Below are positions 1-64,000 of a stretch of 64,000 nt of DNA, one piece after another. Positions within the stretch are counted from its first letter, which is position 1, and each line of letters opens with the position of its first letter. Both the position numbers and the translations under genes were made by a program. Source of the stretch: Acidobacteria bacterium Mor1 (GTDB lineage Bacteria > Acidobacteriota > Polarisedimenticolia > Polarisedimenticolales > Polarisedimenticolaceae); assembly GCA_001664505.1 (NCBI GenBank), contig CP011806.1:4842494-4906493 (forward strand), in the 5' to 3' direction. The notes under the pieces were generated by a model. It ran no database searches. It worked only from the letters and a program-made list of their open reading frames with translations, and was not told where the DNA came from.

Positions 1-1
1 C

Positions 2-325
2 CTGGAGTACGAGCTCGATCTGGCCGCCGAGCTGGCCGCAACGGCGCGGAAGGCCTTCGACACCGGCGATCGGGACGTGGCGATCCGCGACGCCCGCCGG
101 GCCCTGAGCAACGACCCGGGTTCGATCGAGGCCCACCACCTCCTGGCCGAGATCTACAGCGCCGACCGCATCGACCTGTCCCACGCGCTGCGGCTGGCCG
201 GCCGGGCACTGGACATGGACCCCAGCCGGGCCTCCTACGACCTGATGACCGAGGTCTACCGCCGCCGGGGCAATCACATCAAGGCGGACAAGCTCTCCGC
301 CGCCGCCACCGCCCTCGTCCGCTAG
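2..325 (+). CDS. TPR-like protein, C-terminal fragment
   Basis: The reading frame is open from the window edge to a TAG stop, so only the last 107 residues of a longer protein are visible. The GTG at position 77 is an internal codon, not a convincing start, because the frame reads through it with the same Ala/Leu/Arg-rich helical character. The sequence shows helix-turn-helix periodicity with TPR-like spacing (A-x-x-A-L-x-x-D-P-x-x-x-x-A-H-x-x-L-A-x-I-Y), so it probably ends in tetratricopeptide repeats used for protein-protein contacts. The function of the whole protein cannot be judged from this fragment. Confidence 0.65.
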   Translation: MEYELDLAAELAATARKAFDTGDRDVAIRDARRALSNDPGSIEAHHLLAEIYSADRIDLSHALRLAGRALDMDPSRASYDLMTEVYRRRGNHIKADKLSAAATALVR

Positions 326-456
326 ATCCTCGCCACTCCGCTCGGGCCGCCCCGCCGTTTCGCGGTAGGTTTGACCCGGTAGGTCAATTCTCCCGTGGCC
401 TCCGGCTCCGCCGGCACGCTACCCCCCTCCGCAGCGCACCGCACAGGTCCGGTGCG

Positions 457-473
457 TTGGCACGCGACCTGCT
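457..473 (+). promoter_or_regulatory. Candidate sigma-54 (-24/-12) promoter
   Basis: TTGGCACGCGACCTGCT matches the consensus YTGGCACG-N4-TTGCW with one mismatch (C for the first T of TTGC). The GG and GC dinucleotides have the required 12-bp offset. It lies about 50 bp upstream of the beta-helix gene start, the right distance for a short leader. The rest of the 326-525 intergenic stretch shows nothing else recognisable. Confidence 0.6.
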
Positions 474-525
474 CCGGAACTACATGTTTCCGGGACGGTT
501 TGACGTCGGGAGGTAGGATCGACAC

Positions 526-1896
526 ATGAGTTTCTCGGGTAGGTCGCGAACGTTGGTGGGCGCTCTTCTGGCGGTAGCCCTGCTGTCCACGCCGGGTTTC
601 GCCGCCGTCATCCAGGCGGACCCCAGCGACTACAAGTCGAAGATCGACGATCTACAGCCCGGAGACACCCTGCAGCTCGCGCCGGGAACCTACGTGCGGA
701 TGACCCTGCGTAACGTAAACGGAACGGCGCAGAACCGAATCGTGATCGAGGGGCCCGCCGACGGCTCCGCGATCATCGAAGGGGAGAGCTGCTGCAATAC
801 CGTCCAGTTCTACAGCTGCAGCTTCCTGACCGTGCGCAACCTGACCGTCGACAGCCTGGGCATCTCCGGAATCGACGGATTCAACGCCAAGGGCGGGATT
901 TCCCACGACATCACCCTGGAAAACAACCTGGTGCGCGGTGTCGGCGGCGGTCAGCAGACCGTGGGGATCAGCACCAAGGACGCCGCCTGGAACTGGGTGA
1001 TCCGTGGAAACACCATCCTCGAGGCGGGTACGGGCATCTATCTGGGCAATTCCGACGGCACCGACCCCTTCATCAACGGGCTGATCGAGAACAACCTGAT
1101 CGTCGACACCATCGGCTACAACATGCAGATCAAGCACCAGAACGCCTACGATCTGCCCCAGGCGCCCCAGGGGCCCAACCGCACGATCATCCGCAACAAC
1201 ACCTTCATCAAGGACGATCGCCCCAGTTCCAACGGCAACCGGCCCAATCTGCTGGTCGGCCCGTTCCCCCAGTCGGGGCAGGGTTCCTCGGACATGTACG
1301 AGGTCTACGGGAACTTCTTCTACAACAACCCGAGGGAATCGCTGTTTCAGGCCAGCGGGCGGGTGGCGATCCACGACAACGTGTTCGTCGACGCCCCCGG
1401 CGGCACGGCGATCTATCTGACCGACCACAACGGGCCGCTGGATATCGCCTACGTCTACAACAACACGATCTACGGCGGCGGCCGCGGTATCCGCTTCAAC
1501 AACGCCGCTCGGGAAGACCACGAGGTGGTCGGGAACCTGATCTTCTCGCCGACGGGAATCAGCGGGAACTACAGCAATTCCCGGGACAACCTGATCGACG
1601 ATGTCGAGAACGCCGGCCTTTACGTGCAGAACCCCTCCCTGGTGCTGGGCCAGATGGATTTCTATCCCCGCAACGGTCAGGGGCAGGGGACCGACCTGGC
1701 CTACCCGGCATCCTTCCGCCAGCACGCCGACTACAACCTGGACTTCAACGGGAACTCCAAGGGAGGCTTCCGTTTCCGGGGGGCCTACGCCGGCGAGGGG
1801 CAGAACCCGGGCTGGCAGCTGGACCGCGGCATCAAGGGAAGTTCCGGGGGATCCGGTGAGCCCCCGGCTCCGCCGACAGGATTGTCGGCGGAATAG
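526..1896 (+). CDS. Secreted right-handed beta-helix repeat protein
   Basis: A 456-aa protein with a Sec signal peptide (residues 1-26, cleavage near GFA-AV). A parallel beta-helix follows, visible as repeated Asn-rich turns (for example [38 protein letters not shown]), as in pectate-lyase-like and polysaccharide-binding beta-helix proteins. It probably acts outside the cytoplasm on a polysaccharide, but no catalytic residues can be assigned. The C-terminus is a Gly/Ser/Pro linker ending in a PPAPPTGL-type motif, the usual lead-in to an FN3 domain, and then stops. A sigma-54-like promoter lies upstream. A glycosyltransferase gene follows after 161 bp. Confidence 0.8.
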
Positions 1897-2057
1897 TCGG
1901 CACTGTCGGCCGACCGGGCGTCGAAGCCCGGGATTTCCTCAACAAGTTCCCCGATCGGCGCGACTTACAGAGTCGCGATACCCATATTGTAGAATGCCCG
2001 GCCGCGCCCGATGGGGGCGCCCCGGTTCCCGGTGTATCTACCGGCCGAGAGGGTGAG

Positions 2058-2750
2058 ATGAAGGTCTCGATCGTGATCCCCTGCTACAACGAATCGGAGA
2101 CGATTCGTACGATCGTCGATGCCGTGCGCGCGGCACCGGTAGAGGATCAGGAAATCATCGTCGTGGACGATTTCTCGAAAGACGGCACGCGCGACATCCT
2201 CGAGAACGAGATCAAGCCGTTGGTCTCGAAGATCGTCTATCACGAGGTCAACCAGGGAAAAGGCGCGGCTCTCCGCACCGGATTCAAGTCGGCCACCGGC
2301 GACGTGGTGATCATCCAGGACGCCGACCTGGAGTACGACCCCCAGGAATACGGCAAGCTGCTCGCGCCGATCAAGGCGGGCAAGGCGGACGTGGTCTACG
2401 GCTCCCGCTTCGCCGGCGGCGAGTCGCACCGGGTGCTCTACTACTGGCACTCGGTCGGCAACAAGTTCCTGACCTTCATGTCCAACATGTTCACCAACCT
2501 GAACTTGACCGACATGGAGACCTGCTACAAAGTCTTCAGCAAGCCGATCCTGGACAAGCTCGAGGTCGAGGAAAACCGCTTCGGTTTCGAGCCCGAGATC
2601 ACCGCCAAGCTGGCCAAGATGCGTGATATCCGCATATACGAGGTCGGTATCTCCTACTCGGGGCGTACCTACGACGAAGGCAAGAAGATCGGCTGGAAGG
2701 ATGGCGTCCGCGCCATCTGGTGCATCTTCAAGTACAACGTCCTGCGCTAG
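2058..2750 (+). CDS. Family 2 glycosyltransferase, DPM1-like
   Basis: A 230-aa GT-A fold glycosyltransferase resembling dolichyl/polyprenyl-phosphate sugar synthases. It opens with the nucleotide-sugar binding strand [10 protein letters not shown], has the acidic VVDDFS motif and a QDADLEYDP segment carrying the metal-binding DAD. YGSRF and ETCYKVF motifs typical of DPM1/UgtP-like enzymes follow. No C-terminal membrane segments are present, so this is the short soluble form. The ATG is preceded by GAGAGGGTGAG. It probably transfers a sugar from a nucleotide to a polyprenyl phosphate; the donor cannot be read from sequence. Confidence 0.85.
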
Positions 2751-3257
2751 GTCCGCGGCTGCGGTTTCGCCGTCCGCTCCGGAGCCTCAGGCGGCATCCA
2801 AACCGCCTCTACGGCCGCTTTGTCGCGCTTTTCTCTTTCCCCGGCTTGATCGATTCGCTAGCATGAGTGCGGCGCCCCGAGATCCACGCGGGGCGCGGGT
2901 TTCCGGCGATTCGCCGGCAACGCAATCAGCTCGAAATACGACTGAAGACGGGCCTCGGCCCCCTTCGTTATTCACTCCGGGGCCCTACGGCTCCATGCCC
3001 GGTCAGGCCCGAGGTTCGGCCGCCCGTACCGGGTAGAGATTACAGGGACGCGGCAATTGTTGCAGTTACGTGATCCCCTCCGGGACCATCTCTCGCACCC
3101 CGCGGGACAGCCCGGAAAGACCCTGCCGCTAACCCTCGAAGATTCAACCTTTTGTGGCGATCGTCGCCCGACCCAGCCTCGCGGCTTTGTTGGCATTCAG
3201 CTTGCGATGGTTCCGGGCCGGGACTTAGCTTGTAATCCCTAAGGAGGGTACTCGACG
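2751..3257 (+). other. Intergenic region, 507 bp
   Basis: No convincing gene is seen: short open frames on both strands lack ribosome-binding sites and protein-like composition. The only recognisable elements are the sigma-54-like site near the right end and the Shine-Dalgarno AAGGAGGG just before the next start. Confidence 0.6.
3190..3206 (+). promoter_or_regulatory. Candidate sigma-54 (-24/-12) promoter
   Basis: TTGGCATTCAGCTTGCG fits YTGGCACG-N4-TTGCW with the essential GG (-24) and GC (-12) in correct register, and mismatches at two flanking -24 positions and the last base. It lies 52 bp before the start of the dockerin-like gene and would drive that gene and the cohesin-like gene, which end in a strong terminator. 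Confidence 0.6.
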
Positions 3258-4070
3258 ATGCGAGTCCGGTTGATGGTTCGCGCAACGTGCATCGGCGCAC
3301 TCATGGCCCTGTTGACTACGGTTTCGGCCGGGTCGATCGGTCTGGCGTGGGATGCGTCGTCCGGTGCGACCGGCTACCGGGTGTACTGGGGTCCCAGCGC
3401 GGGCAACTACACCAATTCACAGGACGTGGGGAACAACACCTCGACCCTGTTGAACAATGTCGCCGATTGCACCAACACGTTCTTTGCCGTGACGGCCTAC
3501 AACAGCGCCGGCGAGTCCGGCTTCTCCAACGAGATCGCCAACTGGCCCCGGCCCGAGGTCACCTCGGCGTCGCCGTCCTCCGCCCAGCAGGGCACGTTGT
3601 TCGCCATGGACATCAACGGCAACAACTTCAAGGCCGGTGCCGTGGTCGAGATCAACAACGAGAACGTGTTCCTCGACTCTGCCAGCGTGCAGGCCTGCAA
3701 CCGCATCCAGGTTGCGACCACCGTCGAGCCCACCGCCCAGAACATGCGGCCGGCCGAAATCGGCCAGTACCGCATTACCGTGACCAACGATGACGATCTG
3801 GCCGACGAGGCCCAGGTCTTCCAGGTGCTGATCAACCCCGAGCGCTTCGACATCGTCGACGATCCGGGGCCGAGCCAGAACCGCATCGACGGTCGCGACA
3901 GCATCTATCTCGGCCGTCTGTTCGGCAGCCGTGAGGGCCAGGCGCTCTACGACCCCGACCTCGATTTCAACGGGGACGGCTGGGTCGATGGAGACGACCT
4001 GACCTACCTGGCCTCGAACATGGGCCGCTGCTGGAACGGCTCCCAGTGGACCAACGGAGCCTGCCCGTAA
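3258..4070 (+). CDS. Secreted FN3 / IPT-like / dockerin-like protein
   Basis: A 270-aa protein with a signal peptide (about residues 1-24). A fibronectin type III domain follows (about 26-95: IGLAWDASSGATGYRVYWG...YNSAGESGFSNE), then an IPT/TIG-like beta-sandwich (about 98-192). The C-terminal segment (about 200-256) looks like a type I dockerin: the second calcium loop DFNGDGWVDGDDLTYLASNMG is textbook and an earlier, weaker copy contains IDGRDSIYLGRLFG. A strong SD (AAGGAGGG) precedes the ATG. The next gene, 33 bp downstream, encodes a cohesin-like lipoprotein. The simplest role is an exported adaptor or structural protein held at the surface by its neighbour. Confidence 0.75.
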   Translation: MRVRLMVRATCIGALMALLTTVSAGSIGLAWDASSGATGYRVYWGPSAGNYTNSQDVGNNTSTLLNNVADCTNTFFAVTAYNSAGESGFSNEIANWPRPEVTSASPSSAQQGTLFAMDINGNNFKAGAVVEINNENVFLDSASVQACNRIQVATTVEPTAQNMRPAEIGQYRITVTNDDDLADEAQVFQVLINPERFDIVDDPGPSQNRIDGRDSIYLGRLFGSREGQALYDPDLDFNGDGWVDGDDLTYLASNMGRCWNGSQWTNGACP

Positions 4071-4103
4071 ACCCGGGCTCAGCATCTAGGGAGAGAGCGA
4101 GCA

Positions 4104-4682
4104 ATGAGAAACGCGAAGAGCCTGCTTCTGGTCGGCCTGCTGGCCGTGGTGGTCACCGCCTGTGGCGGCGGTGGCGGCGGTGACGACGCGACCCCTCCCG
4201 GGGGCGGCGGCGGCTCCGGCAACCTGTCGGCCAGCTTTACCGCGATCAACCCCAACCCGGGTGGCGACGAAATCGGTATGGATCAGGGCAGCGCCACCGG
4301 CGGCCGGATCACCATCGATGTCAACGTCGGCCCGGTGAACAACGTGTACGGCGCCACCTTCGAGGTGACCTATCCGGCCATGGCCGACTACGCCAACTCG
4401 TTCACCCAGGGCAACTGGAACGACTCCTGCGGGTCCAACCGCACGACCAACGTGACCAAGGTCTCCGGCGAGCGCCGGCTGATCGTCGAGTCGTTCTGCC
4501 GCAACCCGGCGTCGCCGGTCAACATCAGCGGCACCCGCCGTCTGGTGAGCCTGGTGTTCGACGTCAATGCGGCGGGTTCCGGGGACATCGACTTCCTCAA
4601 CCCGACCCTGCAGAACGGCGCGATCCCGCCCCAGGATATCGGCGGATTGACCTGGGACGGCGGCACGATCGTCGCCAACTAA
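4104..4682 (+). CDS. Cohesin-like lipoprotein
   Basis: A 192-aa lipoprotein: signal peptide with lipobox VVTAC (Cys20), a Gly/Pro-rich linker (21-40), then one domain of about 150 residues. That domain reads like a cohesin: the segment GGRITIDVNVGPVNNVYGATF followed by EVTYP, and later RRLVSLVFDVNAAGSGDI, match the first strands and the late A-x-I-x-F-x-V strand of cohesins. The family binds dockerin modules, and the preceding gene ends in one. The gene shares a presumed sigma-54 transcript with that neighbour and is closed by a strong terminator. The cohesin call rests on pattern only. Confidence 0.65.
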   Translation: MRNAKSLLLVGLLAVVVTACGGGGGGDDATPPGGGGGSGNLSASFTAINPNPGGDEIGMDQGSATGGRITIDVNVGPVNNVYGATFEVTYPAMADYANSFTQGNWNDSCGSNRTTNVTKVSGERRLIVESFCRNPASPVNISGTRRLVSLVFDVNAAGSGDIDFLNPTLQNGAIPPQDIGGLTWDGGTIVAN

Positions 4683-4708
4683 GTCTCGACAAATCAACGA
4701 CTTGTGGG

Positions 4709-4748
4709 ATGCCACAGGGGTGCCTCGCCCCTGTGGCATTTTTGTTTG
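4709..4748 (+). terminator. Rho-independent terminator
   Basis: A perfect 12-bp stem (4709-4720 with 4728-4739) and a 7-nt loop are followed by a T-rich run. An outer 10-bp arm pair (4689-4698 with 4748-4757) encloses it, giving a large nested dyad. It ends the cohesin/dockerin transcript and insulates the two-component genes downstream. Confidence 0.9.
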
Positions 4749-4854
4749 TTGATTTGTAATTATTCAGACTAGTCCGTTTGCCTCGAAAGCCCCGACGACC
4801 AATATTCGGATCGGTATCGCAACTGATTCCGACACGGAGATCGAGGGTTACAAG

Positions 4855-6063
4855 GTGGTGCAGCCGTTCACCCCCGTGGAAGACGAGCGTTCGCCCGATG
4901 CGCTCGGCGTCGGAGTCCATCCGGCGTCGGAGGAGAACCAGTTTCTCCGGCATCTGATTCGCGGCATGCGTTGCGGCGTGCTGACCGTGGATCGGACCGG
5001 CCGCCTGCTGATGCTCAACACGCTGGCGGTGCAGATCCTGGAACTCGACGAAGTTCCGCCTCCGGGAACCCTGATCGAAGAGGCCATCGCCGATCATCCC
5101 CAGCTCGCGCAGATCCTGCGCGAAGCCTTCACGATGACCAGTCTGCCCAACCGCGCCGAGATCGACCTGCGCTGTCGTTCCGATGCGGGCAAGACCATCG
5201 GCCTGACGCTGTCGTTGGTCGCCGAGGAGGGAGGGGAGCCCTACGCGGCCGCCGCCTTCTTCAAGGACCTGACTCCGGTGGAGCACCGCGAGGAGCAGGA
5301 GCGCCTGCGGGATCGCCTGGCCGCCCTGGGGCAGATGGCCGCCAACATGGCCCACGAGATCCGCAATCCACTGGCCTCGATCGGCGTGACCTGCGCGCTG
5401 CTCAAGCGCCGCCTCAGCCAGAGCGCCGAGGACGTGGAGCTGCTGGAGAAGATCGCCGGCGAGATTCACCGGCTCAACGCCACCATCACCGAGAGCCTCG
5501 AGTTCGTGCGGCCGCTGTCTCTGTCGATGGGCTCGGCGTCGATCGACGAACTGGTCAGTGACGCGCTTTCGACCGCCCGCAAGCGGCACGCTTCGGACAG
5601 GATCGAGGTCGAGCACCGCAGCGAGGAGTCGCTGCCGCGCGTCGTCGCCGATCCGACCCGGTTGCGCCAGGTGTTCGAGAACCTGTGCGTCAACGCCTTC
5701 GAGGCCATGGAGGCCGAGGGAGGCCGCCTCGAGGTGGAATGCAGCGTGGTCCCTGCCCCGGGAGCCGCAAGCATTCCCTACCAACCCCAGGGAAGCTCCG
5801 GCGAGACCCAGCGGCATTTCGACCGCTACATCCAGGTAAAGATTCACGATTCCGGCCCCGGCATTCCCGCGGAGCACCGGGATCGCTTGTTCTACCCGTT
5901 CTTTACGACCAAGAAACACGGTTCAGGTGTCGGCCTGGCCCTGTCCAAGAAGATCGTCGACAGCCATCACGGGCTGCTCGACGTCGAGAGCGAGCCGGGA
6001 GAGGGCGCGCTCTTTACGGTCAGGATCCCGATGGTCGTCGATTCGGAGGTTGAGGGCACATGA
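4855..6063 (+). CDS. NtrB-type PAS sensor histidine kinase
   Basis: A 402-aa soluble kinase. An N-terminal PAS-like sensor (about 35-140) precedes the HisKA helix GQMAANMAHEIRNPLAS with phospho-acceptor His167. The HATPase domain shows N-box NLCVNAFEAM, DSGPGIP and FFTTKKHGSGVGLALS. There is no transmembrane segment, so it senses a cytosolic signal. The GTG at 4855 (or 4858) is chosen because no ATG/GTG/TTG with a better SD lies upstream in frame; the site is weak. Its stop overlaps the next gene by 4 nt (ATGA), so the kinase and the sigma-54 regulator are co-translated. It resembles NtrB/AtoS/PilS-type partners. Confidence 0.9.
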   Translation: MVQPFTPVEDERSPDALGVGVHPASEENQFLRHLIRGMRCGVLTVDRTGRLLMLNTLAVQILELDEVPPPGTLIEEAIADHPQLAQILREAFTMTSLPNRAEIDLRCRSDAGKTIGLTLSLVAEEGGEPYAAAAFFKDLTPVEHREEQERLRDRLAALGQMAANMAHEIRNPLASIGVTCALLKRRLSQSAEDVELLEKIAGEIHRLNATITESLEFVRPLSLSMGSASIDELVSDALSTARKRHASDRIEVEHRSEESLPRVVADPTRLRQVFENLCVNAFEAMEAEGGRLEVECSVVPAPGAASIPYQPQGSSGETQRHFDRYIQVKIHDSGPGIPAEHRDRLFYPFFTTKKHGSGVGLALSKKIVDSHHGLLDVESEPGEGALFTVRIPMVVDSEVEGT

Positions 6064-7451
6064 AGAAGATCCTCGTCGCGGAGGACGAACAGACGCTGAG
6101 AGAAGGCATCGCGGCCGCGTTCCGAGATCGGGGCTGGCATGTCTCCGAAGCACCGAACGGCGCCAAGGCGATCGAGCTGCTCGAACAGGAAGTGTTCGAC
6201 GTGCTGCTCGTCGACGACCAGATGCCGGAAAAGCGCGGTATCGAGGTCCTGAAGCACTGCAAGATGCTCAACGATCGTACCGCCGCGCTCGTCATGACCG
6301 CTTACGGCACCGTCGAATCGGCGGTGGACGCCATTCGGCTCGGGGCCCACGACTACGTGCTCAAGCCGTTCAATCTCGATGAGATCGAGATCAAGGTCGA
6401 GAAGGCGCTGGAGCACCGGCGCCTGCTGTCCAAGATCCAGGCCTACGATCGAGACGTGGTAGTGCCGAAGTTCGAGAACATCGTCGGCGAGAGCTCGGCG
6501 ATGAAGGACATCTTCCGCACCATCGAGAAGGTCGCTCGCTCCAACGCCACGGTGTTGATCCTGGGCGAGACCGGCGTGGGCAAGGAGCTGGTCGCCGAGG
6601 CGCTGCACCGCAACTCGAGCCGCCAGGAGCGTCCGTTCGTCAAGATGAACTGCGCCGCACTCCACGAGAACCTGCTGGAGTCCGAGCTCTTCGGTCACGA
6701 ACGGGGCGCCTTCACCGGCGCCGACCGTCAGCGCATCGGCCGCTTCGAACTGGCCCACGAAGGCACCCTGTTCCTCGACGAGATCGGCAACATGTCGTCG
6801 TCGACCCAGGCCAAGGTGCTGCGGGTGCTCCAGGAGCGCGAGTTCGAGCGCCTCGGAGGTACCCGGACGATCAAGGTCGACGTAAGGATGGTCGCAGCGA
6901 CCAACCGGAACCTCGAGGAGGCGATCGGCCGCGGCGAGTTCCGGGAGGATCTGTTCTATCGCCTGAACGTCGTGACGATCAAGGTTCCGCCGCTGCGTGA
7001 GCGCAAGGAAGACATCATCCCGCTGGCCAAGCACTTCATCGACAAGTTCTCCGCCGACCTCAAGAAGGACGTGCGGGGGATCGACCCGGGCGCGGTGCGG
7101 ATGCTCAAGCGCCACACCTGGCCGGGCAACATCCGCGAACTGGAAAACTCGATGGAGCGCGCCGTGCTGATGTGCGAGAACCGCTTCATCAGCCAGGAGG
7201 ATCTCAACCTGGCTCCGGCGGGACAGGTCGGCGAGGAGGGCTCCTCGCCGCTCAACCTGCGGCTGCCTCCCACCGGGATCGCCCTGGACGACCTGGAGAA
7301 GCAGGCGATCCTCGAGGCGCTGCGCATCAACAACTGGGTGCAGAAGGACGCGGCACGCTTCCTCGGCATCTCCTCCCGCGTGATGAACTACAAGGTCTCG
7401 AAGTACGAGATCAAGAACGCCCGCTGGAGCAAGAACAAGCTGGTCAGCTAG
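6060..7451 (+). CDS. NtrC-family sigma-54 response regulator
   Basis: A 463-aa regulator with three complete domains. The receiver (1-120) has acidic residues EDE near the start, phospho-acceptor Asp52 (LLVDDQMP) and the YVLKPF lysine. The AAA+ sigma-54 activation domain has Walker A GETGVGKE, the GAFTGA loop that touches sigma-54, and Walker B LFLDEIGN. A Fis-type HTH follows near the C-terminus (EALRINNWVQKDAARFLGIS). It should be phosphorylated by the overlapping upstream kinase and activate -24/-12 promoters; two candidate promoters lie within 6 kb. Confidence 0.95.
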   Translation: MKKILVAEDEQTLREGIAAAFRDRGWHVSEAPNGAKAIELLEQEVFDVLLVDDQMPEKRGIEVLKHCKMLNDRTAALVMTAYGTVESAVDAIRLGAHDYVLKPFNLDEIEIKVEKALEHRRLLSKIQAYDRDVVVPKFENIVGESSAMKDIFRTIEKVARSNATVLILGETGVGKELVAEALHRNSSRQERPFVKMNCAALHENLLESELFGHERGAFTGADRQRIGRFELAHEGTLFLDEIGNMSSSTQAKVLRVLQEREFERLGGTRTIKVDVRMVAATNRNLEEAIGRGEFREDLFYRLNVVTIKVPPLRERKEDIIPLAKHFIDKFSADLKKDVRGIDPGAVRMLKRHTWPGNIRELENSMERAVLMCENRFISQEDLNLAPAGQVGEEGSSPLNLRLPPTGIALDDLEKQAILEALRINNWVQKDAARFLGISSRVMNYKVSKYEIKNARWSKNKLVS

Positions 7452-7477
7452 CTCGTTCCCCGATCGAGAGTCATCGA

Positions 7478-7512
7478 GCCGGTCGGCCCCCACGGGCCGG
7501 CCGGCTTTTTCC
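7478..7512 (+). terminator. Rho-independent terminator
   Basis: A 12-bp GC-rich stem (7478-7489 with 7494-7505) with a CCAC loop, followed by TTTTT. It closes the two-component operon. Confidence 0.9.
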
Positions 7513-7583
7513 GTTTCGGGGGAGGACTGCGCTAAGATCGTCGCACCGCGGGCTCTCGGACCGGGCCCGCAGGAGGTGACGAG

Positions 7584-8027
7584 ATGACCCGCGTCGATTG
7601 GCATACCTACTTCATGAATATCGCCCGCCAGGCGGCCACCCGCTCCACCTGCGACCGCAAGCACGTGGGCGCGGTGATCGTCCGGGACCGGACGATTCTC
7701 TCCACCGGCTACAACGGGTCGATCCGCGGCATGCCTCACTGCGACGATGTCGGGCACCTGATGGAGAACGACCACTGCGTGGCCACGGTCCACGCAGAGG
7801 CCAACGCAATCATCCAGGCGGCCAAGAACGGGGTGCGTATCGACGAGGCGGAGATCTACACCACCGCCTCCCCCTGCTGGAACTGCTTCAAGCTGATCGC
7901 CAACGCAGGGCTGCGTACGGTCTATTTCGGCGAGTTCTACCGTGATCGGCGCAGTATCGAGATCGCCTCTCAGCTGGGCATTGAGCTTGTGGATCTGAGC
8001 CAGGCAGGTTCGCTCGACAGCCAATAG
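7584..8027 (+). CDS. dCMP/cytidine deaminase family (ComEB-like)
   Basis: A 147-aa zinc-dependent deaminase of the dCMP deaminase/ComEB group, which converts dCMP to dUMP for thymidylate synthesis. Zinc and catalytic motifs are intact: HAEANAI (His zinc ligand plus catalytic Glu) and SPCWNCF (PCxxC ligands). VGAVIVRDRTILSTGYNGS is the usual N-terminal substrate-binding stretch. Length matches the family. The start is set by a near-perfect SD (AGGAGGTGA) 4-5 nt before the ATG. The gene stands alone between a terminator upstream and a convergent H1-like gene downstream. Confidence 0.92.
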   Translation: MTRVDWHTYFMNIARQAATRSTCDRKHVGAVIVRDRTILSTGYNGSIRGMPHCDDVGHLMENDHCVATVHAEANAIIQAAKNGVRIDEAEIYTTASPCWNCFKLIANAGLRTVYFGEFYRDRRSIEIASQLGIELVDLSQAGSLDSQ

Positions 8028-8079
8028 CCCCCCAGCGTGTCGCTGCCTGAGACGACCCCCGCCTCGAAAACCCACCGAA

Positions 8080-8108
8080 AACAAAAAGGGCCGGCGTAAA
8101 GCCGGCCC
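8080..8108 (-). terminator. Rho-independent terminator (minus strand)
   Basis: Read on the minus strand, an 8-bp stem (8101-8108 with 8089-8096) and 4-nt loop are followed by TTTTTGTTTT. It ends the first H1-like gene. Confidence 0.9.
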
Positions 8109-8134
8109 ATCCGATGTCTGTTTGAAGAAGCGAG

Positions 8135-8512
8135 TTACTTCTTCTTGGCGGTCTTGCGCTTGGTCGTCTTCCGCTTGGCGGTCTTGCGCTTCGCGGTCTT
8201 CTTCTTGGTTGCCTTGCGCTTGGCGGTCTTCTTCTTGGTCGCTTTCTTCTTGGTGGTCTTCTTCTTCGCCGTCTTACGCTTGGCAGTCTTGCGCTTGGCA
8301 GTCTTCTTCTTAGCCGCCTTCTTCTTGGTCGCCTTACGCTTGGTGGTCTTCTTCTTGGCTACCTTACGCTTGGCGGTCTTCTTCTTGGTGGCTTTCTTCT
8401 TGGTCTTCTTCTTGGCTACCTTGCGCTTGGTGGTCTTGCGCTTGGCGGCCTTCTTCTTGGTGGCCTTCTTCTTGGTCACCTTTCTCTTCGTCGCTTTCTT
8501 GCGAACGGCCAT
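8135..8512 (-). CDS. Histone H1-like Lys-rich repeat protein, copy 1
   Basis: A 125-aa protein made only of Met, Ala, Val, Arg, Lys and Thr, with no acidic, aromatic or Cys residues. It is built from a pentad of the form (A/T)K(K/R)K(T/A/V). One pentad near the N-terminal third lacks a residue, a 3-bp in-frame slip. Such tails resemble eukaryotic H1 C-termini and bacterial AlgP/HctB/BpH1-type proteins, which bind DNA non-specifically, so a nucleoid role is likely. A full AAGGAGGTGA Shine-Dalgarno precedes the ATG, predicting very strong translation. A sigma-70 promoter and a terminator flank the gene. Confidence 0.85.
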   Translation of the reverse strand: MAVRKKATKRKVTKKKATKKKAAKRKTTKRKVAKKKTKKKATKKKTAKRKVAKKKTTKRKATKKKAAKKKTAKRKTAKRKTAKKKTTKKKATKKKTAKRKATKKKTAKRKTAKRKTTKRKTAKKK

Positions 8513-8591
8513 CGTGCGTCACCTCCTTCCATTGTGGATTCGCCCGCGCGAGGCGGGCTCTAGATGTTGGATTTATTCCAACAAACGCCAC

Positions 8592-8619
8592 AATATATAG
8601 GGCGCACTTGTCAAGTCAA
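8592..8619 (-). promoter_or_regulatory. Sigma-70 promoter of H1-like copy 1
   Basis: On the minus strand, TTGACT (8614-8619), a 16-bp spacer and TATATT (8592-8597). The second H1-like gene has the same arrangement. Confidence 0.75.
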
Positions 8620-8778
8620 GGGATTCTGGGCGCCCAGGGTATGTGCTCGCGCGCGTATGGGCAGACGTTTCGACGGCTCGAAAACGTCGGGGGCGTCGTC
8701 ACGCGCCGCCCGTGAAGCTGCGCTACGCAACCACAGGCGCGTCGTGCCCGCGGCGGAGAGGACGGAGGAGGTGTCGGA

Positions 8779-10338
8779 TCAGCTGCCGGCGTTGGCGGAG
8801 ACCTTGAAGCCTGCGGTGCGCAGTGCGCTTGCCACGCTGGTCTTGTCCACCGCCTTCGAGTAGGCCTCGTCGGGTTCCACCAGCCCCTTCTTCACCAGGT
8901 CGATCAGGGCGTCGTTGAGCAGCACCATGCCCTGTTTCTTGCCGGTCTGCATCAGGCTGGCGATCTGGAAGGTCTTGCCCTCGCGGATCAGGTTCGCGAT
9001 CGCCGGCGTGACGATCAACGTCTCGAGGGCCGCGACACGGCCTCCGCCGGTCTTCTTCAGCAGGGTCTGGGAGACCACTCCCTTGAGCGACTCCGACAGC
9101 ATCGTGCGGATCTGCGCCTGCCGGTCCGAGGGGAACTGGTCGATGATGCGATCGACGGTCGAGGCGGCCGTGGTGGTGTGCAGCGTACCGAACACCAGGT
9201 GGCCGGTCTCGGCGGTTTCGATGGCGATGGCGATGGTCTCGAGGTCGCGCATCTCGCCGACCAGCACGATGTCAGGATCTTCGCGAAGAGCTGCGCGCAG
9301 GGCGCGCTTGAAGCTCTGGGTATGGTTGCCCACCTCGCGCTGGTTGATCAGGCACTTGCGGTTGGGGTGCACGAACTCGACCGGATCTTCGATGGTGATG
9401 ATGTGATCCGCCCGGTTGCGGTTGATGTGGTCGATCATCGCCGCGAGGGTAGTGGACTTACCGGAACCGGTCGGGCCGGTGACCAGCACCAGTCCCTTGT
9501 GCAGCTTGCACAGGTCGAGCACCGCATCCTTGAGGCTGAGGTCCTCGGCGGTGAGAATCTTGCTCGGAATCACGCGAAGGACGGCGCCGACTCCCAGGCG
9601 ATCGACGAAGGCGTTGACGCGGAAGCGGGCGACACCCTCGATCTCGTGGGCGAAGTCGGCGTCGTGGGTCTCGGCGAACTCCTTGCGGCTGCGGTCGGAG
9701 ATGATCTCCTCGAGCATCGCCATGTTGGTCTCGCCGGAGACCGGCCCCTCGCCGGGGATCGGGGTCATGTCGCCGTCGACGCGGATCATCGGCGCGCTGC
9801 CCGCCGAGAGATGCAGGTCGCTGGCGCCGGTGTCGATCATCTTGCGCAGCAGGCGGTCGATGGCCGGAGCCTGCCCCGGGCGCCGCGGTGCGGCACTCAC
9901 TCCGGGAGTCGGGGCGGGAGCTTCGACCCGGGGGGCCGGGGCCGGTTCGGCCGCGGCGGACAGCGGAACCGGATCCGCCGCCGGGGGGGCACCATTGGCC
10001 TGGACCGTCGCCATTTCGGGCTGGCTCGACGCGTCGGCGCTTGTGCGCCTCATGCTCGCGGCGAAGCTGCCACCATTCTCGATCTCGCAGCTGAAGGCGA
10101 GCCCGTCGCCCAGCGCATATACAAAGGTGACCGATTCGCCGACGGCGAGCCGCTGGCGGGACTGGTCGTCGGCCAGCTCGGAGACCAGGGCGCTGATCTG
10201 CGCCCGGTTCAGCACGGACTGGGAGACCGGCTTCTGCCCGTCGGCGAAGCGGAAGGTCGGGCGCATGCCCTCGGCCAGAAGAAGGTCCCTGGCTCCCTTG
10301 TCGGCCAGGGCGCGAAGCATGGCGTCCAGTTGAGGCAA
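8779..10338 (-). CDS. pilT: PilT-like pilus retraction ATPase with duplicated N-domain
   Basis: A 519-aa secretion/pilus ATPase. Residues 160-510 are a complete PilT: LLRKMIDTGASDLHLSAG N-domain, Walker A GPTGSGKST (288-296), Asp box ITIEDPVEFVH, Walker B DIVLVGEMRD and FGTLHTTTA His box. It should drive type IV pilus retraction from the cytoplasmic face. An extra N-terminal region (1-100) resembles a second, degenerate copy of the PilT N-domain, joined by a Pro/Ala-rich linker (about 110-158). The TTG start is preferred because GGAG lies about 6 nt upstream; the ATG five codons later has no SD. No other pilus genes are in the window. PilU is an alternative name. Confidence 0.88.
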   Translation of the reverse strand: MPQLDAMLRALADKGARDLLLAEGMRPTFRFADGQKPVSQSVLNRAQISALVSELADDQSRQRLAVGESVTFVYALGDGLAFSCEIENGGSFAASMRRTSADASSQPEMATVQANGAPPAADPVPLSAAAEPAPAPRVEAPAPTPGVSAAPRRPGQAPAIDRLLRKMIDTGASDLHLSAGSAPMIRVDGDMTPIPGEGPVSGETNMAMLEEIISDRSRKEFAETHDADFAHEIEGVARFRVNAFVDRLGVGAVLRVIPSKILTAEDLSLKDAVLDLCKLHKGLVLVTGPTGSGKSTTLAAMIDHINRNRADHIITIEDPVEFVHPNRKCLINQREVGNHTQSFKRALRAALREDPDIVLVGEMRDLETIAIAIETAETGHLVFGTLHTTTAASTVDRIIDQFPSDRQAQIRTMLSESLKGVVSQTLLKKTGGGRVAALETLIVTPAIANLIREGKTFQIASLMQTGKKQGMVLLNDALIDLVKKGLVEPDEAYSKAVDKTSVASALRTAGFKVSANAGS

Positions 10339-10553
10339 CGTATTCTCCGTACTGAAGTTAGGCGCGAAAATCGGGGCCCGCGGGGCAGAAATATAGGTTC
10401 CGGCCTGCAGACGGGCCAGCCGCCCCGCCGGGGGTGCCCCGCTTGCGGCCGGCGGGGCCAGGACGTAGCATGATGGGCGTCAGATTCGACGACTGGAAAC
10501 CCCAGCCAACCGCTCGCGTTCCACGTGAGCAACCCCCGTACGTGAGGAAATCA

Positions 10554-11201
10554 ATGAGCAAATCCATGCGAGGTGTGCTTGTGAGTGTGCTGACCCTGCT
10601 GGCTCTGTCCGGAGCCGCTTTCGGTGAAGGCAACCCGTTGCTGGACCCGGCCGGGGTCAGCGAGACCGCTCCGGCGACCTACAAGGCCAAGTTCGAGACC
10701 AGCAAGGGCGACTTCGTCATCGAGGTCACCCGGGAATGGTCCCCGGCGGGCGCCGACCGTTTCTACACTCTGGTCAAGCACGGCTTCTACGATGAGACCC
10801 GCTTTTTCCGCGTGCTGAAGGGCTTCGTGGTCCAGTGGGGCATGCACGGCGATCCCGACGTCACCGCCGCATGGCGCGCGGTGCCGATCAAGGATGAGCC
10901 GGTGGTCCAGGGCAACGAGAAGGGCTACATCACCTACGCCAAGGGCGGCCCGAACTCCCGCACCACCCAGGTCTTCATCAACCTCGAGGCCAACTCCCGG
11001 CTCGACGGCATGGGCTTCTCCGCCTTCGGTAAGGTCTCCGAGGGAATGGAAGTGGTCAAGGCGCTCTACGGCGGCTACGGCGAAGGCGCGCCGCGGGGTC
11101 GCGGTCCGGGTCAGGGCCAGATCTCCGCGAAGGGCAACGACTACCTGATCAACAACTTCCCCAAGCTCGACTACATCAAGAAAGCCACCATCATCGAGTA
11201 A
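10554..11201 (+). CDS. Secreted cyclophilin-type peptidyl-prolyl isomerase 1
   Basis: A 215-aa protein with a Sec signal peptide (about residues 1-23, ending AAFGEG) and a cyclophilin domain. Seen are the first strand FETSKGDFVIEV, FFRVLKGFVVQWG (equivalent of the HRVIPGFMIQGG active-site segment, with Phe for His but the catalytic Arg kept), TTQVFINL and GFSAFGKV. It should assist folding of exported proteins in the periplasm. The ATG at 10554 is chosen over an upstream in-frame start because the signal peptide and GAGGAAA SD fit it. The tail is Gly-rich. A second cyclophilin follows 87 bp downstream. Confidence 0.9.
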   Translation: MSKSMRGVLVSVLTLLALSGAAFGEGNPLLDPAGVSETAPATYKAKFETSKGDFVIEVTREWSPAGADRFYTLVKHGFYDETRFFRVLKGFVVQWGMHGDPDVTAAWRAVPIKDEPVVQGNEKGYITYAKGGPNSRTTQVFINLEANSRLDGMGFSAFGKVSEGMEVVKALYGGYGEGAPRGRGPGQGQISAKGNDYLINNFPKLDYIKKATIIE

Positions 11202-11217
11202 ATTCCGCGATCTCGAC

Positions 11218-11249
11218 ACGGAACCCCTGCCGCGCGGTGGGGGTTCCGT
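11218..11249 (+). terminator. Weak terminator or attenuator hairpin
   Basis: A 10-bp stem (11218-11227 with 11240-11249) lies between the two cyclophilin genes, but no T-run follows, so read-through into the second gene is likely. Confidence 0.45.
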
Positions 11250-11288
11250 TCAGCGCTGAAGCATCTCCCCTGGATTCCGGAGACCCCG

Positions 11289-11996
11289 ATGATCCGCTCC
11301 AAGCGTCTCAGCACGGTCCTGCTGCTGCTCATCGCCGGCTCCTCCCTGGCCTACGGCCAGGCCGACCCCTTCGCCCGGGATCCGCTGCCCGAAGGTTGGT
11401 ACGCCAAGATCGAGACGTCGCTGGGCGAGATGTTGATCTATCTCCACCCTGAGCAGGCGCCGCAGTCGGTGGCCCACTTCGCCGGCCTGGCCAACGCCGA
11501 GCTGGCCTGGACCGACCGGGTCAGCGGAGAGACCCGGACCAATCACTACTACGACGGCTTGATCGTGCACCGGGCAAAGACCGCCCTGCGCTTCGAGGCG
11601 GGGGACCCGGCCGGAACCGGGAACGGAGCTCCCAAGCTCTACGTTCCGCCGGAGGTCGATCGCCCGATGAAGTTCGACCAGCCCTACCGCATGGGACTGA
11701 CCCGGGCATCGCTCAACCGGATCAGCGGCGCCCAGTTCTTCATCAGCGTGTCGCCGGAGCCCTACCTCAACGGGCGCCACCCCTGTATCGGCACCGTGGT
11801 CCGGGGCAAGACCGTGGCCCGGCAGATCGCCTCGACCCGCACCTACTCCAACGGCCGCCCGGTCGAACCGGTCACTCTCGAGAAGGTCCGGGTGTTCAAA
11901 TCCGGCGACCCGCAGCCGATCCCCGAGCCGGTGCCCTACGACGTCGTCCCCGAGAAACTGACTCCCAACACCGACCCTCGCACTCCCGGTCGCTAG
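11289..11996 (+). CDS. Secreted cyclophilin-type peptidyl-prolyl isomerase 2
   Basis: A 235-aa exported protein with a signal peptide (cleavage near SLAYGQA). Its cyclophilin-like core shows KIETSLGEMLIYLHPEQAPQSVAHF at the start, GLIVHRAKTALRFEAGDP at the active-site Arg segment, and GAQFFISVSPEPYLNGRHPCIGTVV. It is more divergent than its upstream neighbour and has a Pro-rich C-terminal extension. Activity as a prolyl isomerase is probable but less certain; it may be a paralogue with another client-binding role. It is likely co-transcribed with the first cyclophilin gene. Confidence 0.82.
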   Translation: MIRSKRLSTVLLLLIAGSSLAYGQADPFARDPLPEGWYAKIETSLGEMLIYLHPEQAPQSVAHFAGLANAELAWTDRVSGETRTNHYYDGLIVHRAKTALRFEAGDPAGTGNGAPKLYVPPEVDRPMKFDQPYRMGLTRASLNRISGAQFFISVSPEPYLNGRHPCIGTVVRGKTVARQIASTRTYSNGRPVEPVTLEKVRVFKSGDPQPIPEPVPYDVVPEKLTPNTDPRTPGR

Positions 11997-12147
11997 TCCG
12001 GGCGTGATCCGGGCAGGACATCGCGCCTCAGGCGCGAGTGAGCGGGACTCTGCGCAGACTCGCCGAAATACTTTGGTTTTTCAGGCTTTTTGACGGGGTG
12101 ATCGACGGGTGTCGATCGCTCGGCAGGCGGGATGACTGGGCAGGCAG

Positions 12148-12184
12148 GGAAAAGAGTGGGGGCGCCGAGGAAGTCGGCACCCCC
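12148..12184 (-). terminator. Rho-independent terminator (minus strand)
   Basis: On the minus strand, an 11-bp stem with one T-G wobble (12174-12184 with 12158-12168) is followed by ACTCTTTTCC. It ends H1-like copy 2. The remaining 11997-12147 stretch holds only a small 7-bp dyad (12100-12117). Confidence 0.75.
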
Positions 12185-12197
12185 CCGGAGAAGTCTC

Positions 12198-12578
12198 TTA
12201 CTTCTTCTTGCTGGTCTTGCGCTTGGTGGTCTTCTTTTTGGTGGTCTTGCGCTTGGCCGTCTTGCGCTTAGCGGTCTTCTTCTTGGTGGCTTTCTTCTTG
12301 GTGGTCTTCTTCTTCGCCGTCTTGCGCTTGGCCGTCTTCTTCTTGGTAGCTTTCTTCTTGGCGGTCTTGCGCTTCGCAGTCTTCTTCTTGGTTGCCTTCT
12401 TCTTGGTGGTCTTGCGCTTCGCCGTCTTCTTCTTCGCTACCTTGCGCTTCGCGGTCTTCTTCTTGGTTGCTTTCTTCTTGGTGGTTTTGCGCTTGGCGGT
12501 CTTCTTCTTGGCGACCTTGCGCTTGGTGGTCTTGCGCTTGGCGGCCTTCTTCTTCGTAGCCTTCTTGCGAACTGCCAT
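12198..12578 (-). CDS. Histone H1-like Lys-rich repeat protein, copy 2
   Basis: A 126-aa paralogue of the gene at 8135-8512, with the same N-terminus (MAVRKKATK) and pentad repeat. It is built from Lys, Arg, Ala, Thr and Val with one Ser near the end. The strongly basic sequence without hydrophobic core implies a disordered DNA-binding tail. The start is fixed by an AAGGAGGTGA Shine-Dalgarno. Promoter (TTGACA-16-TATATT) and terminator are both visible, so it is monocistronic and probably highly expressed. The two copies are separated by pilT and the cyclophilins, and carry different pentad orders. Confidence 0.85.
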   Translation of the reverse strand: MAVRKKATKKKAAKRKTTKRKVAKKKTAKRKTTKKKATKKKTAKRKVAKKKTAKRKTTKKKATKKKTAKRKTAKKKATKKKTAKRKTAKKKTTKKKATKKKTAKRKTAKRKTTKKKTTKRKTSKKK

Positions 12579-12627
12579 TACCTTTCACCTCCTTCCATGT
12601 CGCACAATGCGACTTATCACATCGTCG

Positions 12628-12655
12628 AATATAGATATGCGCTTTGCGGTGTCAA
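12628..12655 (-). promoter_or_regulatory. Sigma-70 promoter of H1-like copy 2
   Basis: On the minus strand, TTGACA (12650-12655), a 16-bp spacer and TATATT (12628-12633): a near-consensus promoter matching that of copy 1. Confidence 0.8.
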
Positions 12656-12763
12656 GACCAAAAGACACGAATTCCTGTGCGTGATCTTCGGCGTGATGTG
12701 GCGTCGACGCGTGATCGACGCACTGTCGATCGGTGATCGACGCGTCGCAACGCAGGGTGAAGG

Positions 12764-14164
12764 TCAGTTCGTCGGCTTCGGCTTGCGTGGGCGGCGACGT
12801 GTAGAGGCGATCTCGATGCCGAAGCTCTGGATCTTGCGTTGCAGGGTGCGCACGCCGATACCGAGCAGCATCGCCGAGTGTGTGCGGTTGCCTCCGGTGT
12901 GCTCGAGGGTCGCTTCGATCAGCGCCCGTTCCATCTCGGCGAGGGTCGTTCCGGCCGCCGGACGACCGTTGCCGGGTGCGTCGCCGGGTTCCTTGCGGGT
13001 GACCTGCGCAGGCAGGTCTGCGAGCTCGATGATCTCGCCGGGAACGGAGACGAGGGCGCTTTCGATCAGGTTCTTGAGTTCGCGCACGTTCCCCGGCCAG
13101 TGGTAGCGGGTGAGCTGCTGCATGGCTTCCTCGCTGATTTCCTTGCGTGGAACCCCGTTGGTCCGGGCGAGCTCGTCGAGGAAGGTGTGCACCAGGGTCG
13201 GGACATCGTCGGATCGTTCCCGCAGGGGAGGCACCTGGATCGTGACCACCTTCAACCGGTAGTAGAGGTCCCGGCGGAACGCGTTCTGCGCGACCAGGCG
13301 TTCGAGCACCGCGTTGGTCGCGGCGATCAGGCGCACGTCGACCCGCACGCTGCGGTCACCGCCGACCCGCATGAACTCCCGCTGTTCGAGGACCCGCAGC
13401 AGTTTCGCCTGGGTCGTGATGTCCATCTCACCGATCTCGTCCAGGAACAGCGTGCCCCGGTGCGCGATCTCGAACTTGCCCTTGGTCCTGGCGTGGGCGC
13501 CGGTGAACGCTCCCTTCTCGTGGCCGAAGAGCTCCGACTCGATCAGGTTGCCCGGCATGGCGGCGCAGTTCAGCGCGATGAACGACTGATCCCGGCGGGG
13601 GGAGTTGAGGTGGATCAGCCGCGCGACCAGCTCCTTGCCCACGCCGCTCTCACCGGAGATCAGCACCGTGGAGCGCATCGGCGCCACCCGGCCGATCTGA
13701 GCGGTGACCCGCTGCATCGCCGGCGAGCGGGCCTCGAGGGTCCGGCTGTCCCCCTTGGTCAGCTGATCCCTGAAGAAGGCAATGCGGTCGTCCAGGTCCC
13801 GGCGATCGAGGATCCGCCCCAGTCGCAGCCGCAGCTCGTGGTCGTCGGGGGGCAGCAGCAGGTAGTCGTCGGCCCCCTCCCTAAGCAGGCGGGAGGCTGC
13901 GGTGACCTGCCCCGGAGCGGTCAGGATCAAAAGCGCGGTCCCCGGAGATGCCTCGCGCAGGGAGGCCACCGCCATCGGCGCTCTCAGGGCATCGACCCCG
14001 ATCATCAGCGCGTCCGGCTGATCCCGATGCAGCAGGTGCCGGGCGTCCTCGATCCCGGCGGCGAGGCTGGCGGGGTAGCCGAGCCGGTTCAGGCTGTCGG
14101 TCATACCCTCGATTCCGGGGCCGTCGACCAGCAGCAGGCGCCGATTCTCGGGGCTGGCGGTCAC
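12764..14164 (-). CDS. Sigma-54 activator with degenerate receiver
   Basis: An NtrC-family protein (466 aa from the GTG at 14164). The AAA+ domain is intact: Walker A GESGVGKE, GAFTGA loop, Walker B LFLDEIGE. The C-terminus is a Fis-type HTH (EHTGGNRTHSAMLLGIGVRTLQRK). The receiver is degenerate: Gly56 stands where the phospho-Asp belongs, one residue of the acidic pair is Gly (Asp14-Gly15), and the conserved Lys is Leu104. Phosphorylation therefore looks impossible. The frame extends to a TTG at 14281, but a TATAAT-type promoter inside that extension and an SD-like GGGGGTGG before 14164 favour the shorter start. No kinase gene is adjacent. Confidence 0.9.
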   Translation of the reverse strand: MTASPENRRLLLVDGPGIEGMTDSLNRLGYPASLAAGIEDARHLLHRDQPDALMIGVDALRAPMAVASLREASPGTALLILTAPGQVTAASRLLREGADDYLLLPPDDHELRLRLGRILDRRDLDDRIAFFRDQLTKGDSRTLEARSPAMQRVTAQIGRVAPMRSTVLISGESGVGKELVARLIHLNSPRRDQSFIALNCAAMPGNLIESELFGHEKGAFTGAHARTKGKFEIAHRGTLFLDEIGEMDITTQAKLLRVLEQREFMRVGGDRSVRVDVRLIAATNAVLERLVAQNAFRRDLYYRLKVVTIQVPPLRERSDDVPTLVHTFLDELARTNGVPRKEISEEAMQQLTRYHWPGNVRELKNLIESALVSVPGEIIELADLPAQVTRKEPGDAPGNGRPAAGTTLAEMERALIEATLEHTGGNRTHSAMLLGIGVRTLQRKIQSFGIEIASTRRRPRKPKPTN

Positions 14165-14230
14165 CGGGGCCACCCCCGGTAACGGACCGGTCCCGGCGGG
14201 GGTGATGAAGGCAGCGAAAACACGGTCCTT

Positions 14231-14259
14231 ATTATAGAGCGCGAGCGGACCAGAGTCTG
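14231..14259 (-). promoter_or_regulatory. Candidate sigma-70 promoter of the sigma-54 activator
   Basis: On the minus strand, CAGACT (14254-14259), a 17-bp spacer and a perfect TATAAT (14231-14236). Transcription would start near 14224, inside the longest open frame, supporting a GTG start at 14164 or 14173. Confidence 0.5.
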
Positions 14260-14473
14260 CCTTTCTGACTGAGTTAACCAAAAGTCCGCCAGTGTGACCG
14301 AGTATTTTGGGGCAAAAGCCAGGCGATCAGCGGGTGACGGGATCCGATTCCAGAAACGTAAGCGCTATTTTTCCCCTGTTCTGTGCGCCTCAATCAGGTG
14401 GCGGGTAGTTGGTATGAGTCTTGACTCTGTCCTTACTGCAACCTGACATGGAGTAAACGGAGGAGGCTGCCCC

Positions 14474-14653
14474 ATGGCTCGTCGGCGTAAGGCTTCGGAC
14501 TCGGAAATCCAGGCGAAGATGGTCTCGTTCAAGTCGGATGACGGTGTCTACCAGATCGACACCATCCGTCAGAAGGTCTATCGCAAGTTCGTGGAGATCG
14601 AGAGCGCCAAGGCGTTCGAGATCTACGCTGCCTGGCGCGCCCAGGAAGCCTAG
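14474..14653 (+). CDS. Small conserved-looking protein, 59 aa
   Basis: A 59-residue basic/helical protein starting MARRRKASDSEIQAK and ending in a Trp-containing helix (YAAWRAQEA). It has a strong SD (CGGAGGAGG) 7-8 nt before the ATG, GC-rich codon use like neighbouring genes, and a clean stop. The composition (Arg/Lys at the N-terminus, then Asp/Ile/Tyr/Phe/Glu) is protein-like. It is divergent from the sigma-54 activator across a 300-bp gap. A weak -24-like element (14409-14425) with a defective -12 lies upstream. No family is recognised. Confidence 0.7.
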   Translation: MARRRKASDSEIQAKMVSFKSDDGVYQIDTIRQKVYRKFVEIESAKAFEIYAAWRAQEA

Positions 14654-14766
14654 CTTCCTCGGCATCCAGCGGCAGCCTCGCCGTCGGGGCTGCAAGCCAC
14701 GGGACCTGTCCGTGGCACCCGCGGGCCGGTGTGCGCGGGCACCCGCTGCCGCGTAGACTGAAACCG

Positions 14767-16305
14767 ATGAGAATTCTCCGGTTCCTCGCCGCCGGCGCCC
14801 TCGCGCTCTGCACCGCCGCCCCGACCCTCGCGGCCCCCGCAACCCTCACCTGGTATCAAGCAGACTCCCTGGCCTGGACCACGCCGTTGAACCCGGCGGC
14901 CGAGGGTCCGTCCCGGCCGGTCGACGCCGACCCCTGGCTGCCGCGCCTGCCCGAAGCGCGCATCTCGCTGCTAGAGGGGGGCGAGTTCGACACCGCGGCA
15001 GAGCTGCCTCCGGCGCTTATCCTCGACTTCTGGGCCACCTGGTGTGCCCCCTGCGTCAAGGAGCTGCCGCTGCTCCACGAGGTGGAGCGGCTCTACCGGG
15101 ACCGGGGTGTGCGGCTGATCGCGGTCAACGCCCAGGAGGACGACGAAACGATCCGGGTCTTCCTGGAGCGGGTGGGCCTGTCCCTGGAAATCGGCCGCTA
15201 CAGCAAGGAGCTGGACCGGGTGCTGCAGGTGCGCAACCTGCCGACCCTGATGTTGATCGACTCCGAGGGGCAAATTCGCCGACGCTGGAACGGCTACCGT
15301 GAAGGCCTCGAGGTCGAGCTGGGGCAGGCGATCGGCAACGTCCTCGCCGACAAGGACCCCGACGTTCGCCCGGTGCGGGTCGCCGATGTGCGCCGTGGCC
15401 GGGTCGAAGCTCACTGGACCCGCACCGGTCGTTTGCCGGTGCAGGATCTGGGGCCCGCGGACGGGCAGGCCGGCGCGCCCCCCTTCACCGTCCTGCGCGG
15501 CAGTTCGATGGCGATGGTCGAGGGGGACGGCGTCGTGCGCGGCCGGTTCCGCGCCCCCAGCGGCATGAGCGGTCTCCGCGCCCTGGATCTTGACGGCGAC
15601 GGAACCCGTGAGTTGATCGGCCACCGTCCCGGCTCCGACCGGGTGACGGTGTTCAGTCCGTCCCGCGGCGCGTTCAGTGAATGGCAGGCTCCGCGGAGCG
15701 CCTTCGACATTGCCAGTCTGCATCCCTCCGGCGGTCAACCGGGCGAGCTGTTGCTGGCGACCTCCGCCGGCTTGATGGCCTCGGACATGGCAGGCAACCG
15801 GCTGCGGGCGTTGGTCGAGGGCAGCGGTTTCCGTTCGCTACTGGTGACCGGTCCTGCGGATGACCCGACGATCTGGACCCTCTCGCTGGACGGAGCGCTT
15901 CAGGCCTTCGACCGGGTCGGCAAGGCGCGGCGGGAACCGTTGGCCGGTGACCGCTCCGGTTGGTTGGTTCAGCACCCCGGGCTTTCCGGGTTCGGTGTGG
16001 CATCGGCAGGTATCCGGTCGGTGGCCGGCTTGCGTGTCGAGGGTCGCGATCTGTTGCTGGTGCTGCTGGAGCAGGGCACGGTGTTGGGACTGAATCCCGA
16101 GACCGGGTCCGAAGAGCTGCGCATCGATTGGCCCGGCGCCAAGGCGGTGGTGGCCGCCGACTTCGACGGCGACGGTTCCGACGAACTGGTCGTTGCCGAC
16201 GGCTCCCGCATCACCCTGGTCTCCGCCACCCCTGCAGCGTCCGCCGAGGGGCGGGAGGCCACGGCATCTGCCGCAACCTCCGCGCCGTCGACCGGCGGTC
16301 AGTAG
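14767..16305 (+). CDS. Secreted TlpA-like thioredoxin fused to FG-GAP-type propeller
   Basis: A 512-aa exported protein (start at 14767, which gives a proper signal peptide). Residues 60-195 are a TlpA/ResA-type thioredoxin domain: DFWATWCAPCVKELP with CAPC at 93-96, and cis-Pro in NLPTLMLID. It should reduce or shuffle periplasmic disulfides. The remaining 300 residues form a beta-propeller-like region containing DLDGDGTRELIG and DFDGDGSDELVVADG, the calcium loops of FG-GAP/VCBS repeats. This fusion is unusual for TlpA, which is normally about 180 aa. Its 3' end overlaps the convergent sppA gene by 7 nt. Confidence 0.85.
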   Translation: MRILRFLAAGALALCTAAPTLAAPATLTWYQADSLAWTTPLNPAAEGPSRPVDADPWLPRLPEARISLLEGGEFDTAAELPPALILDFWATWCAPCVKELPLLHEVERLYRDRGVRLIAVNAQEDDETIRVFLERVGLSLEIGRYSKELDRVLQVRNLPTLMLIDSEGQIRRRWNGYREGLEVELGQAIGNVLADKDPDVRPVRVADVRRGRVEAHWTRTGRLPVQDLGPADGQAGAPPFTVLRGSSMAMVEGDGVVRGRFRAPSGMSGLRALDLDGDGTRELIGHRPGSDRVTVFSPSRGAFSEWQAPRSAFDIASLHPSGGQPGELLLATSAGLMASDMAGNRLRALVEGSGFRSLLVTGPADDPTIWTLSLDGALQAFDRVGKARREPLAGDRSGWLVQHPGLSGFGVASAGIRSVAGLRVEGRDLLLVLLEQGTVLGLNPETGSEELRIDWPGAKAVVAADFDGDGSDELVVADGSRITLVSATPAASAEGREATASAATSAPSTGGQ

Positions 16306-18035
16306 CCCGAAACGAAAGCTCGCACCGTCGGGTCCGAGTCCGCGGCCAGGTACTGCAGGGTCTGCTCGATATCCCGCTGTAGCGTGGTGTAGACCGCCCA
16401 GCGCGCCGCGTCACCCACCGCGGCGTCTCCACCGGTCAGCGACTCCAGCAAGCTCTGGGACTTGGGGAAATGCGCCAGGGTGACCTTGTCATCCGCCGGG
16501 ATCTCGGCGAGTTCCCGGGCGACCTCGACCGCTCTGTGGAAGTCTCCCAGTTCGTCGACCAGGCCGTTCTGGAGCGCCTGGCGTCCGGTCCAGACCCGGC
16601 CGTGGGCCAGCTGCTCGGCCTCCTCGAAGGTCATGCCCCGGTGCTCCGCAACGTCCCGCAGCCAGCGGTTGAAGCCATCCCAGTGGTTGTCGGTGAAGCG
16701 TTCCCATTCCGCCTCGCTGTAGTCGCGGAGGTCGGAGTGCACATGGGCCATCGGTCCCTTGGACACGCTGTCGTCGTAGCCCACGCCGAGCTTCTCGTAG
16801 AGCCCCGCGGCGTTGAACTTGCCGGTGATCGAGCCGATCGATCCGGTCACCGTCATCGGGTCGGCGAGGATGCGCGTACCCCGGTAGGAGATGTGGTAGC
16901 CGCCGGACGCGGCGACATCGACCATCGAGATCACCACCGGCTTCACCGCGGCGGTGACCTCCACCTCGTGGCCCATCAGGTCGCTTCCCAGGGCGTCGCC
17001 GCCGGGGCTGTCGACCCGCACGATGACCGCCGCGACGTCCTCGTCCAGCCGCGCCTTGCGCAGCTCGGCGACGATGGTCTCGTGTCCCAGGGTCATGCCC
17101 AGCATCGGGTTGACGCCGCTCTGCCGGCCCATGATCGTGCCCTGGGCGTGGATCACGGCGATCGTCTGCTTGCCTTTCAGGCCGAGGGATTCGGCCTCGA
17201 TCTGGCCATAGGTGCCCGAGTCGACCACCCGCAGGGTGTCGTCGTCCCCCTTCAGTTCGTCGGCCAGTTCGTCCCAGTAGGCCAGGCGGTCGACCAGGCC
17301 GGCGTCCACCGCTTCCTGGCCCTCGAAGAACGCGTGCTCCATCAGCGCGAGAATCTTGTCCTCTCCGAGATCACGATCCTGTTCGAGGATCTCGACGAAC
17401 TGCTGCCAGAGGTCCTCCATGATCCAGCGCCGGTTTTCCTTGGCCGACTCGGTCGCCTCGCTGTTCATCATCATCTCGGCGGCCGACTTGTAGTCCTTGA
17501 TCTTGTGCAGCTGCGGCCGGACGCCCAGCTTGTCCAGGGCATCGCGGATGTGCATCGACGTGGCGGAGAACCCCTTCAGCTCCATGTAGCCGGTGGGCGC
17601 CGCGAGAATCTCGGGACAGGCGGCGAGCAGGGCGTAGTCGGTGGTGCCGAAGGATTCGGCCCAGCAGTGCACCGGTTTGCCCGACTCCAGGAAGCGGGCG
17701 ATGGCTCCGCGGATCTCCTGACCCTTGGCCCGGGAGGAGGCGCCGCCCGAGGCGACCTTGAAGATCACCCCTTCGATCCGGTCGTCCACCTCGGCCTTGC
17801 GCATGTTGTCCAGGATCCGCGTCAGCGTTTCCGGTGAACCACCGGTGACCTGGCTCAGTACGCCTCCGGGCGGGTCGTACTCGGTGATGCCGCCAGTCAG
17901 CTCGAGAACGAGCCAGGAGCGTTTCTCGACCTCGGGGCCGCCACCGACGTAGCAGCTACCCACCCCGGCGGTCATGGCGATGGTCAGCAGGATGGCGCAG
18001 AGCGCGCCGAGGAATGCGGTCAGAAAGCTCTTCAT
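16299..18035 (-). CDS. sppA: Signal peptide peptidase SppA, 67-kDa type
   Basis: A 578-aa membrane-anchored serine protease that degrades cleaved signal peptides. It has an N-terminal membrane anchor (1-27) and two tandem SppA/ClpP-like domains. The catalytic Lys183 (KIKDYKSAAE) lies in the N-terminal domain and nucleophile Ser377 (DVAASGGYH) in the C-terminal domain, the long-form E. coli arrangement. VDSPGGDALGSD forms the oxyanion region. GAGGGG lies before the ATG. It is convergent with the TlpA fusion gene (7-nt overlap); upstream lies the HAD/ubiX group in the same direction. Confidence 0.93.
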   Translation of the reverse strand: MKSFLTAFLGALCAILLTIAMTAGVGSCYVGGGPEVEKRSWLVLELTGGITEYDPPGGVLSQVTGGSPETLTRILDNMRKAEVDDRIEGVIFKVASGGASSRAKGQEIRGAIARFLESGKPVHCWAESFGTTDYALLAACPEILAAPTGYMELKGFSATSMHIRDALDKLGVRPQLHKIKDYKSAAEMMMNSEATESAKENRRWIMEDLWQQFVEILEQDRDLGEDKILALMEHAFFEGQEAVDAGLVDRLAYWDELADELKGDDDTLRVVDSGTYGQIEAESLGLKGKQTIAVIHAQGTIMGRQSGVNPMLGMTLGHETIVAELRKARLDEDVAAVIVRVDSPGGDALGSDLMGHEVEVTAAVKPVVISMVDVAASGGYHISYRGTRILADPMTVTGSIGSITGKFNAAGLYEKLGVGYDDSVSKGPMAHVHSDLRDYSEAEWERFTDNHWDGFNRWLRDVAEHRGMTFEEAEQLAHGRVWTGRQALQNGLVDELGDFHRAVEVARELAEIPADDKVTLAHFPKSQSLLESLTGGDAAVGDAARWAVYTTLQRDIEQTLQYLAADSDPTVRAFVSGY

Positions 18036-18126
18036 GGCGTCCCCTCTCTTTGGTCCGTGGCCGAGTATACGGAAGGGGAGCCGTCGACGTTTCGTCGGAG
18101 GGGGAGCAGCCCGGAGCTGAAGGCGC

Positions 18127-18855
18127 CTACGGAGCTGTCGAACCGGGCAAAAGCGCCGTCATCACCGCAGGAAGGTCCTCGAACCCGTCGAGCAGCACAT
18201 CCGGCTGCGCCGCTTCCAGGCGTTCCCGGGGGACCCAACCGGTGGAGACCGCCACCGCGCGGAAGCTGTTGGCCCGGGCGCAGTCCACGTCATGCTCGGT
18301 GTCCCCGATGACCACGACGTCGGCCGGAGCGAAGCGCTGCCCGAGGTGTTGCTCCAGCTTCTGCCGGGCGGCCCGGGCGATCTCCCGGCGATCGGCGTGA
18401 TCCGAGGAGAAGCCCCCCTCGGGAAAGAAGCGATTGAGGTCGAAGGCGTCCAGCTTGATCCGGGCGCTCTGCTCCATGTTGCCGGTCAGGAGTCCCAGGT
18501 GCGCCCCCGGCCGGGGAGCCAGGGCCTCGAGCAGGGGAACCACGCCGGGCAGCGTGCGCTTGCTCGGGTGATCCTCGCGCAAGAGTGTGCGCAGTCCGTC
18601 GAAGTAGTTTGCGAGCAGCGTTTCCCGCTCCGCCTCGAAGCGGTCCCGGGGAACGCCCAGCGCCTGGGCCAGGGCCGCGAGGATTCCGGGATCGGTGCGG
18701 CCGGCGTACTCCACCGCTGCGGTGCGTTGTTCGAAATCGCCGATCTCGAAAGCGTCGGCGAATGCGCGCTCCAGCGCTCGCTTGCCGGCGCCGCCGGTTT
18801 CGATCAGCGTCCCGTCGATGTCGAACAGCAGCAGCTGCGGCCTGCCCGGGTTCAT
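18127..18855 (-). CDS. HAD-family phosphatase, phosphoglycolate phosphatase-like
   Basis: A 242-aa HAD hydrolase of the PGPase/Gph group. Motif I is LLFDIDGTLIET (nucleophile and acid Asp), motif II LLTGN, and motif IV VVIGDTEHDVDCARA; a helical cap follows motif I. The substrate is a small phosphate ester such as 2-phosphoglycolate, but the cap cannot settle this. The ATG at 18855 overlaps the ubiX stop as ATGA, so translation is coupled to ubiX. A longer in-frame reading runs across ubiX in another frame and is not credible. Confidence 0.9.
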   Translation of the reverse strand: MNPGRPQLLLFDIDGTLIETGGAGKRALERAFADAFEIGDFEQRTAAVEYAGRTDPGILAALAQALGVPRDRFEAERETLLANYFDGLRTLLREDHPSKRTLPGVVPLLEALAPRPGAHLGLLTGNMEQSARIKLDAFDLNRFFPEGGFSSDHADRREIARAARQKLEQHLGQRFAPADVVVIGDTEHDVDCARANSFRAVAVSTGWVPRERLEAAQPDVLLDGFEDLPAVMTALLPGSTAP

Positions 18856-19448
18856 CCCTTCCACGGTTCGAACAACCCGTGCTCGGAGCCGAGCAGCGAC
18901 AGCGCCCGGCCGGCGATGAAGTCCGCCAGGTCTTCGAAGGTCCGGGGCTTCTGGTAGAAGGCGGGCATCGCCGGCAGGATCGCGGCACCGGCCCGTGCGG
19001 CCTTCTGCAGGTTCTCCAGGTGGATCATGTTCATCGGCGTCTCGCGGGGCACGATGACCAGCGGCCGGCGCTCCTTGAGGGTCACGTCGGCGGTGCGCTC
19101 CACCAGATTCGACGCGGTGCCGTGGGCGATCCCCGACAAGGTCTTCATCGAGCAGGGAATCACCACCATCCCGTCCCAGCGTTGGGAGCCCGAGGCGATG
19201 CAGGCACCCATGTCGCTGTCGCGATGGTGGGTCAACGTGCCCGCTCGCTCGGCGGCGCCATAGCGCCGGTCGAGAAACTGCTCGACGGTCTCGGTCTTGA
19301 GGTTGAACTCGCACTCCTCGATCAGGAGGCGTTTGCCGTAGTCCGAGACGATCAGGTCGACGTGGTGGCCCAGGTCGAGGCAGGCCTTGAGAAGGCGCAC
19401 GGCGTAGATGGCGCCGCTGGCGCCGGTGATGGCAACTACAAATCGCAT
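18852..19448 (-). CDS. ubiX: UbiX/MqnM-type flavin prenyltransferase
   Basis: A 198-aa flavin prenyltransferase that makes prenylated FMN, the cofactor of UbiD-type decarboxylases. It begins FVVAITGASGAIYAVRLL (FMN-binding Rossmann start) and carries VIPCSMKTLSGIAHG and RRPLVIVPRETPMN, all hallmarks of UbiX/Pad1. Length is typical. It lies between ubiA (95 bp upstream) and the HAD gene (4-nt overlap). With an aminofutalosine deaminase-like gene next door, it probably serves the MqnL (UbiD-like) step of menaquinone synthesis. No ubiD is in the window. The SD before the ATG is weak. Confidence 0.93.
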   Translation of the reverse strand: MRFVVAITGASGAIYAVRLLKACLDLGHHVDLIVSDYGKRLLIEECEFNLKTETVEQFLDRRYGAAERAGTLTHHRDSDMGACIASGSQRWDGMVVIPCSMKTLSGIAHGTASNLVERTADVTLKERRPLVIVPRETPMNMIHLENLQKAARAGAAILPAMPAFYQKPRTFEDLADFIAGRALSLLGSEHGLFEPWKG

Positions 19449-19543
19449 GGGGACATTCTGCCTACGGGGAGAGCGGCTTTCCACCTGGGCGTGGATGGGC
19501 GCCGGGGGGCTCCCTTTGGAGGCGATTGGGGGGCGGCTGTGAG

Positions 19544-20398
19544 CTAGAGGGCGGCGGTGATCAGGATGGTGGCGAGGTAGATCACCGAGATGATGCCGTT
19601 GAGGTTGAAGAAGGCCATGTCGAGGTGGGTCAGGTCGTCGGGCCCGACCAGGCGGTGTTCCCAGATGAGGATGGCGGCGATGAGGGCGATGCCGGCCCAG
19701 TAGGCCGGGTGCAGGTTGCCGCTGAGGCCGACGGCGACGAGGCAGGCGATGGTGGCGGCGTGGAGGGCCCGGGCGATGTTGAGTGCCGTGGCCAGCCCGA
19801 AGCGGGAGGGGATCGAGTGCAGGCCCGCCTTGCGGTCGAAGTCGGCGTCCTGGCAGGAGTAGATCACGTCGAAGCCGGCGACCCAGAGCAACACCGCGAG
19901 CCCGAGCCAGAGGGGTACGGGGTGGAAGCTGCCGGTGATGGCGAGCCAGCCGCCGATCGGTGCCATGGCCAGGGCGAGACCCAGCACCAGATGGCTGCCC
20001 CAGGTGAAGCGTTTGGTGTACGAGTAGCCGAGGATCACCGCCAGGGCGAGCGGGGAGAGCCATCCGCAGATCGGCTGCAGGCGGAAGGCGGCGAAGACGA
20101 ACAGCGCGATGAGCAGCAGGGTCACGATCCAGACCGAGCCGCGGGTCAACGCGCCGCTCGGGAGCTCGCGCTTGGCGGTGCGCGGGTTGGCGGCGTCGAA
20201 GGGCTGGTCGACCAGCCGGTTGAAGCCCATCGCCGCGTTGCGCGCCGCGAACATGGCCACGATGACCCAGCCGACCTGGCTTGCGGTCACGCCCTCGCGC
20301 ATGGCGGCCAGCGCCGTGCCGCTGAGGGCGAAGGGGAGAGCGAACAGGCTGTGGGAGAACTTGACCATCCGGGCCCAGGTGGCCACGGTTTGAATCAC
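19544..20398 (-). CDS. ubiA: UbiA-family prenyltransferase (MqnP-like)
   Basis: A 284-aa integral membrane prenyltransferase with about eight hydrophobic helices. Both Asp-rich motifs are present: NRLVDQPFDAANPRTAKRE (NxxxDxxxD) and YSCQDADFDRKAG (DxxxD). It attaches a polyprenyl chain to an aromatic acid. Its GTG start overlaps the stop of the upstream amidohydrolase gene by 4 nt (GTGA), so the two are co-expressed. With ubiX downstream and an aminofutalosine deaminase-like gene upstream, MqnP of the futalosine menaquinone route is more likely than ubiquinone UbiA; sequence alone does not decide. Confidence 0.9.
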   Translation of the reverse strand: MIQTVATWARMVKFSHSLFALPFALSGTALAAMREGVTASQVGWVIVAMFAARNAAMGFNRLVDQPFDAANPRTAKRELPSGALTRGSVWIVTLLLIALFVFAAFRLQPICGWLSPLALAVILGYSYTKRFTWGSHLVLGLALAMAPIGGWLAITGSFHPVPLWLGLAVLLWVAGFDVIYSCQDADFDRKAGLHSIPSRFGLATALNIARALHAATIACLVAVGLSGNLHPAYWAGIALIAAILIWEHRLVGPDDLTHLDMAFFNLNGIISVIYLATILITAAL

Positions 20399-21624
20399 GT
20401 CGCCTCCGCCGGGGCGTCCGCCAGCCGGTAGACCGTTTCGGGGTTCGAGCCGATCACCGCCATCGGGTCGGGTGCGCCGTCGAGGGGGACGACGATCAAC
20501 TCGGCAAGCTTGCCCTCGGCGATGCTTCCCAGGTCGTCGGTCAAACCCAGGGCGCGGGCGCCGTTGAGGGTCGCCATGCGCAGCCCCGCTGCGGGGGCGA
20601 TGCCGATTTCGCTACAGAGGTAGGCCAGTTCGGCGAACAGGTCGGTGTCCGGGGCGCTGGCGGTGGAGTCGGTTCCCAGGGCGACGGGAATGCCCGCGCC
20701 GAGCAGTTGCGCCACGGGAGCGCGTCCGACGCCGAGGCGATCGTTGCTTCGAGGACAGGTCACCACGGTCACGCCGCGGGTCTGCAGCCGCGACAGATCC
20801 TGTTTCGACAGATGAATGCAGTGCACCGCCAGGGTTCGCGGCGACAGGGCGCCGAGGCGGTCGAGGTGTTCGACCGGCGAGTGTTTGGGCACCGCCCACG
20901 GATCGGGGAGCACCCCCCGCTCTTCGAGCAGGTCGCGGAACGGGCCGCTGCCTTCCATCAGCAGCTTGGTTTCCTCGTCGCTCTCGGCGACGTGGATCGA
21001 AAGGGGCGCCGCGGCGGCGACGGCCCGTCCGGCCAGCGCCTTGATCAACGCGGCGGAGCAGCTCTGGGGCCCATGGGGCGTCAGCACGACCCGCAGCCTG
21101 GGGTTGGCGGCGAAGTCTTCGTCCCGGTCGATCTCGTCCAGCGAGCGGGCCGCATCGTCGAGCAGTTGCTCGGCGCTTGCGGGGTTGAACCCGATCAGTT
21201 CGAGGAACAGCACTCCGTGGAGCGGCGAGCGATTGAGCAGGGGAGCGATCCAGCTGGCGTTGGCCACATCGCCGACGGCGACGGTGCCCCGGGCGACCAT
21301 GGTCTCGATGGCGCGCTGGGCGGCGGGGGCCGCATCCTCGGGCTCCCGGGGGCGTTCGATCATTGCCCGGACCCAGGCCATGTAGTCCCCGGCGGGCAGA
21401 TCGTCGGGGCTCGCGTCGGAGAGTTCCAGGTGGGTGTGGGCGTTGACCAGCCCGGGCAAGAGCGCCGCGTCCCCCAGGTCGAAGACCTGGGCATCGGGGT
21501 ACTTTTCGGTGATGGAATCCGCCGGGCCGACCGCGGCGATCCGATCGCCGTCCACGGCGACTGCGCCCTGTTCCAGCGGCGGAGATGCGACCGGAAGAAC
21601 GAATCGGCTCTTGTAAATGCGCAT
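20395..21624 (-). CDS. Amidohydrolase, aminofutalosine deaminase-like (MqnX)
   Basis: A 409-aa metal-dependent amidohydrolase of the TrzN/SsnA/MqnX group. It shows the first metal site GLVNAHTHLELS, second-site His in LTPHGPQ and IHVAESDEE, and the catalytic Asp in LGTDSTASAPDTDLF, followed by the C-terminal beta-sandwich segment GSIAEGKLAELIVV. Substrate is inferred from context: coupling to UbiA and UbiX points to 6-amino-6-deoxyfutalosine deamination. Guanine or S-adenosylhomocysteine deaminase are alternatives. The start has SD AAGGAGC. Genes 21624 to 18127 run in one direction and probably form one operon. Confidence 0.85.
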   Translation of the reverse strand: MRIYKSRFVLPVASPPLEQGAVAVDGDRIAAVGPADSITEKYPDAQVFDLGDAALLPGLVNAHTHLELSDASPDDLPAGDYMAWVRAMIERPREPEDAAPAAQRAIETMVARGTVAVGDVANASWIAPLLNRSPLHGVLFLELIGFNPASAEQLLDDAARSLDEIDRDEDFAANPRLRVVLTPHGPQSCSAALIKALAGRAVAAAAPLSIHVAESDEETKLLMEGSGPFRDLLEERGVLPDPWAVPKHSPVEHLDRLGALSPRTLAVHCIHLSKQDLSRLQTRGVTVVTCPRSNDRLGVGRAPVAQLLGAGIPVALGTDSTASAPDTDLFAELAYLCSEIGIAPAAGLRMATLNGARALGLTDDLGSIAEGKLAELIVVPLDGAPDPMAVIGSNPETVYRLADAPAEAT

Positions 21625-21754
21625 GTGGGGCGGCTCCTTGCGGTGGGCACACCTTGCTTCGGAAGGGACACCGCCTTATCTGATTATACTGGAATCGGTC
21701 TTCCGGGGACGATCCCCGCAAGCTCTCGGCGCTGGCGCCGGAAGGAATCCCGTG

Positions 21755-22438
21755 ATGAGAAGCCTACGCGTGCTCTTGTCGATCGCCGCGCTCCTGTTGG
21801 CGGCCGGCGCCTCTGCCGGCGAGAGCCGGGCGGTCCGTGCCTACAAGGCGATGGGCCTGGCCACCGGCGACATCCTCTCCTCCACGGTGCTGCAGGCCAA
21901 GGTGATCCCCGGCGAGGAAGAGCAGCTCGTCGCGGTGACCACCTACTTCACCGGCAAGAAGGACAAGGCCCGGGCGGTCAACGTCCGATTCGATGTATGG
22001 GCCGACCGGGGCGGACGCCTCGAGAGCCTGTACCACCGGGACTTCGGTGCCGAGCTCGAAGGCCACGTCGACCGGGGCGATCTGCAGCTGGTGGATCTCG
22101 ACCGGGATGACGTCCAGGAGATGATGGTCTCCTTCGACGACGTCGAGAACCCGGTGGTCTTGCGCCGGGTCGGCGAACTGCTGGTCTACGGCAGCAGCGG
22201 TTTCCGCGCCGCCTGGGAAGGGCCGGTGCGCTACGACGCGACTCGTGCCGCCCGCGGTGCGGCTGCCGAACGGCGTGATCTCTACGAGCGGGAGCTGGAC
22301 GTGGTCAGCACGTTGCGCACCCGGGGCGTCACGCTCTTCTTCAGCAAGAAGGTCTACGCCGTGGCCGGCCAACGGCTCGAGCGGCCCAAGGTCGTTCAGG
22401 AGACGTTCCCGCTCAAGCCGACGCCCGAAGGCTGGTAG
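21755..22438 (+). CDS. Secreted protein of unknown function
   Basis: A 227-aa exported protein with a clear signal peptide (about 1-22, AAGASA-GE). The mature part is mixed alpha/beta with no recognised family. An Asp-rich segment (DLDRDDVQEMMVSFDD) resembles a single VCBS-type loop, and the C-terminus is rich in Arg and Lys. The start at 21755 has GAAGGAA upstream; an in-frame extension to 21617 is rejected because it lacks signal character. It is divergent from the amidohydrolase gene and convergent with the next gene, with 8 bp between stops. Confidence 0.75.
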   Translation: MRSLRVLLSIAALLLAAGASAGESRAVRAYKAMGLATGDILSSTVLQAKVIPGEEEQLVAVTTYFTGKKDKARAVNVRFDVWADRGGRLESLYHRDFGAELEGHVDRGDLQLVDLDRDDVQEMMVSFDDVENPVVLRRVGELLVYGSSGFRAAWEGPVRYDATRAARGAAAERRDLYERELDVVSTLRTRGVTLFFSKKVYAVAGQRLERPKVVQETFPLKPTPEGW

Positions 22439-22446
22439 CGAGACCG

Positions 22447-23232
22447 CTAGCCGCTTCGCCCGGTCAGCCGGCGCAATTCGGCGAGGGACAGGCGGTGGTA
22501 GGTCTTCGGCCGTGACCAGCTGACGCTGTGTCCGGCCCAGCCGATTTCCAGGTAGCGCGCGTGGGGCAACCGCTCCGCCAGCCGGCGGGTGCCCGCCGTC
22601 GGCGCCAGTAGATCCAGCGAACTGCCGACGATCGAGATCGGGATCTCTCGCAGCGCGCCGGGTAACTCCAGCGTCTGAGCGCAGAGGAGCGCGCTCTTCT
22701 CGGCGTAGGTCTTTCCCGGCGTCCGCGCCTGCCGGGCCTCGCGAAACAGGGTGGGGACCCGCCGAATCACCGTCGGGTAGAGGAACTCCCAGCCGCAGGT
22801 CAGCACCATGGCCAACGCGAGCACCCCGCGGGACAGCGGAGCGCGGAACCGGCCGCTCGAGATCCGGCGCAGCACCCAGCGATAGAGTCCCGGCTGCCAG
22901 TGCGGCGCCGGCGGAACCGCCAGCAGCAGACCGGCGGTTCGATCGGGATATCGTGCGGCGAAGGCCAGGGACACCAGCGCCCCGAAGGAGGTACCCCAGA
23001 GCACCGCCCGCTCGTCGCCCAGTTCATCCATGGCCCGGGCGATGTCTTCGCTGAGGGCGTCCCAGCCGAGCGGGCCGGGTGCCGGGTCGTCGCGGCGGTC
23101 CCCACGGGTGTCCACGGCGGCGACGCGGAATCCGTCCGCGGCCGCGGTCTTGCACTCCTCGGTGAAGACGCGCACGCCGCCGGCGAGACCGGCAATCTTG
23201 ATCACCAGCGGGCCCTCGCCCCACACTTTCAT
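22447..23232 (-). CDS. Alpha/beta hydrolase
   Basis: A 261-aa alpha/beta hydrolase. The nucleophile elbow is GTSFGAL (Ser in G-x-S-x-G), the acid is probably Asp in SSLDLLAPT, and the His lies in GWAGHSVSW near the C-terminus. A mid-protein insertion (about 120-165) with hydrophobic and Arg residues forms a lid. Substrate is unknown. The ATG at 23232 is preferred over the TTG two codons earlier because the GAGGTG SD is better spaced. It is divergent from trmJ. Confidence 0.82.
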   Translation of the reverse strand: MKVWGEGPLVIKIAGLAGGVRVFTEECKTAAADGFRVAAVDTRGDRRDDPAPGPLGWDALSEDIARAMDELGDERAVLWGTSFGALVSLAFAARYPDRTAGLLLAVPPAPHWQPGLYRWVLRRISSGRFRAPLSRGVLALAMVLTCGWEFLYPTVIRRVPTLFREARQARTPGKTYAEKSALLCAQTLELPGALREIPISIVGSSLDLLAPTAGTRRLAERLPHARYLEIGWAGHSVSWSRPKTYHRLSLAELRRLTGRSG

Positions 23233-23344
23233 GCGCAAGCAGCACCTCTGCTATGCTCGAATTCCCAAGAGCCTGCGTCACACGCTAACCCCGGAGAGCC
23301 GCGATTGCAGCCCCGGCGGCGCTTTTCCCCGAGGACGGTTCCGC

Positions 23345-24109
23345 TTGTTGCCCCTCGCCTCACAGGTCCGTTTCCTGCTGGTCGAACCCCAGCATCCGGG
23401 CAATATCGGCTCGGCGGCCCGGGCGCTCAAGAACCTGGGGTTTCGGCGGCTGGAGGTGATCCGGCCCAAGTGCGATCCCCGGGCAGAAGAGGCGCGGCGG
23501 CGTGCGGTGGATGCGGTCGAACTGGTCGACGGCATCACCGTCCACGACGACCTCGACCGTGGCTTGGGCCAGGCGCGCACCGTGGTCGGGACCAGCCGGC
23601 GGCTGGGAAAGCACCGCAAGCCCCACTTCCGGCTGGACGAGGTCGCCCGCGAACTGGCGGCGGCGGCCCGAAGCGGGGAGCTGGCGCTGTTGTTCGGCCG
23701 GGAGGCCCACGGGCTGAGCGATGCCGAGCTGGATCGCTGCACCCATCTGGTCTACTTCGACGCCTCCGAGGAATACCCCTCGTTCAACCTGGCCCACGCG
23801 GTGTTGCTCACCGCTCACGAACTGCGCCGGGCGATGCGAGAGCCGTTGGCCGAGGGCGCCCTGGAACCTCCCGCCGGGCACGAGGCCCGGGAAGCGATGC
23901 TGCAGCACATGGAGCAAACCCTGCTGGGCATCGGCTTTCTGCATCCACACACCCGGGAAAAGATGATGCGGCGAATCCGCCGGATGTACGCCCGGGCCGG
24001 CCTGACCGAGAGCGAGGTGCACATCCTGCGTGGGATCGCTCGCCAGACCGACTGGGCCAGCGGCCGCAAGGCCGGTAGCCCGCCATCCGCCGACGACCCG
24101 TCGGAATGA
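23345..24109 (+). CDS. trmJ: tRNA (cytidine/uridine-2'-O-)-methyltransferase TrmJ
   Basis: A 254-aa SPOUT-fold methyltransferase. It opens with FLLVEPQHPGNIGSAARALKNLGF (motif 1), has LLFGREAHGLSD (motif 2) and YPSFNLAHAVLL (motif 3), and ends in the TrmJ-specific tail EKMMRRIRRMYARAGLTESEVHILRGI. It methylates ribose at position 32 of tRNAs using SAM. No ATG exists near the conserved start, so a TTG at 23345 (or 23348) after GAGGA is taken; much longer upstream readings antisense to the hydrolase gene are rejected. The next gene (queG), 10 bp downstream, also acts on tRNA. Confidence 0.92.
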   Translation: MLPLASQVRFLLVEPQHPGNIGSAARALKNLGFRRLEVIRPKCDPRAEEARRRAVDAVELVDGITVHDDLDRGLGQARTVVGTSRRLGKHRKPHFRLDEVARELAAAARSGELALLFGREAHGLSDAELDRCTHLVYFDASEEYPSFNLAHAVLLTAHELRRAMREPLAEGALEPPAGHEAREAMLQHMEQTLLGIGFLHPHTREKMMRRIRRMYARAGLTESEVHILRGIARQTDWASGRKAGSPPSADDPSE

Positions 24110-24119
24110 GACCGCTCTC

Positions 24120-25265
24120 GTGAGTCCGGCGGAGCTGAGCCGGCGCCTGCGCGACAGGGCACGGGAGTTCGGCTTCGACGCGGTGGGGATTGCCCGGGCC
24201 TCCGCCCTCGAGCGGGACGGGGCGGCGCTCAACCGTTGGCTCGATGCCGGGCAGCACGGTTCGATGAACTGGATGGAGCGGGACCCCGCCCAGCGGGCCG
24301 ACCCCACGCGGGTGCTCGAGGGTTGTCGCAGCGTCGTCGCCCTGGCGATGAACTACCACACCGGCTCTGCAGGAGACCCGCCTGCCGGGAGCGCCCGGGT
24401 CGCCCGCTACGCCCACGGCCGCGACTACCACAAGGTCATGCGCAAGCGGACCCGCGCTCTGGCAGAGTGGCTCGAGGCGGAGACCGACGGCGCGTCCCGC
24501 ACCTTCGTTGACACCGGGCCGGTGCTGGAACGGGCCTGGGCCGAACAGGCTGGGATCGGCTGGATCGGCAAGAACGCCAACCTGATCTCGCGCAGCTTGG
24601 GGTCGTGGCTGCTGCTTTCCGAGGTGTTGACCACCGCAGAACTGGAAGTGGACGACGGGCCTCACGATGAGTTCTGCGGCAGCTGCAACGCCTGTATCGA
24701 GGCCTGTCCCACCGACGCCATCGTTGCCGACGGAGTGGTCGACTCCAACCGCTGCATCTCCTTCTGGACCATCGAGCGCCGCGGCGAGATCGATCCGGCG
24801 CTGCGCAACGGGATCGGGGACTGGATCTTCGGCTGCGACGACTGCCAGACCGTCTGCCCCTGGAACCTGAGTTTCGGCGTGCCCCGGGAGGACGACCCCT
24901 TCGCCTTCCGGGAGGATCTGCGCGGGCTGGATCCGCTGGAGATCCTGGCGATGGATGAGTCGACCTTTCGACTGCGCTACTCCGGGACATCGCTGATGCG
25001 GGCCAAGTGGGAGGGGATGCGGCGGAACGCCGCCGTGGTGCTGGGGAACCGCCGGGACCCCGCCTCGATCCCGGCCCTGGGCCGGGCGCTGGAAGACCCC
25101 GATCCGACCTTCCGGTGCCACGTAATTTGGGCACTCGGCGAGCACGACGATCCAAGTTCGACAAGCCTTCTCGAGGGGCGTATCGGGGGCGAAAGCGACC
25201 CGTCGGTCCGTGACGAAATTACCGCCGCCCTGGAGCGGATTCGCCGGCGGGGCCGGAACGCCTAA
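24120..25265 (+). CDS. queG: Epoxyqueuosine reductase QueG
   Basis: A 381-aa cobalamin- and iron-sulfur-dependent enzyme for the last step of queuosine tRNA modification. The putative general acid is Asp131 (FVDTGP). Two [4Fe-4S] sites are complete: CGSCNACIEACP (Cys186, 189, 192, 196) and RCIS plus FGCDDCQTVCP (Cys212, 239, 242, 246). The C-terminus carries HEAT-like helices (about 290-375) used for tRNA binding. The GTG at 24120 is chosen because the family starts about ten residues before GFDAVGIA. It is probably co-transcribed with trmJ. Confidence 0.95.
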   Translation: MSPAELSRRLRDRAREFGFDAVGIARASALERDGAALNRWLDAGQHGSMNWMERDPAQRADPTRVLEGCRSVVALAMNYHTGSAGDPPAGSARVARYAHGRDYHKVMRKRTRALAEWLEAETDGASRTFVDTGPVLERAWAEQAGIGWIGKNANLISRSLGSWLLLSEVLTTAELEVDDGPHDEFCGSCNACIEACPTDAIVADGVVDSNRCISFWTIERRGEIDPALRNGIGDWIFGCDDCQTVCPWNLSFGVPREDDPFAFREDLRGLDPLEILAMDESTFRLRYSGTSLMRAKWEGMRRNAAVVLGNRRDPASIPALGRALEDPDPTFRCHVIWALGEHDDPSSTSLLEGRIGGESDPSVRDEITAALERIRRRGRNA

Positions 25266-25300
25266 GTCCCTGAAATCAGGAAGTTTGCGACAGGGCTCGG

Positions 25301-25348
25301 CCACCATATCTAGTGGCTTTGATCCGCCGGGCATGCTATATTTAGTGG
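25301..25348 (+). promoter_or_regulatory. Two NrdR-like boxes upstream of nrdJ
   Basis: Two copies of an NrdR-box pattern (consensus acaCwATATaTwGtgt): CCACCATATCTAGTGG (25301-25316) and ATGCTATATTTAGTGG (25333-25348). Their centres are 32 bp apart, three helical turns, the spacing known for cooperative NrdR binding. They sit about 150 bp upstream of the ribonucleotide reductase start, so repression by NrdR-ATP/dATP is predicted. Confidence 0.85.
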
Positions 25349-25366
25349 TCCGCGGGCCGTTTTTTC

Positions 25367-25396
25367 TTGACACCCCAACTTGGGTCTTGATAGCTT
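25367..25396 (+). promoter_or_regulatory. Candidate nrdJ promoter
   Basis: A perfect TTGACA (25367-25372) follows the NrdR boxes; the best -10 partner is TAGCTT at 25391-25396 (18-bp spacer), which is weak. Transcription would begin about 100 nt before the gene. Confidence 0.4.
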
Positions 25397-25501
25397 TTCT
25401 CGCGTTTTTCGACACGAGACCCATGGGGTTCCGTCGCGCCGTTTACGCCCCGATCCGACCGCAGAAACCGCTTCATTCAGCACCCGAGGAGGCCGCTCAG
25501 A

Positions 25502-28287
<2,786 letters not shown>

Positions 28288-28288
<1 letters not shown>

Positions 28289-28503
28289 TGAGCGGGGCGG
28301 CCAAGCTTGGTGAGACCCGCATCACCGTTACGTGCCGAGAGTGCCAGTTGAGCAGCGACGTTTCCGTCGGTTGTTGGTTGGACGAGTTCGCGAAGTGTTC
28401 GCGCTGTCACTCTCGTTTGGCGCCGGCCGCAGGAGACCAAGTGGTCCAGAAGGCGGTCGGTGAAGTCGAGGCCGTTCTTCGGAGCCTTTCCGGAGGACGC
28501 TAG
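28288..28503 (+). CDS. Small zinc-ribbon-like protein coupled to nrdJ
   Basis: A 71-aa protein with two CxxC pairs (TCRECQ and KCSRCH) spaced 17 residues apart, as in a zinc ribbon, then a short amphipathic helix. Its ATG overlaps the nrdJ stop codon, which implies translational coupling by termination-reinitiation. Function is unknown; a zinc-binding accessory of NrdJ or an unrelated reader is possible. It is the last gene before the lower-GC retron island, and the composition begins to drift here, so confidence is moderate. Confidence 0.6.
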
Positions 28504-28538
28504 CAAGTTGACGTCGGGGAACTCAGCGAGTTCCCCGC

Positions 28539-29468
28539 TCAACACCCTTGCCGACTTCGGTCGCTCTCCGCAGAAGTACTGGACTGAGCTCTTGACAGTG
28601 TTCGTTCGAGCGCCTCGCCTTGATGTTCGGACACCCACCGCACGAAGTTGACCGCCCCGCGGATTCTCTGCAGCTCATCAGTGCAATTACCCTGAGACGC
28701 CCAGTGGTAGATCTGCTTGCGCACTTGAGCACGCCGGGTTCTCGGCACAAGCGGCCGTCGGTTCAGGCTCAGTCCTGTCAGAGTTTGCGGTTCATGGCTT
28801 CGCATGATTTTCCGCTTTCGGTGGCTGACAGAATGCCCATGGTTGCGCACGATCCCGATCATCTGCTCGATAAGGACTTCCGGACGATTCCCGGACAGGC
28901 CAATGTCGTCCACAAAGAACGACAGCATTGACCCGTTCGTCTGCGCGACATCCCGGAGTTCGTTGTGCATCCTGAGAAGGCAGATGTTCGCTAGCATAGT
29001 GCTTGCCGGGGACCCTTGGGGAAGTCTGCGGCGATAGGTGGTGAGCTGAGTCAGTAGGCCTGCTATCCGCGGTGTGCAGCCGAGGTGCTCAACGAAGGCC
29101 TTGTAGACGACTTTGTTGGAGATTCTGGGGAAACACTTCACCAGGTCGAGATGGACCACCGTGGGTGCGCCGCAGTGAAGCTTCGCGTTGAGCTTGATGG
29201 ATCTTCCTTTGACACCGCCCAACATCGACTCCGGAAGTTCGAAATCAGTCAGGATGCGCTCTTGGATCCTCTTTTGGATCTGTTTGAGTTCGCCGGTAGG
29301 GTTGTCGATAGTTCTGACTTTGTCACCCTGCCTTTTGGGGAAAGGGCGGTAGTAGCGGCCAGAGTTTTCGGCGATTCGTTTGATGTCTTTTCGAGAGCGC
29401 CCCAGCAGAGACTCGAGTCGCCGCATGGACCGAAGCTTCACGTTGTCATCTTGGTTAAGTGATTTCAT
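28539..29468 (-). CDS. Retron-type reverse transcriptase
   Basis: A 309-aa reverse transcriptase with the motifs that distinguish retron RTs: NAKLH (94-98, the NAxxH motif), the first catalytic Asp in HLDLVKCFPRIS (Asp108), LPQGSPAST (149-157), the catalytic FVDD (185-188, Phe in place of the usual Tyr) and LTGLSLN (230-236, counterpart of the retron VTG motif) followed by an Arg-rich thumb. It should prime on a structured RNA made next door to produce msDNA. Its ATG overlaps the stop of the XRE gene by 4 nt. GC content is visibly below flanking genes, suggesting transfer. Group II intron maturase is excluded by the lack of X/HNH domains. Confidence 0.9.
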   Translation of the reverse strand: MKSLNQDDNVKLRSMRRLESLLGRSRKDIKRIAENSGRYYRPFPKRQGDKVRTIDNPTGELKQIQKRIQERILTDFELPESMLGGVKGRSIKLNAKLHCGAPTVVHLDLVKCFPRISNKVVYKAFVEHLGCTPRIAGLLTQLTTYRRRLPQGSPASTMLANICLLRMHNELRDVAQTNGSMLSFFVDDIGLSGNRPEVLIEQMIGIVRNHGHSVSHRKRKIMRSHEPQTLTGLSLNRRPLVPRTRRAQVRKQIYHWASQGNCTDELQRIRGAVNFVRWVSEHQGEALERTLSRAQSSTSAESDRSRQGC

Positions 29469-29761
29469 TCGGCGGCGTCCTCGGCGTCCATTAAAATCGC
29501 CAAGAGCTTTTTTGCTAAGAGTTGGCCTTCCTCGGCAGACAAGCTTTCAAGGTCATCTTGGTCCGAGGCGAACAGTGTCAATAGATGAAGCGGCACTCCT
29601 AGCGCGTCAGCGATCTTTTTGACTTTTGCTGTGGAAGGCTGCCGTTTGTTGCTCTCAATCAGTGATAGGTAGCTCGGGTTTATGCGTGCTTTCCTCGCCA
29701 GTTCTTGTTGCGAAAGTCCCCTAGCAGCACGAATCACACGGATTGCTCTCCCATAATCCAT
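29465..29761 (-). CDS. XRE-family HTH regulator of the retron
   Basis: A 98-aa protein. Residues 5-60 are a Cro/C1-type helix-turn-helix (IRVIRAARGLSQQELARKA, RINPSYLSLIESNKRQPS). The tail (60-98) is acidic and leucine-rich and may dimerise. The ATG at 29761 is set by GGGAGG upstream. A longer in-frame extension upstream is rejected because it runs through the hairpin and non-protein-like sequence. The 4-nt overlap with the RT gene makes an operon. HTH-plus-RT layouts are known among retrons (type VI in published schemes), where the HTH protein is the accessory or effector. Confidence 0.85.
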   Translation of the reverse strand: MDYGRAIRVIRAARGLSQQELARKARINPSYLSLIESNKRQPSTAKVKKIADALGVPLHLLTLFASDQDDLESLSAEEGQLLAKKLLAILMDAEDAAE

Positions 29762-29772
29762 AGTGCTTCCTC

Positions 29773-29803
29773 CCTGTAGAACGCGCCGGGCGTGCACTAC
29801 AGG
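29773..29803 (-). promoter_or_regulatory. Inverted repeat over the XRE ribosome-binding site
   Basis: CCTGTAG (29773-29779) and CTACAGG (29797-29803) form a 7-bp perfect stem with an additional 4-bp inner stem. On the minus strand its 3' arm merges with the GGGAGG Shine-Dalgarno of the XRE gene. It could be an operator for XRE autorepression or an RNA hairpin that limits translation. Confidence 0.5.
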
Positions 29804-29847
29804 CAGAAAGCAAACGGTCGGAATCCTCAGCGTTCCATGGTCAGCTC

Positions 29848-30048
29848 TCAGTCGATCTTGGTGAACAATCGAGCGACTGCTCCAAGCCTCTTCCTGATCG
29901 CCTTGATGTCTCCCACGCTCAGCGCGTGCTGCAAGCGGGAGCATTCACGTTCCGCTGTCTCCAGAATCCCTGACTTCAGTTCGCCCGACTTCGCCTTTTC
30001 GCGGATAAACGCGAGTACGAAGCGGAGGTCTTTTTGTTTTCTCCCCAT
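29848..30048 (-). CDS. 66-aa basic protein of the retron island
   Basis: A 66-residue, highly charged, helical protein starting MGRKQKDLRFVLAFIREKAK. It has a good AAGGAG site 8 nt before the ATG and lies 86 bp upstream of the XRE gene in the same orientation. The sequence has regular heptad-like hydrophobics (FVLAFI, LQHAL, IRKRL, VARLF) and looks like a real small protein rather than chance. No family is recognised. It could be a third retron component (toxin, antitoxin or RNA-binding protein). A longer in-frame extension upstream lacks an SD and crosses the structured non-coding segment. Confidence 0.6.
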   Translation of the reverse strand: MGRKQKDLRFVLAFIREKAKSGELKSGILETAERECSRLQHALSVGDIKAIRKRLGAVARLFTKID

Positions 30049-30346
30049 CTTGGGGCTCCTTATCCCGCGACAGCCGTCGCGTGATTGCGACGGTTTACGC
30101 GCGGCCGCCAAAAACGCGCGAGTCCTTGTCTGGGTAGCGAACTGAAGTCCCATTAACTTTCTGCTGGTACCCCATGTGCCGCCAACTGTGGCGAGCACCA
30201 AACGAGAACTACCTCGATGAAGGGGAACTCAAACGAACACCGAAACGAACGACATGACGCGTCCGGTCCTTGTTCTGTTAGACGCAGGCCGTCGTCGGCC
30301 TGCGGCGAGTCCTTGAGGACTCGCCATTAGCGTTGCGTAGTGCAAC
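30049..30346 (-). ncRNA. Candidate retron non-coding RNA region (msr-msd)
   Basis: About 300 bp without a credible gene, upstream of the retron genes, unusually rich in stem-loops: GTTGC/GCAAC (30332-30346), a perfect 10-bp stem (30304-30325), a perfect 8-bp stem (30284-30303), CGCCA/TGGCG around 30180-30195, and two GC-rich stems between about 30065 and 30120. Retrons encode a structured RNA upstream of their protein genes. The exact ends and the a1/a2 repeats could not be identified by eye, so the boundaries are only the non-coding interval. Confidence 0.4.
30284..30325. repeat. Two abutting perfect stem-loops
   Basis: An 8-bp stem with a 4-nt loop (30284-30303) is followed with no gap by a 10-bp stem with a 2-nt centre (30304-30325). 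There is no T-run on either strand, so this is not a standard terminator. It may be part of the retron RNA or mark the island edge. Confidence 0.7.
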
Positions 30347-30476
30347 AGCACCCCACGGAAAAGTTCGCGGGGTGAGCGGACCCGGGTGGGCGGAGGGGCG
30401 AGTTTTCAAAGACCACTCTGCCGAATGCGGCAGCCAAGTCCTAGTAGATCACCTGGATGACTTTCTGTCAACTGAA

Positions 30477-30776
30477 ATGACTAAAAGAAAGCATGATTTC
30501 TCCTCCAGGGCTGAAGAAGTGGTATTTGGCGCCGTCCCGATTGGTGAAATGTCTAGGGTTCGCACGGAACCCCACGAAGCCCCAGAGTGCGCCAGGAGCG
30601 ACTCATCGTTCTGGCCTGCCGCGTCGAGTCGGGCGGATCTTGGGGGCACGCTCGGCCTGTGGCTGGAACGGAACAAGCCGCGGGAATCGGACGAAGATTT
30701 TGTCGACTTCGTCCGTCGGAAATCACTGTGGGGATTCGTGGCGGCTCGGTGCCGAGCGGGAGCGCCTACGGTTTAA
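30477..30776 (+). CDS. Uncertain small ORF at the island edge
   Basis: A 99-codon frame starting MTKRKHDFSSRAEEV and ending RCRAGAPTV, on the strand opposite the retron genes. It lacks a clear SD, and an alternative TTG at 30333 would lie within a stem-loop. Composition is partly protein-like (EDFVDFVRRKSLWGFVAARC) with mixed codon use and lower GC than the flanks. It may be a decayed gene or a small island gene. Its stop overlaps the convergent FkbM gene by 4 nt. No family is recognised. Confidence 0.3.
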   Translation: MTKRKHDFSSRAEEVVFGAVPIGEMSRVRTEPHEAPECARSDSSFWPAASSRADLGGTLGLWLERNKPRESDEDFVDFVRRKSLWGFVAARCRAGAPTV

Positions 30777-31606
30777 TCGGCGCGTTCGAAGATCAGACCG
30801 TCGTCCCCCTGGTCGTTCCGGTACATCTCGGAGAGGCAGGGCAGGAACTCGGCGGACTCGACGGTTCGGTTCAGCGTCGGGACGGTCAGCGTGGTGAAGT
30901 GCCGGGGGATCACGGCGAGGAACTCTTCCACGGTCACGCCGCTGACGTGCTTCAGGTGATGGGGGAGAAACTCCACGGCCAGCGCCCGGGCGTTTGACAG
31001 GATCTCCGGCATGCCCTTCAGCGCAAAGTACTCGGAACCCTCGATGTCCATGACGATCAGGTCGAAGTCGTGGTCCTCGATGACCGAGTCCAGCGGTGCC
31101 GAAGGGACGGAGACCGTTTCGGGGTCGTCGTAGTAGTAGATGAACTTGCGAACCCGAGGCACCCGTTTGCTGCCGCCGGAATTCACCCGGCTGAGCAGGA
31201 ACTCGACCGGCTCTTCCCGGTCGTTGGCCGCCAGATGCAGTGCCCGGCAGTTGGCGGCGTTGTTCAGCGCGATGTTCTTGACCAGCAGGTCGTAGGTGTG
31301 GGGGTTGGCCTCGATGGCCACGACTTCACGGCAGCTTCCGGCCAGGGGGATGGCCAGGGTGCCGATGTGCGCGCCCACCACCAGCACCCTGCTCTCGGGA
31401 GTCACGAAGCGGCGCAGGCGCTCCAACTCCTCCAGGCTGTACTTGCCGCGATGGCGCAGAGCCCCGCCGAGAGTCTCGTCCTCCGGATCCACGGCGAAGA
31501 CGCCGTTCTCGGACTCGACGATCAGGGCCTTGACGTGGGGGCCCAGCGCCTTCTTGAATCTGGCGGCCCGCCGCGCCTGCTTGGCCAGTTTCCACTCTAG
31601 CTTCAT
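30773..31606 (-). CDS. FkbM-family methyltransferase
   Basis: A 277-aa SAM-dependent methyltransferase. Motif I appears as VLVVGAHIGTLAIPLAG, the acidic strand end as AIEANPHTYDLLVKNI, and the FkbM signature as IVMDIEGSEYFAL. The N-terminus is very basic (KLEWKLAKQARRAARFKKAL). FkbM enzymes O-methylate sugars or polyketides, but substrate cannot be read here. It returns to the high-GC codon use of the host genome, marking the right edge of the retron island. Confidence 0.85.
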   Translation of the reverse strand: MKLEWKLAKQARRAARFKKALGPHVKALIVESENGVFAVDPEDETLGGALRHRGKYSLEELERLRRFVTPESRVLVVGAHIGTLAIPLAGSCREVVAIEANPHTYDLLVKNIALNNAANCRALHLAANDREEPVEFLLSRVNSGGSKRVPRVRKFIYYYDDPETVSVPSAPLDSVIEDHDFDLIVMDIEGSEYFALKGMPEILSNARALAVEFLPHHLKHVSGVTVEEFLAVIPRHFTTLTVPTLNRTVESAEFLPCLSEMYRNDQGDDGLIFERAD

Positions 31607-31693
31607 GCGTCCGCTCTTGGATGAGGTGGGCGCAGTATAGAGCAGCGCCGGGCAAGCAGAAGCCGGGAAAGCGAGCCGGGGGTGGAAGCCGAA

Positions 31694-32794
31694 CTACGGA
31701 ATATCGAAGAACGCCACGTCATGTTCGATGCGGTGGCGGGAGAAGTCGAGGCCGTCGTTGCCGGCGCTGAAGTGGTAGGGGACGCCGGCAGGGAGCATCA
31801 ACACGTCACCCTTGTTGACGGCCAGACTGCGGCCGTCGCCGGCGTCGCCGATGACCAGTTCGCCGCTGCCGCCCCAGACGTAGAGGGACGCGGCCCGTTT
31901 GTCGTCGGCCAGGGCGGGGGAGTTGCCGTCGGCGTCTACGGTGAAGCGTTCGGCCTGGACGGCGAAGTCGGCGAGCACGGTCTTCTGTCCCTGCTCCAGC
32001 TTCGTCGCCGTGAGCGGCTCGGTGACCGGGCCGTCGGCGGTGATGGAAACCAGGCGGCTGGATTTCGGCGCGTCCGCCTTCAGCAGGTTCTCGCGGGCGT
32101 AGTCCCGGGTGAAGTGTTCGGGGATCGCGCGGCCGTCGTTCTGGTCATGAAGCCGGTCGACCATGTCGGTGGAGACGGTGGCGTACTCCTCGAGCACGCA
32201 GCCGAGCACGGTGTGGACCACGTTGAGCTGGTCGATGACGAACACGTCTCCCGGCTCCGGCCGCACCATCCAGCGTTCGAAGCGGGGATCGTCGGCGCCC
32301 TGAAGCCAGGCGTTGAAGCCGTCCCGATCGTAGATCCGCTCCCACTCGTCGATGGGGCAGAGAAACACCCGGGCGTTTTGCTGGGGTTCGACGATGTGGA
32401 ACACCTCGACCTTGTGGGTCCGGTGGCACTGAAAGCTGAAGCCCTCGCCGTCGGTCTGGAGGAACACGGCGAAACCCAGCGGGGTGGTCGCCTTGATCGC
32501 GTAGGACTTGTACTTGCAGGTCAGGCCCAGCCGTTGCTGGAAGCGGGCGATGGCCAGGGCGGTGTCGGCGCTGACGCTGCCGGACATCAGCCGTTTGAGC
32601 ACGTACTTGAGCAGGTCCTCGAGGCGCTCGGCCCGCTCGATCGGCTGGTCCTCGGCGAGCAGCTCACCCAGGGCGGGGAGGGCGGCGATGCCGTAGCCGG
32701 CGATCTCGCCGATGCCTTCGTGTTCGAAGGGCTTGTCGTGGCGAGCCACGTCCTGGATTCGGCGCTTGATGTCCTGTGCTTGATGGTCGGTCAC
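31694..32794 (-). CDS. Bicupin protein, sugar-phosphate isomerase-like
   Basis: A 366-aa protein. An N-terminal helical part (1-95) is followed by two cupin-like beta-barrels. The first contains HRTHKVEVFHIVEP and PGDVFVIDQLNVVHTVLGCVLEEYATVSTD, which resembles the metal-site region of type I/II mannose-6-phosphate isomerases. The second has VNKGDVLMLPAGVPYHFSAG, a classic cupin motif 2. No known enzyme matches the full architecture, so the role is open. The GTG start has GAGGA upstream. It lies in the same direction as the FkbM gene, about 90 bp apart. Confidence 0.7.
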   Translation of the reverse strand: MTDHQAQDIKRRIQDVARHDKPFEHEGIGEIAGYGIAALPALGELLAEDQPIERAERLEDLLKYVLKRLMSGSVSADTALAIARFQQRLGLTCKYKSYAIKATTPLGFAVFLQTDGEGFSFQCHRTHKVEVFHIVEPQQNARVFLCPIDEWERIYDRDGFNAWLQGADDPRFERWMVRPEPGDVFVIDQLNVVHTVLGCVLEEYATVSTDMVDRLHDQNDGRAIPEHFTRDYARENLLKADAPKSSRLVSITADGPVTEPLTATKLEQGQKTVLADFAVQAERFTVDADGNSPALADDKRAASLYVWGGSGELVIGDAGDGRSLAVNKGDVLMLPAGVPYHFSAGNDGLDFSRHRIEHDVAFFDIP

Positions 32795-32962
32795 GGCTCG
32801 ATCCTCGTGGCAACGAGAGCCGCCCCCGGCCGGAGACGGCTGGGACGCCTCGGGTGATGCGAGCCGGGGACTATATCAGTCAGGAAGGCTCGGATCCCGG
32901 CAGGCAACGGGGGGCAGGGAACCCGCGACATCTCGGCGGCGCTCCCCTACACTAGGGGCCCG

Positions 32963-33457
32963 ATGGACACGATCCCGACCCCCAGGCTGATCCTGCGCCC
33001 CCTCGAGCGGGGGGATCTGCGGCCCTTGCACCGGCTCTACCGGGATCCCGAGCTGATGCGCTACATCACCGGAAAACCCCGTACGCTGCAAGAAACCGTC
33101 GACAAGCTCGAGGTCCATCTTCAAGACTACGAGCGCTACGGTTTCGGCCTCTACGCCACGATCCTGCGGGAGAGCGGCAAGATGGTCGGCCGGGCCGGAC
33201 TGGTCCCGACTCCCGGGGAGCAGGGGCTGGAGGCCGAGTTGGCCTGGCTAGTCCGCCAGGATCAGCAGGGCAAGGGGTTGGCCTTCGAGATGGGGGCGGC
33301 CCTGGTCGACCACGCCTTCAGCCGGCTGACGGTGAGCCGGCTCTTCGCCCGGGCCTACGTCGAGAACGAGCCCAGCATCCGGGTCATGGAGAAGCTGGGG
33401 ATGCACCACGTGCTGACCGCCGACGGCGAGGTGCTCTACGAACTCAAGCCCCACTAG
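32963..33457 (+). CDS. GNAT acetyltransferase, RimJ/RimL type
   Basis: A 164-aa N-acetyltransferase. It begins TPRLILRPLERGDLRPLHRLY (the RimJ/L-type start), has the acetyl-CoA loop region around WLVRQDQQGKGLAFEMGAALVDHAF (Q-x-x-G-x-G/A form), and the C-terminal SRLFARAYVENEPSIRVMEKLGM segment with conserved Asn. Substrate could be a protein N-terminus or a small amine. It is a single gene, divergent from the bicupin gene. Confidence 0.88.
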   Translation: MDTIPTPRLILRPLERGDLRPLHRLYRDPELMRYITGKPRTLQETVDKLEVHLQDYERYGFGLYATILRESGKMVGRAGLVPTPGEQGLEAELAWLVRQDQQGKGLAFEMGAALVDHAFSRLTVSRLFARAYVENEPSIRVMEKLGMHHVLTADGEVLYELKPH

Positions 33458-33798
33458 GGGGGCTATCTACCGAAGTGCCGGCCGAGGCCGCCGAGTTCCC
33501 CCGCCCTTGCACTCCGTGCTAGCTAGCCCGAAAACACAGCTTTTGTCCCGTTTTTGTCGGATTCCTGTCACATTCCTTGCCGCAATCGCATTGTCGGCGT
33601 ACACCGTGCGTGGAGTCTGTCCGCAACCTCGCGGCTGCGACAGAAACTCCCGAGGGAGGGGCTTTCCGAGGATCCGTCCGCGTGGACGGGCCGTTTCCCA
33701 TCCCAGCCACAGGGGCCGAGCCCGGGTGTTGCGGTTTGCTTCGGGCTCGTTCGTGTATTGCCACGCTTGCAGGACCGATCATTTTGAGGAGGGATGGG
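33458..33798 (+). other. Intergenic region, 341 bp, upstream of peptidase 1
   Basis: No gene is supported. A sequence at 33565-33580 (CTGTCACATTCCTTGC) resembles a sigma-54 element but has T in place of the second G of the -24 GG, so it is doubtful. A GAGGAGGG SD ends the region, just before the ATG at 33799. Confidence 0.4.
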
Positions 33799-36700
33799 AT
33801 GCTTCTCTGCACCCCGACGCGTCGTGCTGCGCGAGTCGCCACGATGCTGCTCGCGCTTACCCTGGCGGCCACCGCCGCTTTCGCCTTCACCCAGCCTGCT
33901 GACGATCGTCGCTACGAAGACAAGATCCAGCAGCGTCTAGGCGGGGTGATCTCCGTCAAGGCGATCTCCACCCAGAGCCTCGAACCCGGCGACGCGTTGC
34001 GTCGCGGCTGGGACGCCTTCGCCGAGCGCGAGGGTGGCCGCTGGGCCATCTACATCGACGCCCGCACCGGCATGCCGACCATGGCCTCGGGCCGCATCGC
34101 CTGGTTCGGCGGAGCCGGCAACGACCTGGCTCCGGCAGGGGCTCTCGATCTGGACCGGCTGGAAGCCCAGGCCCGGACCTTCCTCGAGAACAACACCTCG
34201 GTGCTCGGCAACTGGGCGGCCAGCCTCGAGTTGGATCGCGACGCCTCCGCCGAGCTCGACCAGGACAAGTGGCAGTTGATCTTCCGTCAGCGCGCCGGCG
34301 ACCTGCTGGTCGACAACTCCAAATTCACCTTCCTCGTCGCCTACGGCAACCTGGTGCAGTTCGGCGCCTCGCGGATCTCCCCGGTGACCATCTCGACCAC
34401 CCCGGCGCTCTCCGCCGAGGGTGCGGTCGACAAGGTCAACGCCTACCTGGGTACCGACGGCAGCATGCACCACTACCACGGCGATCCGGAGCTGGTGCTG
34501 GTCGCCATCGACCCCGCCCGCGGTCCCGAGCCCAAACCCTTCGAGGGAACTCGCGGCAGCGGCGTGACCCACGTTCTCGCCTGGCGCATCCAGTTCGAAA
34601 TCGAGGGTGAGGAACAGTGGGAAGCCGAGGTGGATGCCCACACCGGCCAGATCCTGGCCTTCACCGACGCCAGCCATTACCTGAACATCCGCGGCGGCGT
34701 CTACCCGGCGGCCAACGACGAGGACTGCGCGACTCAGGGTTGCGAGATCAACAACTACCCGATGCCCTTCGCTGACTTCTCCGTCGATGGCGGCGCGGCC
34801 CAGACCACCGACGACTTCGGCAACTTCACCTGCAACCCCGGTTCCACGGTGTCGACCTCTCTGAACGGACCCTTCGTCGAGATCGACGATGTGTGCGGTC
34901 CGGTGGCCGAGACCCGCAGCTGCGGCGGTGCCTTCGACCTGGACATCAACGCCGGAACCAACTGCGACAGCGCCACCGGTGACTCCGCCGGCAACACCGG
35001 CGCCAGCCGTTCGGCCTTCTACCACGTCAACCGCGTGGCCCAGATGGCGCGGCACTACATGCCCGGACTGGCCTTCGTCAACAACCCGGTGGTGACCAAC
35101 ACCAACGTCAACAACACCTGCAACGCCACCTGGGGCGGTCAGATCAACATGTTCCGCGCCGGCAACGGTTGCTCGAACACCGGTGAGAACGCCGGAGTGT
35201 TGACGCACGAATGGGGTCACGGCCTCGACCAGAACGACGGCGGCGGCTTCGACCGCACCTCCGAGGCCTACGCCGACGTGGTCGCGATCTTCTACAGCCG
35301 CGAATCCTGCATCGGCCGCGGTTTCCGCCCGGCGATCCAGTGCAGCGGCTACGGCGACACCTGCCTGAACTGCACCGGCGTCCGCGACCACGACTGGGCT
35401 GCGCGTACCTTCAACACGCCGCCCACCCCGGCCGGCTTCGTGGAGAACCAGTGCGGCGGTAGCGGCAGCAGCCCCTGCGGCCGTTCGGTGCACTGTGAGA
35501 GCTACCCGATCGGTGGTTCGATCTTCGACCTGGCGACCCGCGACCTGCCGGCCATGGGCCTCGACGCCGACTCTGCGTGGCAGCTGGCCGAGCGCCTCTG
35601 GTACCAGACTCGCGACGGTTCCTCCGGCGACATCTACAACTGCTCGCTGCCCGATTCCGACAGCTGCGGCGCCTCGTCCTGGTACCAGCGGATGCGGGTG
35701 GCCGACGACGACGACGGTGACCTGAGCAACGGTACGCCCCACGCGGCGGCCCTGTTCGCGGCCTTCGATCGCCACGCCATCGCCTGCGGCGATGCCGCCG
35801 ATCCGGAGAACCAGAACAGCTCCAGCTGCCCGGCGCTGGCCCAGCCCTCGATCCTGGTCAGCAACGAGCCCGGCGGCACCCGGGTCGACTGGGCCGCGGT
35901 GCCCGACGCCTCGGCCTACCTGGTGCTGCGCTCGGACAACGGCTGCAACCGTCAGCACGTGATCCTCGATACCGTGGCCGCTCCGGCGACCACCTACCTC
36001 GACACCACCGTCGATCCGAGCTTCACCGCCTACTACCGGATCCAGGCGATCGGGGCCAACGCCGCGTGCGAGAGCCCGGTTTCGGCCTGTGTCGCCCAGC
36101 CCGACGGCGCCAACCTGGTGCGGATGCGGGCGCGGGTCGAGGACGGCGGCGCTCTCGGCAACGGCACCGGCACCTTCGATCCCGGCGAGACCCTCCAGCT
36201 TCCGGTCTCGCTCTACAACCGCGGCACCGAGACCGGCGTCGGCGTGGTCGGACGGCTCCGTGCCGTCGATCCGGATCAGGCCCGCGTCCTGATCGCCGAT
36301 GCGACCTATCCGGACATCGCCGTCAACGCCGAGGTCGAGAGCAACGCTCCGCACTTCGAGCTGGTGGTCCAACCCAGCGTGCAGTGCGGCGACGTGGTCA
36401 GCCTGGAGCTGGATTCCTCGGCGACCAACGCGCCGATGGATCGCTCGGTGTTCAGCTTCACCCTCGGGACCTTCGACGATGACGTCACCGGGCCGACCGG
36501 TTCGGTGCCTCGCGGCACCACCGACTTCGAGTTGCCGATCTCCGAGGACCGGATGATCACGGAGCTCGATACCAGCGTCGACTTCAGCCTGTTCGGCCAG
36601 AGCTTCGGCATCGACCTGATCTCGCCCGCGGGCACCCAGGTCACCCTGGTCAACAACAACGGCGGTTTCTTCGGCATCGACACCCGCTTCGACCAGCAGA

Positions 36701-37122
36701 CCGACCCGATCGGGCCGGGCACGATGGACGATTTCGTCGGTGAGTCGACCCAGGGAACCTGGATCCTGCGGGTGCGCAACGGCGCGGTCCAGAGCGGGAC
36801 GCTCCAGGGCTGGGTGCTGCACCTCTCGGTCAGCGAGCCGCTGGGCTGCACGCCGCAGACCTGCGCCGATCCGACCCCCGGGGCCACCGACGGCCTGAGG
36901 GTCAACCGGGTCGGGGACGACCTCAGCTTCGAATGGGATCCGGCCACCGGCGCTTCGGGTTACCATCTGCTCGGAGACTCGGTGAAGACCTTCGAGTCCA
37001 ACGAGCTCGTCGGTACCGCCGCCGGTACCACGCTGACCCTGCCGGGCGCGGCGATCGGTGGCGCCGACATCGAGTTCTTCCGCGTTCGCGCGATCAACTC
37101 CTGCAACTGGGAAGGTCCCTGA
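33799..37122 (+). CDS. Secreted M36-like metallopeptidase 1 with P-domain
   Basis: A 1,107-aa exported gluzincin protease. After a signal peptide (about 1-34) comes a long propeptide with FTP/PepSY-like strands (about 40-290). The catalytic domain has HEWGH (His470, Glu471, His474) and the third ligand Glu489 in TSEAYADV. An FN3-like segment (about 690-780) and a proprotein-convertase P/Homo-B domain (about 893-1011) follow, then a C-terminal module ending NSCNWEGP. The 14-residue gap from His474 to Glu489 is shorter than thermolysin's 19, so it is a divergent M36/fungalysin relative. The ATG at 33799 follows GAGGAGGG. First of three tandem paralogues. Confidence 0.88.
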   Translation: MLLCTPTRRAARVATMLLALTLAATAAFAFTQPADDRRYEDKIQQRLGGVISVKAISTQSLEPGDALRRGWDAFAEREGGRWAIYIDARTGMPTMASGRIAWFGGAGNDLAPAGALDLDRLEAQARTFLENNTSVLGNWAASLELDRDASAELDQDKWQLIFRQRAGDLLVDNSKFTFLVAYGNLVQFGASRISPVTISTTPALSAEGAVDKVNAYLGTDGSMHHYHGDPELVLVAIDPARGPEPKPFEGTRGSGVTHVLAWRIQFEIEGEEQWEAEVDAHTGQILAFTDASHYLNIRGGVYPAANDEDCATQGCEINNYPMPFADFSVDGGAAQTTDDFGNFTCNPGSTVSTSLNGPFVEIDDVCGPVAETRSCGGAFDLDINAGTNCDSATGDSAGNTGASRSAFYHVNRVAQMARHYMPGLAFVNNPVVTNTNVNNTCNATWGGQINMFRAGNGCSNTGENAGVLTHEWGHGLDQNDGGGFDRTSEAYADVVAIFYSRESCIGRGFRPAIQCSGYGDTCLNCTGVRDHDWAARTFNTPPTPAGFVENQCGGSGSSPCGRSVHCESYPIGGSIFDLATRDLPAMGLDADSAWQLAERLWYQTRDGSSGDIYNCSLPDSDSCGASSWYQRMRVADDDDGDLSNGTPHAAALFAAFDRHAIACGDAADPENQNSSSCPALAQPSILVSNEPGGTRVDWAAVPDASAYLVLRSDNGCNRQHVILDTVAAPATTYLDTTVDPSFTAYYRIQAIGANAACESPVSACVAQPDGANLVRMRARVEDGGALGNGTGTFDPGETLQLPVSLYNRGTETGVGVVGRLRAVDPDQARVLIADATYPDIAVNAEVESNAPHFELVVQPSVQCGDVVSLELDSSATNAPMDRSVFSFTLGTFDDDVTGPTGSVPRGTTDFELPISEDRMITELDTSVDFSLFGQSFGIDLISPAGTQVTLVNNNGGFFGIDTRFDQQTDPIGPGTMDDFVGESTQGTWILRVRNGAVQSGTLQGWVLHLSVSEPLGCTPQTCADPTPGATDGLRVNRVGDDLSFEWDPATGASGYHLLGDSVKTFESNELVGTAAGTTLTLPGAAIGGADIEFFRVRAINSCNWEGP

Positions 37123-37167
37123 GCAGGAGCGTAGAAGTAAAACCGGCTGAGCACACCGTGCTCTGTT

Positions 37168-37205
37168 GCGGGGCGGCGCCAGGGGTGCCGCCCCGCGTTG
37201 TGTTA
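37168..37205 (+). terminator. Terminator after peptidase 1
   Basis: A 10-bp GC stem (37168-37177 with 37187-37196) followed by GTTGTGTT. Moderately strong; separates peptidases 1 and 2. Confidence 0.65.
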
Positions 37206-37234
37206 CGACACGTTCGATTCCTGGGGGGCGAATC

Positions 37235-40150
37235 ATGAACCCGCGTCCACGCTTTCTCGCTGCGCTGATGGCGGTCGCCGTGACCACGGTGGCCTTCGGC
37301 TTCAATGGCCAGGTGGCTGAACGCCGCTACGAAGATCGGATCAAGTACCGGCCGGGCGGGAGCGTGGCGGTTTCCGCCAAGTCCGTTGAAGCCCTCGAGA
37401 CCGGCGACGCACTCCGCGCCGGTTGGGCCGCCTTCGCCCAGCGCGAGGGAGGCCACTGGGCGATCTACCTCGACGAGCGCACCGGGCTGCCCACGGTGGC
37501 CACCGGCCGGATCGGTTGGTTCGACGGCGAAGCGGCGCAGGCCGAGCTCGATCTCGACCGGCTCGAGTCCCGTGCGCGGGACTTCCTGGCGCGCAACACC
37601 TCGGTGTTGGGCAACTGGGCCCGGGAGCTGGTGCTCGACCGGGACGCTTCGGGGGAGAGCGAGCACGGCAAGTGGCAGCTCGTCTTCCGGCAGCAGCGGG
37701 ACGGCGTACGGGTCGACAACGCCCGTTTCACCTTCCACGTGATCCAGGGCAACCTGGTGCAGTTCGGCGCCAGCCGCATCGCGCCGATCGCCGTACCGGG
37801 CACGCCGAAGATTCAATCCGGCGCCGCGGTGCGCAACTTGTGGAGCTACCTCGGGGTCGACGGCTCCGGCCACACGCTGTCCGAAGAACCGGAGCTGGCC
37901 CTGGTGGCCATCGATCCGGTTCGGGGCGCGAGTCCGTCGGCCTGGAGCGGTGCCCGCGGCGAGGGGGTGGCTCACGCGCTGATCTGGCGCATCCCCTTCA
38001 CCGTCGACGGCGAGTCGACCCTCTGGCAGGGTGAGGTCGATGCGCTTTCCGGCGAGGTGCTGACCTTCGAGGACGCCACTCACTACACGAGCATTCAGGG
38101 CGGGGTCTACCCGACGGCCAACGACGAGGATTGCCCGTCGGGCGGCTGTGAGGTCAACGCCTACCCGATGCCCTTCGCCGCCTACTTCGAGGGCTTCAAC
38201 CCCAACACCAGCATTGCCGACGAGTTCGGCAACTTCACCTGCAACGACCCCACCGACGTGGTGACCACCCGGCTGCGCGGCCCCTACGTGGGCATCGTCG
38301 ACACCTGCGGCCAGGTGCTGCAGACCCGTCCCTGCTCCGGGGACCTGGCGCTGGAACTGAAAAACGGCGAGAACTGCACCGGCAACGACGGCGGCAACAC
38401 CGGCGCCTCGCGCTCGGCGTTCTACCACGTCAACCGCGTGGCCCAGATGGCCCGCAGCTACCTGCCGGGCAATACCTTCATCAACACGCCGGTGACGGTC
38501 AACACCAACATCACCCAGACCTGCAACGCCACCTGGAGCGGTCAGATCAACATGTACAACCGCGGCGGCGGCTGCGGGAACACCGGTGAGAACGCCGGCG
38601 TCCTGACCCACGAATGGGGGCATGGCTTCGACCAGAACGACGGCGGCGGCTTCGATCGTACCTCCGAGGCCTACGCCGACACCGTCGCGGTGTTCTACAG
38701 CCGTGAGTCCTGTGTCGGCCGTGGATTCTTCCTCAACGGTACCTGCAGCGGTTATGGCGACAACTGCCTGAGCTGCACCGGCATTCGCGACCACGACTGG
38801 GCGGCGCGGGCCGCCAACACGCCGGCGACGCCGAGCACCTGGGTGCAGAACCGCTGCGGCGGCGGGGGCAGCAGCCCCTGCGGCCGTTCGGTGCACTGCG
38901 AGAGCTACCCGATCGTCGAGTCGGTCTTCGACCTGGCGACTCGGGATCTTCCGGCCATGGGCATCGATCCGGATTCCGCCTGGCAGCTCGCCGAGCGCCT
39001 CTGGTACGAGAGCCGCGACGGGTCCGGCGGCGACATCTACAACTGCTCGCTGCCCGATTCCGACAGCTGCGGCGCGACCTCCTGGTACCAGCGGATGCGG
39101 GTGGCCGACGACGATGACGGCGACCTGAGCAACGGTACGCCTCACGCGGCGGCACTCTTTGCCGCCTTCGACCGCCACGATATCGCCTGCGGCGCCGCGG
39201 CGGATCTCGAGAACCAGAACACCTCGACCTGCCCGGCGCTGACCCAGCCCGGGATCGCGGTTGCCCGTGAAGAGGAGGGCACCCGCATCGACTGGACCGC
39301 GGTGCCGAACGCCGATTCCTACATCGTCTTCCGCGCCGACCGCAGTTGTGACGTGCAGCACGTCAACATCGGCTCGGTGCCGGCGGGAACCACTACCTTT
39401 GTCGACACCGCCGTCACCCCGGGCTTCACCGCCTACTACCGGGTGCAGGCGGTAGGCGCCAACCCGACCTGCCGCGGCGCGGTGTCGGAATGCGCGGTCA
39501 ACCCGTCCGGCGTCAACCTGATCCGTCAGCGGGTCAACGTGGTCGACACGCCGCTGGGGAACGGCGACGGCGTACTGGACGCGGGGGAGACTGCGCGGAT
39601 TCCGGTCACCCTGTTCAACAGCGGTGTGGAAGACGCGACCGGCGTCAGCGCGCGACTGCGGGCGGTCGACCGTTCCGAGGTGCGGGTGATCGTCGCCGAC
39701 GCGGCCTACCCGAATATCGCGGCCAAGACCGAGGCCGGAAGCGGCACCGACTTCGAGATCGTGGTGCAGCCGGGCGTAGCCTGTCCCGGCATTCTTTCCC
39801 TCAGCCTCGAGATGAACGCCGACGATACGCCGACCTCCACCGCGTCGATGACCTTCGGTCTCGGCGAGGTCTGCCCGGTGGCGACCTGTGACGATGCGGT
39901 TCCCGGGGAGACCTTCGGCCTGCGGGTCGATCGCAGTGGTTCGGACCTGGTGTTCTCGTGGGACGAGAATACCGAGGCGGCGGGCTACTTCGTGCTCAGC
40001 GATGACGCGCCGCAGTTCGGCGATGACGACGTCGCTGGCCGGACCGACGGCGCGATCAGCCTGACCATTCCCGGGGCGGCCGCGAGCGGGCCCTCCATCG
40101 AATTCTTCAAGGTGCGGGGCGTGAATTCCTGCAACTGGGAAGGCCCCTAG
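37235..40150 (+). CDS. Secreted M36-like metallopeptidase 2 (no P-domain)
   Basis: A 971-aa paralogue of the upstream protease. It has a signal peptide (1-24), propeptide (about 28-280) and a catalytic domain with HEWGH (His459, Glu460, His463) and EAYADTVAVFYSRES. A Cys-rich region with conserved CGRSVHCESYPI and the SDSCGATSWYQRMRVADDDDGDLSNGTPHAAA stretch is shared by all three paralogues. The P-domain found in copies 1 and 3 is absent, so the FN3-like region runs straight into the C-terminal module ending NSCNWEGP. The start at 37235 gives the signal peptide; an in-frame upstream extension is not credible. Confidence 0.88.
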   Translation: MNPRPRFLAALMAVAVTTVAFGFNGQVAERRYEDRIKYRPGGSVAVSAKSVEALETGDALRAGWAAFAQREGGHWAIYLDERTGLPTVATGRIGWFDGEAAQAELDLDRLESRARDFLARNTSVLGNWARELVLDRDASGESEHGKWQLVFRQQRDGVRVDNARFTFHVIQGNLVQFGASRIAPIAVPGTPKIQSGAAVRNLWSYLGVDGSGHTLSEEPELALVAIDPVRGASPSAWSGARGEGVAHALIWRIPFTVDGESTLWQGEVDALSGEVLTFEDATHYTSIQGGVYPTANDEDCPSGGCEVNAYPMPFAAYFEGFNPNTSIADEFGNFTCNDPTDVVTTRLRGPYVGIVDTCGQVLQTRPCSGDLALELKNGENCTGNDGGNTGASRSAFYHVNRVAQMARSYLPGNTFINTPVTVNTNITQTCNATWSGQINMYNRGGGCGNTGENAGVLTHEWGHGFDQNDGGGFDRTSEAYADTVAVFYSRESCVGRGFFLNGTCSGYGDNCLSCTGIRDHDWAARAANTPATPSTWVQNRCGGGGSSPCGRSVHCESYPIVESVFDLATRDLPAMGIDPDSAWQLAERLWYESRDGSGGDIYNCSLPDSDSCGATSWYQRMRVADDDDGDLSNGTPHAAALFAAFDRHDIACGAAADLENQNTSTCPALTQPGIAVAREEEGTRIDWTAVPNADSYIVFRADRSCDVQHVNIGSVPAGTTTFVDTAVTPGFTAYYRVQAVGANPTCRGAVSECAVNPSGVNLIRQRVNVVDTPLGNGDGVLDAGETARIPVTLFNSGVEDATGVSARLRAVDRSEVRVIVADAAYPNIAAKTEAGSGTDFEIVVQPGVACPGILSLSLEMNADDTPTSTASMTFGLGEVCPVATCDDAVPGETFGLRVDRSGSDLVFSWDENTEAAGYFVLSDDAPQFGDDDVAGRTDGAISLTIPGAAASGPSIEFFKVRGVNSCNWEGP

Positions 40151-40179
40151 GGATCGAACGATCGATTGGACTATGATGC

Positions 40180-40212
40180 GGCCCAGGGGATCTTCTCCTG
40201 GGCCGTTTTCCT
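40180..40212 (+). terminator. Rho-independent terminator after peptidase 2
   Basis: An 8-bp stem (40180-40187 with 40197-40204) followed by GTTTTCCTTT. It shows that the next gene must start downstream, at 40227. Confidence 0.85.
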
Positions 40213-40226
40213 TTGCGGGGGCGCCG

Positions 40227-41246
40227 ATGGGTGAAGGCGCGGGATTGCCCGCTCGCCGGGAACCGCTACCGCCGGAATGGCCGGTGGAGCAGGCGCTGCG
40301 CGCCTATTTCGACGAGAACGGGTTTACCTTCGAGAGCTACGACGCCTCCCGCACCCCAGCCAACTTCCTCGGCTTCTACTTCACCGTTCCCAACACGCCC
40401 CATCACCGCTGGGCGATCCGGCTGCACGATCTGCACCACGTGGCCACCGGCTACGGCACCGATCCGGTGGGCGAGGGGGAGCTTGCGGCGTGGGAGTGTC
40501 GCCGCGGGCTGCGGCCGCTGGGCCTGTACACCGGCATGATCGTGTCGTCGGCAGTGGCGGTCGGTCTGTTGATCGCTCCGCTTCGCACCCTCCAGGCCTG
40601 GAGGCGTTCGGGACGCTCCCGGGCAGCTTCTCTGTTTCACCGCGGCGATCTGGACTTCGACCGGGCTCGCGAAGGGGACCTCGGCGACCTGCGCCGCGAA
40701 CTGGGAATCGCCGCCCGGGGGGACGCTCCTGGGGGCGAGGACGATCGGCTCCGTGGGACCCACTCGTTGGCTCCGGAATCGCCCGTGGAACGCCCTGCAC
40801 CCTGGCCTGTGCTGTGGCCGCTGCTCCTGCCCCTGTTCTACGGACTGCATCTGATCGAGGAGGTCTACGGCGGGGTAGGTTTCGTCGCCTGGGTGCGTCA
40901 GTACCTGCAGCCGGACTTCACCATGGAGCGCTTCGTGGCGATCAATCGCGTCGCCTGGCCGCTGGTGGCGATCCTGGCGCTGCTCGCGGTACGCCTTCGC
41001 TGGGCGTTCTTTCCCGCGGCCATGTCGCTGTTGTTCGGGCTCAACGGGCTTCTGCACCTGGGTTCGACCCTCTGGTTCGGGACCTACAGTCCAGGGGCCG
41101 TCACCGGCGTTCTTCTCTACTTCCCGCTGGCCTTCACCGCCGTGGTGCGCAGCCACCCCCGGCTCGGTTGGGCCGGGATCCTGAGAGCGCTGGGCGCGGC
41201 GGTGGTCGGCCACGGGATCGTGATCCAACTCGCCTTCGGACCGTAA
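40227..41246 (+). CDS. COQ4-like / HXXEE fusion membrane protein
   Basis: A 339-aa protein. The N-terminal half carries HDLHH and a Glu exactly 12 residues after the last His (His67, Asp68, His71, Glu83), matching the COQ4 zinc motif HDxxHx11E. One hydrophobic segment (about 102-120) and a charged linker (125-190) follow. The C-terminal part has about four membrane helices and the HLIEE motif (208-212) of HXXEE-domain proteins. COQ4 acts in ubiquinone biosynthesis; what the fusion does is unknown. The start at 40227 is preferred because the 40173 ATG lies before the terminator of the preceding gene. It interrupts the peptidase array. Confidence 0.7.
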   Translation: MGEGAGLPARREPLPPEWPVEQALRAYFDENGFTFESYDASRTPANFLGFYFTVPNTPHHRWAIRLHDLHHVATGYGTDPVGEGELAAWECRRGLRPLGLYTGMIVSSAVAVGLLIAPLRTLQAWRRSGRSRAASLFHRGDLDFDRAREGDLGDLRRELGIAARGDAPGGEDDRLRGTHSLAPESPVERPAPWPVLWPLLLPLFYGLHLIEEVYGGVGFVAWVRQYLQPDFTMERFVAINRVAWPLVAILALLAVRLRWAFFPAAMSLLFGLNGLLHLGSTLWFGTYSPGAVTGVLLYFPLAFTAVVRSHPRLGWAGILRALGAAVVGHGIVIQLAFGP

Positions 41247-41313
41247 GCCCGCAAGACCTGTGGCCGCCGTGGCCGGAACGGCGTAAGTGACCGGTGCCGG
41301 CAAAGGAGGATCG

Positions 41314-44300
41314 ATGCGACATCGCGGCCTGTGGCTCCTGATCCTTGGGATGTTGTGGCTGGGCCTGTCCCACGCCGCGGTGCAGCCGGATTTCGACCGC
41401 CGTTACGCCGCTTTCGTCCTGGAGCGAGAGCGCCCCGCTCCGCCGGTCGGTGTCGACGCCCTCGACGCGCTGCCGGAGTCGAGGCCCGAGCGCGCCGCCT
41501 GGGAGGCCTTCCGGCGCCAACACGCCGGCTCCTGGTCGATCTGGATCGATCGCCGCAGCGGTTTGCCCGCCATGGCCACCGGCCGTATCCAGTGGTTCGA
41601 TCCGGCCGCAGGCGAAGCCCGCAGCCGCGAAGCGGTCGCCGGCCGCGCGGTCGAGTTCCTGGAGCGCCACGCCTCGGTGCTCGGACCCGCGGCGACCCAG
41701 CTTCGCCTCGACGAGGGGGCCTCGTCGGAGGTCGCGCCGGGCAAGTGGTTTCTCAGTTTCCAGCAGGCTCGTGACGGCGTGGTGGTCGAGAACGCCCGCA
41801 TGGTGTTCCACCTGATCGACGACCACCTGGTGCAGTTCGGGGCTCACCGTCTGCGGCCGCTGGAACTCTCCGCCGAACCGTCGATCGATGCCGGCGATGC
41901 GCTCGACGCGGTGTTGGCCTACCTCGGCGTCGACGGTGCCAACCATGTCTACCGCCACGGCGAGGAGGGGCCGGAGCTGCTCTATCGCGCGGTGCAGCCC
42001 GATCCGAACCTCGGTGACGCGCGCACCCATCGGCTGCTGTGGCGGATCCGCTTCCAGGTGGAAGGGGAAGTGCCGCTCTGGACCGCCGAAGTGGATGCCC
42101 ATGACGGCAGCCTCTTCGCCTTCTACGACGGCGCCCACTACGCCCGGGTGCGGGGCGGCGTCTACCCGGTGGCCACCGACGAGAGTTGCGTCGACCTCGG
42201 CTGCGAGGTCAACGGCTACCCGATGCCCTTTGCCGACTACTCCGTCGACGGCGGGACCTCCCAGACCGCCGATGAATCCGGAGCCTTTACCTGTGATCCG
42301 GGCAGCAGCGTCGCGGTGGACCTGACCGGGCCCTTCGTCACGGTCAACGACATCTGCGGCGTCGTCGCCGAGACCCGGGACTGCGAGGGACACTTCGACC
42401 TGGAGCTCAAGGCAGGACAGAACTGCGAGGTCGGCCGGGAGGACTCTCCGGGCAATACCGGCGCTGCGCGCAGCGCCTTCTACCACACCAACCGCATCGC
42501 CCAGATGGCTCGTTCGTACCTTCCGGGAAACGCCTGGCTCAACGCGCCGGTGACGGTCAATACCAACGTCGGCAACTTCTGCAATGCCACCTGGAGCGGT
42601 GAGATGAACATGTTCCGCTTCGGAAACGGTTGCAGCAATACCGGCGAGAACTCCGGGCTCTTGACCCACGAGTGGGGGCACGGCCTCGACGAGAACGACG
42701 GCGGCGGGTTCGAGAACACCTCCGAGGCCTATGCCGATACGGTGGCGCTGTTCTATGCCCGTGAATCCTGCATCGCCCGGGGCTTCGACCTGACCGACAA
42801 TTGCGGCGCCTACGGCGATACCTGCCTCGACTGCACCGGACTGCGCGACCACGACTGGAGCATGCGCATCCGCAACGAACCGGCGACGCCGACCGGTTTC
42901 GTCGACACCCTCTGCGGCGCGCCGGGAGGTGCCGAGAGCCCCTGCGGCGGGCAGGTGCACTGCGAGGGCTTTCCCATCGTCGAGTCGATCTTCGATCTGG
43001 CGACCCGGGACCTGCCGGCCATGGGGCTCGATGCGGACTCCGCCTGGCAGCTGGCCGAGCGCCTCTGGTACGAGAGCCGCGACGGTTCCTCGGGGGATAT
43101 CTACAATTGCGACCTGCCCGATTCCGACAGTTGCGCCGCGACCTCCTGGTACCAGCGGATGCGGGTGGCCGACGATGACGACGGCAACCTGAACAACGGC
43201 ACGCCCCACGCCGTGGCGCTGTTCGCCGCCTTCGACCGCCACGACATCGCCTGCGGCCTCTCCGGGGATCCGGACAACCAGAACACCTCGAGTTGTCCGG
43301 CCCTGGCACAGCCGGTGGTCACGGTGACCCGCGAGACCGAAGGCAACCGCCTGAGCTGGAGCCCGGTGGCCGGGGCGGCGACCTACACGGTGTTGCGTTC
43401 GGACCTCGGCTGCAATCGCCAGTCGGTGCTGTTGGCCGACACCGCCGCGACGGCGTATGACGACCTGACCGCCGACCCGCTGGCCGGCCACTTCTACCGG
43501 GTGCGGGCCAACGGCAGCAATCCGGTCTGCGCCAGCCCGGTCTCGGCCTGCATGCCGGCGCCTCCCGGCGCTAACCTGCGCTACCGCGCCCACCGGATCG
43601 AGGATGCGGGCGCCCTGGGCAACGGCACCGGCGAACTCGATCCCGGCGAGACCCTGCGGTTGCCGCTGAGTCTGTTCAACCACGGCGTCGCCGCATCCAC
43701 GGGGACCGAGGCGATCCTGCGTTCGGCCCAGCCCGATCTGGCTCGTGTGTTGAACACCGCGACCTTCCCGTCGATTGCTGTCCAGGACCAGGCGGAGAGC
43801 GATGCCCCGCACTTCGAGGTGGTGGTTTCGCCGGACAACGTCTGCGGCGAGTCCTTGACCTTCGAGCTGGAGTCCTTCGCCCAGAACGCGCCGTCGACCC
43901 TTTCGAGCTTCCGGCTCGAGCTGGGGAACGTCGAGGCGGACGTGACCCAGGACGAAGATCTGGTCATCCCGATCCTGACGTCGACCCCGGTGGAGTCGCT
44001 GCTCGAGATCGCCGATTCGCGGACCCTGGTCGAGGTGGACGTGACCGTGCGCGTCCTGCATATCCAGCCGCGGCAGCTGATCGTCGATCTGGTCTCGCCC
44101 GAAGGCACCAGCGTGCGGCTGCACAATCTGACCAACGCCCAGTTTTTCAACGGCATCAACACCCGCTACGACCTGCAGACCGACCCCGACGGGCCGGGCA
44201 CCATGGACGACTTCATCGGTGAGGACCCCCAGGGCACCTGGCGCCTCCAGATCCAGGACACCGACGACGACAGCTTCGTCGGCCCGGGCACCCTGACCTT

Positions 44301-44616
44301 CTGGACCCTGCACCTGACCGTCGACCAGCCTCTGGGCTGCAACCCGACCCAGTGCCCCGATCCGGTGCCCGGAGAGGCCACCGGGCTGTTGGTCGATCGC
44401 AACGGCGCAGACCTGGGGTTCTCCTGGGACACCCTGGCGGGAGCTGCCGGTTACCACCTGATCGAGGACACCTTGCCGACCCTGGCCGGCGCCGATCTGG
44501 CCGGGTCGACCGGCGGAGCGACCGCGTTGACCCTGCCGGGCGCCGCGACCTCCGGGCCGGATCTTCAGTTCTTCCGGGTGCGCGGGGTCAATAGCTGCAA
44601 CTGGGAGGGGCCGTAG
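41314..44616 (+). CDS. Secreted M36-like metallopeptidase 3 with P-domain
   Basis: A 1,100-aa paralogue of the genes at 33799 and 37235. It has a signal peptide (1-20), propeptide (about 25-275), and HEWGH (His452, Glu453, His456) with EAYADTVALFYARES. An FN3-like region, a P/Homo-B domain (about 875-1002) and the C-terminal module ending NSCNWEGP complete it. It is more diverged than copies 1 and 2 from each other (for example HGLDENDGGGFENTSE), suggesting an older duplication. The start is fixed by AAAGGAGG before the ATG at 41314. Likely a self-cleaving extracellular protease. Confidence 0.88.
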   Translation: MRHRGLWLLILGMLWLGLSHAAVQPDFDRRYAAFVLERERPAPPVGVDALDALPESRPERAAWEAFRRQHAGSWSIWIDRRSGLPAMATGRIQWFDPAAGEARSREAVAGRAVEFLERHASVLGPAATQLRLDEGASSEVAPGKWFLSFQQARDGVVVENARMVFHLIDDHLVQFGAHRLRPLELSAEPSIDAGDALDAVLAYLGVDGANHVYRHGEEGPELLYRAVQPDPNLGDARTHRLLWRIRFQVEGEVPLWTAEVDAHDGSLFAFYDGAHYARVRGGVYPVATDESCVDLGCEVNGYPMPFADYSVDGGTSQTADESGAFTCDPGSSVAVDLTGPFVTVNDICGVVAETRDCEGHFDLELKAGQNCEVGREDSPGNTGAARSAFYHTNRIAQMARSYLPGNAWLNAPVTVNTNVGNFCNATWSGEMNMFRFGNGCSNTGENSGLLTHEWGHGLDENDGGGFENTSEAYADTVALFYARESCIARGFDLTDNCGAYGDTCLDCTGLRDHDWSMRIRNEPATPTGFVDTLCGAPGGAESPCGGQVHCEGFPIVESIFDLATRDLPAMGLDADSAWQLAERLWYESRDGSSGDIYNCDLPDSDSCAATSWYQRMRVADDDDGNLNNGTPHAVALFAAFDRHDIACGLSGDPDNQNTSSCPALAQPVVTVTRETEGNRLSWSPVAGAATYTVLRSDLGCNRQSVLLADTAATAYDDLTADPLAGHFYRVRANGSNPVCASPVSACMPAPPGANLRYRAHRIEDAGALGNGTGELDPGETLRLPLSLFNHGVAASTGTEAILRSAQPDLARVLNTATFPSIAVQDQAESDAPHFEVVVSPDNVCGESLTFELESFAQNAPSTLSSFRLELGNVEADVTQDEDLVIPILTSTPVESLLEIADSRTLVEVDVTVRVLHIQPRQLIVDLVSPEGTSVRLHNLTNAQFFNGINTRYDLQTDPDGPGTMDDFIGEDPQGTWRLQIQDTDDDSFVGPGTLTFWTLHLTVDQPLGCNPTQCPDPVPGEATGLLVDRNGADLGFSWDTLAGAAGYHLIEDTLPTLAGADLAGSTGGATALTLPGAATSGPDLQFFRVRGVNSCNWEGP

Positions 44617-44755
44617 TTCCCGGCCCGGAGGCGGTCGCGGACCGTTCCAGGCCGTCGCTCTGCCGGGCTGCTAGAATCGACCGCTTGAGCAGCCGGCAGG
44701 AGGCGGAACCATCCAGGACCAGGAACAGCCCGAGTCGCGACCCCAGTCCGACGAC

Positions 44756-45958
44756 GTGAAGTCCAGCGACGTGAAGTCCGACGACGTCCACGTCGTCGAA
44801 GCCGACGGCCGCCAATACATCCTGGTGGGCACCGCCCACGTCTCCCAGGAATCGGCGGACCTCGTCCGTGAGGTGATCGAGCGTGAGCAGCCCGACGTGG
44901 TCTGCGTCGAGCTCGACGAGCAGCGCTACAAGGCGTTGACCGAAAAGAGCCGCTGGGAAAACCTCGACATCAAGCAGGTGATCAAGCAGAAGCAGCTGCC
45001 GACGCTGATCGTCAACCTGATGCTCTCTTCCTACCAGAAGCGTCTGGGCGGCAAGCTCGGCGTGCTGCCCGGGACCGAGCTGCTCGAGGCGACCAAAGTG
45101 GCCAAGGAGCAGGACATCCCCTTCGAGCTCTGCGACCGCAACGTGCGTACCACCATGTTGCGGGCCTGGAACTCGATGTCCTTCTGGAAGAAGAACAACC
45201 TGCTCGCCGCGGTGGTGGCCTCGATGCTCTCCAAGGATGAACTGTCCGAGGAAGAGCTGCGCCAACTCCGCCAGCAGGACGTGCTGTCGGAGATGATGAA
45301 CGAGCTGGCCACGGCGATGCCCAACCTCAAGCGAGTACTGATCGACGAGCGGGACGTGTACCTCGCCGAGAAGATCCGCCGGGTCAAGGGGCAGAGGATC
45401 GTCGCGGTGGTCGGTGCCGGCCACGTCGAGGGCATGAAGAAGATGCTGCTCGAGGGGGGCGACCCGGTCGACCTGGCGACCATCGAAGAGATCCCGAAGA
45501 AGTTCCCGCTGGCCAAGGTGATCGGCTGGGCGGTGCCGGTGATCATCGTCGCCGCCCTCGGTTGGATCGGATACACCAAGGGTTCCGACGCCATGGGGGA
45601 GAACGCGCTCTTCTGGGTCGCGGTCAACGGTGTGCCCGCCGCCATCGGCGCTCTGGTCGCCCTGGCTCATCCGCTGACGATCCTGATCGCGCTACTCGCC
45701 GCTCCGATTACCAGCCTGACGCCGGTGATCGGAGCGGGGTACGTCACCGCCTTCGTGCAGGCCTGGTTCAGTCCGCCCAAGGTGCGGGACTTCCAGACCG
45801 TCGCCGACGAGATGGGCAAGGCCGGCAACTGGTGGAAGAACCGGTTGCTCAAGGTGTTCCTGGCCTTCATCCTGCCGACTCTGGGCAGCCTGCTCGGCAC
45901 CTACGTCGGCCTGGCCAAGATCCTCGGGGCTGCCGCAGGCGGGTCCAGCGGCTCCTGA
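44756..45958 (+). CDS. TraB/PrgY family membrane protein
   Basis: A 400-aa member of the TraB/PrgY (pheromone shutdown) family, related to TIKI-type proteases. The N-terminal domain has VGTAHVSQES (GTxH) and VVGAGHVEGM (GxGH), the conserved His motifs, plus CVELDEQRY. About four hydrophobic helices follow from residue 260. The annotated GTG has no SD. An AGGAGG lies 45-60 bp upstream, 7 nt before an in-frame ATC at 44711, so translation may begin there at a non-standard codon. The 3' end overlaps the convergent kinase gene by 58 nt. Confidence 0.85.
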   Translation: MKSSDVKSDDVHVVEADGRQYILVGTAHVSQESADLVREVIEREQPDVVCVELDEQRYKALTEKSRWENLDIKQVIKQKQLPTLIVNLMLSSYQKRLGGKLGVLPGTELLEATKVAKEQDIPFELCDRNVRTTMLRAWNSMSFWKKNNLLAAVVASMLSKDELSEEELRQLRQQDVLSEMMNELATAMPNLKRVLIDERDVYLAEKIRRVKGQRIVAVVGAGHVEGMKKMLLEGGDPVDLATIEEIPKKFPLAKVIGWAVPVIIVAALGWIGYTKGSDAMGENALFWVAVNGVPAAIGALVALAHPLTILIALLAAPITSLTPVIGAGYVTAFVQAWFSPPKVRDFQTVADEMGKAGNWWKNRLLKVFLAFILPTLGSLLGTYVGLAKILGAAAGGSSGS

Positions 45959-47418
45959 TCCTCTTCGAGCCGGTCCTGCACCTCCCGTTCGAGCAGTAGC
46001 AACATTCCGCCGCTACGCGTGGGCGCGTGACGTCGCGCAGCCTTGCGAGCCAACCGGCGAACCACCTGGCGGCAGAGGGTGTCTTCCAACGCGGGCCGCG
46101 TGACCTCCAGCACCATCGCCCGCCGGCGCGATGCCTCGAGGATGAACGCGGCGACACCCCCGGCGAGTTCCTCGTGGGATGCCCGCGCCTTCCGACCCGG
46201 AGAGCGCAGCGCGGCGGTGGACCAGACCGGAACGCCCCCCAGAAGTTCGAGGGGTAGCCCGGCATCGAGCCGATGCCGCCGGACCAGCCGCCGCGCCGCG
46301 GCACCTCGCTGCAGCAGCAGGCGCAGCACCAGTCGACCCAGGCCATGGCATCCGTCGGCTCGCCCCAGGCGGCAGGCCTGAAGCCCGTGAATACCGGCGA
46401 GGATGCGTGCCTCCTCGACGACCTTGCGAGCGCGGGTGGCCGAACTCTCGAGGGTCACCACCCGGCATGCACCGAGGCGAACGGCATCGACGGCCAATCG
46501 CAACGCGGCCCGGTCGGCCATGCCTGCCGGGCGCCCGATCGACGGGGCGGGGCCGGGCGGCCGCACGCCGAGTTCGGTCAGGGCGGCTCCGGCGTCGGCC
46601 GGGCGTTCATCCCGCTGCCGCGCCATCAGCGACTGGATCAAGCGTGCCAGCCGCTCGCCCAGTTCCGGCCGGTAGCCTCTCGGGTCAGGCACCTCGCCGG
46701 ATAGGTGCCAGCGCACCACCTCGTCGGGGGTGAGCACCGGTTGAGGCAGGTGTCCCGTCGCCAGCAGGAACAGCAGGATGCCCAGGCCGTAAAGATCGGT
46801 GCGGCCGTCGACGGCTCCTCCGGTGATCGCCTCGGGGGCGACGTAGGGCAGGGAGCCGCTGAGCCTTCCGGGATCCTCCCGCAGCCCCTGGCGTTCGGCC
46901 AGGCCGAAGTCGGTCAGCTTGACCCGCCCGGGTCCGATGCGCGTCGGCCCGACCCGGCGGCCGGAGACCAGCACGTTGGCCGGCTTGAGGTCCCGGTGCA
47001 CCAGCCCCGCCTGATGCACGTGGTGCAGGCCCAGCAAGATCCGCCGCGCCAGCTCTTCCAACGCGCGACCGGGCACCTCACCGGGGCGCAGCGCCTGATG
47101 AGCCGGCTTGCCCGGGAAGTACTCCATCACCAGGTAGGGCGCGCCTTCGGGGATCGGACCGGCGGCTGCATGTTCGAGACCGAGGACCTGCACGATGTTG
47201 GGATGGCGCAGCCCGGTCCACGCCGCGAACTCACCGGAGAGCGGATGGCCGGGGCCCGCAGGCGCCGGTTCGTCCAGCACCTTCAACGCCACGTCCCGGT
47301 GAGTCACCCGGTCGTAGGCCCGGTAGACCGAACCCATGCCTCCATGACCCACGGCCTCGAGCACCAGGAAGCGTTGATCCTGTAGCGGTCCACTCGCAGA
47401 CACGGCGAGTCCCTGCAC
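45901..47418 (-). CDS. Ser/Thr protein kinase with degenerate ATPase-like tail
   Basis: A 505-aa protein. Residues 14-275 are a complete Hanks-type kinase: Gly loop GHGGMGSVYRA, Lys46, HRDLKPANVL (Asp143), DFGLAE (Asp170) and APEAITGGAVDGRTDLYGLG. The remaining part begins IGRPAGMADRAALR, like the FVGR start of AAA_16/STAND ATPases in large bacterial kinases. The Walker A position is occupied by LESSATRARK and the region is only about 200 residues, so ATP hydrolysis there is unlikely. The GTG at 47418 is preferred to one at 47442 because AAGGGGGG precedes it. No transmembrane segment is seen. Confidence 0.88.
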   Translation of the reverse strand: MQGLAVSASGPLQDQRFLVLEAVGHGGMGSVYRAYDRVTHRDVALKVLDEPAPAGPGHPLSGEFAAWTGLRHPNIVQVLGLEHAAAGPIPEGAPYLVMEYFPGKPAHQALRPGEVPGRALEELARRILLGLHHVHQAGLVHRDLKPANVLVSGRRVGPTRIGPGRVKLTDFGLAERQGLREDPGRLSGSLPYVAPEAITGGAVDGRTDLYGLGILLFLLATGHLPQPVLTPDEVVRWHLSGEVPDPRGYRPELGERLARLIQSLMARQRDERPADAGAALTELGVRPPGPAPSIGRPAGMADRAALRLAVDAVRLGACRVVTLESSATRARKVVEEARILAGIHGLQACRLGRADGCHGLGRLVLRLLLQRGAAARRLVRRHRLDAGLPLELLGGVPVWSTAALRSPGRKARASHEELAGGVAAFILEASRRRAMVLEVTRPALEDTLCRQVVRRLARKAARRHAPTRSGGMLLLLEREVQDRLEEDQEPLDPPAAAPRILARPT

Positions 47419-47617
47419 GTCATCCCCCCTTCTTGTGTTCACTGACCCGTGATGCCGAGCCCGCGGTCGCGGTGCGTCCGGCGCTCCGAACTTAAGCCGA
47501 CGTAGCGGCGGCGATCAACGGTGGCGCGGTAGCTGCGTTGCGGCGTGATCGACCTCGAGTTGTCCCTCGGGAACACAGCCTGTAGGGTGGTTCCGCAATG
47601 CCGAAGAGGAGATGCCT

Positions 47618-48685
47618 GTGACCCCGTTGTCGACCGTTTTGCACCGCATGCGTTGGCTGCTGGCAGCCGTCCTGCTCTGCGCCGCTGCGCCCGCCTGGGC
47701 CATCGTGCCTGCCGAGCACGAGCTACCCCGCATCGCCGCCGAATGGACCGAGCGGATGCGCGGCATCCAGGTCGATCTCCCCGACGCCAGCCGTGCCTAC
47801 CTGGTCGCGCCCAAGGAGGGTGCCGAGGATCTCCCGGTGATCCTCGACGAGAAGCGGGTGCTCCAGTGCGTCGAGACCCTGCACGAGGGAGAGCTGTTCC
47901 CCGCAGCGTGGCTGGTCGTCCAGCAGGATCAGACCGACTACGACCTGATGCTGCGGGTGACCCTCGACGAAATGGGCGGCATCCGCACGCCGGACATCCG
48001 CTTCACCACGCCGACCCGTGAGTGGGAGATCAAGGACATCAAGACCTTCGTGCGGCGGGTCACCGGCAAGCGCCCGCCTCGCGCCGGCGCCCGGCGACTG
48101 GCGGTGCACCGCTTCGCCTCGCGCATCGTGACCACCTTCGTGCATCAAGGTTCCCGCAAGGACCGGGATACCGGCGGCCTGGCGGCGCTGCTCCCCGAGG
48201 GCTCGCTCATTCGCGAGGCGGTCAGCGTGCGCTTCCGCGAGCAGGGGCTGACCGTGGCGTTGGTGTTGCGCGACGCGGAGTTCGTGCCGTCGACCTGCGA
48301 CGCATGCGACTCCGGCCTGTTCGGTCACCACGACCGGGGCGCGGCGGAGCTGGTGCTGACCGATCAGGAACGGGTGCTGGATCGCCTGGAGCTCGGCGAC
48401 CTGCTCGGCGATCCGCGTCCGCGGATTCCCCGCTACACCTGTCTGGAAGGGGACGGCGAGCTGGTCAAGAACCAGGAGTCGCTGTGGTCCAAGGTGAGCA
48501 AGCGCGCGTCGGTAGAGCTTTTGGAGCCGGTCGACGCCGATGGCGACGGCAAGGCGTTGGAGGTTGTGATCCCCGGCGAGGTGCTTGCGTGCTCTGACTA
48601 CCGCGCGGCGATCCTCGCCGTGTACCTCGCGGCCGACGGTCCGCGTCTACGCTTTCACAGTTACGAAGACCGCCCGCTGCCCTAG
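47618..48685 (+). CDS. Secreted protein of unknown function
   Basis: A 355-aa exported protein. The signal peptide runs to about AAAPAWA-IV. No family is recognised. A CDAC motif lies about two thirds along the chain and DADGDGKALEVVIPGE near the end resembles one calcium loop. The GTG at 47618 is favoured over the ATG two codons earlier because GAGGAG then has normal spacing. Codon use is typical of the genome. The gene is divergent from the kinase, with about 200 bp between. Confidence 0.72.
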   Translation: MTPLSTVLHRMRWLLAAVLLCAAAPAWAIVPAEHELPRIAAEWTERMRGIQVDLPDASRAYLVAPKEGAEDLPVILDEKRVLQCVETLHEGELFPAAWLVVQQDQTDYDLMLRVTLDEMGGIRTPDIRFTTPTREWEIKDIKTFVRRVTGKRPPRAGARRLAVHRFASRIVTTFVHQGSRKDRDTGGLAALLPEGSLIREAVSVRFREQGLTVALVLRDAEFVPSTCDACDSGLFGHHDRGAAELVLTDQERVLDRLELGDLLGDPRPRIPRYTCLEGDGELVKNQESLWSKVSKRASVELLEPVDADGDGKALEVVIPGEVLACSDYRAAILAVYLAADGPRLRFHSYEDRPLP

Positions 48686-49192
48686 TTGCCGGTGGAGAGG
48701 CACGTTATCCGGTTCGCGGTGCTCATTGTGCTCGGCATGACTTGTGGCTGCAGGTCCGAGGATTCCGAAGCCTTTCATCCGGAAAACACCAATCCGTGTC
48801 AGGGGATCGAAAGTCAGCGGGTGCTCATCGAGACAGACCGCTCGTGCTCTGAAATGATCCAGGGGATTGTCTGTGGCGTGCAAGAGACCTCCGTCGAACT
48901 TCAGTTCGATGTCGAAGGAGTGGAGCCGGAGGAGATTCGTTTCTTCGATTGGCCCGAAGGGGACGGTGCTGAGATCGAGCGCGAGGATGCTTCATGCCTC
49001 CGAGTGACCCACCACGCAGCTCTTCCCGAGCAATGCGTCGACGAACGCATCGTCGTGGACGCACTTGTCTTTCCGAAGGAAATCTACGCATGGGCGCCCG
49101 GTTGCAGGCAAGCCGCGTATTGCGTGCTGCCGGACCAGGACACCCTACGGGTGAACCTGAAGTGCTCCGGTGACGGACCCACGGCACCGTGA
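48686..49192 (+). CDS. Small lipoprotein of unknown function
   Basis: A 168-aa protein beginning at a TTG that directly follows the previous stop codon, so coupling to the upstream gene is likely. A short signal sequence ends in a lipobox-like GMTCGC. The mature part is acidic with six or more Cys residues (NPCQG, RSCSEM, VCGVQ, SCLRV, QCVDE, CRQAAYCVL), probably disulfide-bonded. GC content is lower than in the upstream gene. No family is recognised. Confidence 0.6.
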   Translation: MPVERHVIRFAVLIVLGMTCGCRSEDSEAFHPENTNPCQGIESQRVLIETDRSCSEMIQGIVCGVQETSVELQFDVEGVEPEEIRFFDWPEGDGAEIEREDASCLRVTHHAALPEQCVDERIVVDALVFPKEIYAWAPGCRQAAYCVLPDQDTLRVNLKCSGDGPTAP

Positions 49193-49260
49193 TCGGGCAG
49201 CCTCTCCGGCTCGGGCCTGCCCGCAAGAGGGTGGATCAGGTTGGCTCAAGGTTTGTGTGC

Positions 49261-49273
49261 TATATTTTAGTAC
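49261..49273 (+). promoter_or_regulatory. Leaderless promoter and operator-like dyad
   Basis: TATATT at 49261-49266 lies only 7 nt before the ATG at 49274, so the message would be leaderless or nearly so. The surrounding GTGCTA-TATTT-TAGTAC is an imperfect palindrome and could be the operator of the HTH protein it precedes. Confidence 0.5.
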
Positions 49274-49651
49274 ATGAGATTGGCCCACGAAAAGGTCCGT
49301 GAGATCGCCCGGCAGAAGGGCACGACCCTCGCCGCTTGTCTGAGAGACGCGGGTGTCAGCCGCACTGCCTATTACTCACTTGTACGCAAGGACAGCGTGC
49401 TCCCCAAGAGTTGCCACGCGGTGGCCGATGCCTTGGGGGTTCCCGTGACTTCCATTCTCGAAGAACCTGTCGTTCCGCTTTCCCAAGAAGTCATCGAGGC
49501 GAGGCTGGAGGAGGCACGCGCCGTGTGTGCGGAGTTCCCCGAGGCGAACTTCGAGAACATCTGGCACGTGCTCACTCTCGAGCAGCTCACGCCGCTAGAG
49601 CGCCTCAATCGGAGTTTGATGCGTGGCCGACGCGTCGCTGTTCAGCGATAG
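49274..49651 (+). CDS. HTH (Cro/C1-like) protein, putative antitoxin
   Basis: A 125-aa protein. Residues 5-65 form a Cro/C1-type HTH (VREIARQKGTTLAACLRDA, GVSRTAYYSLVR, SCHAVADALGVPVTSILEE). The C-terminal half is helical and acidic (VIEARLEEARAVCAEFPEANF). It overlaps the downstream nucleotidyltransferase gene by 29 nt, an arrangement typical of toxin-antitoxin or phage-defence pairs. Transcription likely starts at or next to its ATG, with an operator-like palindrome at the promoter, suggesting autoregulation. Confidence 0.75.
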   Translation: MRLAHEKVREIARQKGTTLAACLRDAGVSRTAYYSLVRKDSVLPKSCHAVADALGVPVTSILEEPVVPLSQEVIEARLEEARAVCAEFPEANFENIWHVLTLEQLTPLERLNRSLMRGRRVAVQR

Positions 49652-50096
49652 GGAGCAGGCGCTGCTCGAAGCTCTCTCCGAAGCCGGGGTTGAGTTCATG
49701 GTCGTCGGCATGGCGGCGGCTTCGCTTCATGGTGTGCCTGCAGTCACCGAGGACATCAATCTCTGGTTCTCGGACCTGTCAGATCCGCAGCTGTTGGTGG
49801 CGTTGAAGCGAGTCGGCGCAACCTACGTGGCACCTTCAGTCTCCAACCCGCCCCTCCTGGTTGGAGGCAGCGCGGAACTTTTCGACGTGGTGACCCACAT
49901 GCACGGCCTGGAGTCGTTCGAGAAGGAGCGGGCCCGCTCCAGTGCGGTAAGCCTCGGGCGTGTCGAAGTGCAGGTGCTTTCCCTCGAGCGCATCATAGCC
50001 AGCAAGCGCGCTTCGAACCGTCCCAAGGACCGCGCCATTCTTCCGGTGTTGGAAGACGCGCTTCGTTTGAAGCGATCGCGAGAGCGCCGCGACTGA
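49623..50096 (+). CDS. Minimal nucleotidyltransferase-like protein (DUF6036/AbiEii-like)
   Basis: A 157-aa protein of the MNT superfamily: VEFMVVGMAAASLHGVPAVTEDINLWF matches the (G)G-x-A...hG...R-x-T-x-D-h-D-hW pattern, but the second Asp of the metal pair reads Asn (EDIN) and the Gly-Gly pair reads Gly-Met. It may therefore be inactive as a transferase or use other residues. The tail LERIIASKRASNRPKDRAILPVLEDALRLK is conserved in DUF6036/AbiEii-like proteins. The GTG start has GGAG 8 nt upstream and lies inside the HTH gene. Probable partner in a toxin-antitoxin-like pair. Confidence 0.75.
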   Translation: MADASLFSDREQALLEALSEAGVEFMVVGMAAASLHGVPAVTEDINLWFSDLSDPQLLVALKRVGATYVAPSVSNPPLLVGGSAELFDVVTHMHGLESFEKERARSSAVSLGRVEVQVLSLERIIASKRASNRPKDRAILPVLEDALRLKRSRERRD

Positions 50097-50112
50097 GCTG
50101 CTGTCCCGCGAG

Positions 50113-50910
50113 CTAGCTTGACGGTCCCGGGATGTGCACCGAGCGCATCATCGTCTCGAACGCCGCCTCGTTGGCGTCCACCGTCGCTGCCGGTCCGGTG
50201 AACTTGTAGAACCAGAAGGCGTCGGCGCCCCGGGCGATACCGCCGAGGAGCGCGTAGTTCTCGAGGCTCTGGGTCGAGCCCATCATCGCCATGCCGCCGG
50301 AGTAGGTGCCGCGAGTGCGCACCACCAGCGCGTCGACCTTGCCCCCTTCGAGCCGGTCGACGCTCATCGCCTGGACCGGATCGGAGCCGTCGGGCTGGCT
50401 GAACTGCTGGGCCCAGCGCACGGCGTTGGCCTGAGGGTCGCCCCCCTGGCCGGGGCCGAAGTAGAACACGACGCATTCACCGTCGCCGCCGGGGCCGGGG
50501 ACCTTGTACTGGGCGTAGCGCATCGAAGAGGCCGGCTCGACCTGCTCCCAGCCTTGCGGGATGTCCCAGCGCAGCGCCATGCCGCTGCCGGGAGACTGGA
50601 CGCTGATGTCCATGCCGCTGCCGCTCTGGCCGCCGATGGGCGGATGACCCTGGGGCAGCTTCTCGTCGCCGGGGATTTCCAGGGTGCGGGAGTTGCCGCC
50701 GTCGCCGCGGGAAGCGGCGTTGGCCTGGGGCTGTGCGGGCGGCTGTTTCGAGGGCTGGGAGCCGGACCCGGGCTGGGGCGCCGGCGCCGACTGGGCCGGG
50801 TTGCCCTGGTCATCGGCGAAAGCACTCTTGTTCGGCTCACCGGAGCCGCAACCGGCGAGACAGAGGGTCAGGACGGCCAGACTGGCCAGGGCCGCGCGGG
50901 ACTTGGTCAT
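50113..50910 (-). CDS. Lipoprotein of unknown function
   Basis: A 265-aa lipoprotein. The signal peptide ends in the lipobox LCLAGC, followed by a Pro/Gln/Gly-rich disordered linker (about 30-85) and a globular domain of about 170 residues. The domain contains LRWDIPQGWEQVEPASSMRYAQYKVPG and WFYKFTGPAATVDANEAAFETMMRSVHIPG, a pattern seen in small secreted beta-sandwich proteins of unknown role. The start (50910) has AAGGAGATGTG. It is convergent with the nucleotidyltransferase gene, 16 bp between stops. Confidence 0.75.
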   Translation of the reverse strand: MTKSRAALASLAVLTLCLAGCGSGEPNKSAFADDQGNPAQSAPAPQPGSGSQPSKQPPAQPQANAASRGDGGNSRTLEIPGDEKLPQGHPPIGGQSGSGMDISVQSPGSGMALRWDIPQGWEQVEPASSMRYAQYKVPGPGGDGECVVFYFGPGQGGDPQANAVRWAQQFSQPDGSDPVQAMSVDRLEGGKVDALVVRTRGTYSGGMAMMGSTQSLENYALLGGIARGADAFWFYKFTGPAATVDANEAAFETMMRSVHIPGPSS

Positions 50911-51038
50911 CACATCTCCTTGAGGCATGCCTCTACTCTAGCAGCGCTCGGAGGGGGAGGCCGGAGACCCCGCGGGCCCGGTTTCCGACCGGCTCGGGCC
51001 GGAATCCGGCCTCGGCCCGCAGACGCCCGCCCCGAGGC

Positions 51039-52112
51039 CTAGCCCAGGGCCGCCAGCTTGACCGCTCGGGGAGCGTCCGGTTCTTCCGGCGGCGGCGGTA
51101 CCGGGTCCTCGCCGTCCACCAGCCAGCGGCAAAGCGCCTCGACGGCGGGTTGGTCGGCACGGCAGAGCCAGGATTCCAGCTCGTCCCGGGGGTCCTCCCC
51201 CCACTCCCTGGGATCGTCGGAGTTGACCGCCTCGAGCCCGGCGCCGTGGCGGTAGCGGCGGAAGAAATCCTGGTGAAACACCACGAAGCGCCGCACCCGC
51301 TCCCGGCCCCGCTCGTCGTCGCCGTGGAGCTCGAAGCAGAGCTCGACGTAGCGCTTGAGCATCGCCAGCCGCTCCTCGGGGGTCGGCAGGATGTCCCGCT
51401 CCTCGGCGAACTCCCGGAAGATCCAGGGTTTGGCCAGGCCCCAGCGGCCGATCATCACCGCCGCACAGCCGGTTTCTTCCAGCCGCGCCTTGGCGTCTCG
51501 CCAGGTCAGGATGTCGCCGTTGCCGATGACCGGCACGCTCAACTCCTCGACCAGTTGTTTGACCGCCGACCAGTCGGCGGGGCGGCGGTAGCGCTGGGCG
51601 CGGCTGCGGCCATGGAGGGCGACGGCGGCGGCGCCCCCTTCCTGGGCGGCGCGGGCGACCTTGAGGAAGGTCGGCTTCTCCGACGACCATCCCAGGCGCA
51701 GCTTGACGGTGATCGGCACGTCCACCGCCGAGGTCATCGCCTCGACCAGTTTGCCGACCCGGCCGGCGCGCTGCAGCAACGCCGCGCCGAAGCCCCGCCG
51801 GGTCGCCTCGTCGATGGGGCAACCCAGGTTGATGTCGATGTAGTCGGCGCCCCGGTCGACGGCGATGCGCGCCGCTTCGGATAGCGCATCGGCGTGTTTG
51901 CCTGCGAGCTGCACCCCGAAGGTTTTCTCATCGGGGTGCCGGCGCAGCAGCGCCAGCTCCGCCTTGGAGCCCTTGTTCACCTTGTGGGCGAAGGCCATCT
52001 CGCCGACGCACACTTCGGCGTTCCGTTCGGCGATCAGCCGGCGGAAGGGCAGATCGGTTCCCCGGGTCATGGGCGCCATGACCAGCCGGCCGTCGATCTT
52101 CGAGGCGATCAT
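51039..52112 (-). CDS. dus: tRNA-dihydrouridine synthase
   Basis: A 357-aa FMN-dependent enzyme that reduces uridine to dihydrouridine in tRNA. Family motifs are MAPMTRGTDLPFR at the start, ADYIDINLGCPIDEATRRGFGAALLQ, the VKLRLGW strand, LHGRSRAQRYRRPADW and VPVIGNGDILTWRDAK, with the C-terminal helical domain present. NLGCPIDEATRRGFG is closer to the Dus3 style than to DusB. The ATG overlaps the xseB stop by 4 nt, so it is the last gene of the xseA-xseB-dus operon. Confidence 0.92.
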   Translation of the reverse strand: MIASKIDGRLVMAPMTRGTDLPFRRLIAERNAEVCVGEMAFAHKVNKGSKAELALLRRHPDEKTFGVQLAGKHADALSEAARIAVDRGADYIDINLGCPIDEATRRGFGAALLQRAGRVGKLVEAMTSAVDVPITVKLRLGWSSEKPTFLKVARAAQEGGAAAVALHGRSRAQRYRRPADWSAVKQLVEELSVPVIGNGDILTWRDAKARLEETGCAAVMIGRWGLAKPWIFREFAEERDILPTPEERLAMLKRYVELCFELHGDDERGRERVRRFVVFHQDFFRRYRHGAGLEAVNSDDPREWGEDPRDELESWLCRADQPAVEALCRWLVDGEDPVPPPPEEPDAPRAVKLAALG

Positions 52113-52345
52113 GCCGAGGGGGATCCCTCGCCGTCGATCTCTTCCCGTTCGAGCTGTTCGGTGATGGTCTTCACCTGGAGCTCCGCCGAGCGGATCTTGT
52201 CGCGGCAGAGGTGGACCAGGCCGGCCGCTTCGCGGACCAGTCCCGAGAGTTCGTCGATATCGACTTCACCCTCTTCGATCTTCTTCAGGATTTCTTCCAG
52301 TCGCGCCGCGGCCTCGCCGTAGCGCATGTCCTTGGACTCGCTCAT
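52109..52345 (-). CDS. xseB: Exodeoxyribonuclease VII small subunit
   Basis: A 78-aa, helical protein with the XseB pattern YGEAAARLEEILKKIEEGEVDIDELSGLVREAAGLVHLCRDKI. It binds the large subunit to form the single-strand-specific exonuclease VII. The start codon directly abuts the xseA stop (TAG-ATG) and its stop overlaps dus by 4 nt. Length and motifs are normal. Confidence 0.95.
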   Translation of the reverse strand: MSESKDMRYGEAAARLEEILKKIEEGEVDIDELSGLVREAAGLVHLCRDKIRSAELQVKTITEQLEREEIDGEGSPSA

Positions 52346-54181
52346 CTACTCGTCTTTCCCTTCCGAGGCGCCTGAGGCGCCCTCAGGGGCGCTTTCTGAA
52401 GCACCCTCCGATCGCAATCGCAGTGTACCGTGCCGGAGTTCGGCATGAACCTCGGCTCCGGCCGGAGCGGCCGCCGCCTCGGTGATCACCTGCCCGCCGT
52501 CGCTTCGCAGAATCGCGTACCCCCGTTCCACCACCCGGCGCGGGTCCACCGAACGAAGCCGTGCGGCACGGTTATCGCCCCGTTCGCTCTCCCGGCGCAG
52601 GTAGCGGGCACTCACCGGTTCCAGATCCTCGGCCAGTGCGTCGACCCGCCTGCGGGCCTGCTCGAGATCCCGCCGGGAGGCCTGGGAAAGCTGGCGGGCG
52701 GCCGCATCCAGCGCCGCCCGGGCCCGGCTGCTGCATGTCGCGGTGAGGCGCGGGATCGATGCGGCGTGGCGCAGCAGCTCCCGCCGTTCCCGGCTCACGT
52801 AGTTCTCGGCACCCCGGCCGATCCGTTCCCGGCGATGGCCAATGTCCTTGCGGGCCTGCTCCAGCAAGAGCCGGGTGGCGCGTCCGATGCGCAGCCCACG
52901 CTCCCGCCCGAGATCTTCCTCCCGGGCGATCGCCTGGCTGGCCCGCAGCAGCACGGCGCCGGCACGTTGTTCCACGGCGCCTAGGAAGTCGGTGACCTGT
53001 TCGACGATGAACGCCGCCGCCGCGGTCGGTGTCTTGCGGCTACGGGCCACGGCGTCGAGTACTGACTGATCCTGCTCGTGGCCGACACCGACGATCACCG
53101 GCAGGGGATAGAGCGCCACCGTCCGGCCGAGCTTCTCCGAGTCGAACCAGGCCAGGTCGGTGCGGGATCCGCCGCCGCGGCAGATCAGGATCAGGTCGAA
53201 CGCTTCTTCCCGGGCGCGGAACCAGTCGAGGGCGTTGAGGATCGAGGACTCGGTGGCGTGTCCCTGGACCCGGGCGCCGTGAACCGTGACGGCGAAACCA
53301 TGTCCCGATTCCTGGAAGGTGCGCAGGGTGTCGTTGTAGGCGTCGGATCCGACGCTGGTGATCACACCGATGCGAAGCGGCACCGCAGGCAGCGGGATCT
53401 GGTTGTTGCGCTCGAGCAATCCATCGGCGGAGAGCTGTTTGAGGATCAACTCGCGGCGCCGGGCGGCTTCGCCGAGGGTGAAGTTGACGTCGAGTTCCTC
53501 GACCACCACCCGGTAAGACCCCCAGGGTACGTACAGGTCGACGCGCACGCGCATGCGCACCCGCAACTCGTCTTCCAGTTGGAACGGGTTGCCGGCCCGG
53601 GCCAGGGCGAACTGGATCTCCTGGCGGGTTTCATCGAACAGGGTCGCGTTGACCTGGGACACGTTGCGGCCGTCGGGATCGTTCTCCACCAGCTGGAAAC
53701 CGACGGTGCGTTTGTGCCGGGACTTGTTGAAGCCGCTGATCTCGCCGACGAGCCAGACCGGGGCCGGGAAACAGCCGGCCAGGGCCTGTCGCGCCCGTTC
53801 GTTCAGGGTGGCGACGGTGTAGTCGGCGGTCGCGGTAGCCGCTCCCGCTGGGTCGGTATCGGCGCCGCTGCCGCTGTCCGCTGCGGCGGAGTCGAACAGA
53901 CCGCGCTGGCGATCGTCCAGCGGCGACGGCGCCGTTCCCTGCAGCTTCTGCCGCCCGCCCGCTTCTCCGTAGAGGCGAACGGTGGTCTCGCAAAACGAGA
54001 AGCCCTCGTCGTGCAGCAGGTCGACTACCGCCTCGACATCCTTGTCCGGGGCAGACCAGTAGCGTTCGCCGGCGTTCCATCGGCGGTTGGGAAGGGTCTT
54101 GACCAGGTCCACCAGCCGCCGGTCGAAGGGGAACCGGAGGCGCAAGGAGCCCTGGCCGTCATGGGATACGTGTCGACTCAA
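52346..54181 (-). CDS. xseA: Exodeoxyribonuclease VII large subunit with HARP-like N-domain
   Basis: A 611-aa protein, far longer than the usual 400-450 aa. The core is standard XseA: OB fold (about 125-215, VWLVGEISGFNKSRHKRTVGFQLVEND), IGVITSVGSDAYNDTLRTF, DLILICRGGGSRTDLAWFDSE, VIVGVGHEQDQSVLDAVA and the long coiled coil. Residues 10-60 are extra: LRFPFDRRLVDLVKTLPNRRWNAGERYWSAP, the pattern of the HARP domain of SMARCAL1-type proteins that bind DNA junctions. A low-complexity linker (about 95-120) joins the parts. The TTG start follows GAGG. Confidence 0.92.
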   Translation of the reverse strand: MSRHVSHDGQGSLRLRFPFDRRLVDLVKTLPNRRWNAGERYWSAPDKDVEAVVDLLHDEGFSFCETTVRLYGEAGGRQKLQGTAPSPLDDRQRGLFDSAAADSGSGADTDPAGAATATADYTVATLNERARQALAGCFPAPVWLVGEISGFNKSRHKRTVGFQLVENDPDGRNVSQVNATLFDETRQEIQFALARAGNPFQLEDELRVRMRVRVDLYVPWGSYRVVVEELDVNFTLGEAARRRELILKQLSADGLLERNNQIPLPAVPLRIGVITSVGSDAYNDTLRTFQESGHGFAVTVHGARVQGHATESSILNALDWFRAREEAFDLILICRGGGSRTDLAWFDSEKLGRTVALYPLPVIVGVGHEQDQSVLDAVARSRKTPTAAAAFIVEQVTDFLGAVEQRAGAVLLRASQAIAREEDLGRERGLRIGRATRLLLEQARKDIGHRRERIGRGAENYVSRERRELLRHAASIPRLTATCSSRARAALDAAARQLSQASRRDLEQARRRVDALAEDLEPVSARYLRRESERGDNRAARLRSVDPRRVVERGYAILRSDGGQVITEAAAAPAGAEVHAELRHGTLRLRSEGASESAPEGASGASEGKDE

Positions 54182-54301
54182 GGATGCCTCGAAGCGGCCT
54201 ACTCTATCAGCCGATTTGCTGGCAGCAGCCTTCAGGAGGGAGTCCCGCTCCGCCGCCCGGCATTTGGGTATGCGCCGGGGGTTTGATAGGCTCAGACCGT
54301 C

Positions 54302-55282
54302 ATGCCCTTACAAAATATGAAAGTCGACGTGCTCGTGGACAGCGATCACTGGCGGAACGCCATGCGATCCGAGGTTCGCGCAGGATTGCTCTCCACGCCT
54401 AAACGCCTGCCGTCGAAGTACTTCTACGACACTCGCGGCAGCGACCTGTTCGAGGAGATCACCGATCTTCCCGAGTACTACCAGACCCGGACCGAGCAGG
54501 CGCTGCTGGAGCGTTGCGCCGGCGAGATCTGCCGCATCGTCCGGCCGCTGGAGCTGATCGAGCTCGGCGCCGGCTCGTCTAAGAAGACCCGGATGCTGCT
54601 CGACGCCGCCACGGCGGAGAACCGTCTCGAGCGCTACATCCCGCTGGAAGTGTCCGAGGGCATGGCCCGTCAATCCGGCGCCGATATCGCCGGCGACTAT
54701 CCCGGCATCGACATTCACGCGGTGGTCGGCGATTTCGATCACCATCTGACCGACCTGCCCAGCGGTACCCGCCGGCTCGTGGTTTTCCTGGGCAGCACGA
54801 TCGGCAACATGGTGCGGGAAGACGCCATCGAGTTCTTGCGGGAGGTCTCGCAGCTGCTCGATTCCGAGAGCGCCCTTCTACTGGGCACCGACCTGGTCAA
54901 GGACAAGCAGGTTCTCGAGGCGGCCTACAACGACGCCCGCGGCGTCACCGCCGCGTTCAACCTGAATATCCTGAGCGTGATCAACAACGAGCTCGCCGGC
55001 AACTTTAATCCCGAGGGCTTCGAGCACGTCGCGTTCTTCAACGAGGACGAGGAGCGGATCGAGATGCACCTCAAGGCGCGCACCATGCAGCGGGCGCGAC
55101 TCGAGGACCTCGAGATGAACGTCGCGGTACAGGCCGGCGAGATGATCCACACCGAGGTGTCCTGCAAGTACCGCAAGGAATCGGTCCAGGCGATGCTCGG
55201 CGAGGCCGGGCTCGAACTCGAGCACTGGTACACCGATCCGAAGAACTACTTCGCGCTGTCGTTGGCGCGGCGGGCCCGTTAG
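54302..55282 (+). CDS. egtD: L-histidine N-alpha-methyltransferase EgtD
   Basis: A 326-aa SAM-dependent methyltransferase of the EgtD family, which trimethylates histidine to hercynine, the first step of ergothioneine synthesis. Motifs are LPSKYFYDTRGSDLFEEIT, PEYYQTRTEQALL, the SAM loop IELGAGSSKKTRMLLDA, FLGSTIGNM and LLLGTDLVKD. The C-terminus EVSCKYRKESVQAMLGEAGL contains the substrate-binding segment. Length is exact for the family. EgtB is not adjacent; the convergent neighbour is a cysteine desulfurase. A second ATG at 54317 is possible but lacks an SD. Confidence 0.92.
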   Translation: MPLQNMKVDVLVDSDHWRNAMRSEVRAGLLSTPKRLPSKYFYDTRGSDLFEEITDLPEYYQTRTEQALLERCAGEICRIVRPLELIELGAGSSKKTRMLLDAATAENRLERYIPLEVSEGMARQSGADIAGDYPGIDIHAVVGDFDHHLTDLPSGTRRLVVFLGSTIGNMVREDAIEFLREVSQLLDSESALLLGTDLVKDKQVLEAAYNDARGVTAAFNLNILSVINNELAGNFNPEGFEHVAFFNEDEERIEMHLKARTMQRARLEDLEMNVAVQAGEMIHTEVSCKYRKESVQAMLGEAGLELEHWYTDPKNYFALSLARRAR

Positions 55283-55307
55283 GTCGACGGCGTCCCGCTT
55301 GGTCGCG

Positions 55308-56453
55308 TCAGACGGCGGCCTGGCGCGCGGTTCCGACCGCGGCGGCGATCAGGTCGGCAGCCCGGTCGACGTCGGCGGGGCTGGTGCCTCGGCCTACGGT
55401 CATCCGCAGCGTGCACCGTCCCACCGCGTTCGGCACCTTCATCGCGCGCAGCACCTTGGACGGCACCGATTTCCCCGAGTGGCAGGCGGCGCCGGACCCG
55501 GTCGCGACCCCTTCCAGGTGAGACAGGGTCTCCAGCGCGTCCGCTCCGGGGAAGGCGGCGTAGCAGGTGTTGGGTAGCCGCTCGGCACCCTCGCCGTGGA
55601 CCACCAGATCGGGGATCGCCCGCCGCAGGTTGCTCTCCAGCCGGTCGCGAACCTCGCGCATGTGGCGTTCGCGCTGAGGCAGCTCCTTCCGCGCCAGCTC
55701 GCAGGCCGCTCCCAGCCCGGCGATGGCCGCGACGTTCTCGGTTCCCGCCCGCAGGCCACGCTCGTGTCCGGCACCCCGCAGGAAACCGGCGAAGGGGGTG
55801 TCGCGACGGATGTAGAGCGCGCCGACCCCCTTGGGTCCGTAGAGCTTGTGGCCGGCAACGGTCAGCAGATTGACGTTGAGGTCGTCGACCTCGGTGGGAA
55901 GCTTGCCCACCGACTGGGCTGCGTCACAGTGAAAGACGATGCCGCGGCCGCGGACGGCGGCGCCGATCTCCCGTACCGGCTGGATCGAGCCGGTTTCGTT
56001 GTTGCCGTGCATGATCGAGACGAGGGTGGTGTCGTTGCGACAGGCTCCGATCACCTCGTCGGCGGGCACCACCCCCCGCCGGTCGACCGGCACCCGGGTC
56101 ACCGAGAAGCCGCGGGTTTCCAGATAGGCGCAGGCCAGATCGACCGCCGGATGCTCGACGGTGGAGATCACCAGATGGCGTCCCCGTTCGGCCAGGGCCT
56201 CGGCGACTCCGACGATGGCGGCGTTGTCCGATTCGGTGCCCCCGGCGGTGAAGACGATCTCGTCGGGCTGGGCGCCGAGCAGCTCGGCCACCTGGGCCCG
56301 GGCGGTGTCGACCACGGCGCGGGCCTTGTGACCGTAGGCGTGATTCGACGAGGGGTTGCCCCAGGCGTCCCCCAGGGCCTCGGTCATGGCGTCCAGGGCC
56401 TCGGCTGCCAAAGGCGTCGTCGCGTTGTAGTCCAGGTAGATCGGCTTCGACAT
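55308..56453 (-). CDS. Cysteine desulfurase (NifS/IscS family)
   Basis: A 381-aa PLP enzyme that mobilises sulfur from cysteine. It begins IYLDYNATTPLA, contains FTAGGTESDN, FHCDAAQSVGK, the PLP lysine Lys203 (AGHKLYGPKG) and the mobile-loop nucleophile Cys324 (GSGAACHSGKSVPSK). The long Cys loop marks group I (NifS/IscS) rather than SufS. No iscU or thiI lies nearby, so the acceptor (Fe-S cluster or tRNA thiolation) is unknown. It is convergent with egtD. Confidence 0.93.
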   Translation of the reverse strand: MSKPIYLDYNATTPLAAEALDAMTEALGDAWGNPSSNHAYGHKARAVVDTARAQVAELLGAQPDEIVFTAGGTESDNAAIVGVAEALAERGRHLVISTVEHPAVDLACAYLETRGFSVTRVPVDRRGVVPADEVIGACRNDTTLVSIMHGNNETGSIQPVREIGAAVRGRGIVFHCDAAQSVGKLPTEVDDLNVNLLTVAGHKLYGPKGVGALYIRRDTPFAGFLRGAGHERGLRAGTENVAAIAGLGAACELARKELPQRERHMREVRDRLESNLRRAIPDLVVHGEGAERLPNTCYAAFPGADALETLSHLEGVATGSGAACHSGKSVPSKVLRAMKVPNAVGRCTLRMTVGRGTSPADVDRAADLIAAAVGTARQAAV

Positions 56454-56531
56454 CGAGTTCTCCTCCGGCGGCTATGATAGCGGGCGCCGCGCCGGAGCGG
56501 GATACCGGCGCCGGATCCACCGGAGAAAGCC

Positions 56532-57065
56532 ATGAGCGACGGGGAACGACTGGGCCGGCGGGAGATCCACGCCGGAAGCGTGGTGCACCTGACCGTGGAT
56601 ACGGTGCGCATACCCAACGGCAACGTGGTCGAGCTGGAGCTGATTCACCATCGAGGGGCCGCGGCGGTGGTACCGCTGGACGCCGAGGGCAACGTGGTGT
56701 TGGTGCGCCAGTACCGCTACGCCACCGGCGGCTACCTGCTGGAGGTTCCCGCGGGGAAGCTCGACGGTGGTGAGGCGCCGGAGGTCTGCGCCCGGCGAGA
56801 GGTCGAGGAAGAGACCGGCTTCCGGGCCGGAACGCTGATCCCTCTCGGCTGGATCTGGACCACACCCGGCTTCACCGACGAGAAGATCTGGCTGTTCCTG
56901 GCGCGGGACCTGGTGGCCACCGCTTCCGACCTTCAAGAGGACGAGGTGCTGACCGTCGAGCACATGCCTCTCGAGCAGGCAGCCGCCATGGCCGCCCGGG
57001 GGGAACTCAACGACGCCAAGTCGATATGCGCCTTGCTGCGGGCGCGGGAACACCTCGCGGGCTGA
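56532..57065 (+). CDS. NUDIX hydrolase, ADP-ribose pyrophosphatase type
   Basis: A 177-aa NUDIX enzyme. The Nudix box is complete at GKLDGGEAPEVCARREVEEETGF (Gx5Ex7REUxEExGU). The segment VVLVRQYRYATGGYLLEVPAG before it is typical of the ADP-ribose pyrophosphatase (NudF) group, which hydrolyses ADP-ribose to AMP and ribose-5-phosphate. A late Glu-rich segment (LQEDEVLTVEHMPL) gives the second catalytic Glu. GGAGAAA precedes the ATG. It is divergent from the cysteine desulfurase. Confidence 0.93.
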   Translation: MSDGERLGRREIHAGSVVHLTVDTVRIPNGNVVELELIHHRGAAAVVPLDAEGNVVLVRQYRYATGGYLLEVPAGKLDGGEAPEVCARREVEEETGFRAGTLIPLGWIWTTPGFTDEKIWLFLARDLVATASDLQEDEVLTVEHMPLEQAAAMAARGELNDAKSICALLRAREHLAG

Positions 57066-57174
57066 GCGTCCGCAAATCGTCACGTTGTTTACACAGGTTT
57101 ACTTGTCGCTTTGACATGATCCGCGTAGGCTAACGGTTGAGGGGTATTGAGCCGGCTGAAGGGATCGATACCGT

Positions 57175-57906
57175 ATGCGCTCACGCCCCCGGACCGCACT
57201 CGTCTCCATCGTCTTCACCAGCATGGTCGCGGCGCTCGTACTTGCCACCTGGATCGAGCGCCCCCACGCCGGTGCACCTCCTCTCGGAATCGCCTTCGCC
57301 ACGGCGCAGGAGCGCGCGGCGCCGGTCTATGCCTTCGGCAGAGAAGACCGGCAGAGCGTTCGCTGCTGGCAGGCGCCGGGAGTACCCTACGCCCGCCCCG
57401 AACCGCGAATCGCCGCCGGGGAAGAGGGCACCGTCCTGCTGCACCGCCGAAGCCATCACCGCCACTGGTCCCGGGTTGCCCTGGGTTCCGGCCGGCGTTG
57501 CTGGGTGCTGGACGTGGAGCTTTCTCCCAGCGAGCCGGTGGCCGCCGAGACTCCGGCGCTCAACCGGGTCGAGTTCGATCTTCCGGGAGTGCTGCTGACC
57601 TCATCGCGCGGCAGCGCGCTGAGGGATGCCGGACTACTGACGGTGATCGAGGAGCCCACCGACGGACGCTACGGCGTGACCGTCGGCGTGGCCCTCGAGG
57701 TGCCCACCGGCGACGTGCCGGCGGCCGATCGCCTCGCAGGCTTCTATCTGGACGGTAACGGCGAGTTGGACTGGCGCATCGTGCAGCTGGCCCAGCAGTT
57801 GACGCTGGACCTGCCCGACCATGAGGGGCTGCAGGGGGTGGTCGACCAGGCTGCCCGGCGCCCGGCGGCCTTCGCCCGGGCGATGCACCGCTACCGCGCC
57901 CAGTAA
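57175..57906 (+). CDS. Membrane-anchored or secreted protein, unknown
   Basis: A 243-aa protein with a basic N-terminus and one hydrophobic segment (about 9-26) acting as signal anchor or signal peptide. Residues 50-115 have a small all-beta look (RQSVRCWQAPGVPYARPEPRIAAGEEGTVLL) compatible with a bacterial SH3-like fold, but this is weak. The C-terminal third is helical. No family is recognised. A SD-like AAGGGA lies upstream. It is convergent with the tatD gene. Confidence 0.65.
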   Translation: MRSRPRTALVSIVFTSMVAALVLATWIERPHAGAPPLGIAFATAQERAAPVYAFGREDRQSVRCWQAPGVPYARPEPRIAAGEEGTVLLHRRSHHRHWSRVALGSGRRCWVLDVELSPSEPVAAETPALNRVEFDLPGVLLTSSRGSALRDAGLLTVIEEPTDGRYGVTVGVALEVPTGDVPAADRLAGFYLDGNGELDWRIVQLAQQLTLDLPDHEGLQGVVDQAARRPAAFARAMHRYRAQ

Positions 57907-57961
57907 GGGCCGCCAAGGTAGGGGCCGGTAAGCCAGTAGCGGCCGGCAAGCAGGGCGCCGG

Positions 57962-58714
57962 TCAGAGGTCGCCGTAGAGCCGCCGGGTGTTCTCGGCGGT
58001 CGCTTCGGCCACCGCCTCGACCGCCAGGCCCTTCAGTTCGGCGATGGTGCGCAGCGAGGTCACCACCTCGGCCGGTTCGTTGCGGGTTCCCGGTTCGGCG
58101 CCGAGCACCGGGCTGTCGGTTTCCAGCATCAGGCATTGGAGGGGTAGCCGCTTGACCAGTTTCTGCTTTTGACGGGAGCGGACGATCGACGGGGGCACCG
58201 AGAAGAAGAATCCCGCCTCGACCGCGGGCAGCGCCGATGCGGGTTTGCCGTCGAAGGCGTGGAGCTGGACCCGCGTCGCGTTGCGCTCGAGCAGAAACGC
58301 GACCGCGTGCCGCCCCGCCGAGCGGGAGTGCACGTTGAGCGGCAGATTCAGCTCGGCAGCCAGGGCGATCATGCGGCTGAAGATCTCCCGCTGGAGCTCC
58401 AGCTCATCCGCTTCCTTGACCTTCCAGTAGTCGAGGCCGACCTCACCGACCGCCCAGAGTCGCGCGCTTTCATGCCGGGCGAGCCGTTCCATCTCGGCGC
58501 ACTGGTCCAGATCGAGGATCGTCGGATAGAGCCCGGCCGCAGGCCGCAGCATCGGATGCCGTTCGGCCAGTTCCAGGTTGCGGCGGGCATCGTCGACGGT
58601 CTCACTGACGGCGACGACGGCGCCGACCCCGGCTTCCGCCGCACGCTCGAGCACCTCGGCACGATCCGGGTCGAAGACCGGATCGCAGAGATGAGTGTGA
58701 GTGTCGATCAGCAC
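57962..58714 (-). CDS. tatD: TatD-family deoxyribonuclease
   Basis: A 250-aa metal-dependent hydrolase. TatD motifs are IDTHTHLCDPVF (metal His-x-His), VGEVGLDYWK (Glu ligand), LPLNVHSR (His ligand), QLHAFDGK (His ligand) and LETDSPVLGAEPG (catalytic Asp). It degrades DNA 3'-5', with a role in oxidative damage repair. The GTG start gives VLIDTHTHL at the family start. Only 36 bp separate it from the upstream TolB-like gene, so they may share a transcript. Confidence 0.92.
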   Translation of the reverse strand: MLIDTHTHLCDPVFDPDRAEVLERAAEAGVGAVVAVSETVDDARRNLELAERHPMLRPAAGLYPTILDLDQCAEMERLARHESARLWAVGEVGLDYWKVKEADELELQREIFSRMIALAAELNLPLNVHSRSAGRHAVAFLLERNATRVQLHAFDGKPASALPAVEAGFFFSVPPSIVRSRQKQKLVKRLPLQCLMLETDSPVLGAEPGTRNEPAEVVTSLRTIAELKGLAVEAVAEATAENTRRLYGDL

Positions 58715-58750
58715 GAAGCCAGTCTACGACGAGGCAGGCTCCGGCGGCTC

Positions 58751-61312
58751 CTAGGGATTGCAGTCGCCGCCGCCGGCGAGCCGCTCACTTCCATCCGAGC
58801 CGGTGCCGTAGGAACCCGGCCCGTCGTCGACCCCTTGGGTCCCGCGGAAGAGGTAGAAGAAGACCGTACCCTGCGGGGGCTCTACGTCGCCTGCAGCCTC
58901 GGTGTTGACCTTCGGGGAGCTGTCCTGCAGGCAGATCACGTTGCCCAGGTCGACATTGGCTCCGTTAGCCGCAAGTTCCGCCACGTTGCCGCGGATGGCG
59001 TCGAAACGGATCGCGGTAGGGGAAGGCCGCCAGGAGACGACGGTCGGAGCGGTCTTGCTTACCGAGATCGTATTCGGGGTGCCGAAGTCCGCGATCCAGT
59101 GCTCTCCCTTGAAGTCGCCGTTGAAGCCGGCGAAGTCACCGTCGGCACCGTAGAGCACTCGCCGCCCGGTTTCATCCATATCCATGAAGCGGCGCGCTTC
59201 CCAGTCCGTACCCCGCAAGGAAGAGGTTCCGCGGCGCAGGCCGCCCACCCGTTCGAGCTTGCCGCTGGCGATCTCGAGCCGATAGCCGTCGCCGGTCTGC
59301 CCCGGCTTGGCTTCAAAATAGGGCGTCGTCGAAAAGAAGGTGACGTAGTTGCCGTCCCGGCTGATGCGCGGCCCCCAGTTGTCGCCCTCGACGGTATCGG
59401 TGAGCTGAGTCGTGGTGCCGGCAGCGTAGTCCCGGAGGAACACTTCGACATTGCCGTCCGGGTTCTGGCCCAGCGGGTCGGTGAAGGATCCGTAGACGAT
59501 GCGATTGCCCGATGCGTCGATATCCGGCGTAAGGGCCTCGCCGCTACTGACGGCCTCGTGCACGGTGCCGTCGGTTCGAACTCGGAAGACCCCTTCGTAC
59601 TGGTAGGTCGCCCATGTGCCGGTGCCGTCGATCCGCGGAAGGGCCCAGCCCACGGTGTCGATGGAGGTCATCTTGGTCAGGTTCGAACCGTCGGGATCGA
59701 TACTCCACAGGTCGCAGCCGAAGGAAAACGGATAGCCCTGGAACCCGTAGCAGGCCTGAAACACGATCTTGCTGCCGTCGTCGGAGATGACCGGGTGCGT
59801 TGAATGATCCCGGTTTCCCGGCAGCGGATCGGGATTCAGGCGCCGCAGGTTGTTTCCGTCGGCATCGACGGCGTAGACGCTCTCGCTCAAGAACAGGAGG
59901 GAGGTGTCGCTGAAGACGATCGTGTTGCCGTCGGCGCTGATGTCCGGTGCCAGCGCCTCACCGAGACCGGAGTCTCCGATGGTCGTCACCTGGACGCGAT
60001 CGGTCCCGTCGGACTGGATCCGGTAGATGTCGTTGTTGCAGGCGTAGACGACGCGGGAACCGTCGGGAGTGATCGCCGGGCCGTCCGGGGTGAACTCGAA
60101 GCAGTCATCGGGTCCCCGGGGCAATTCGGTGAGTTGGGTCACGGGGCCGCCGCTGCGCACGGAGTAGACCTCGTAGCCTTCATCCGGATTACTGCCCAAG
60201 TCGCCCCCGAACTGGATCCAGGTGAGGGTGGTGCCGTCTCCCGAGAGGGCGCTCCACTGACTGAAGTGGTTCTCGGTGAAAGAAGTCAACGTAGCCTCGC
60301 CGGTGCCGTCGATGCTCGATGTCCAGAATTGGCGAATTCCGTTCGGGTTCTCTACCGGGTCCTGCCGGCTGCCGCTGTAAGACAGTGTCTGGGCATCGTC
60401 GCTGATCGATGGGGAGAAGCGGGAGCTCGAGTCGCCAAAAATCTGGGTCAGGTTGGTGCCGTCCCAATCGATGCGGAAGATCTTGGTCGTGTTGGTCGGG
60501 TTACCTCCGGTCATGTCTTCGCGGCTGGTGAAGACGATCGTACTGCCGTCACCGGAGATCTTCGGCGCGTCGCTCGCATAGGTCGAAGCGTTGGTCAACT
60601 GGCGCAGGTTGCTCCCATCGTGCTCGATCGCGAACACCTCGAAGGAGCCGTCGGCGTTTTGTCCGGTGGGATCTTGATTGTCGGCGAACACGATCCGAGA
60701 GCCGTCGTCGCTGGCCGACATCCGGACCAGGCCGGTCGGAGGCATCGCCGCCAGATCAAGGAGGTTGGCTCCGTCTGCGTCGACGACGAACAGCCGGCGA
60801 TCGTTGTCGGGGTTGCCGCTCAGAGGGTCGACCGGTCCCGAGAACAGAATGCGGTTTCCCGAGCCTGAAAGGAACACCCCTTCTATCGGCTCGAATGGGG
60901 GCGTCGCGAAGTCGGTAAGTTGCACGATGCCGCTGCCGTCGCTCAGGCTGAAGAAGACCTCCGCGCTGCCGTCGGCGTTCTGTCCGACCGGATCGGCGTA
61001 GCTGACGAAGGCGACCTTCAGGCCGTCGTCGCTGACCGAAACGGCAACGACCCCTTCGGGTAGTGAAAGGAAGGGGCTGCCGCTGCCGCCCGCGGTGTCC
61101 CGGATCTCGATCTGCATTGCCTGGAGCGGATTCTGTCCGAAGGGGTCGCCGGTGGTGATTTGCCAGACCGTCGAGCCGTCGGCCACGATCGACGGCCGGT
61201 AGATCACATCGTTGAGTTTCGTGTCGGTGACCTGTTCGAGGACCTGGGCGCGGGCCAGGCCGGCGACGACGCAGACCACGATTGCAAACGACCAGACGAA
61301 CTTCGAACGCAA
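58751..61312 (-). CDS. Secreted TolB/WD40-type propeller protein A
   Basis: An 853-aa exported protein (signal peptide to about ARA-QV). It is filled with TolB-like beta-propeller repeats of the form SxDGxxIVFxSxxD(P/L)xGxNxDGxxEVF...DGxxLxQLT, about 11-12 copies in two blocks. The last 110 residues form a separate module (ISVSKTAPTVVSWRPSP to the end) finishing with ERLAGGGDCNP. The TTG start is fixed by GGAGGAG. It is the second gene of a tandem pair, 27 bp from its paralogue, so co-transcribed. Likely a cell-surface or extracellular binding protein; ligand unknown. Confidence 0.85.
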   Translation of the reverse strand: MRSKFVWSFAIVVCVVAGLARAQVLEQVTDTKLNDVIYRPSIVADGSTVWQITTGDPFGQNPLQAMQIEIRDTAGGSGSPFLSLPEGVVAVSVSDDGLKVAFVSYADPVGQNADGSAEVFFSLSDGSGIVQLTDFATPPFEPIEGVFLSGSGNRILFSGPVDPLSGNPDNDRRLFVVDADGANLLDLAAMPPTGLVRMSASDDGSRIVFADNQDPTGQNADGSFEVFAIEHDGSNLRQLTNASTYASDAPKISGDGSTIVFTSREDMTGGNPTNTTKIFRIDWDGTNLTQIFGDSSSRFSPSISDDAQTLSYSGSRQDPVENPNGIRQFWTSSIDGTGEATLTSFTENHFSQWSALSGDGTTLTWIQFGGDLGSNPDEGYEVYSVRSGGPVTQLTELPRGPDDCFEFTPDGPAITPDGSRVVYACNNDIYRIQSDGTDRVQVTTIGDSGLGEALAPDISADGNTIVFSDTSLLFLSESVYAVDADGNNLRRLNPDPLPGNRDHSTHPVISDDGSKIVFQACYGFQGYPFSFGCDLWSIDPDGSNLTKMTSIDTVGWALPRIDGTGTWATYQYEGVFRVRTDGTVHEAVSSGEALTPDIDASGNRIVYGSFTDPLGQNPDGNVEVFLRDYAAGTTTQLTDTVEGDNWGPRISRDGNYVTFFSTTPYFEAKPGQTGDGYRLEIASGKLERVGGLRRGTSSLRGTDWEARRFMDMDETGRRVLYGADGDFAGFNGDFKGEHWIADFGTPNTISVSKTAPTVVSWRPSPTAIRFDAIRGNVAELAANGANVDLGNVICLQDSSPKVNTEAAGDVEPPQGTVFFYLFRGTQGVDDGPGSYGTGSDGSERLAGGGDCNP

Positions 61313-61339
61313 CGAGGCTCCTCCTCCGATAGACCGGCC

Positions 61340-63913
61340 CTAGGGGTTGCAGTCTCCACCGGTTGCCAGACGCTCGCTGCCGTCGGACCCGGTGCCGTAG
61401 GAACCCGGCCCGTCGTCGACCCCTTGGGTCCCGCGGAAGAGGTAGAAGTAGACCGTTCCTGCAGGCGGCTCCGTGTCGCCGAAGCCTTCGGTGTCGGCAT
61501 CGGGAGATTCGTCCTCGAGGCAGACCACGCTGCCCAGATCGATGTTGCCGCCGCTCGCCGCCAGGTCCGCGACGTTACCGCGGATCGCGTCGTAGCGAAT
61601 GGCGCTGGGCATCGGCTCCCAGGAGAAGACCGTCGGTGCGGTCTTGCTGACGGTGATCGCCGGGTCGACGCCGAAGTCGGCGAGCCAGAACTCGGCACCG
61701 CCGTCCTGGTTCTCCTCGGAGTAGTCGCCCTCCTCGCCGAAGAGGACCCGTCGGCCGGTGGCGTCGGGTTGGACGAAGTCCCGGTACTCCCAGGTGTAGA
61801 CGAAGGTGGATTCGCCGCGGCGCAGGCCACCGACGCGGCGCAGGTCTCCGCTGCCGATGACCAGGCGATAGACGTCGCGAATGCCCTGGGGGTTGGCTTC
61901 GAAGAACGGAGTGGACGAATCGAAGAACACCACATTGCCGTCCCGGCTGATCCGGGCGCCCAGGTTGTTTCCCTCGATGGTGTCGGTCAACTGGGTCAGG
62001 GTGCCGGCGGTGTAGTCCCGCAGGAAGATCTCGGAGTTGCCGTCGGCGTTGGTGCCGAGCGGGTCGGCGCGGGAATCGAACACGATGCGGTTTCCGGCGG
62101 CGTCGATGTCCGGTTCACGCCCTTCTCCCACGCTCACTGCCTCCTGGCCGGTGCCGTCGGTGCGCACTCGGTAGGCCACCCGGGTGCCGGTTTCCTCGGA
62201 CTGATAGGTAACCCAGGTCCCGCTCTCGTCGATGCGCGCGAGCTTGTACTGGCTCACTCCGGAGTCGGTCATCTGGGTCAACCCGCTGCCGTCGGGGGCC
62301 ACGCTGTAGAGCTCACAACCCGAGGTCGGCGGGAAGGAGAAGCCGTAACAGGCCTCGAATACCACCGTACTGCCGTCGTCGGAGATGATCGGGTGGTAGA
62401 CGATGTTCTGCACGGTGGAGTCCGGGTTCAGCCGGCGCCGGTTCGAGCCGTCGGCATCGACGGCATAGACGTTGTAGATCGTGCCGTTGTCCAGTTCGTG
62501 GTAGACCACGGTCTGGCCGTCGCCACTGATGTCCGGGACGCCGGCGGCCGGGAGCAGATTGACGTCGGCGTCGTCGGTCAGTTTGACCAGATCGCTGCCG
62601 TCGGTCTGCTGGCGGTAGATGTCCTGGTTGCAGACGAAAACCATGCGGGTTCCGTCCGGCGTCAGCGCGGGCCCCTCGGCCAGCAGCGTGGAGCTACAGC
62701 CGTTGCTGTCGGCGGGAAGGGTCGTCAACTGCACCGCCGGATTCCCCGCGGTATCGATGGCGTACAGTTCCCGCTCTTCGTCCGGGTTGTTCCCGCCGGG
62801 CACCGAGAAGAACCGGTGGCGGAACGCAATTCGGCTGCCGTCTCCGGAGATCTCCGGAAAGTCGAGGTAGCCGCTGCTGGCATCGACCAGCGCCGTCTCG
62901 CTGCTGCCGCCGATCCCGGCAGTCCACAGGTAGAGCAGGCCGCCGGGGTTCTGGGTCGCGTCGACCTTGGCGCTGAGGTAGGCCACCGTCGAACCGTCGT
63001 CGGTGATCGAGATCGCGCCCCGTTTGGGTTCGGCGTCGGACAGAACCTGGGAGATTGCACCGCCGCTCCAGTCGATGGCGAACAGTTGATCGACGTTGCC
63101 CGCGTTCCCGCCGGCGAAGTCCTCGCGGCTGAGGAAGATGACCGTGTCTCCATCGCCCGAGATTCGCGAGAGGTAGGAGTCGTAGCTCGCTGACGAGGTC
63201 AGCTGGCGCAGGTTGGTGCCGTCGGCTTCGATCGCGAAGACCTCGGCTCGGCCGTCTGCGTTGGTCGCGAGCGGGTCCTCGTCGCTGAAGTAGACGATCC
63301 GGTTGCCGTCGTCGCTGATATCCGGCGAGAAGGGTTCGATGCCCGACGCGGTCAGCTGACGCAGGTTGCTGCCGTCGGTGTCGACGACGAACAGCTGCAT
63401 GAGCCGGCCGGCGTTGGTGCCGAGCGGGTCGAAGTCCGCCTTGAACAGGACGCGATTGCCGGAGCCGGAGACGGTAATGCCCTCGATGGTCACGCCGGAG
63501 GGCAGGGGCGTCGACGTCAACTGGACCACGCCGCTGCCGTCACTCTGGGAAAAGAACAGTTCGGCGCTCTCGTCATGGTTTTGACCCGTTGGGTTGCCGT
63601 AGCTGGTGAACGCCACGCCGGTGCCGTCGCTGGTCACGGAGACGGCAATGAAGCCCTCGGGAATCATCAGGAACGGGCTGCCGCTCCCGGTGGCCGCGTC
63701 CCGAACCTCGACCTGGGGGCTGTGGTCCGGGTTGTTGCCGAACGGGTTCCCGGTGGTCACCTGGTAGACCGTCGATCCGTCGGCGGCGATGGAATGGGTC
63801 CACCGGCCCAACGCGCTGCGCTTGGTATCGGTGGTCTGACGCAGGACCTCGGCGGATACCGAGGTGATGCCGGCGCCGATCAACACGGCAGCGGCGAAAG
63901 CGATGCTTCGCAT
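61340..63913 (-). CDS. Secreted TolB/WD40-type propeller protein B
   Basis: An 857-aa paralogue of the gene at 58751. The signal peptide (1-22, SVSA-EV) is followed by the same VLRQTTDTK start and about a dozen TolB-like repeats (for example ISDDGNRIVYFSDEDPLATN, ISGDGDTVIFLSREDFAGGN). The same C-terminal module ends ERLATGGDCNP. The last 110 residues are much more alike between the two proteins than the repeats, so the module is under distinct constraint. The start at 63913 follows AGGGGGG; seven upstream in-frame codons are not needed. The 63914-64000 end holds only a small hairpin. Confidence 0.85.
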   Translation of the reverse strand: MRSIAFAAAVLIGAGITSVSAEVLRQTTDTKRSALGRWTHSIAADGSTVYQVTTGNPFGNNPDHSPQVEVRDAATGSGSPFLMIPEGFIAVSVTSDGTGVAFTSYGNPTGQNHDESAELFFSQSDGSGVVQLTSTPLPSGVTIEGITVSGSGNRVLFKADFDPLGTNAGRLMQLFVVDTDGSNLRQLTASGIEPFSPDISDDGNRIVYFSDEDPLATNADGRAEVFAIEADGTNLRQLTSSASYDSYLSRISGDGDTVIFLSREDFAGGNAGNVDQLFAIDWSGGAISQVLSDAEPKRGAISITDDGSTVAYLSAKVDATQNPGGLLYLWTAGIGGSSETALVDASSGYLDFPEISGDGSRIAFRHRFFSVPGGNNPDEERELYAIDTAGNPAVQLTTLPADSNGCSSTLLAEGPALTPDGTRMVFVCNQDIYRQQTDGSDLVKLTDDADVNLLPAAGVPDISGDGQTVVYHELDNGTIYNVYAVDADGSNRRRLNPDSTVQNIVYHPIISDDGSTVVFEACYGFSFPPTSGCELYSVAPDGSGLTQMTDSGVSQYKLARIDESGTWVTYQSEETGTRVAYRVRTDGTGQEAVSVGEGREPDIDAAGNRIVFDSRADPLGTNADGNSEIFLRDYTAGTLTQLTDTIEGNNLGARISRDGNVVFFDSSTPFFEANPQGIRDVYRLVIGSGDLRRVGGLRRGESTFVYTWEYRDFVQPDATGRRVLFGEEGDYSEENQDGGAEFWLADFGVDPAITVSKTAPTVFSWEPMPSAIRYDAIRGNVADLAASGGNIDLGSVVCLEDESPDADTEGFGDTEPPAGTVYFYLFRGTQGVDDGPGSYGTGSDGSERLATGGDCNP

Positions 63914-64000
63914 GTGGCCCCCCTGGTGCGGCAAGTGCGGACGCTCTGGAGCGTCTCTCTTCCTCGTTATCGTACGTCGATCGGGAGGGACGTGGGCCGG

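Follow-up and report, generated by a model that had tools for sequence, protein, structure and literature searches.

The protein described here joins two known folds in a new architecture. On sequence and predicted structure, residues 17–165 adopt the C-terminal part of the Coq4 fold, its metal-binding core, and keep all four ligand residues, and residues 196–339 make up an HXXEE membrane domain of five helices in which the conserved H/E/E/N/H set is complete (Table 1). Its gene lies in the window, the whole 64-kb stretch of DNA that was analysed, which spans 4.84–4.91 Mb of a single-contig 5.985-Mb genome. By analogy with characterised members of the two families, the protein is best read, at a probability of roughly 40%, as a bifunctional membrane-embedded enzyme that would act on a fatty-acyl or prenyl amphiphile. 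The new part is the short Coq4-like subfamily and its fusion, neither of which was found described in the literature search. The original prediction called the combination undescribed, and accordingly no paper naming both COQ4 and HXXEE was found, nor did the searches return another protein spanning both halves.

Table 1. Features of the fusion gene and its product in the window
Feature	Position	Strand	Basis
Terminator-like hairpin with T-rich tail, between the upstream protease-like gene and the fusion gene	40178..40206	+	Pattern scan, 13-pair stem
Fusion gene, 339 aa	40227..41246	+	Coding bias stays in frame along the whole open frame
Coq4-like core domain, residues 17-165, predicted helices and one beta hairpin	40275..40721	+	Profile match to 3MSQ/6E12; hhalign 99.0% to Coq4; AF2 pLDDT 90; VIA Z 8.5
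Metal-site motif HDxxHx11E: H67, D68, H71, E83 (H67-D68-L-H-H71-x11-E83)	40425..40475	+	Translation, family alignment, 6E12 alignment
Linker, residues 166-195	40722..40811	+	Alignment with Coq4-like relatives; GTG/TTG codons only, no ATG
HXXEE membrane domain, residues 196-339	40812..41243	+	Pfam PF13787; AF2 helices
HXXEE motif H208-L-I-E211-E212, first membrane helix	40848..40862	+	Translation, family alignment
Second conserved HXXEE motif, N273-x3-H277	41043..41057	+	Family alignment
Third conserved HXXEE motif, P289-G290	41091..41096	+	Family alignment

The N-terminal half belongs to a shortened, divergent Coq4-like subfamily and is not COQ4 proper. As a single sequence, the fusion protein has no Coq4 match in Pfam or NCBIfam (the PF05019 gathering cut-off is 22.9 bits), and phmmer found nothing for it in the PDB; weak matches to MGTL and XopAA are at chance level, far below cut-off, and were rejected. 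A profile built from 35 members of the N-half family has 3MSQ (E 2.2e-5) and then 6E12 (E 2.8e-4) as its best PDB matches. Scored one by one against PF05019, the relatives reach 10.6–21.2 bits or do not match, all below the cut-off; 23 of the 35 match weakly at E up to 1, with a best value of 5.6e-5. The subfamily is poorly recognised by Pfam or NCBIfam. The family reaches 99.0% in a profile–profile comparison (hhalign) with nine bona fide Coq4 sequences, and 0.2% in the control comparison with the HXXEE profile. The two profiles being unrelated, the notion that both motifs lie within one unrelated fold was rejected.

The AlphaFold model of the N-terminal domain has a pLDDT of 90.2, and the only structures that VIA matches to it are 6E12 (Z 8.5, rmsd 4.0, 125 residues, chain residues 78–216) and 3MSQ (Z 8.0). 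Foldseek E-values for the 6E12 and 3MSQ comparison, weak by themselves, are 0.047 and 0.10, at probabilities of 0.99 and 0.87. The fusion protein therefore resembles the Coq4 family (PF05019; 6E12, which is Alr8543, and 3MSQ) in its aligned HDxxHx11E motif and in a core fold shared over about 125 residues, but differs from it in missing the N-terminal helices (6E12 residues before 78), in scoring under the Pfam cut-off, in belonging to a clade of its own, and in having a host genome where no ubiquinone marker scores over cut-off. The COQ4-like identity originally proposed holds through the family profile and the fold, but only for a short divergent core whose single sequence falls below the Pfam threshold.

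The motif HDxxHx11E corresponds ligand for ligand to the Coq4 metal site, as had been proposed. In the family-profile alignment, H67, D68, H71, and E83 pair with H120, D121, H124, and E136 of 6E12, the metal ligands of that structure (PMC9774615). Back-translated, the motif occurs once on both strands of the 64-kb window against 0.12 occurrences expected, and by itself is only mildly unlikely by chance. It is taken as real because none of 35 aligned homologues departs from H67, D68, H71, G82, and E83; these homologues were retrieved partly via the string HDLHHVAT, so that conservation of that stretch is partly selected. Since the 6E12 crystal (Alr8543) contains Mg2+ at the same motif (PMC9774615), the ligand residues of the proposed zinc motif stand, but zinc itself is a hypothesis. 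Being small and probably soluble, the Coq4-like core should lend itself to purification and so to identification of the metal that the motif binds.

The HXXEE half is recognised by Pfam directly. PF13787 matches residues 200–304 at 44.2 bits (gathering cut-off 25; E 3.8e-11), covering profile positions 2–113 of 114, which bears out the family assignment first made from HLIEE at 208–212. In an alignment with 26 other HXXEE proteins from genome searches, which are diverse and share 20–32% identity with the fusion protein, the near-invariant columns H208, E211, E212, N273, H277, P289, and G290 are all retained. Modelled without homologues, this half is predicted by AF2 to form five helices at residues 197–226, 233–256, 262–284, 289–309, and 314–337, with low confidence (pLDDT mostly 50–70). 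The HXXEE profile found nothing among PDB sequences, and VIA matches over residues 196–339, being generic helical matches on a low-confidence model, give no fold assignment. Structure prediction yields two separate folds, a confident one with Coq4 matches and one whose helices are of low confidence.

The HXXEE family has one experimental precedent, the N-acyl deacylase MucF of Streptococcus mutans, an HXXEE domain membrane protein that strips the N-fatty-acyl group off reutericyclin (PMC9112991, PMC10161427). This activity is reported only for MucF and close homologues with at least 50% identity to it (PMC10161427). The fusion protein shares with the family a score over the Pfam cut-off, the H..EE, N...H, and PG motifs, and several predicted membrane helices. 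It differs in that its HXXEE domain is not a stand-alone protein but follows a soluble domain, and its link to MucF is one of family annotation.

Stand-alone Coq4-like proteins carry the same motif set as the fusion protein (for example L004, L008, L014, L034, and L076). A scan of GTDB genomes with peptide patterns including HDLHHVAT returned 46 of these relatives, mostly from Myxococcota, with some from Pseudomonas, Planctomycetota, and Acidobacteriota. Unlike the fusion protein, they end after the Coq4-like domain or after a single membrane helix, and none of the 46 has HXXEE in its frame; a C-terminal membrane helix is predicted in 12 of 44. In the tree, the short family separates from Coq4 with full support (100/100), and the fusion protein groups with L076, which comes from the same phylum as its host, and L004 at a support of 99/96. 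Identity over the N-terminal half is 57% to L076 and 54% to L004. In Minicystis, Nannocystis, Polyangium, and one Acidobacteria genome, sub-threshold PF05019 matches land on short-family members, and the first three genomes also carry strong bona fide Coq4 genes. No gene neighbourhood is conserved among the relatives' loci except between close relatives such as the Pseudomonas loci, where L040, L042, L043, L045, and L046 have a common neighbourhood and a hydrophobic C-terminal tail.

Other fusions also appear to make use of the Coq4 core. L078 (1501–2772, minus strand) and L124 (880–2007, plus strand) carry Coq4-like domains (HDFGH / HDIHH ... GE) at the C-terminal end of longer proteins, and L078 has a weak, sub-threshold TerB-like match ahead of that domain. 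L144 (1210–2148, minus strand), from Myxococcota, is a Coq4-like protein with a long hydrophobic, polytopic-looking C-terminal extension that lacks the HXXEE motif.

The bifunctional reading of the fusion protein is the most likely one because both halves have catalytic precedents, in COQ4 and MucF, and both polar residue sets are intact. Human COQ4 reportedly acts on CoQ precursors as an oxidative decarboxylase (PMC11495197), and crystals of the Coq4 homologue Alr8543 contained oleic acid or a prenyl lipid together with a metal at HDxxHx11E (PMC9774615). In the proposed mechanism, the HXXEE half would hold a long-chain amphiphile in the membrane and hydrolyse an acyl (amide) bond, as MucF does, while the Coq4-like half, at the membrane surface, would perform a metal-dependent reaction on that molecule or on the released head group. 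The substrate would be a lipid or lipid-linked secondary metabolite and not a ubiquinone precursor. Against this reading count its occurrence in a single genome, the likelihood that simple membrane tethering of the relatives is useful by itself, and the lack of a conserved gene neighbourhood that would name a substrate; the MucF analogy is limited further by the 20–32% identity of HXXEE proteins to the fusion protein and by the low confidence of the C-terminal model. A tentative proposal, at odds well short of even, is that the protein is a membrane enzyme with two heads: a metal centre of the Coq4 type that works outside ubiquinone synthesis, and, coupled to it, an HXXEE acyl hydrolase that acts on the same lipid.

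It is unlikely that the HXXEE half is mainly a membrane anchor, with the Coq4-like half as the sole working enzyme and the fusion standing in for the single C-terminal helix of the relatives. The predicted helices of 12 of 44 relatives and the unrelated polytopic-looking extension of L144 would fit such tethering, but the fusion protein retains every near-invariant polar HXXEE residue, which an anchor would not need. Retention of both putative catalytic residue sets speaks against a purely anchoring role for either half. More doubtful still is that the Coq4-like half is a non-catalytic module that binds and presents lipid, passing an acyl or prenyl substrate to an HXXEE hydrolase. Coq4 homologues do bind oleic acid or a prenyl lipid (PMC9774615), and yeast Coq4 was long regarded as a scaffold; however, every aligned family member retains the metal ligands, and human COQ4 reportedly has catalytic activity (PMC11495197).

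Quinone synthesis in the host was assessed by searching its genome for four marker families, MqnC, MenD, UbiG, and Coq4. MqnC is present over cut-off about 2.5 Mb from the fusion gene, where two adjacent sequences match the MqnC model, one of them over cut-off (G000:C1:2389656-2392631); MenD, UbiG, and bona fide Coq4 have no match over cut-off in the genome. The fusion gene is therefore far from quinone genes, as originally noted. On the four markers, the genome looks like that of a futalosine menaquinone maker. Because MqnC is over cut-off and MenD, UbiG, and bona fide Coq4 are not, coenzyme-Q synthesis is unlikely, as is a coenzyme-Q role for the fusion protein in this host, and the Coq4-like half probably serves some purpose other than coenzyme-Q production. 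It is improbable that the protein instead modifies menaquinone or a futalosine-pathway intermediate. The presence of MqnC and the action of Coq4 elsewhere on prenylated aromatic acids would accord with such a role, but the gene is unlinked to quinone genes, the stand-alone relatives are scattered and are found also in Pseudomonas and in genomes that encode a bona fide Coq4 as well, and the protein is absent from all 99 of the nearest relatives searched.

The COQ4 family is defined by quinone synthesis, and its chemistry was reportedly assigned only recently. Since the short core is common in Myxococcota (of 377 genomes, 110 match one of the two halves of the fusion protein) and occurs here in a genome where ubiquinone markers stay below cut-off, its distribution suggests that the Coq4 metal site serves lipids other than quinones. 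The fusion partner, whose family includes a known deacylase, offers a concrete clue to the substrate class. If the protein is indeed two-headed, its stand-alone relatives would be a widespread, unrecognised family of Coq4-core enzymes with a non-quinone substrate.

Among the sampled genomes and in the GTDB scan, only the host genome showed a Coq4-like domain fused to HXXEE. No match spans both halves in the 100 nearest genomes (searched with the N-terminal half), in 396 genomes of the host's phylum, in 392 of the phylum of genome G105, in 377 of the phylum of Minicystis (110 of which match either half), or in phages and plasmids; these genome sets are samples, in which absence of a second fusion is no proof of absence. 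Viral contigs, phages, and plasmids yielded no relative, and none of the HXXEE proteins that align into the linker (among L160–L166) has the metal motif ahead of it.

The fusion gene is read in one frame, with a codon-position GC bias that runs through the Coq4-like half, the linker, and the HXXEE half. The first part of the linker retains the C-terminal tail of the Coq4-like family (R.xH..AP) and then continues stop-free into the membrane domain. The longest ORF begins at 40173; 40227 appears to be the better start, because a hairpin lies at 40178–40206 and homologues begin near residues 1–15 of the 40227 start. Shuffled sequence yields about 1 hairpin of this type in the region. An assembly or sequencing join of two adjacent genes, or a functionless chance read-through, is very improbable: the fusion is known from one genome and no second species of the genus was among the relatives searched, but the genome is a single contig, the frame is continuous with steady codon bias through the linker, family-like sequence enters the linker, and the second half has no separate ATG start.

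The fusion gene begins 76 bases 3' of the stop of the preceding gene, and about 40 bases separate its end from the start of the following one. These neighbours had been described as two secreted proteases; both contain HEWGH and read as secreted proteins, but Pfam assigns a peptidase to neither of them, nor to the large gene upstream at 33577–37122. Pfam does place a proprotein-convertase P-domain in the downstream neighbour and in that upstream gene. The three large genes form a row (33577–37122, 37166–40150, and 41287–44616) with P-domains in the first and third; the second and third are clearly alike, and the fusion gene splits the row between them. Downstream, on the minus strand at 45901–47442, is a gene for a protein kinase domain (Pkinase E 1.3e-38).
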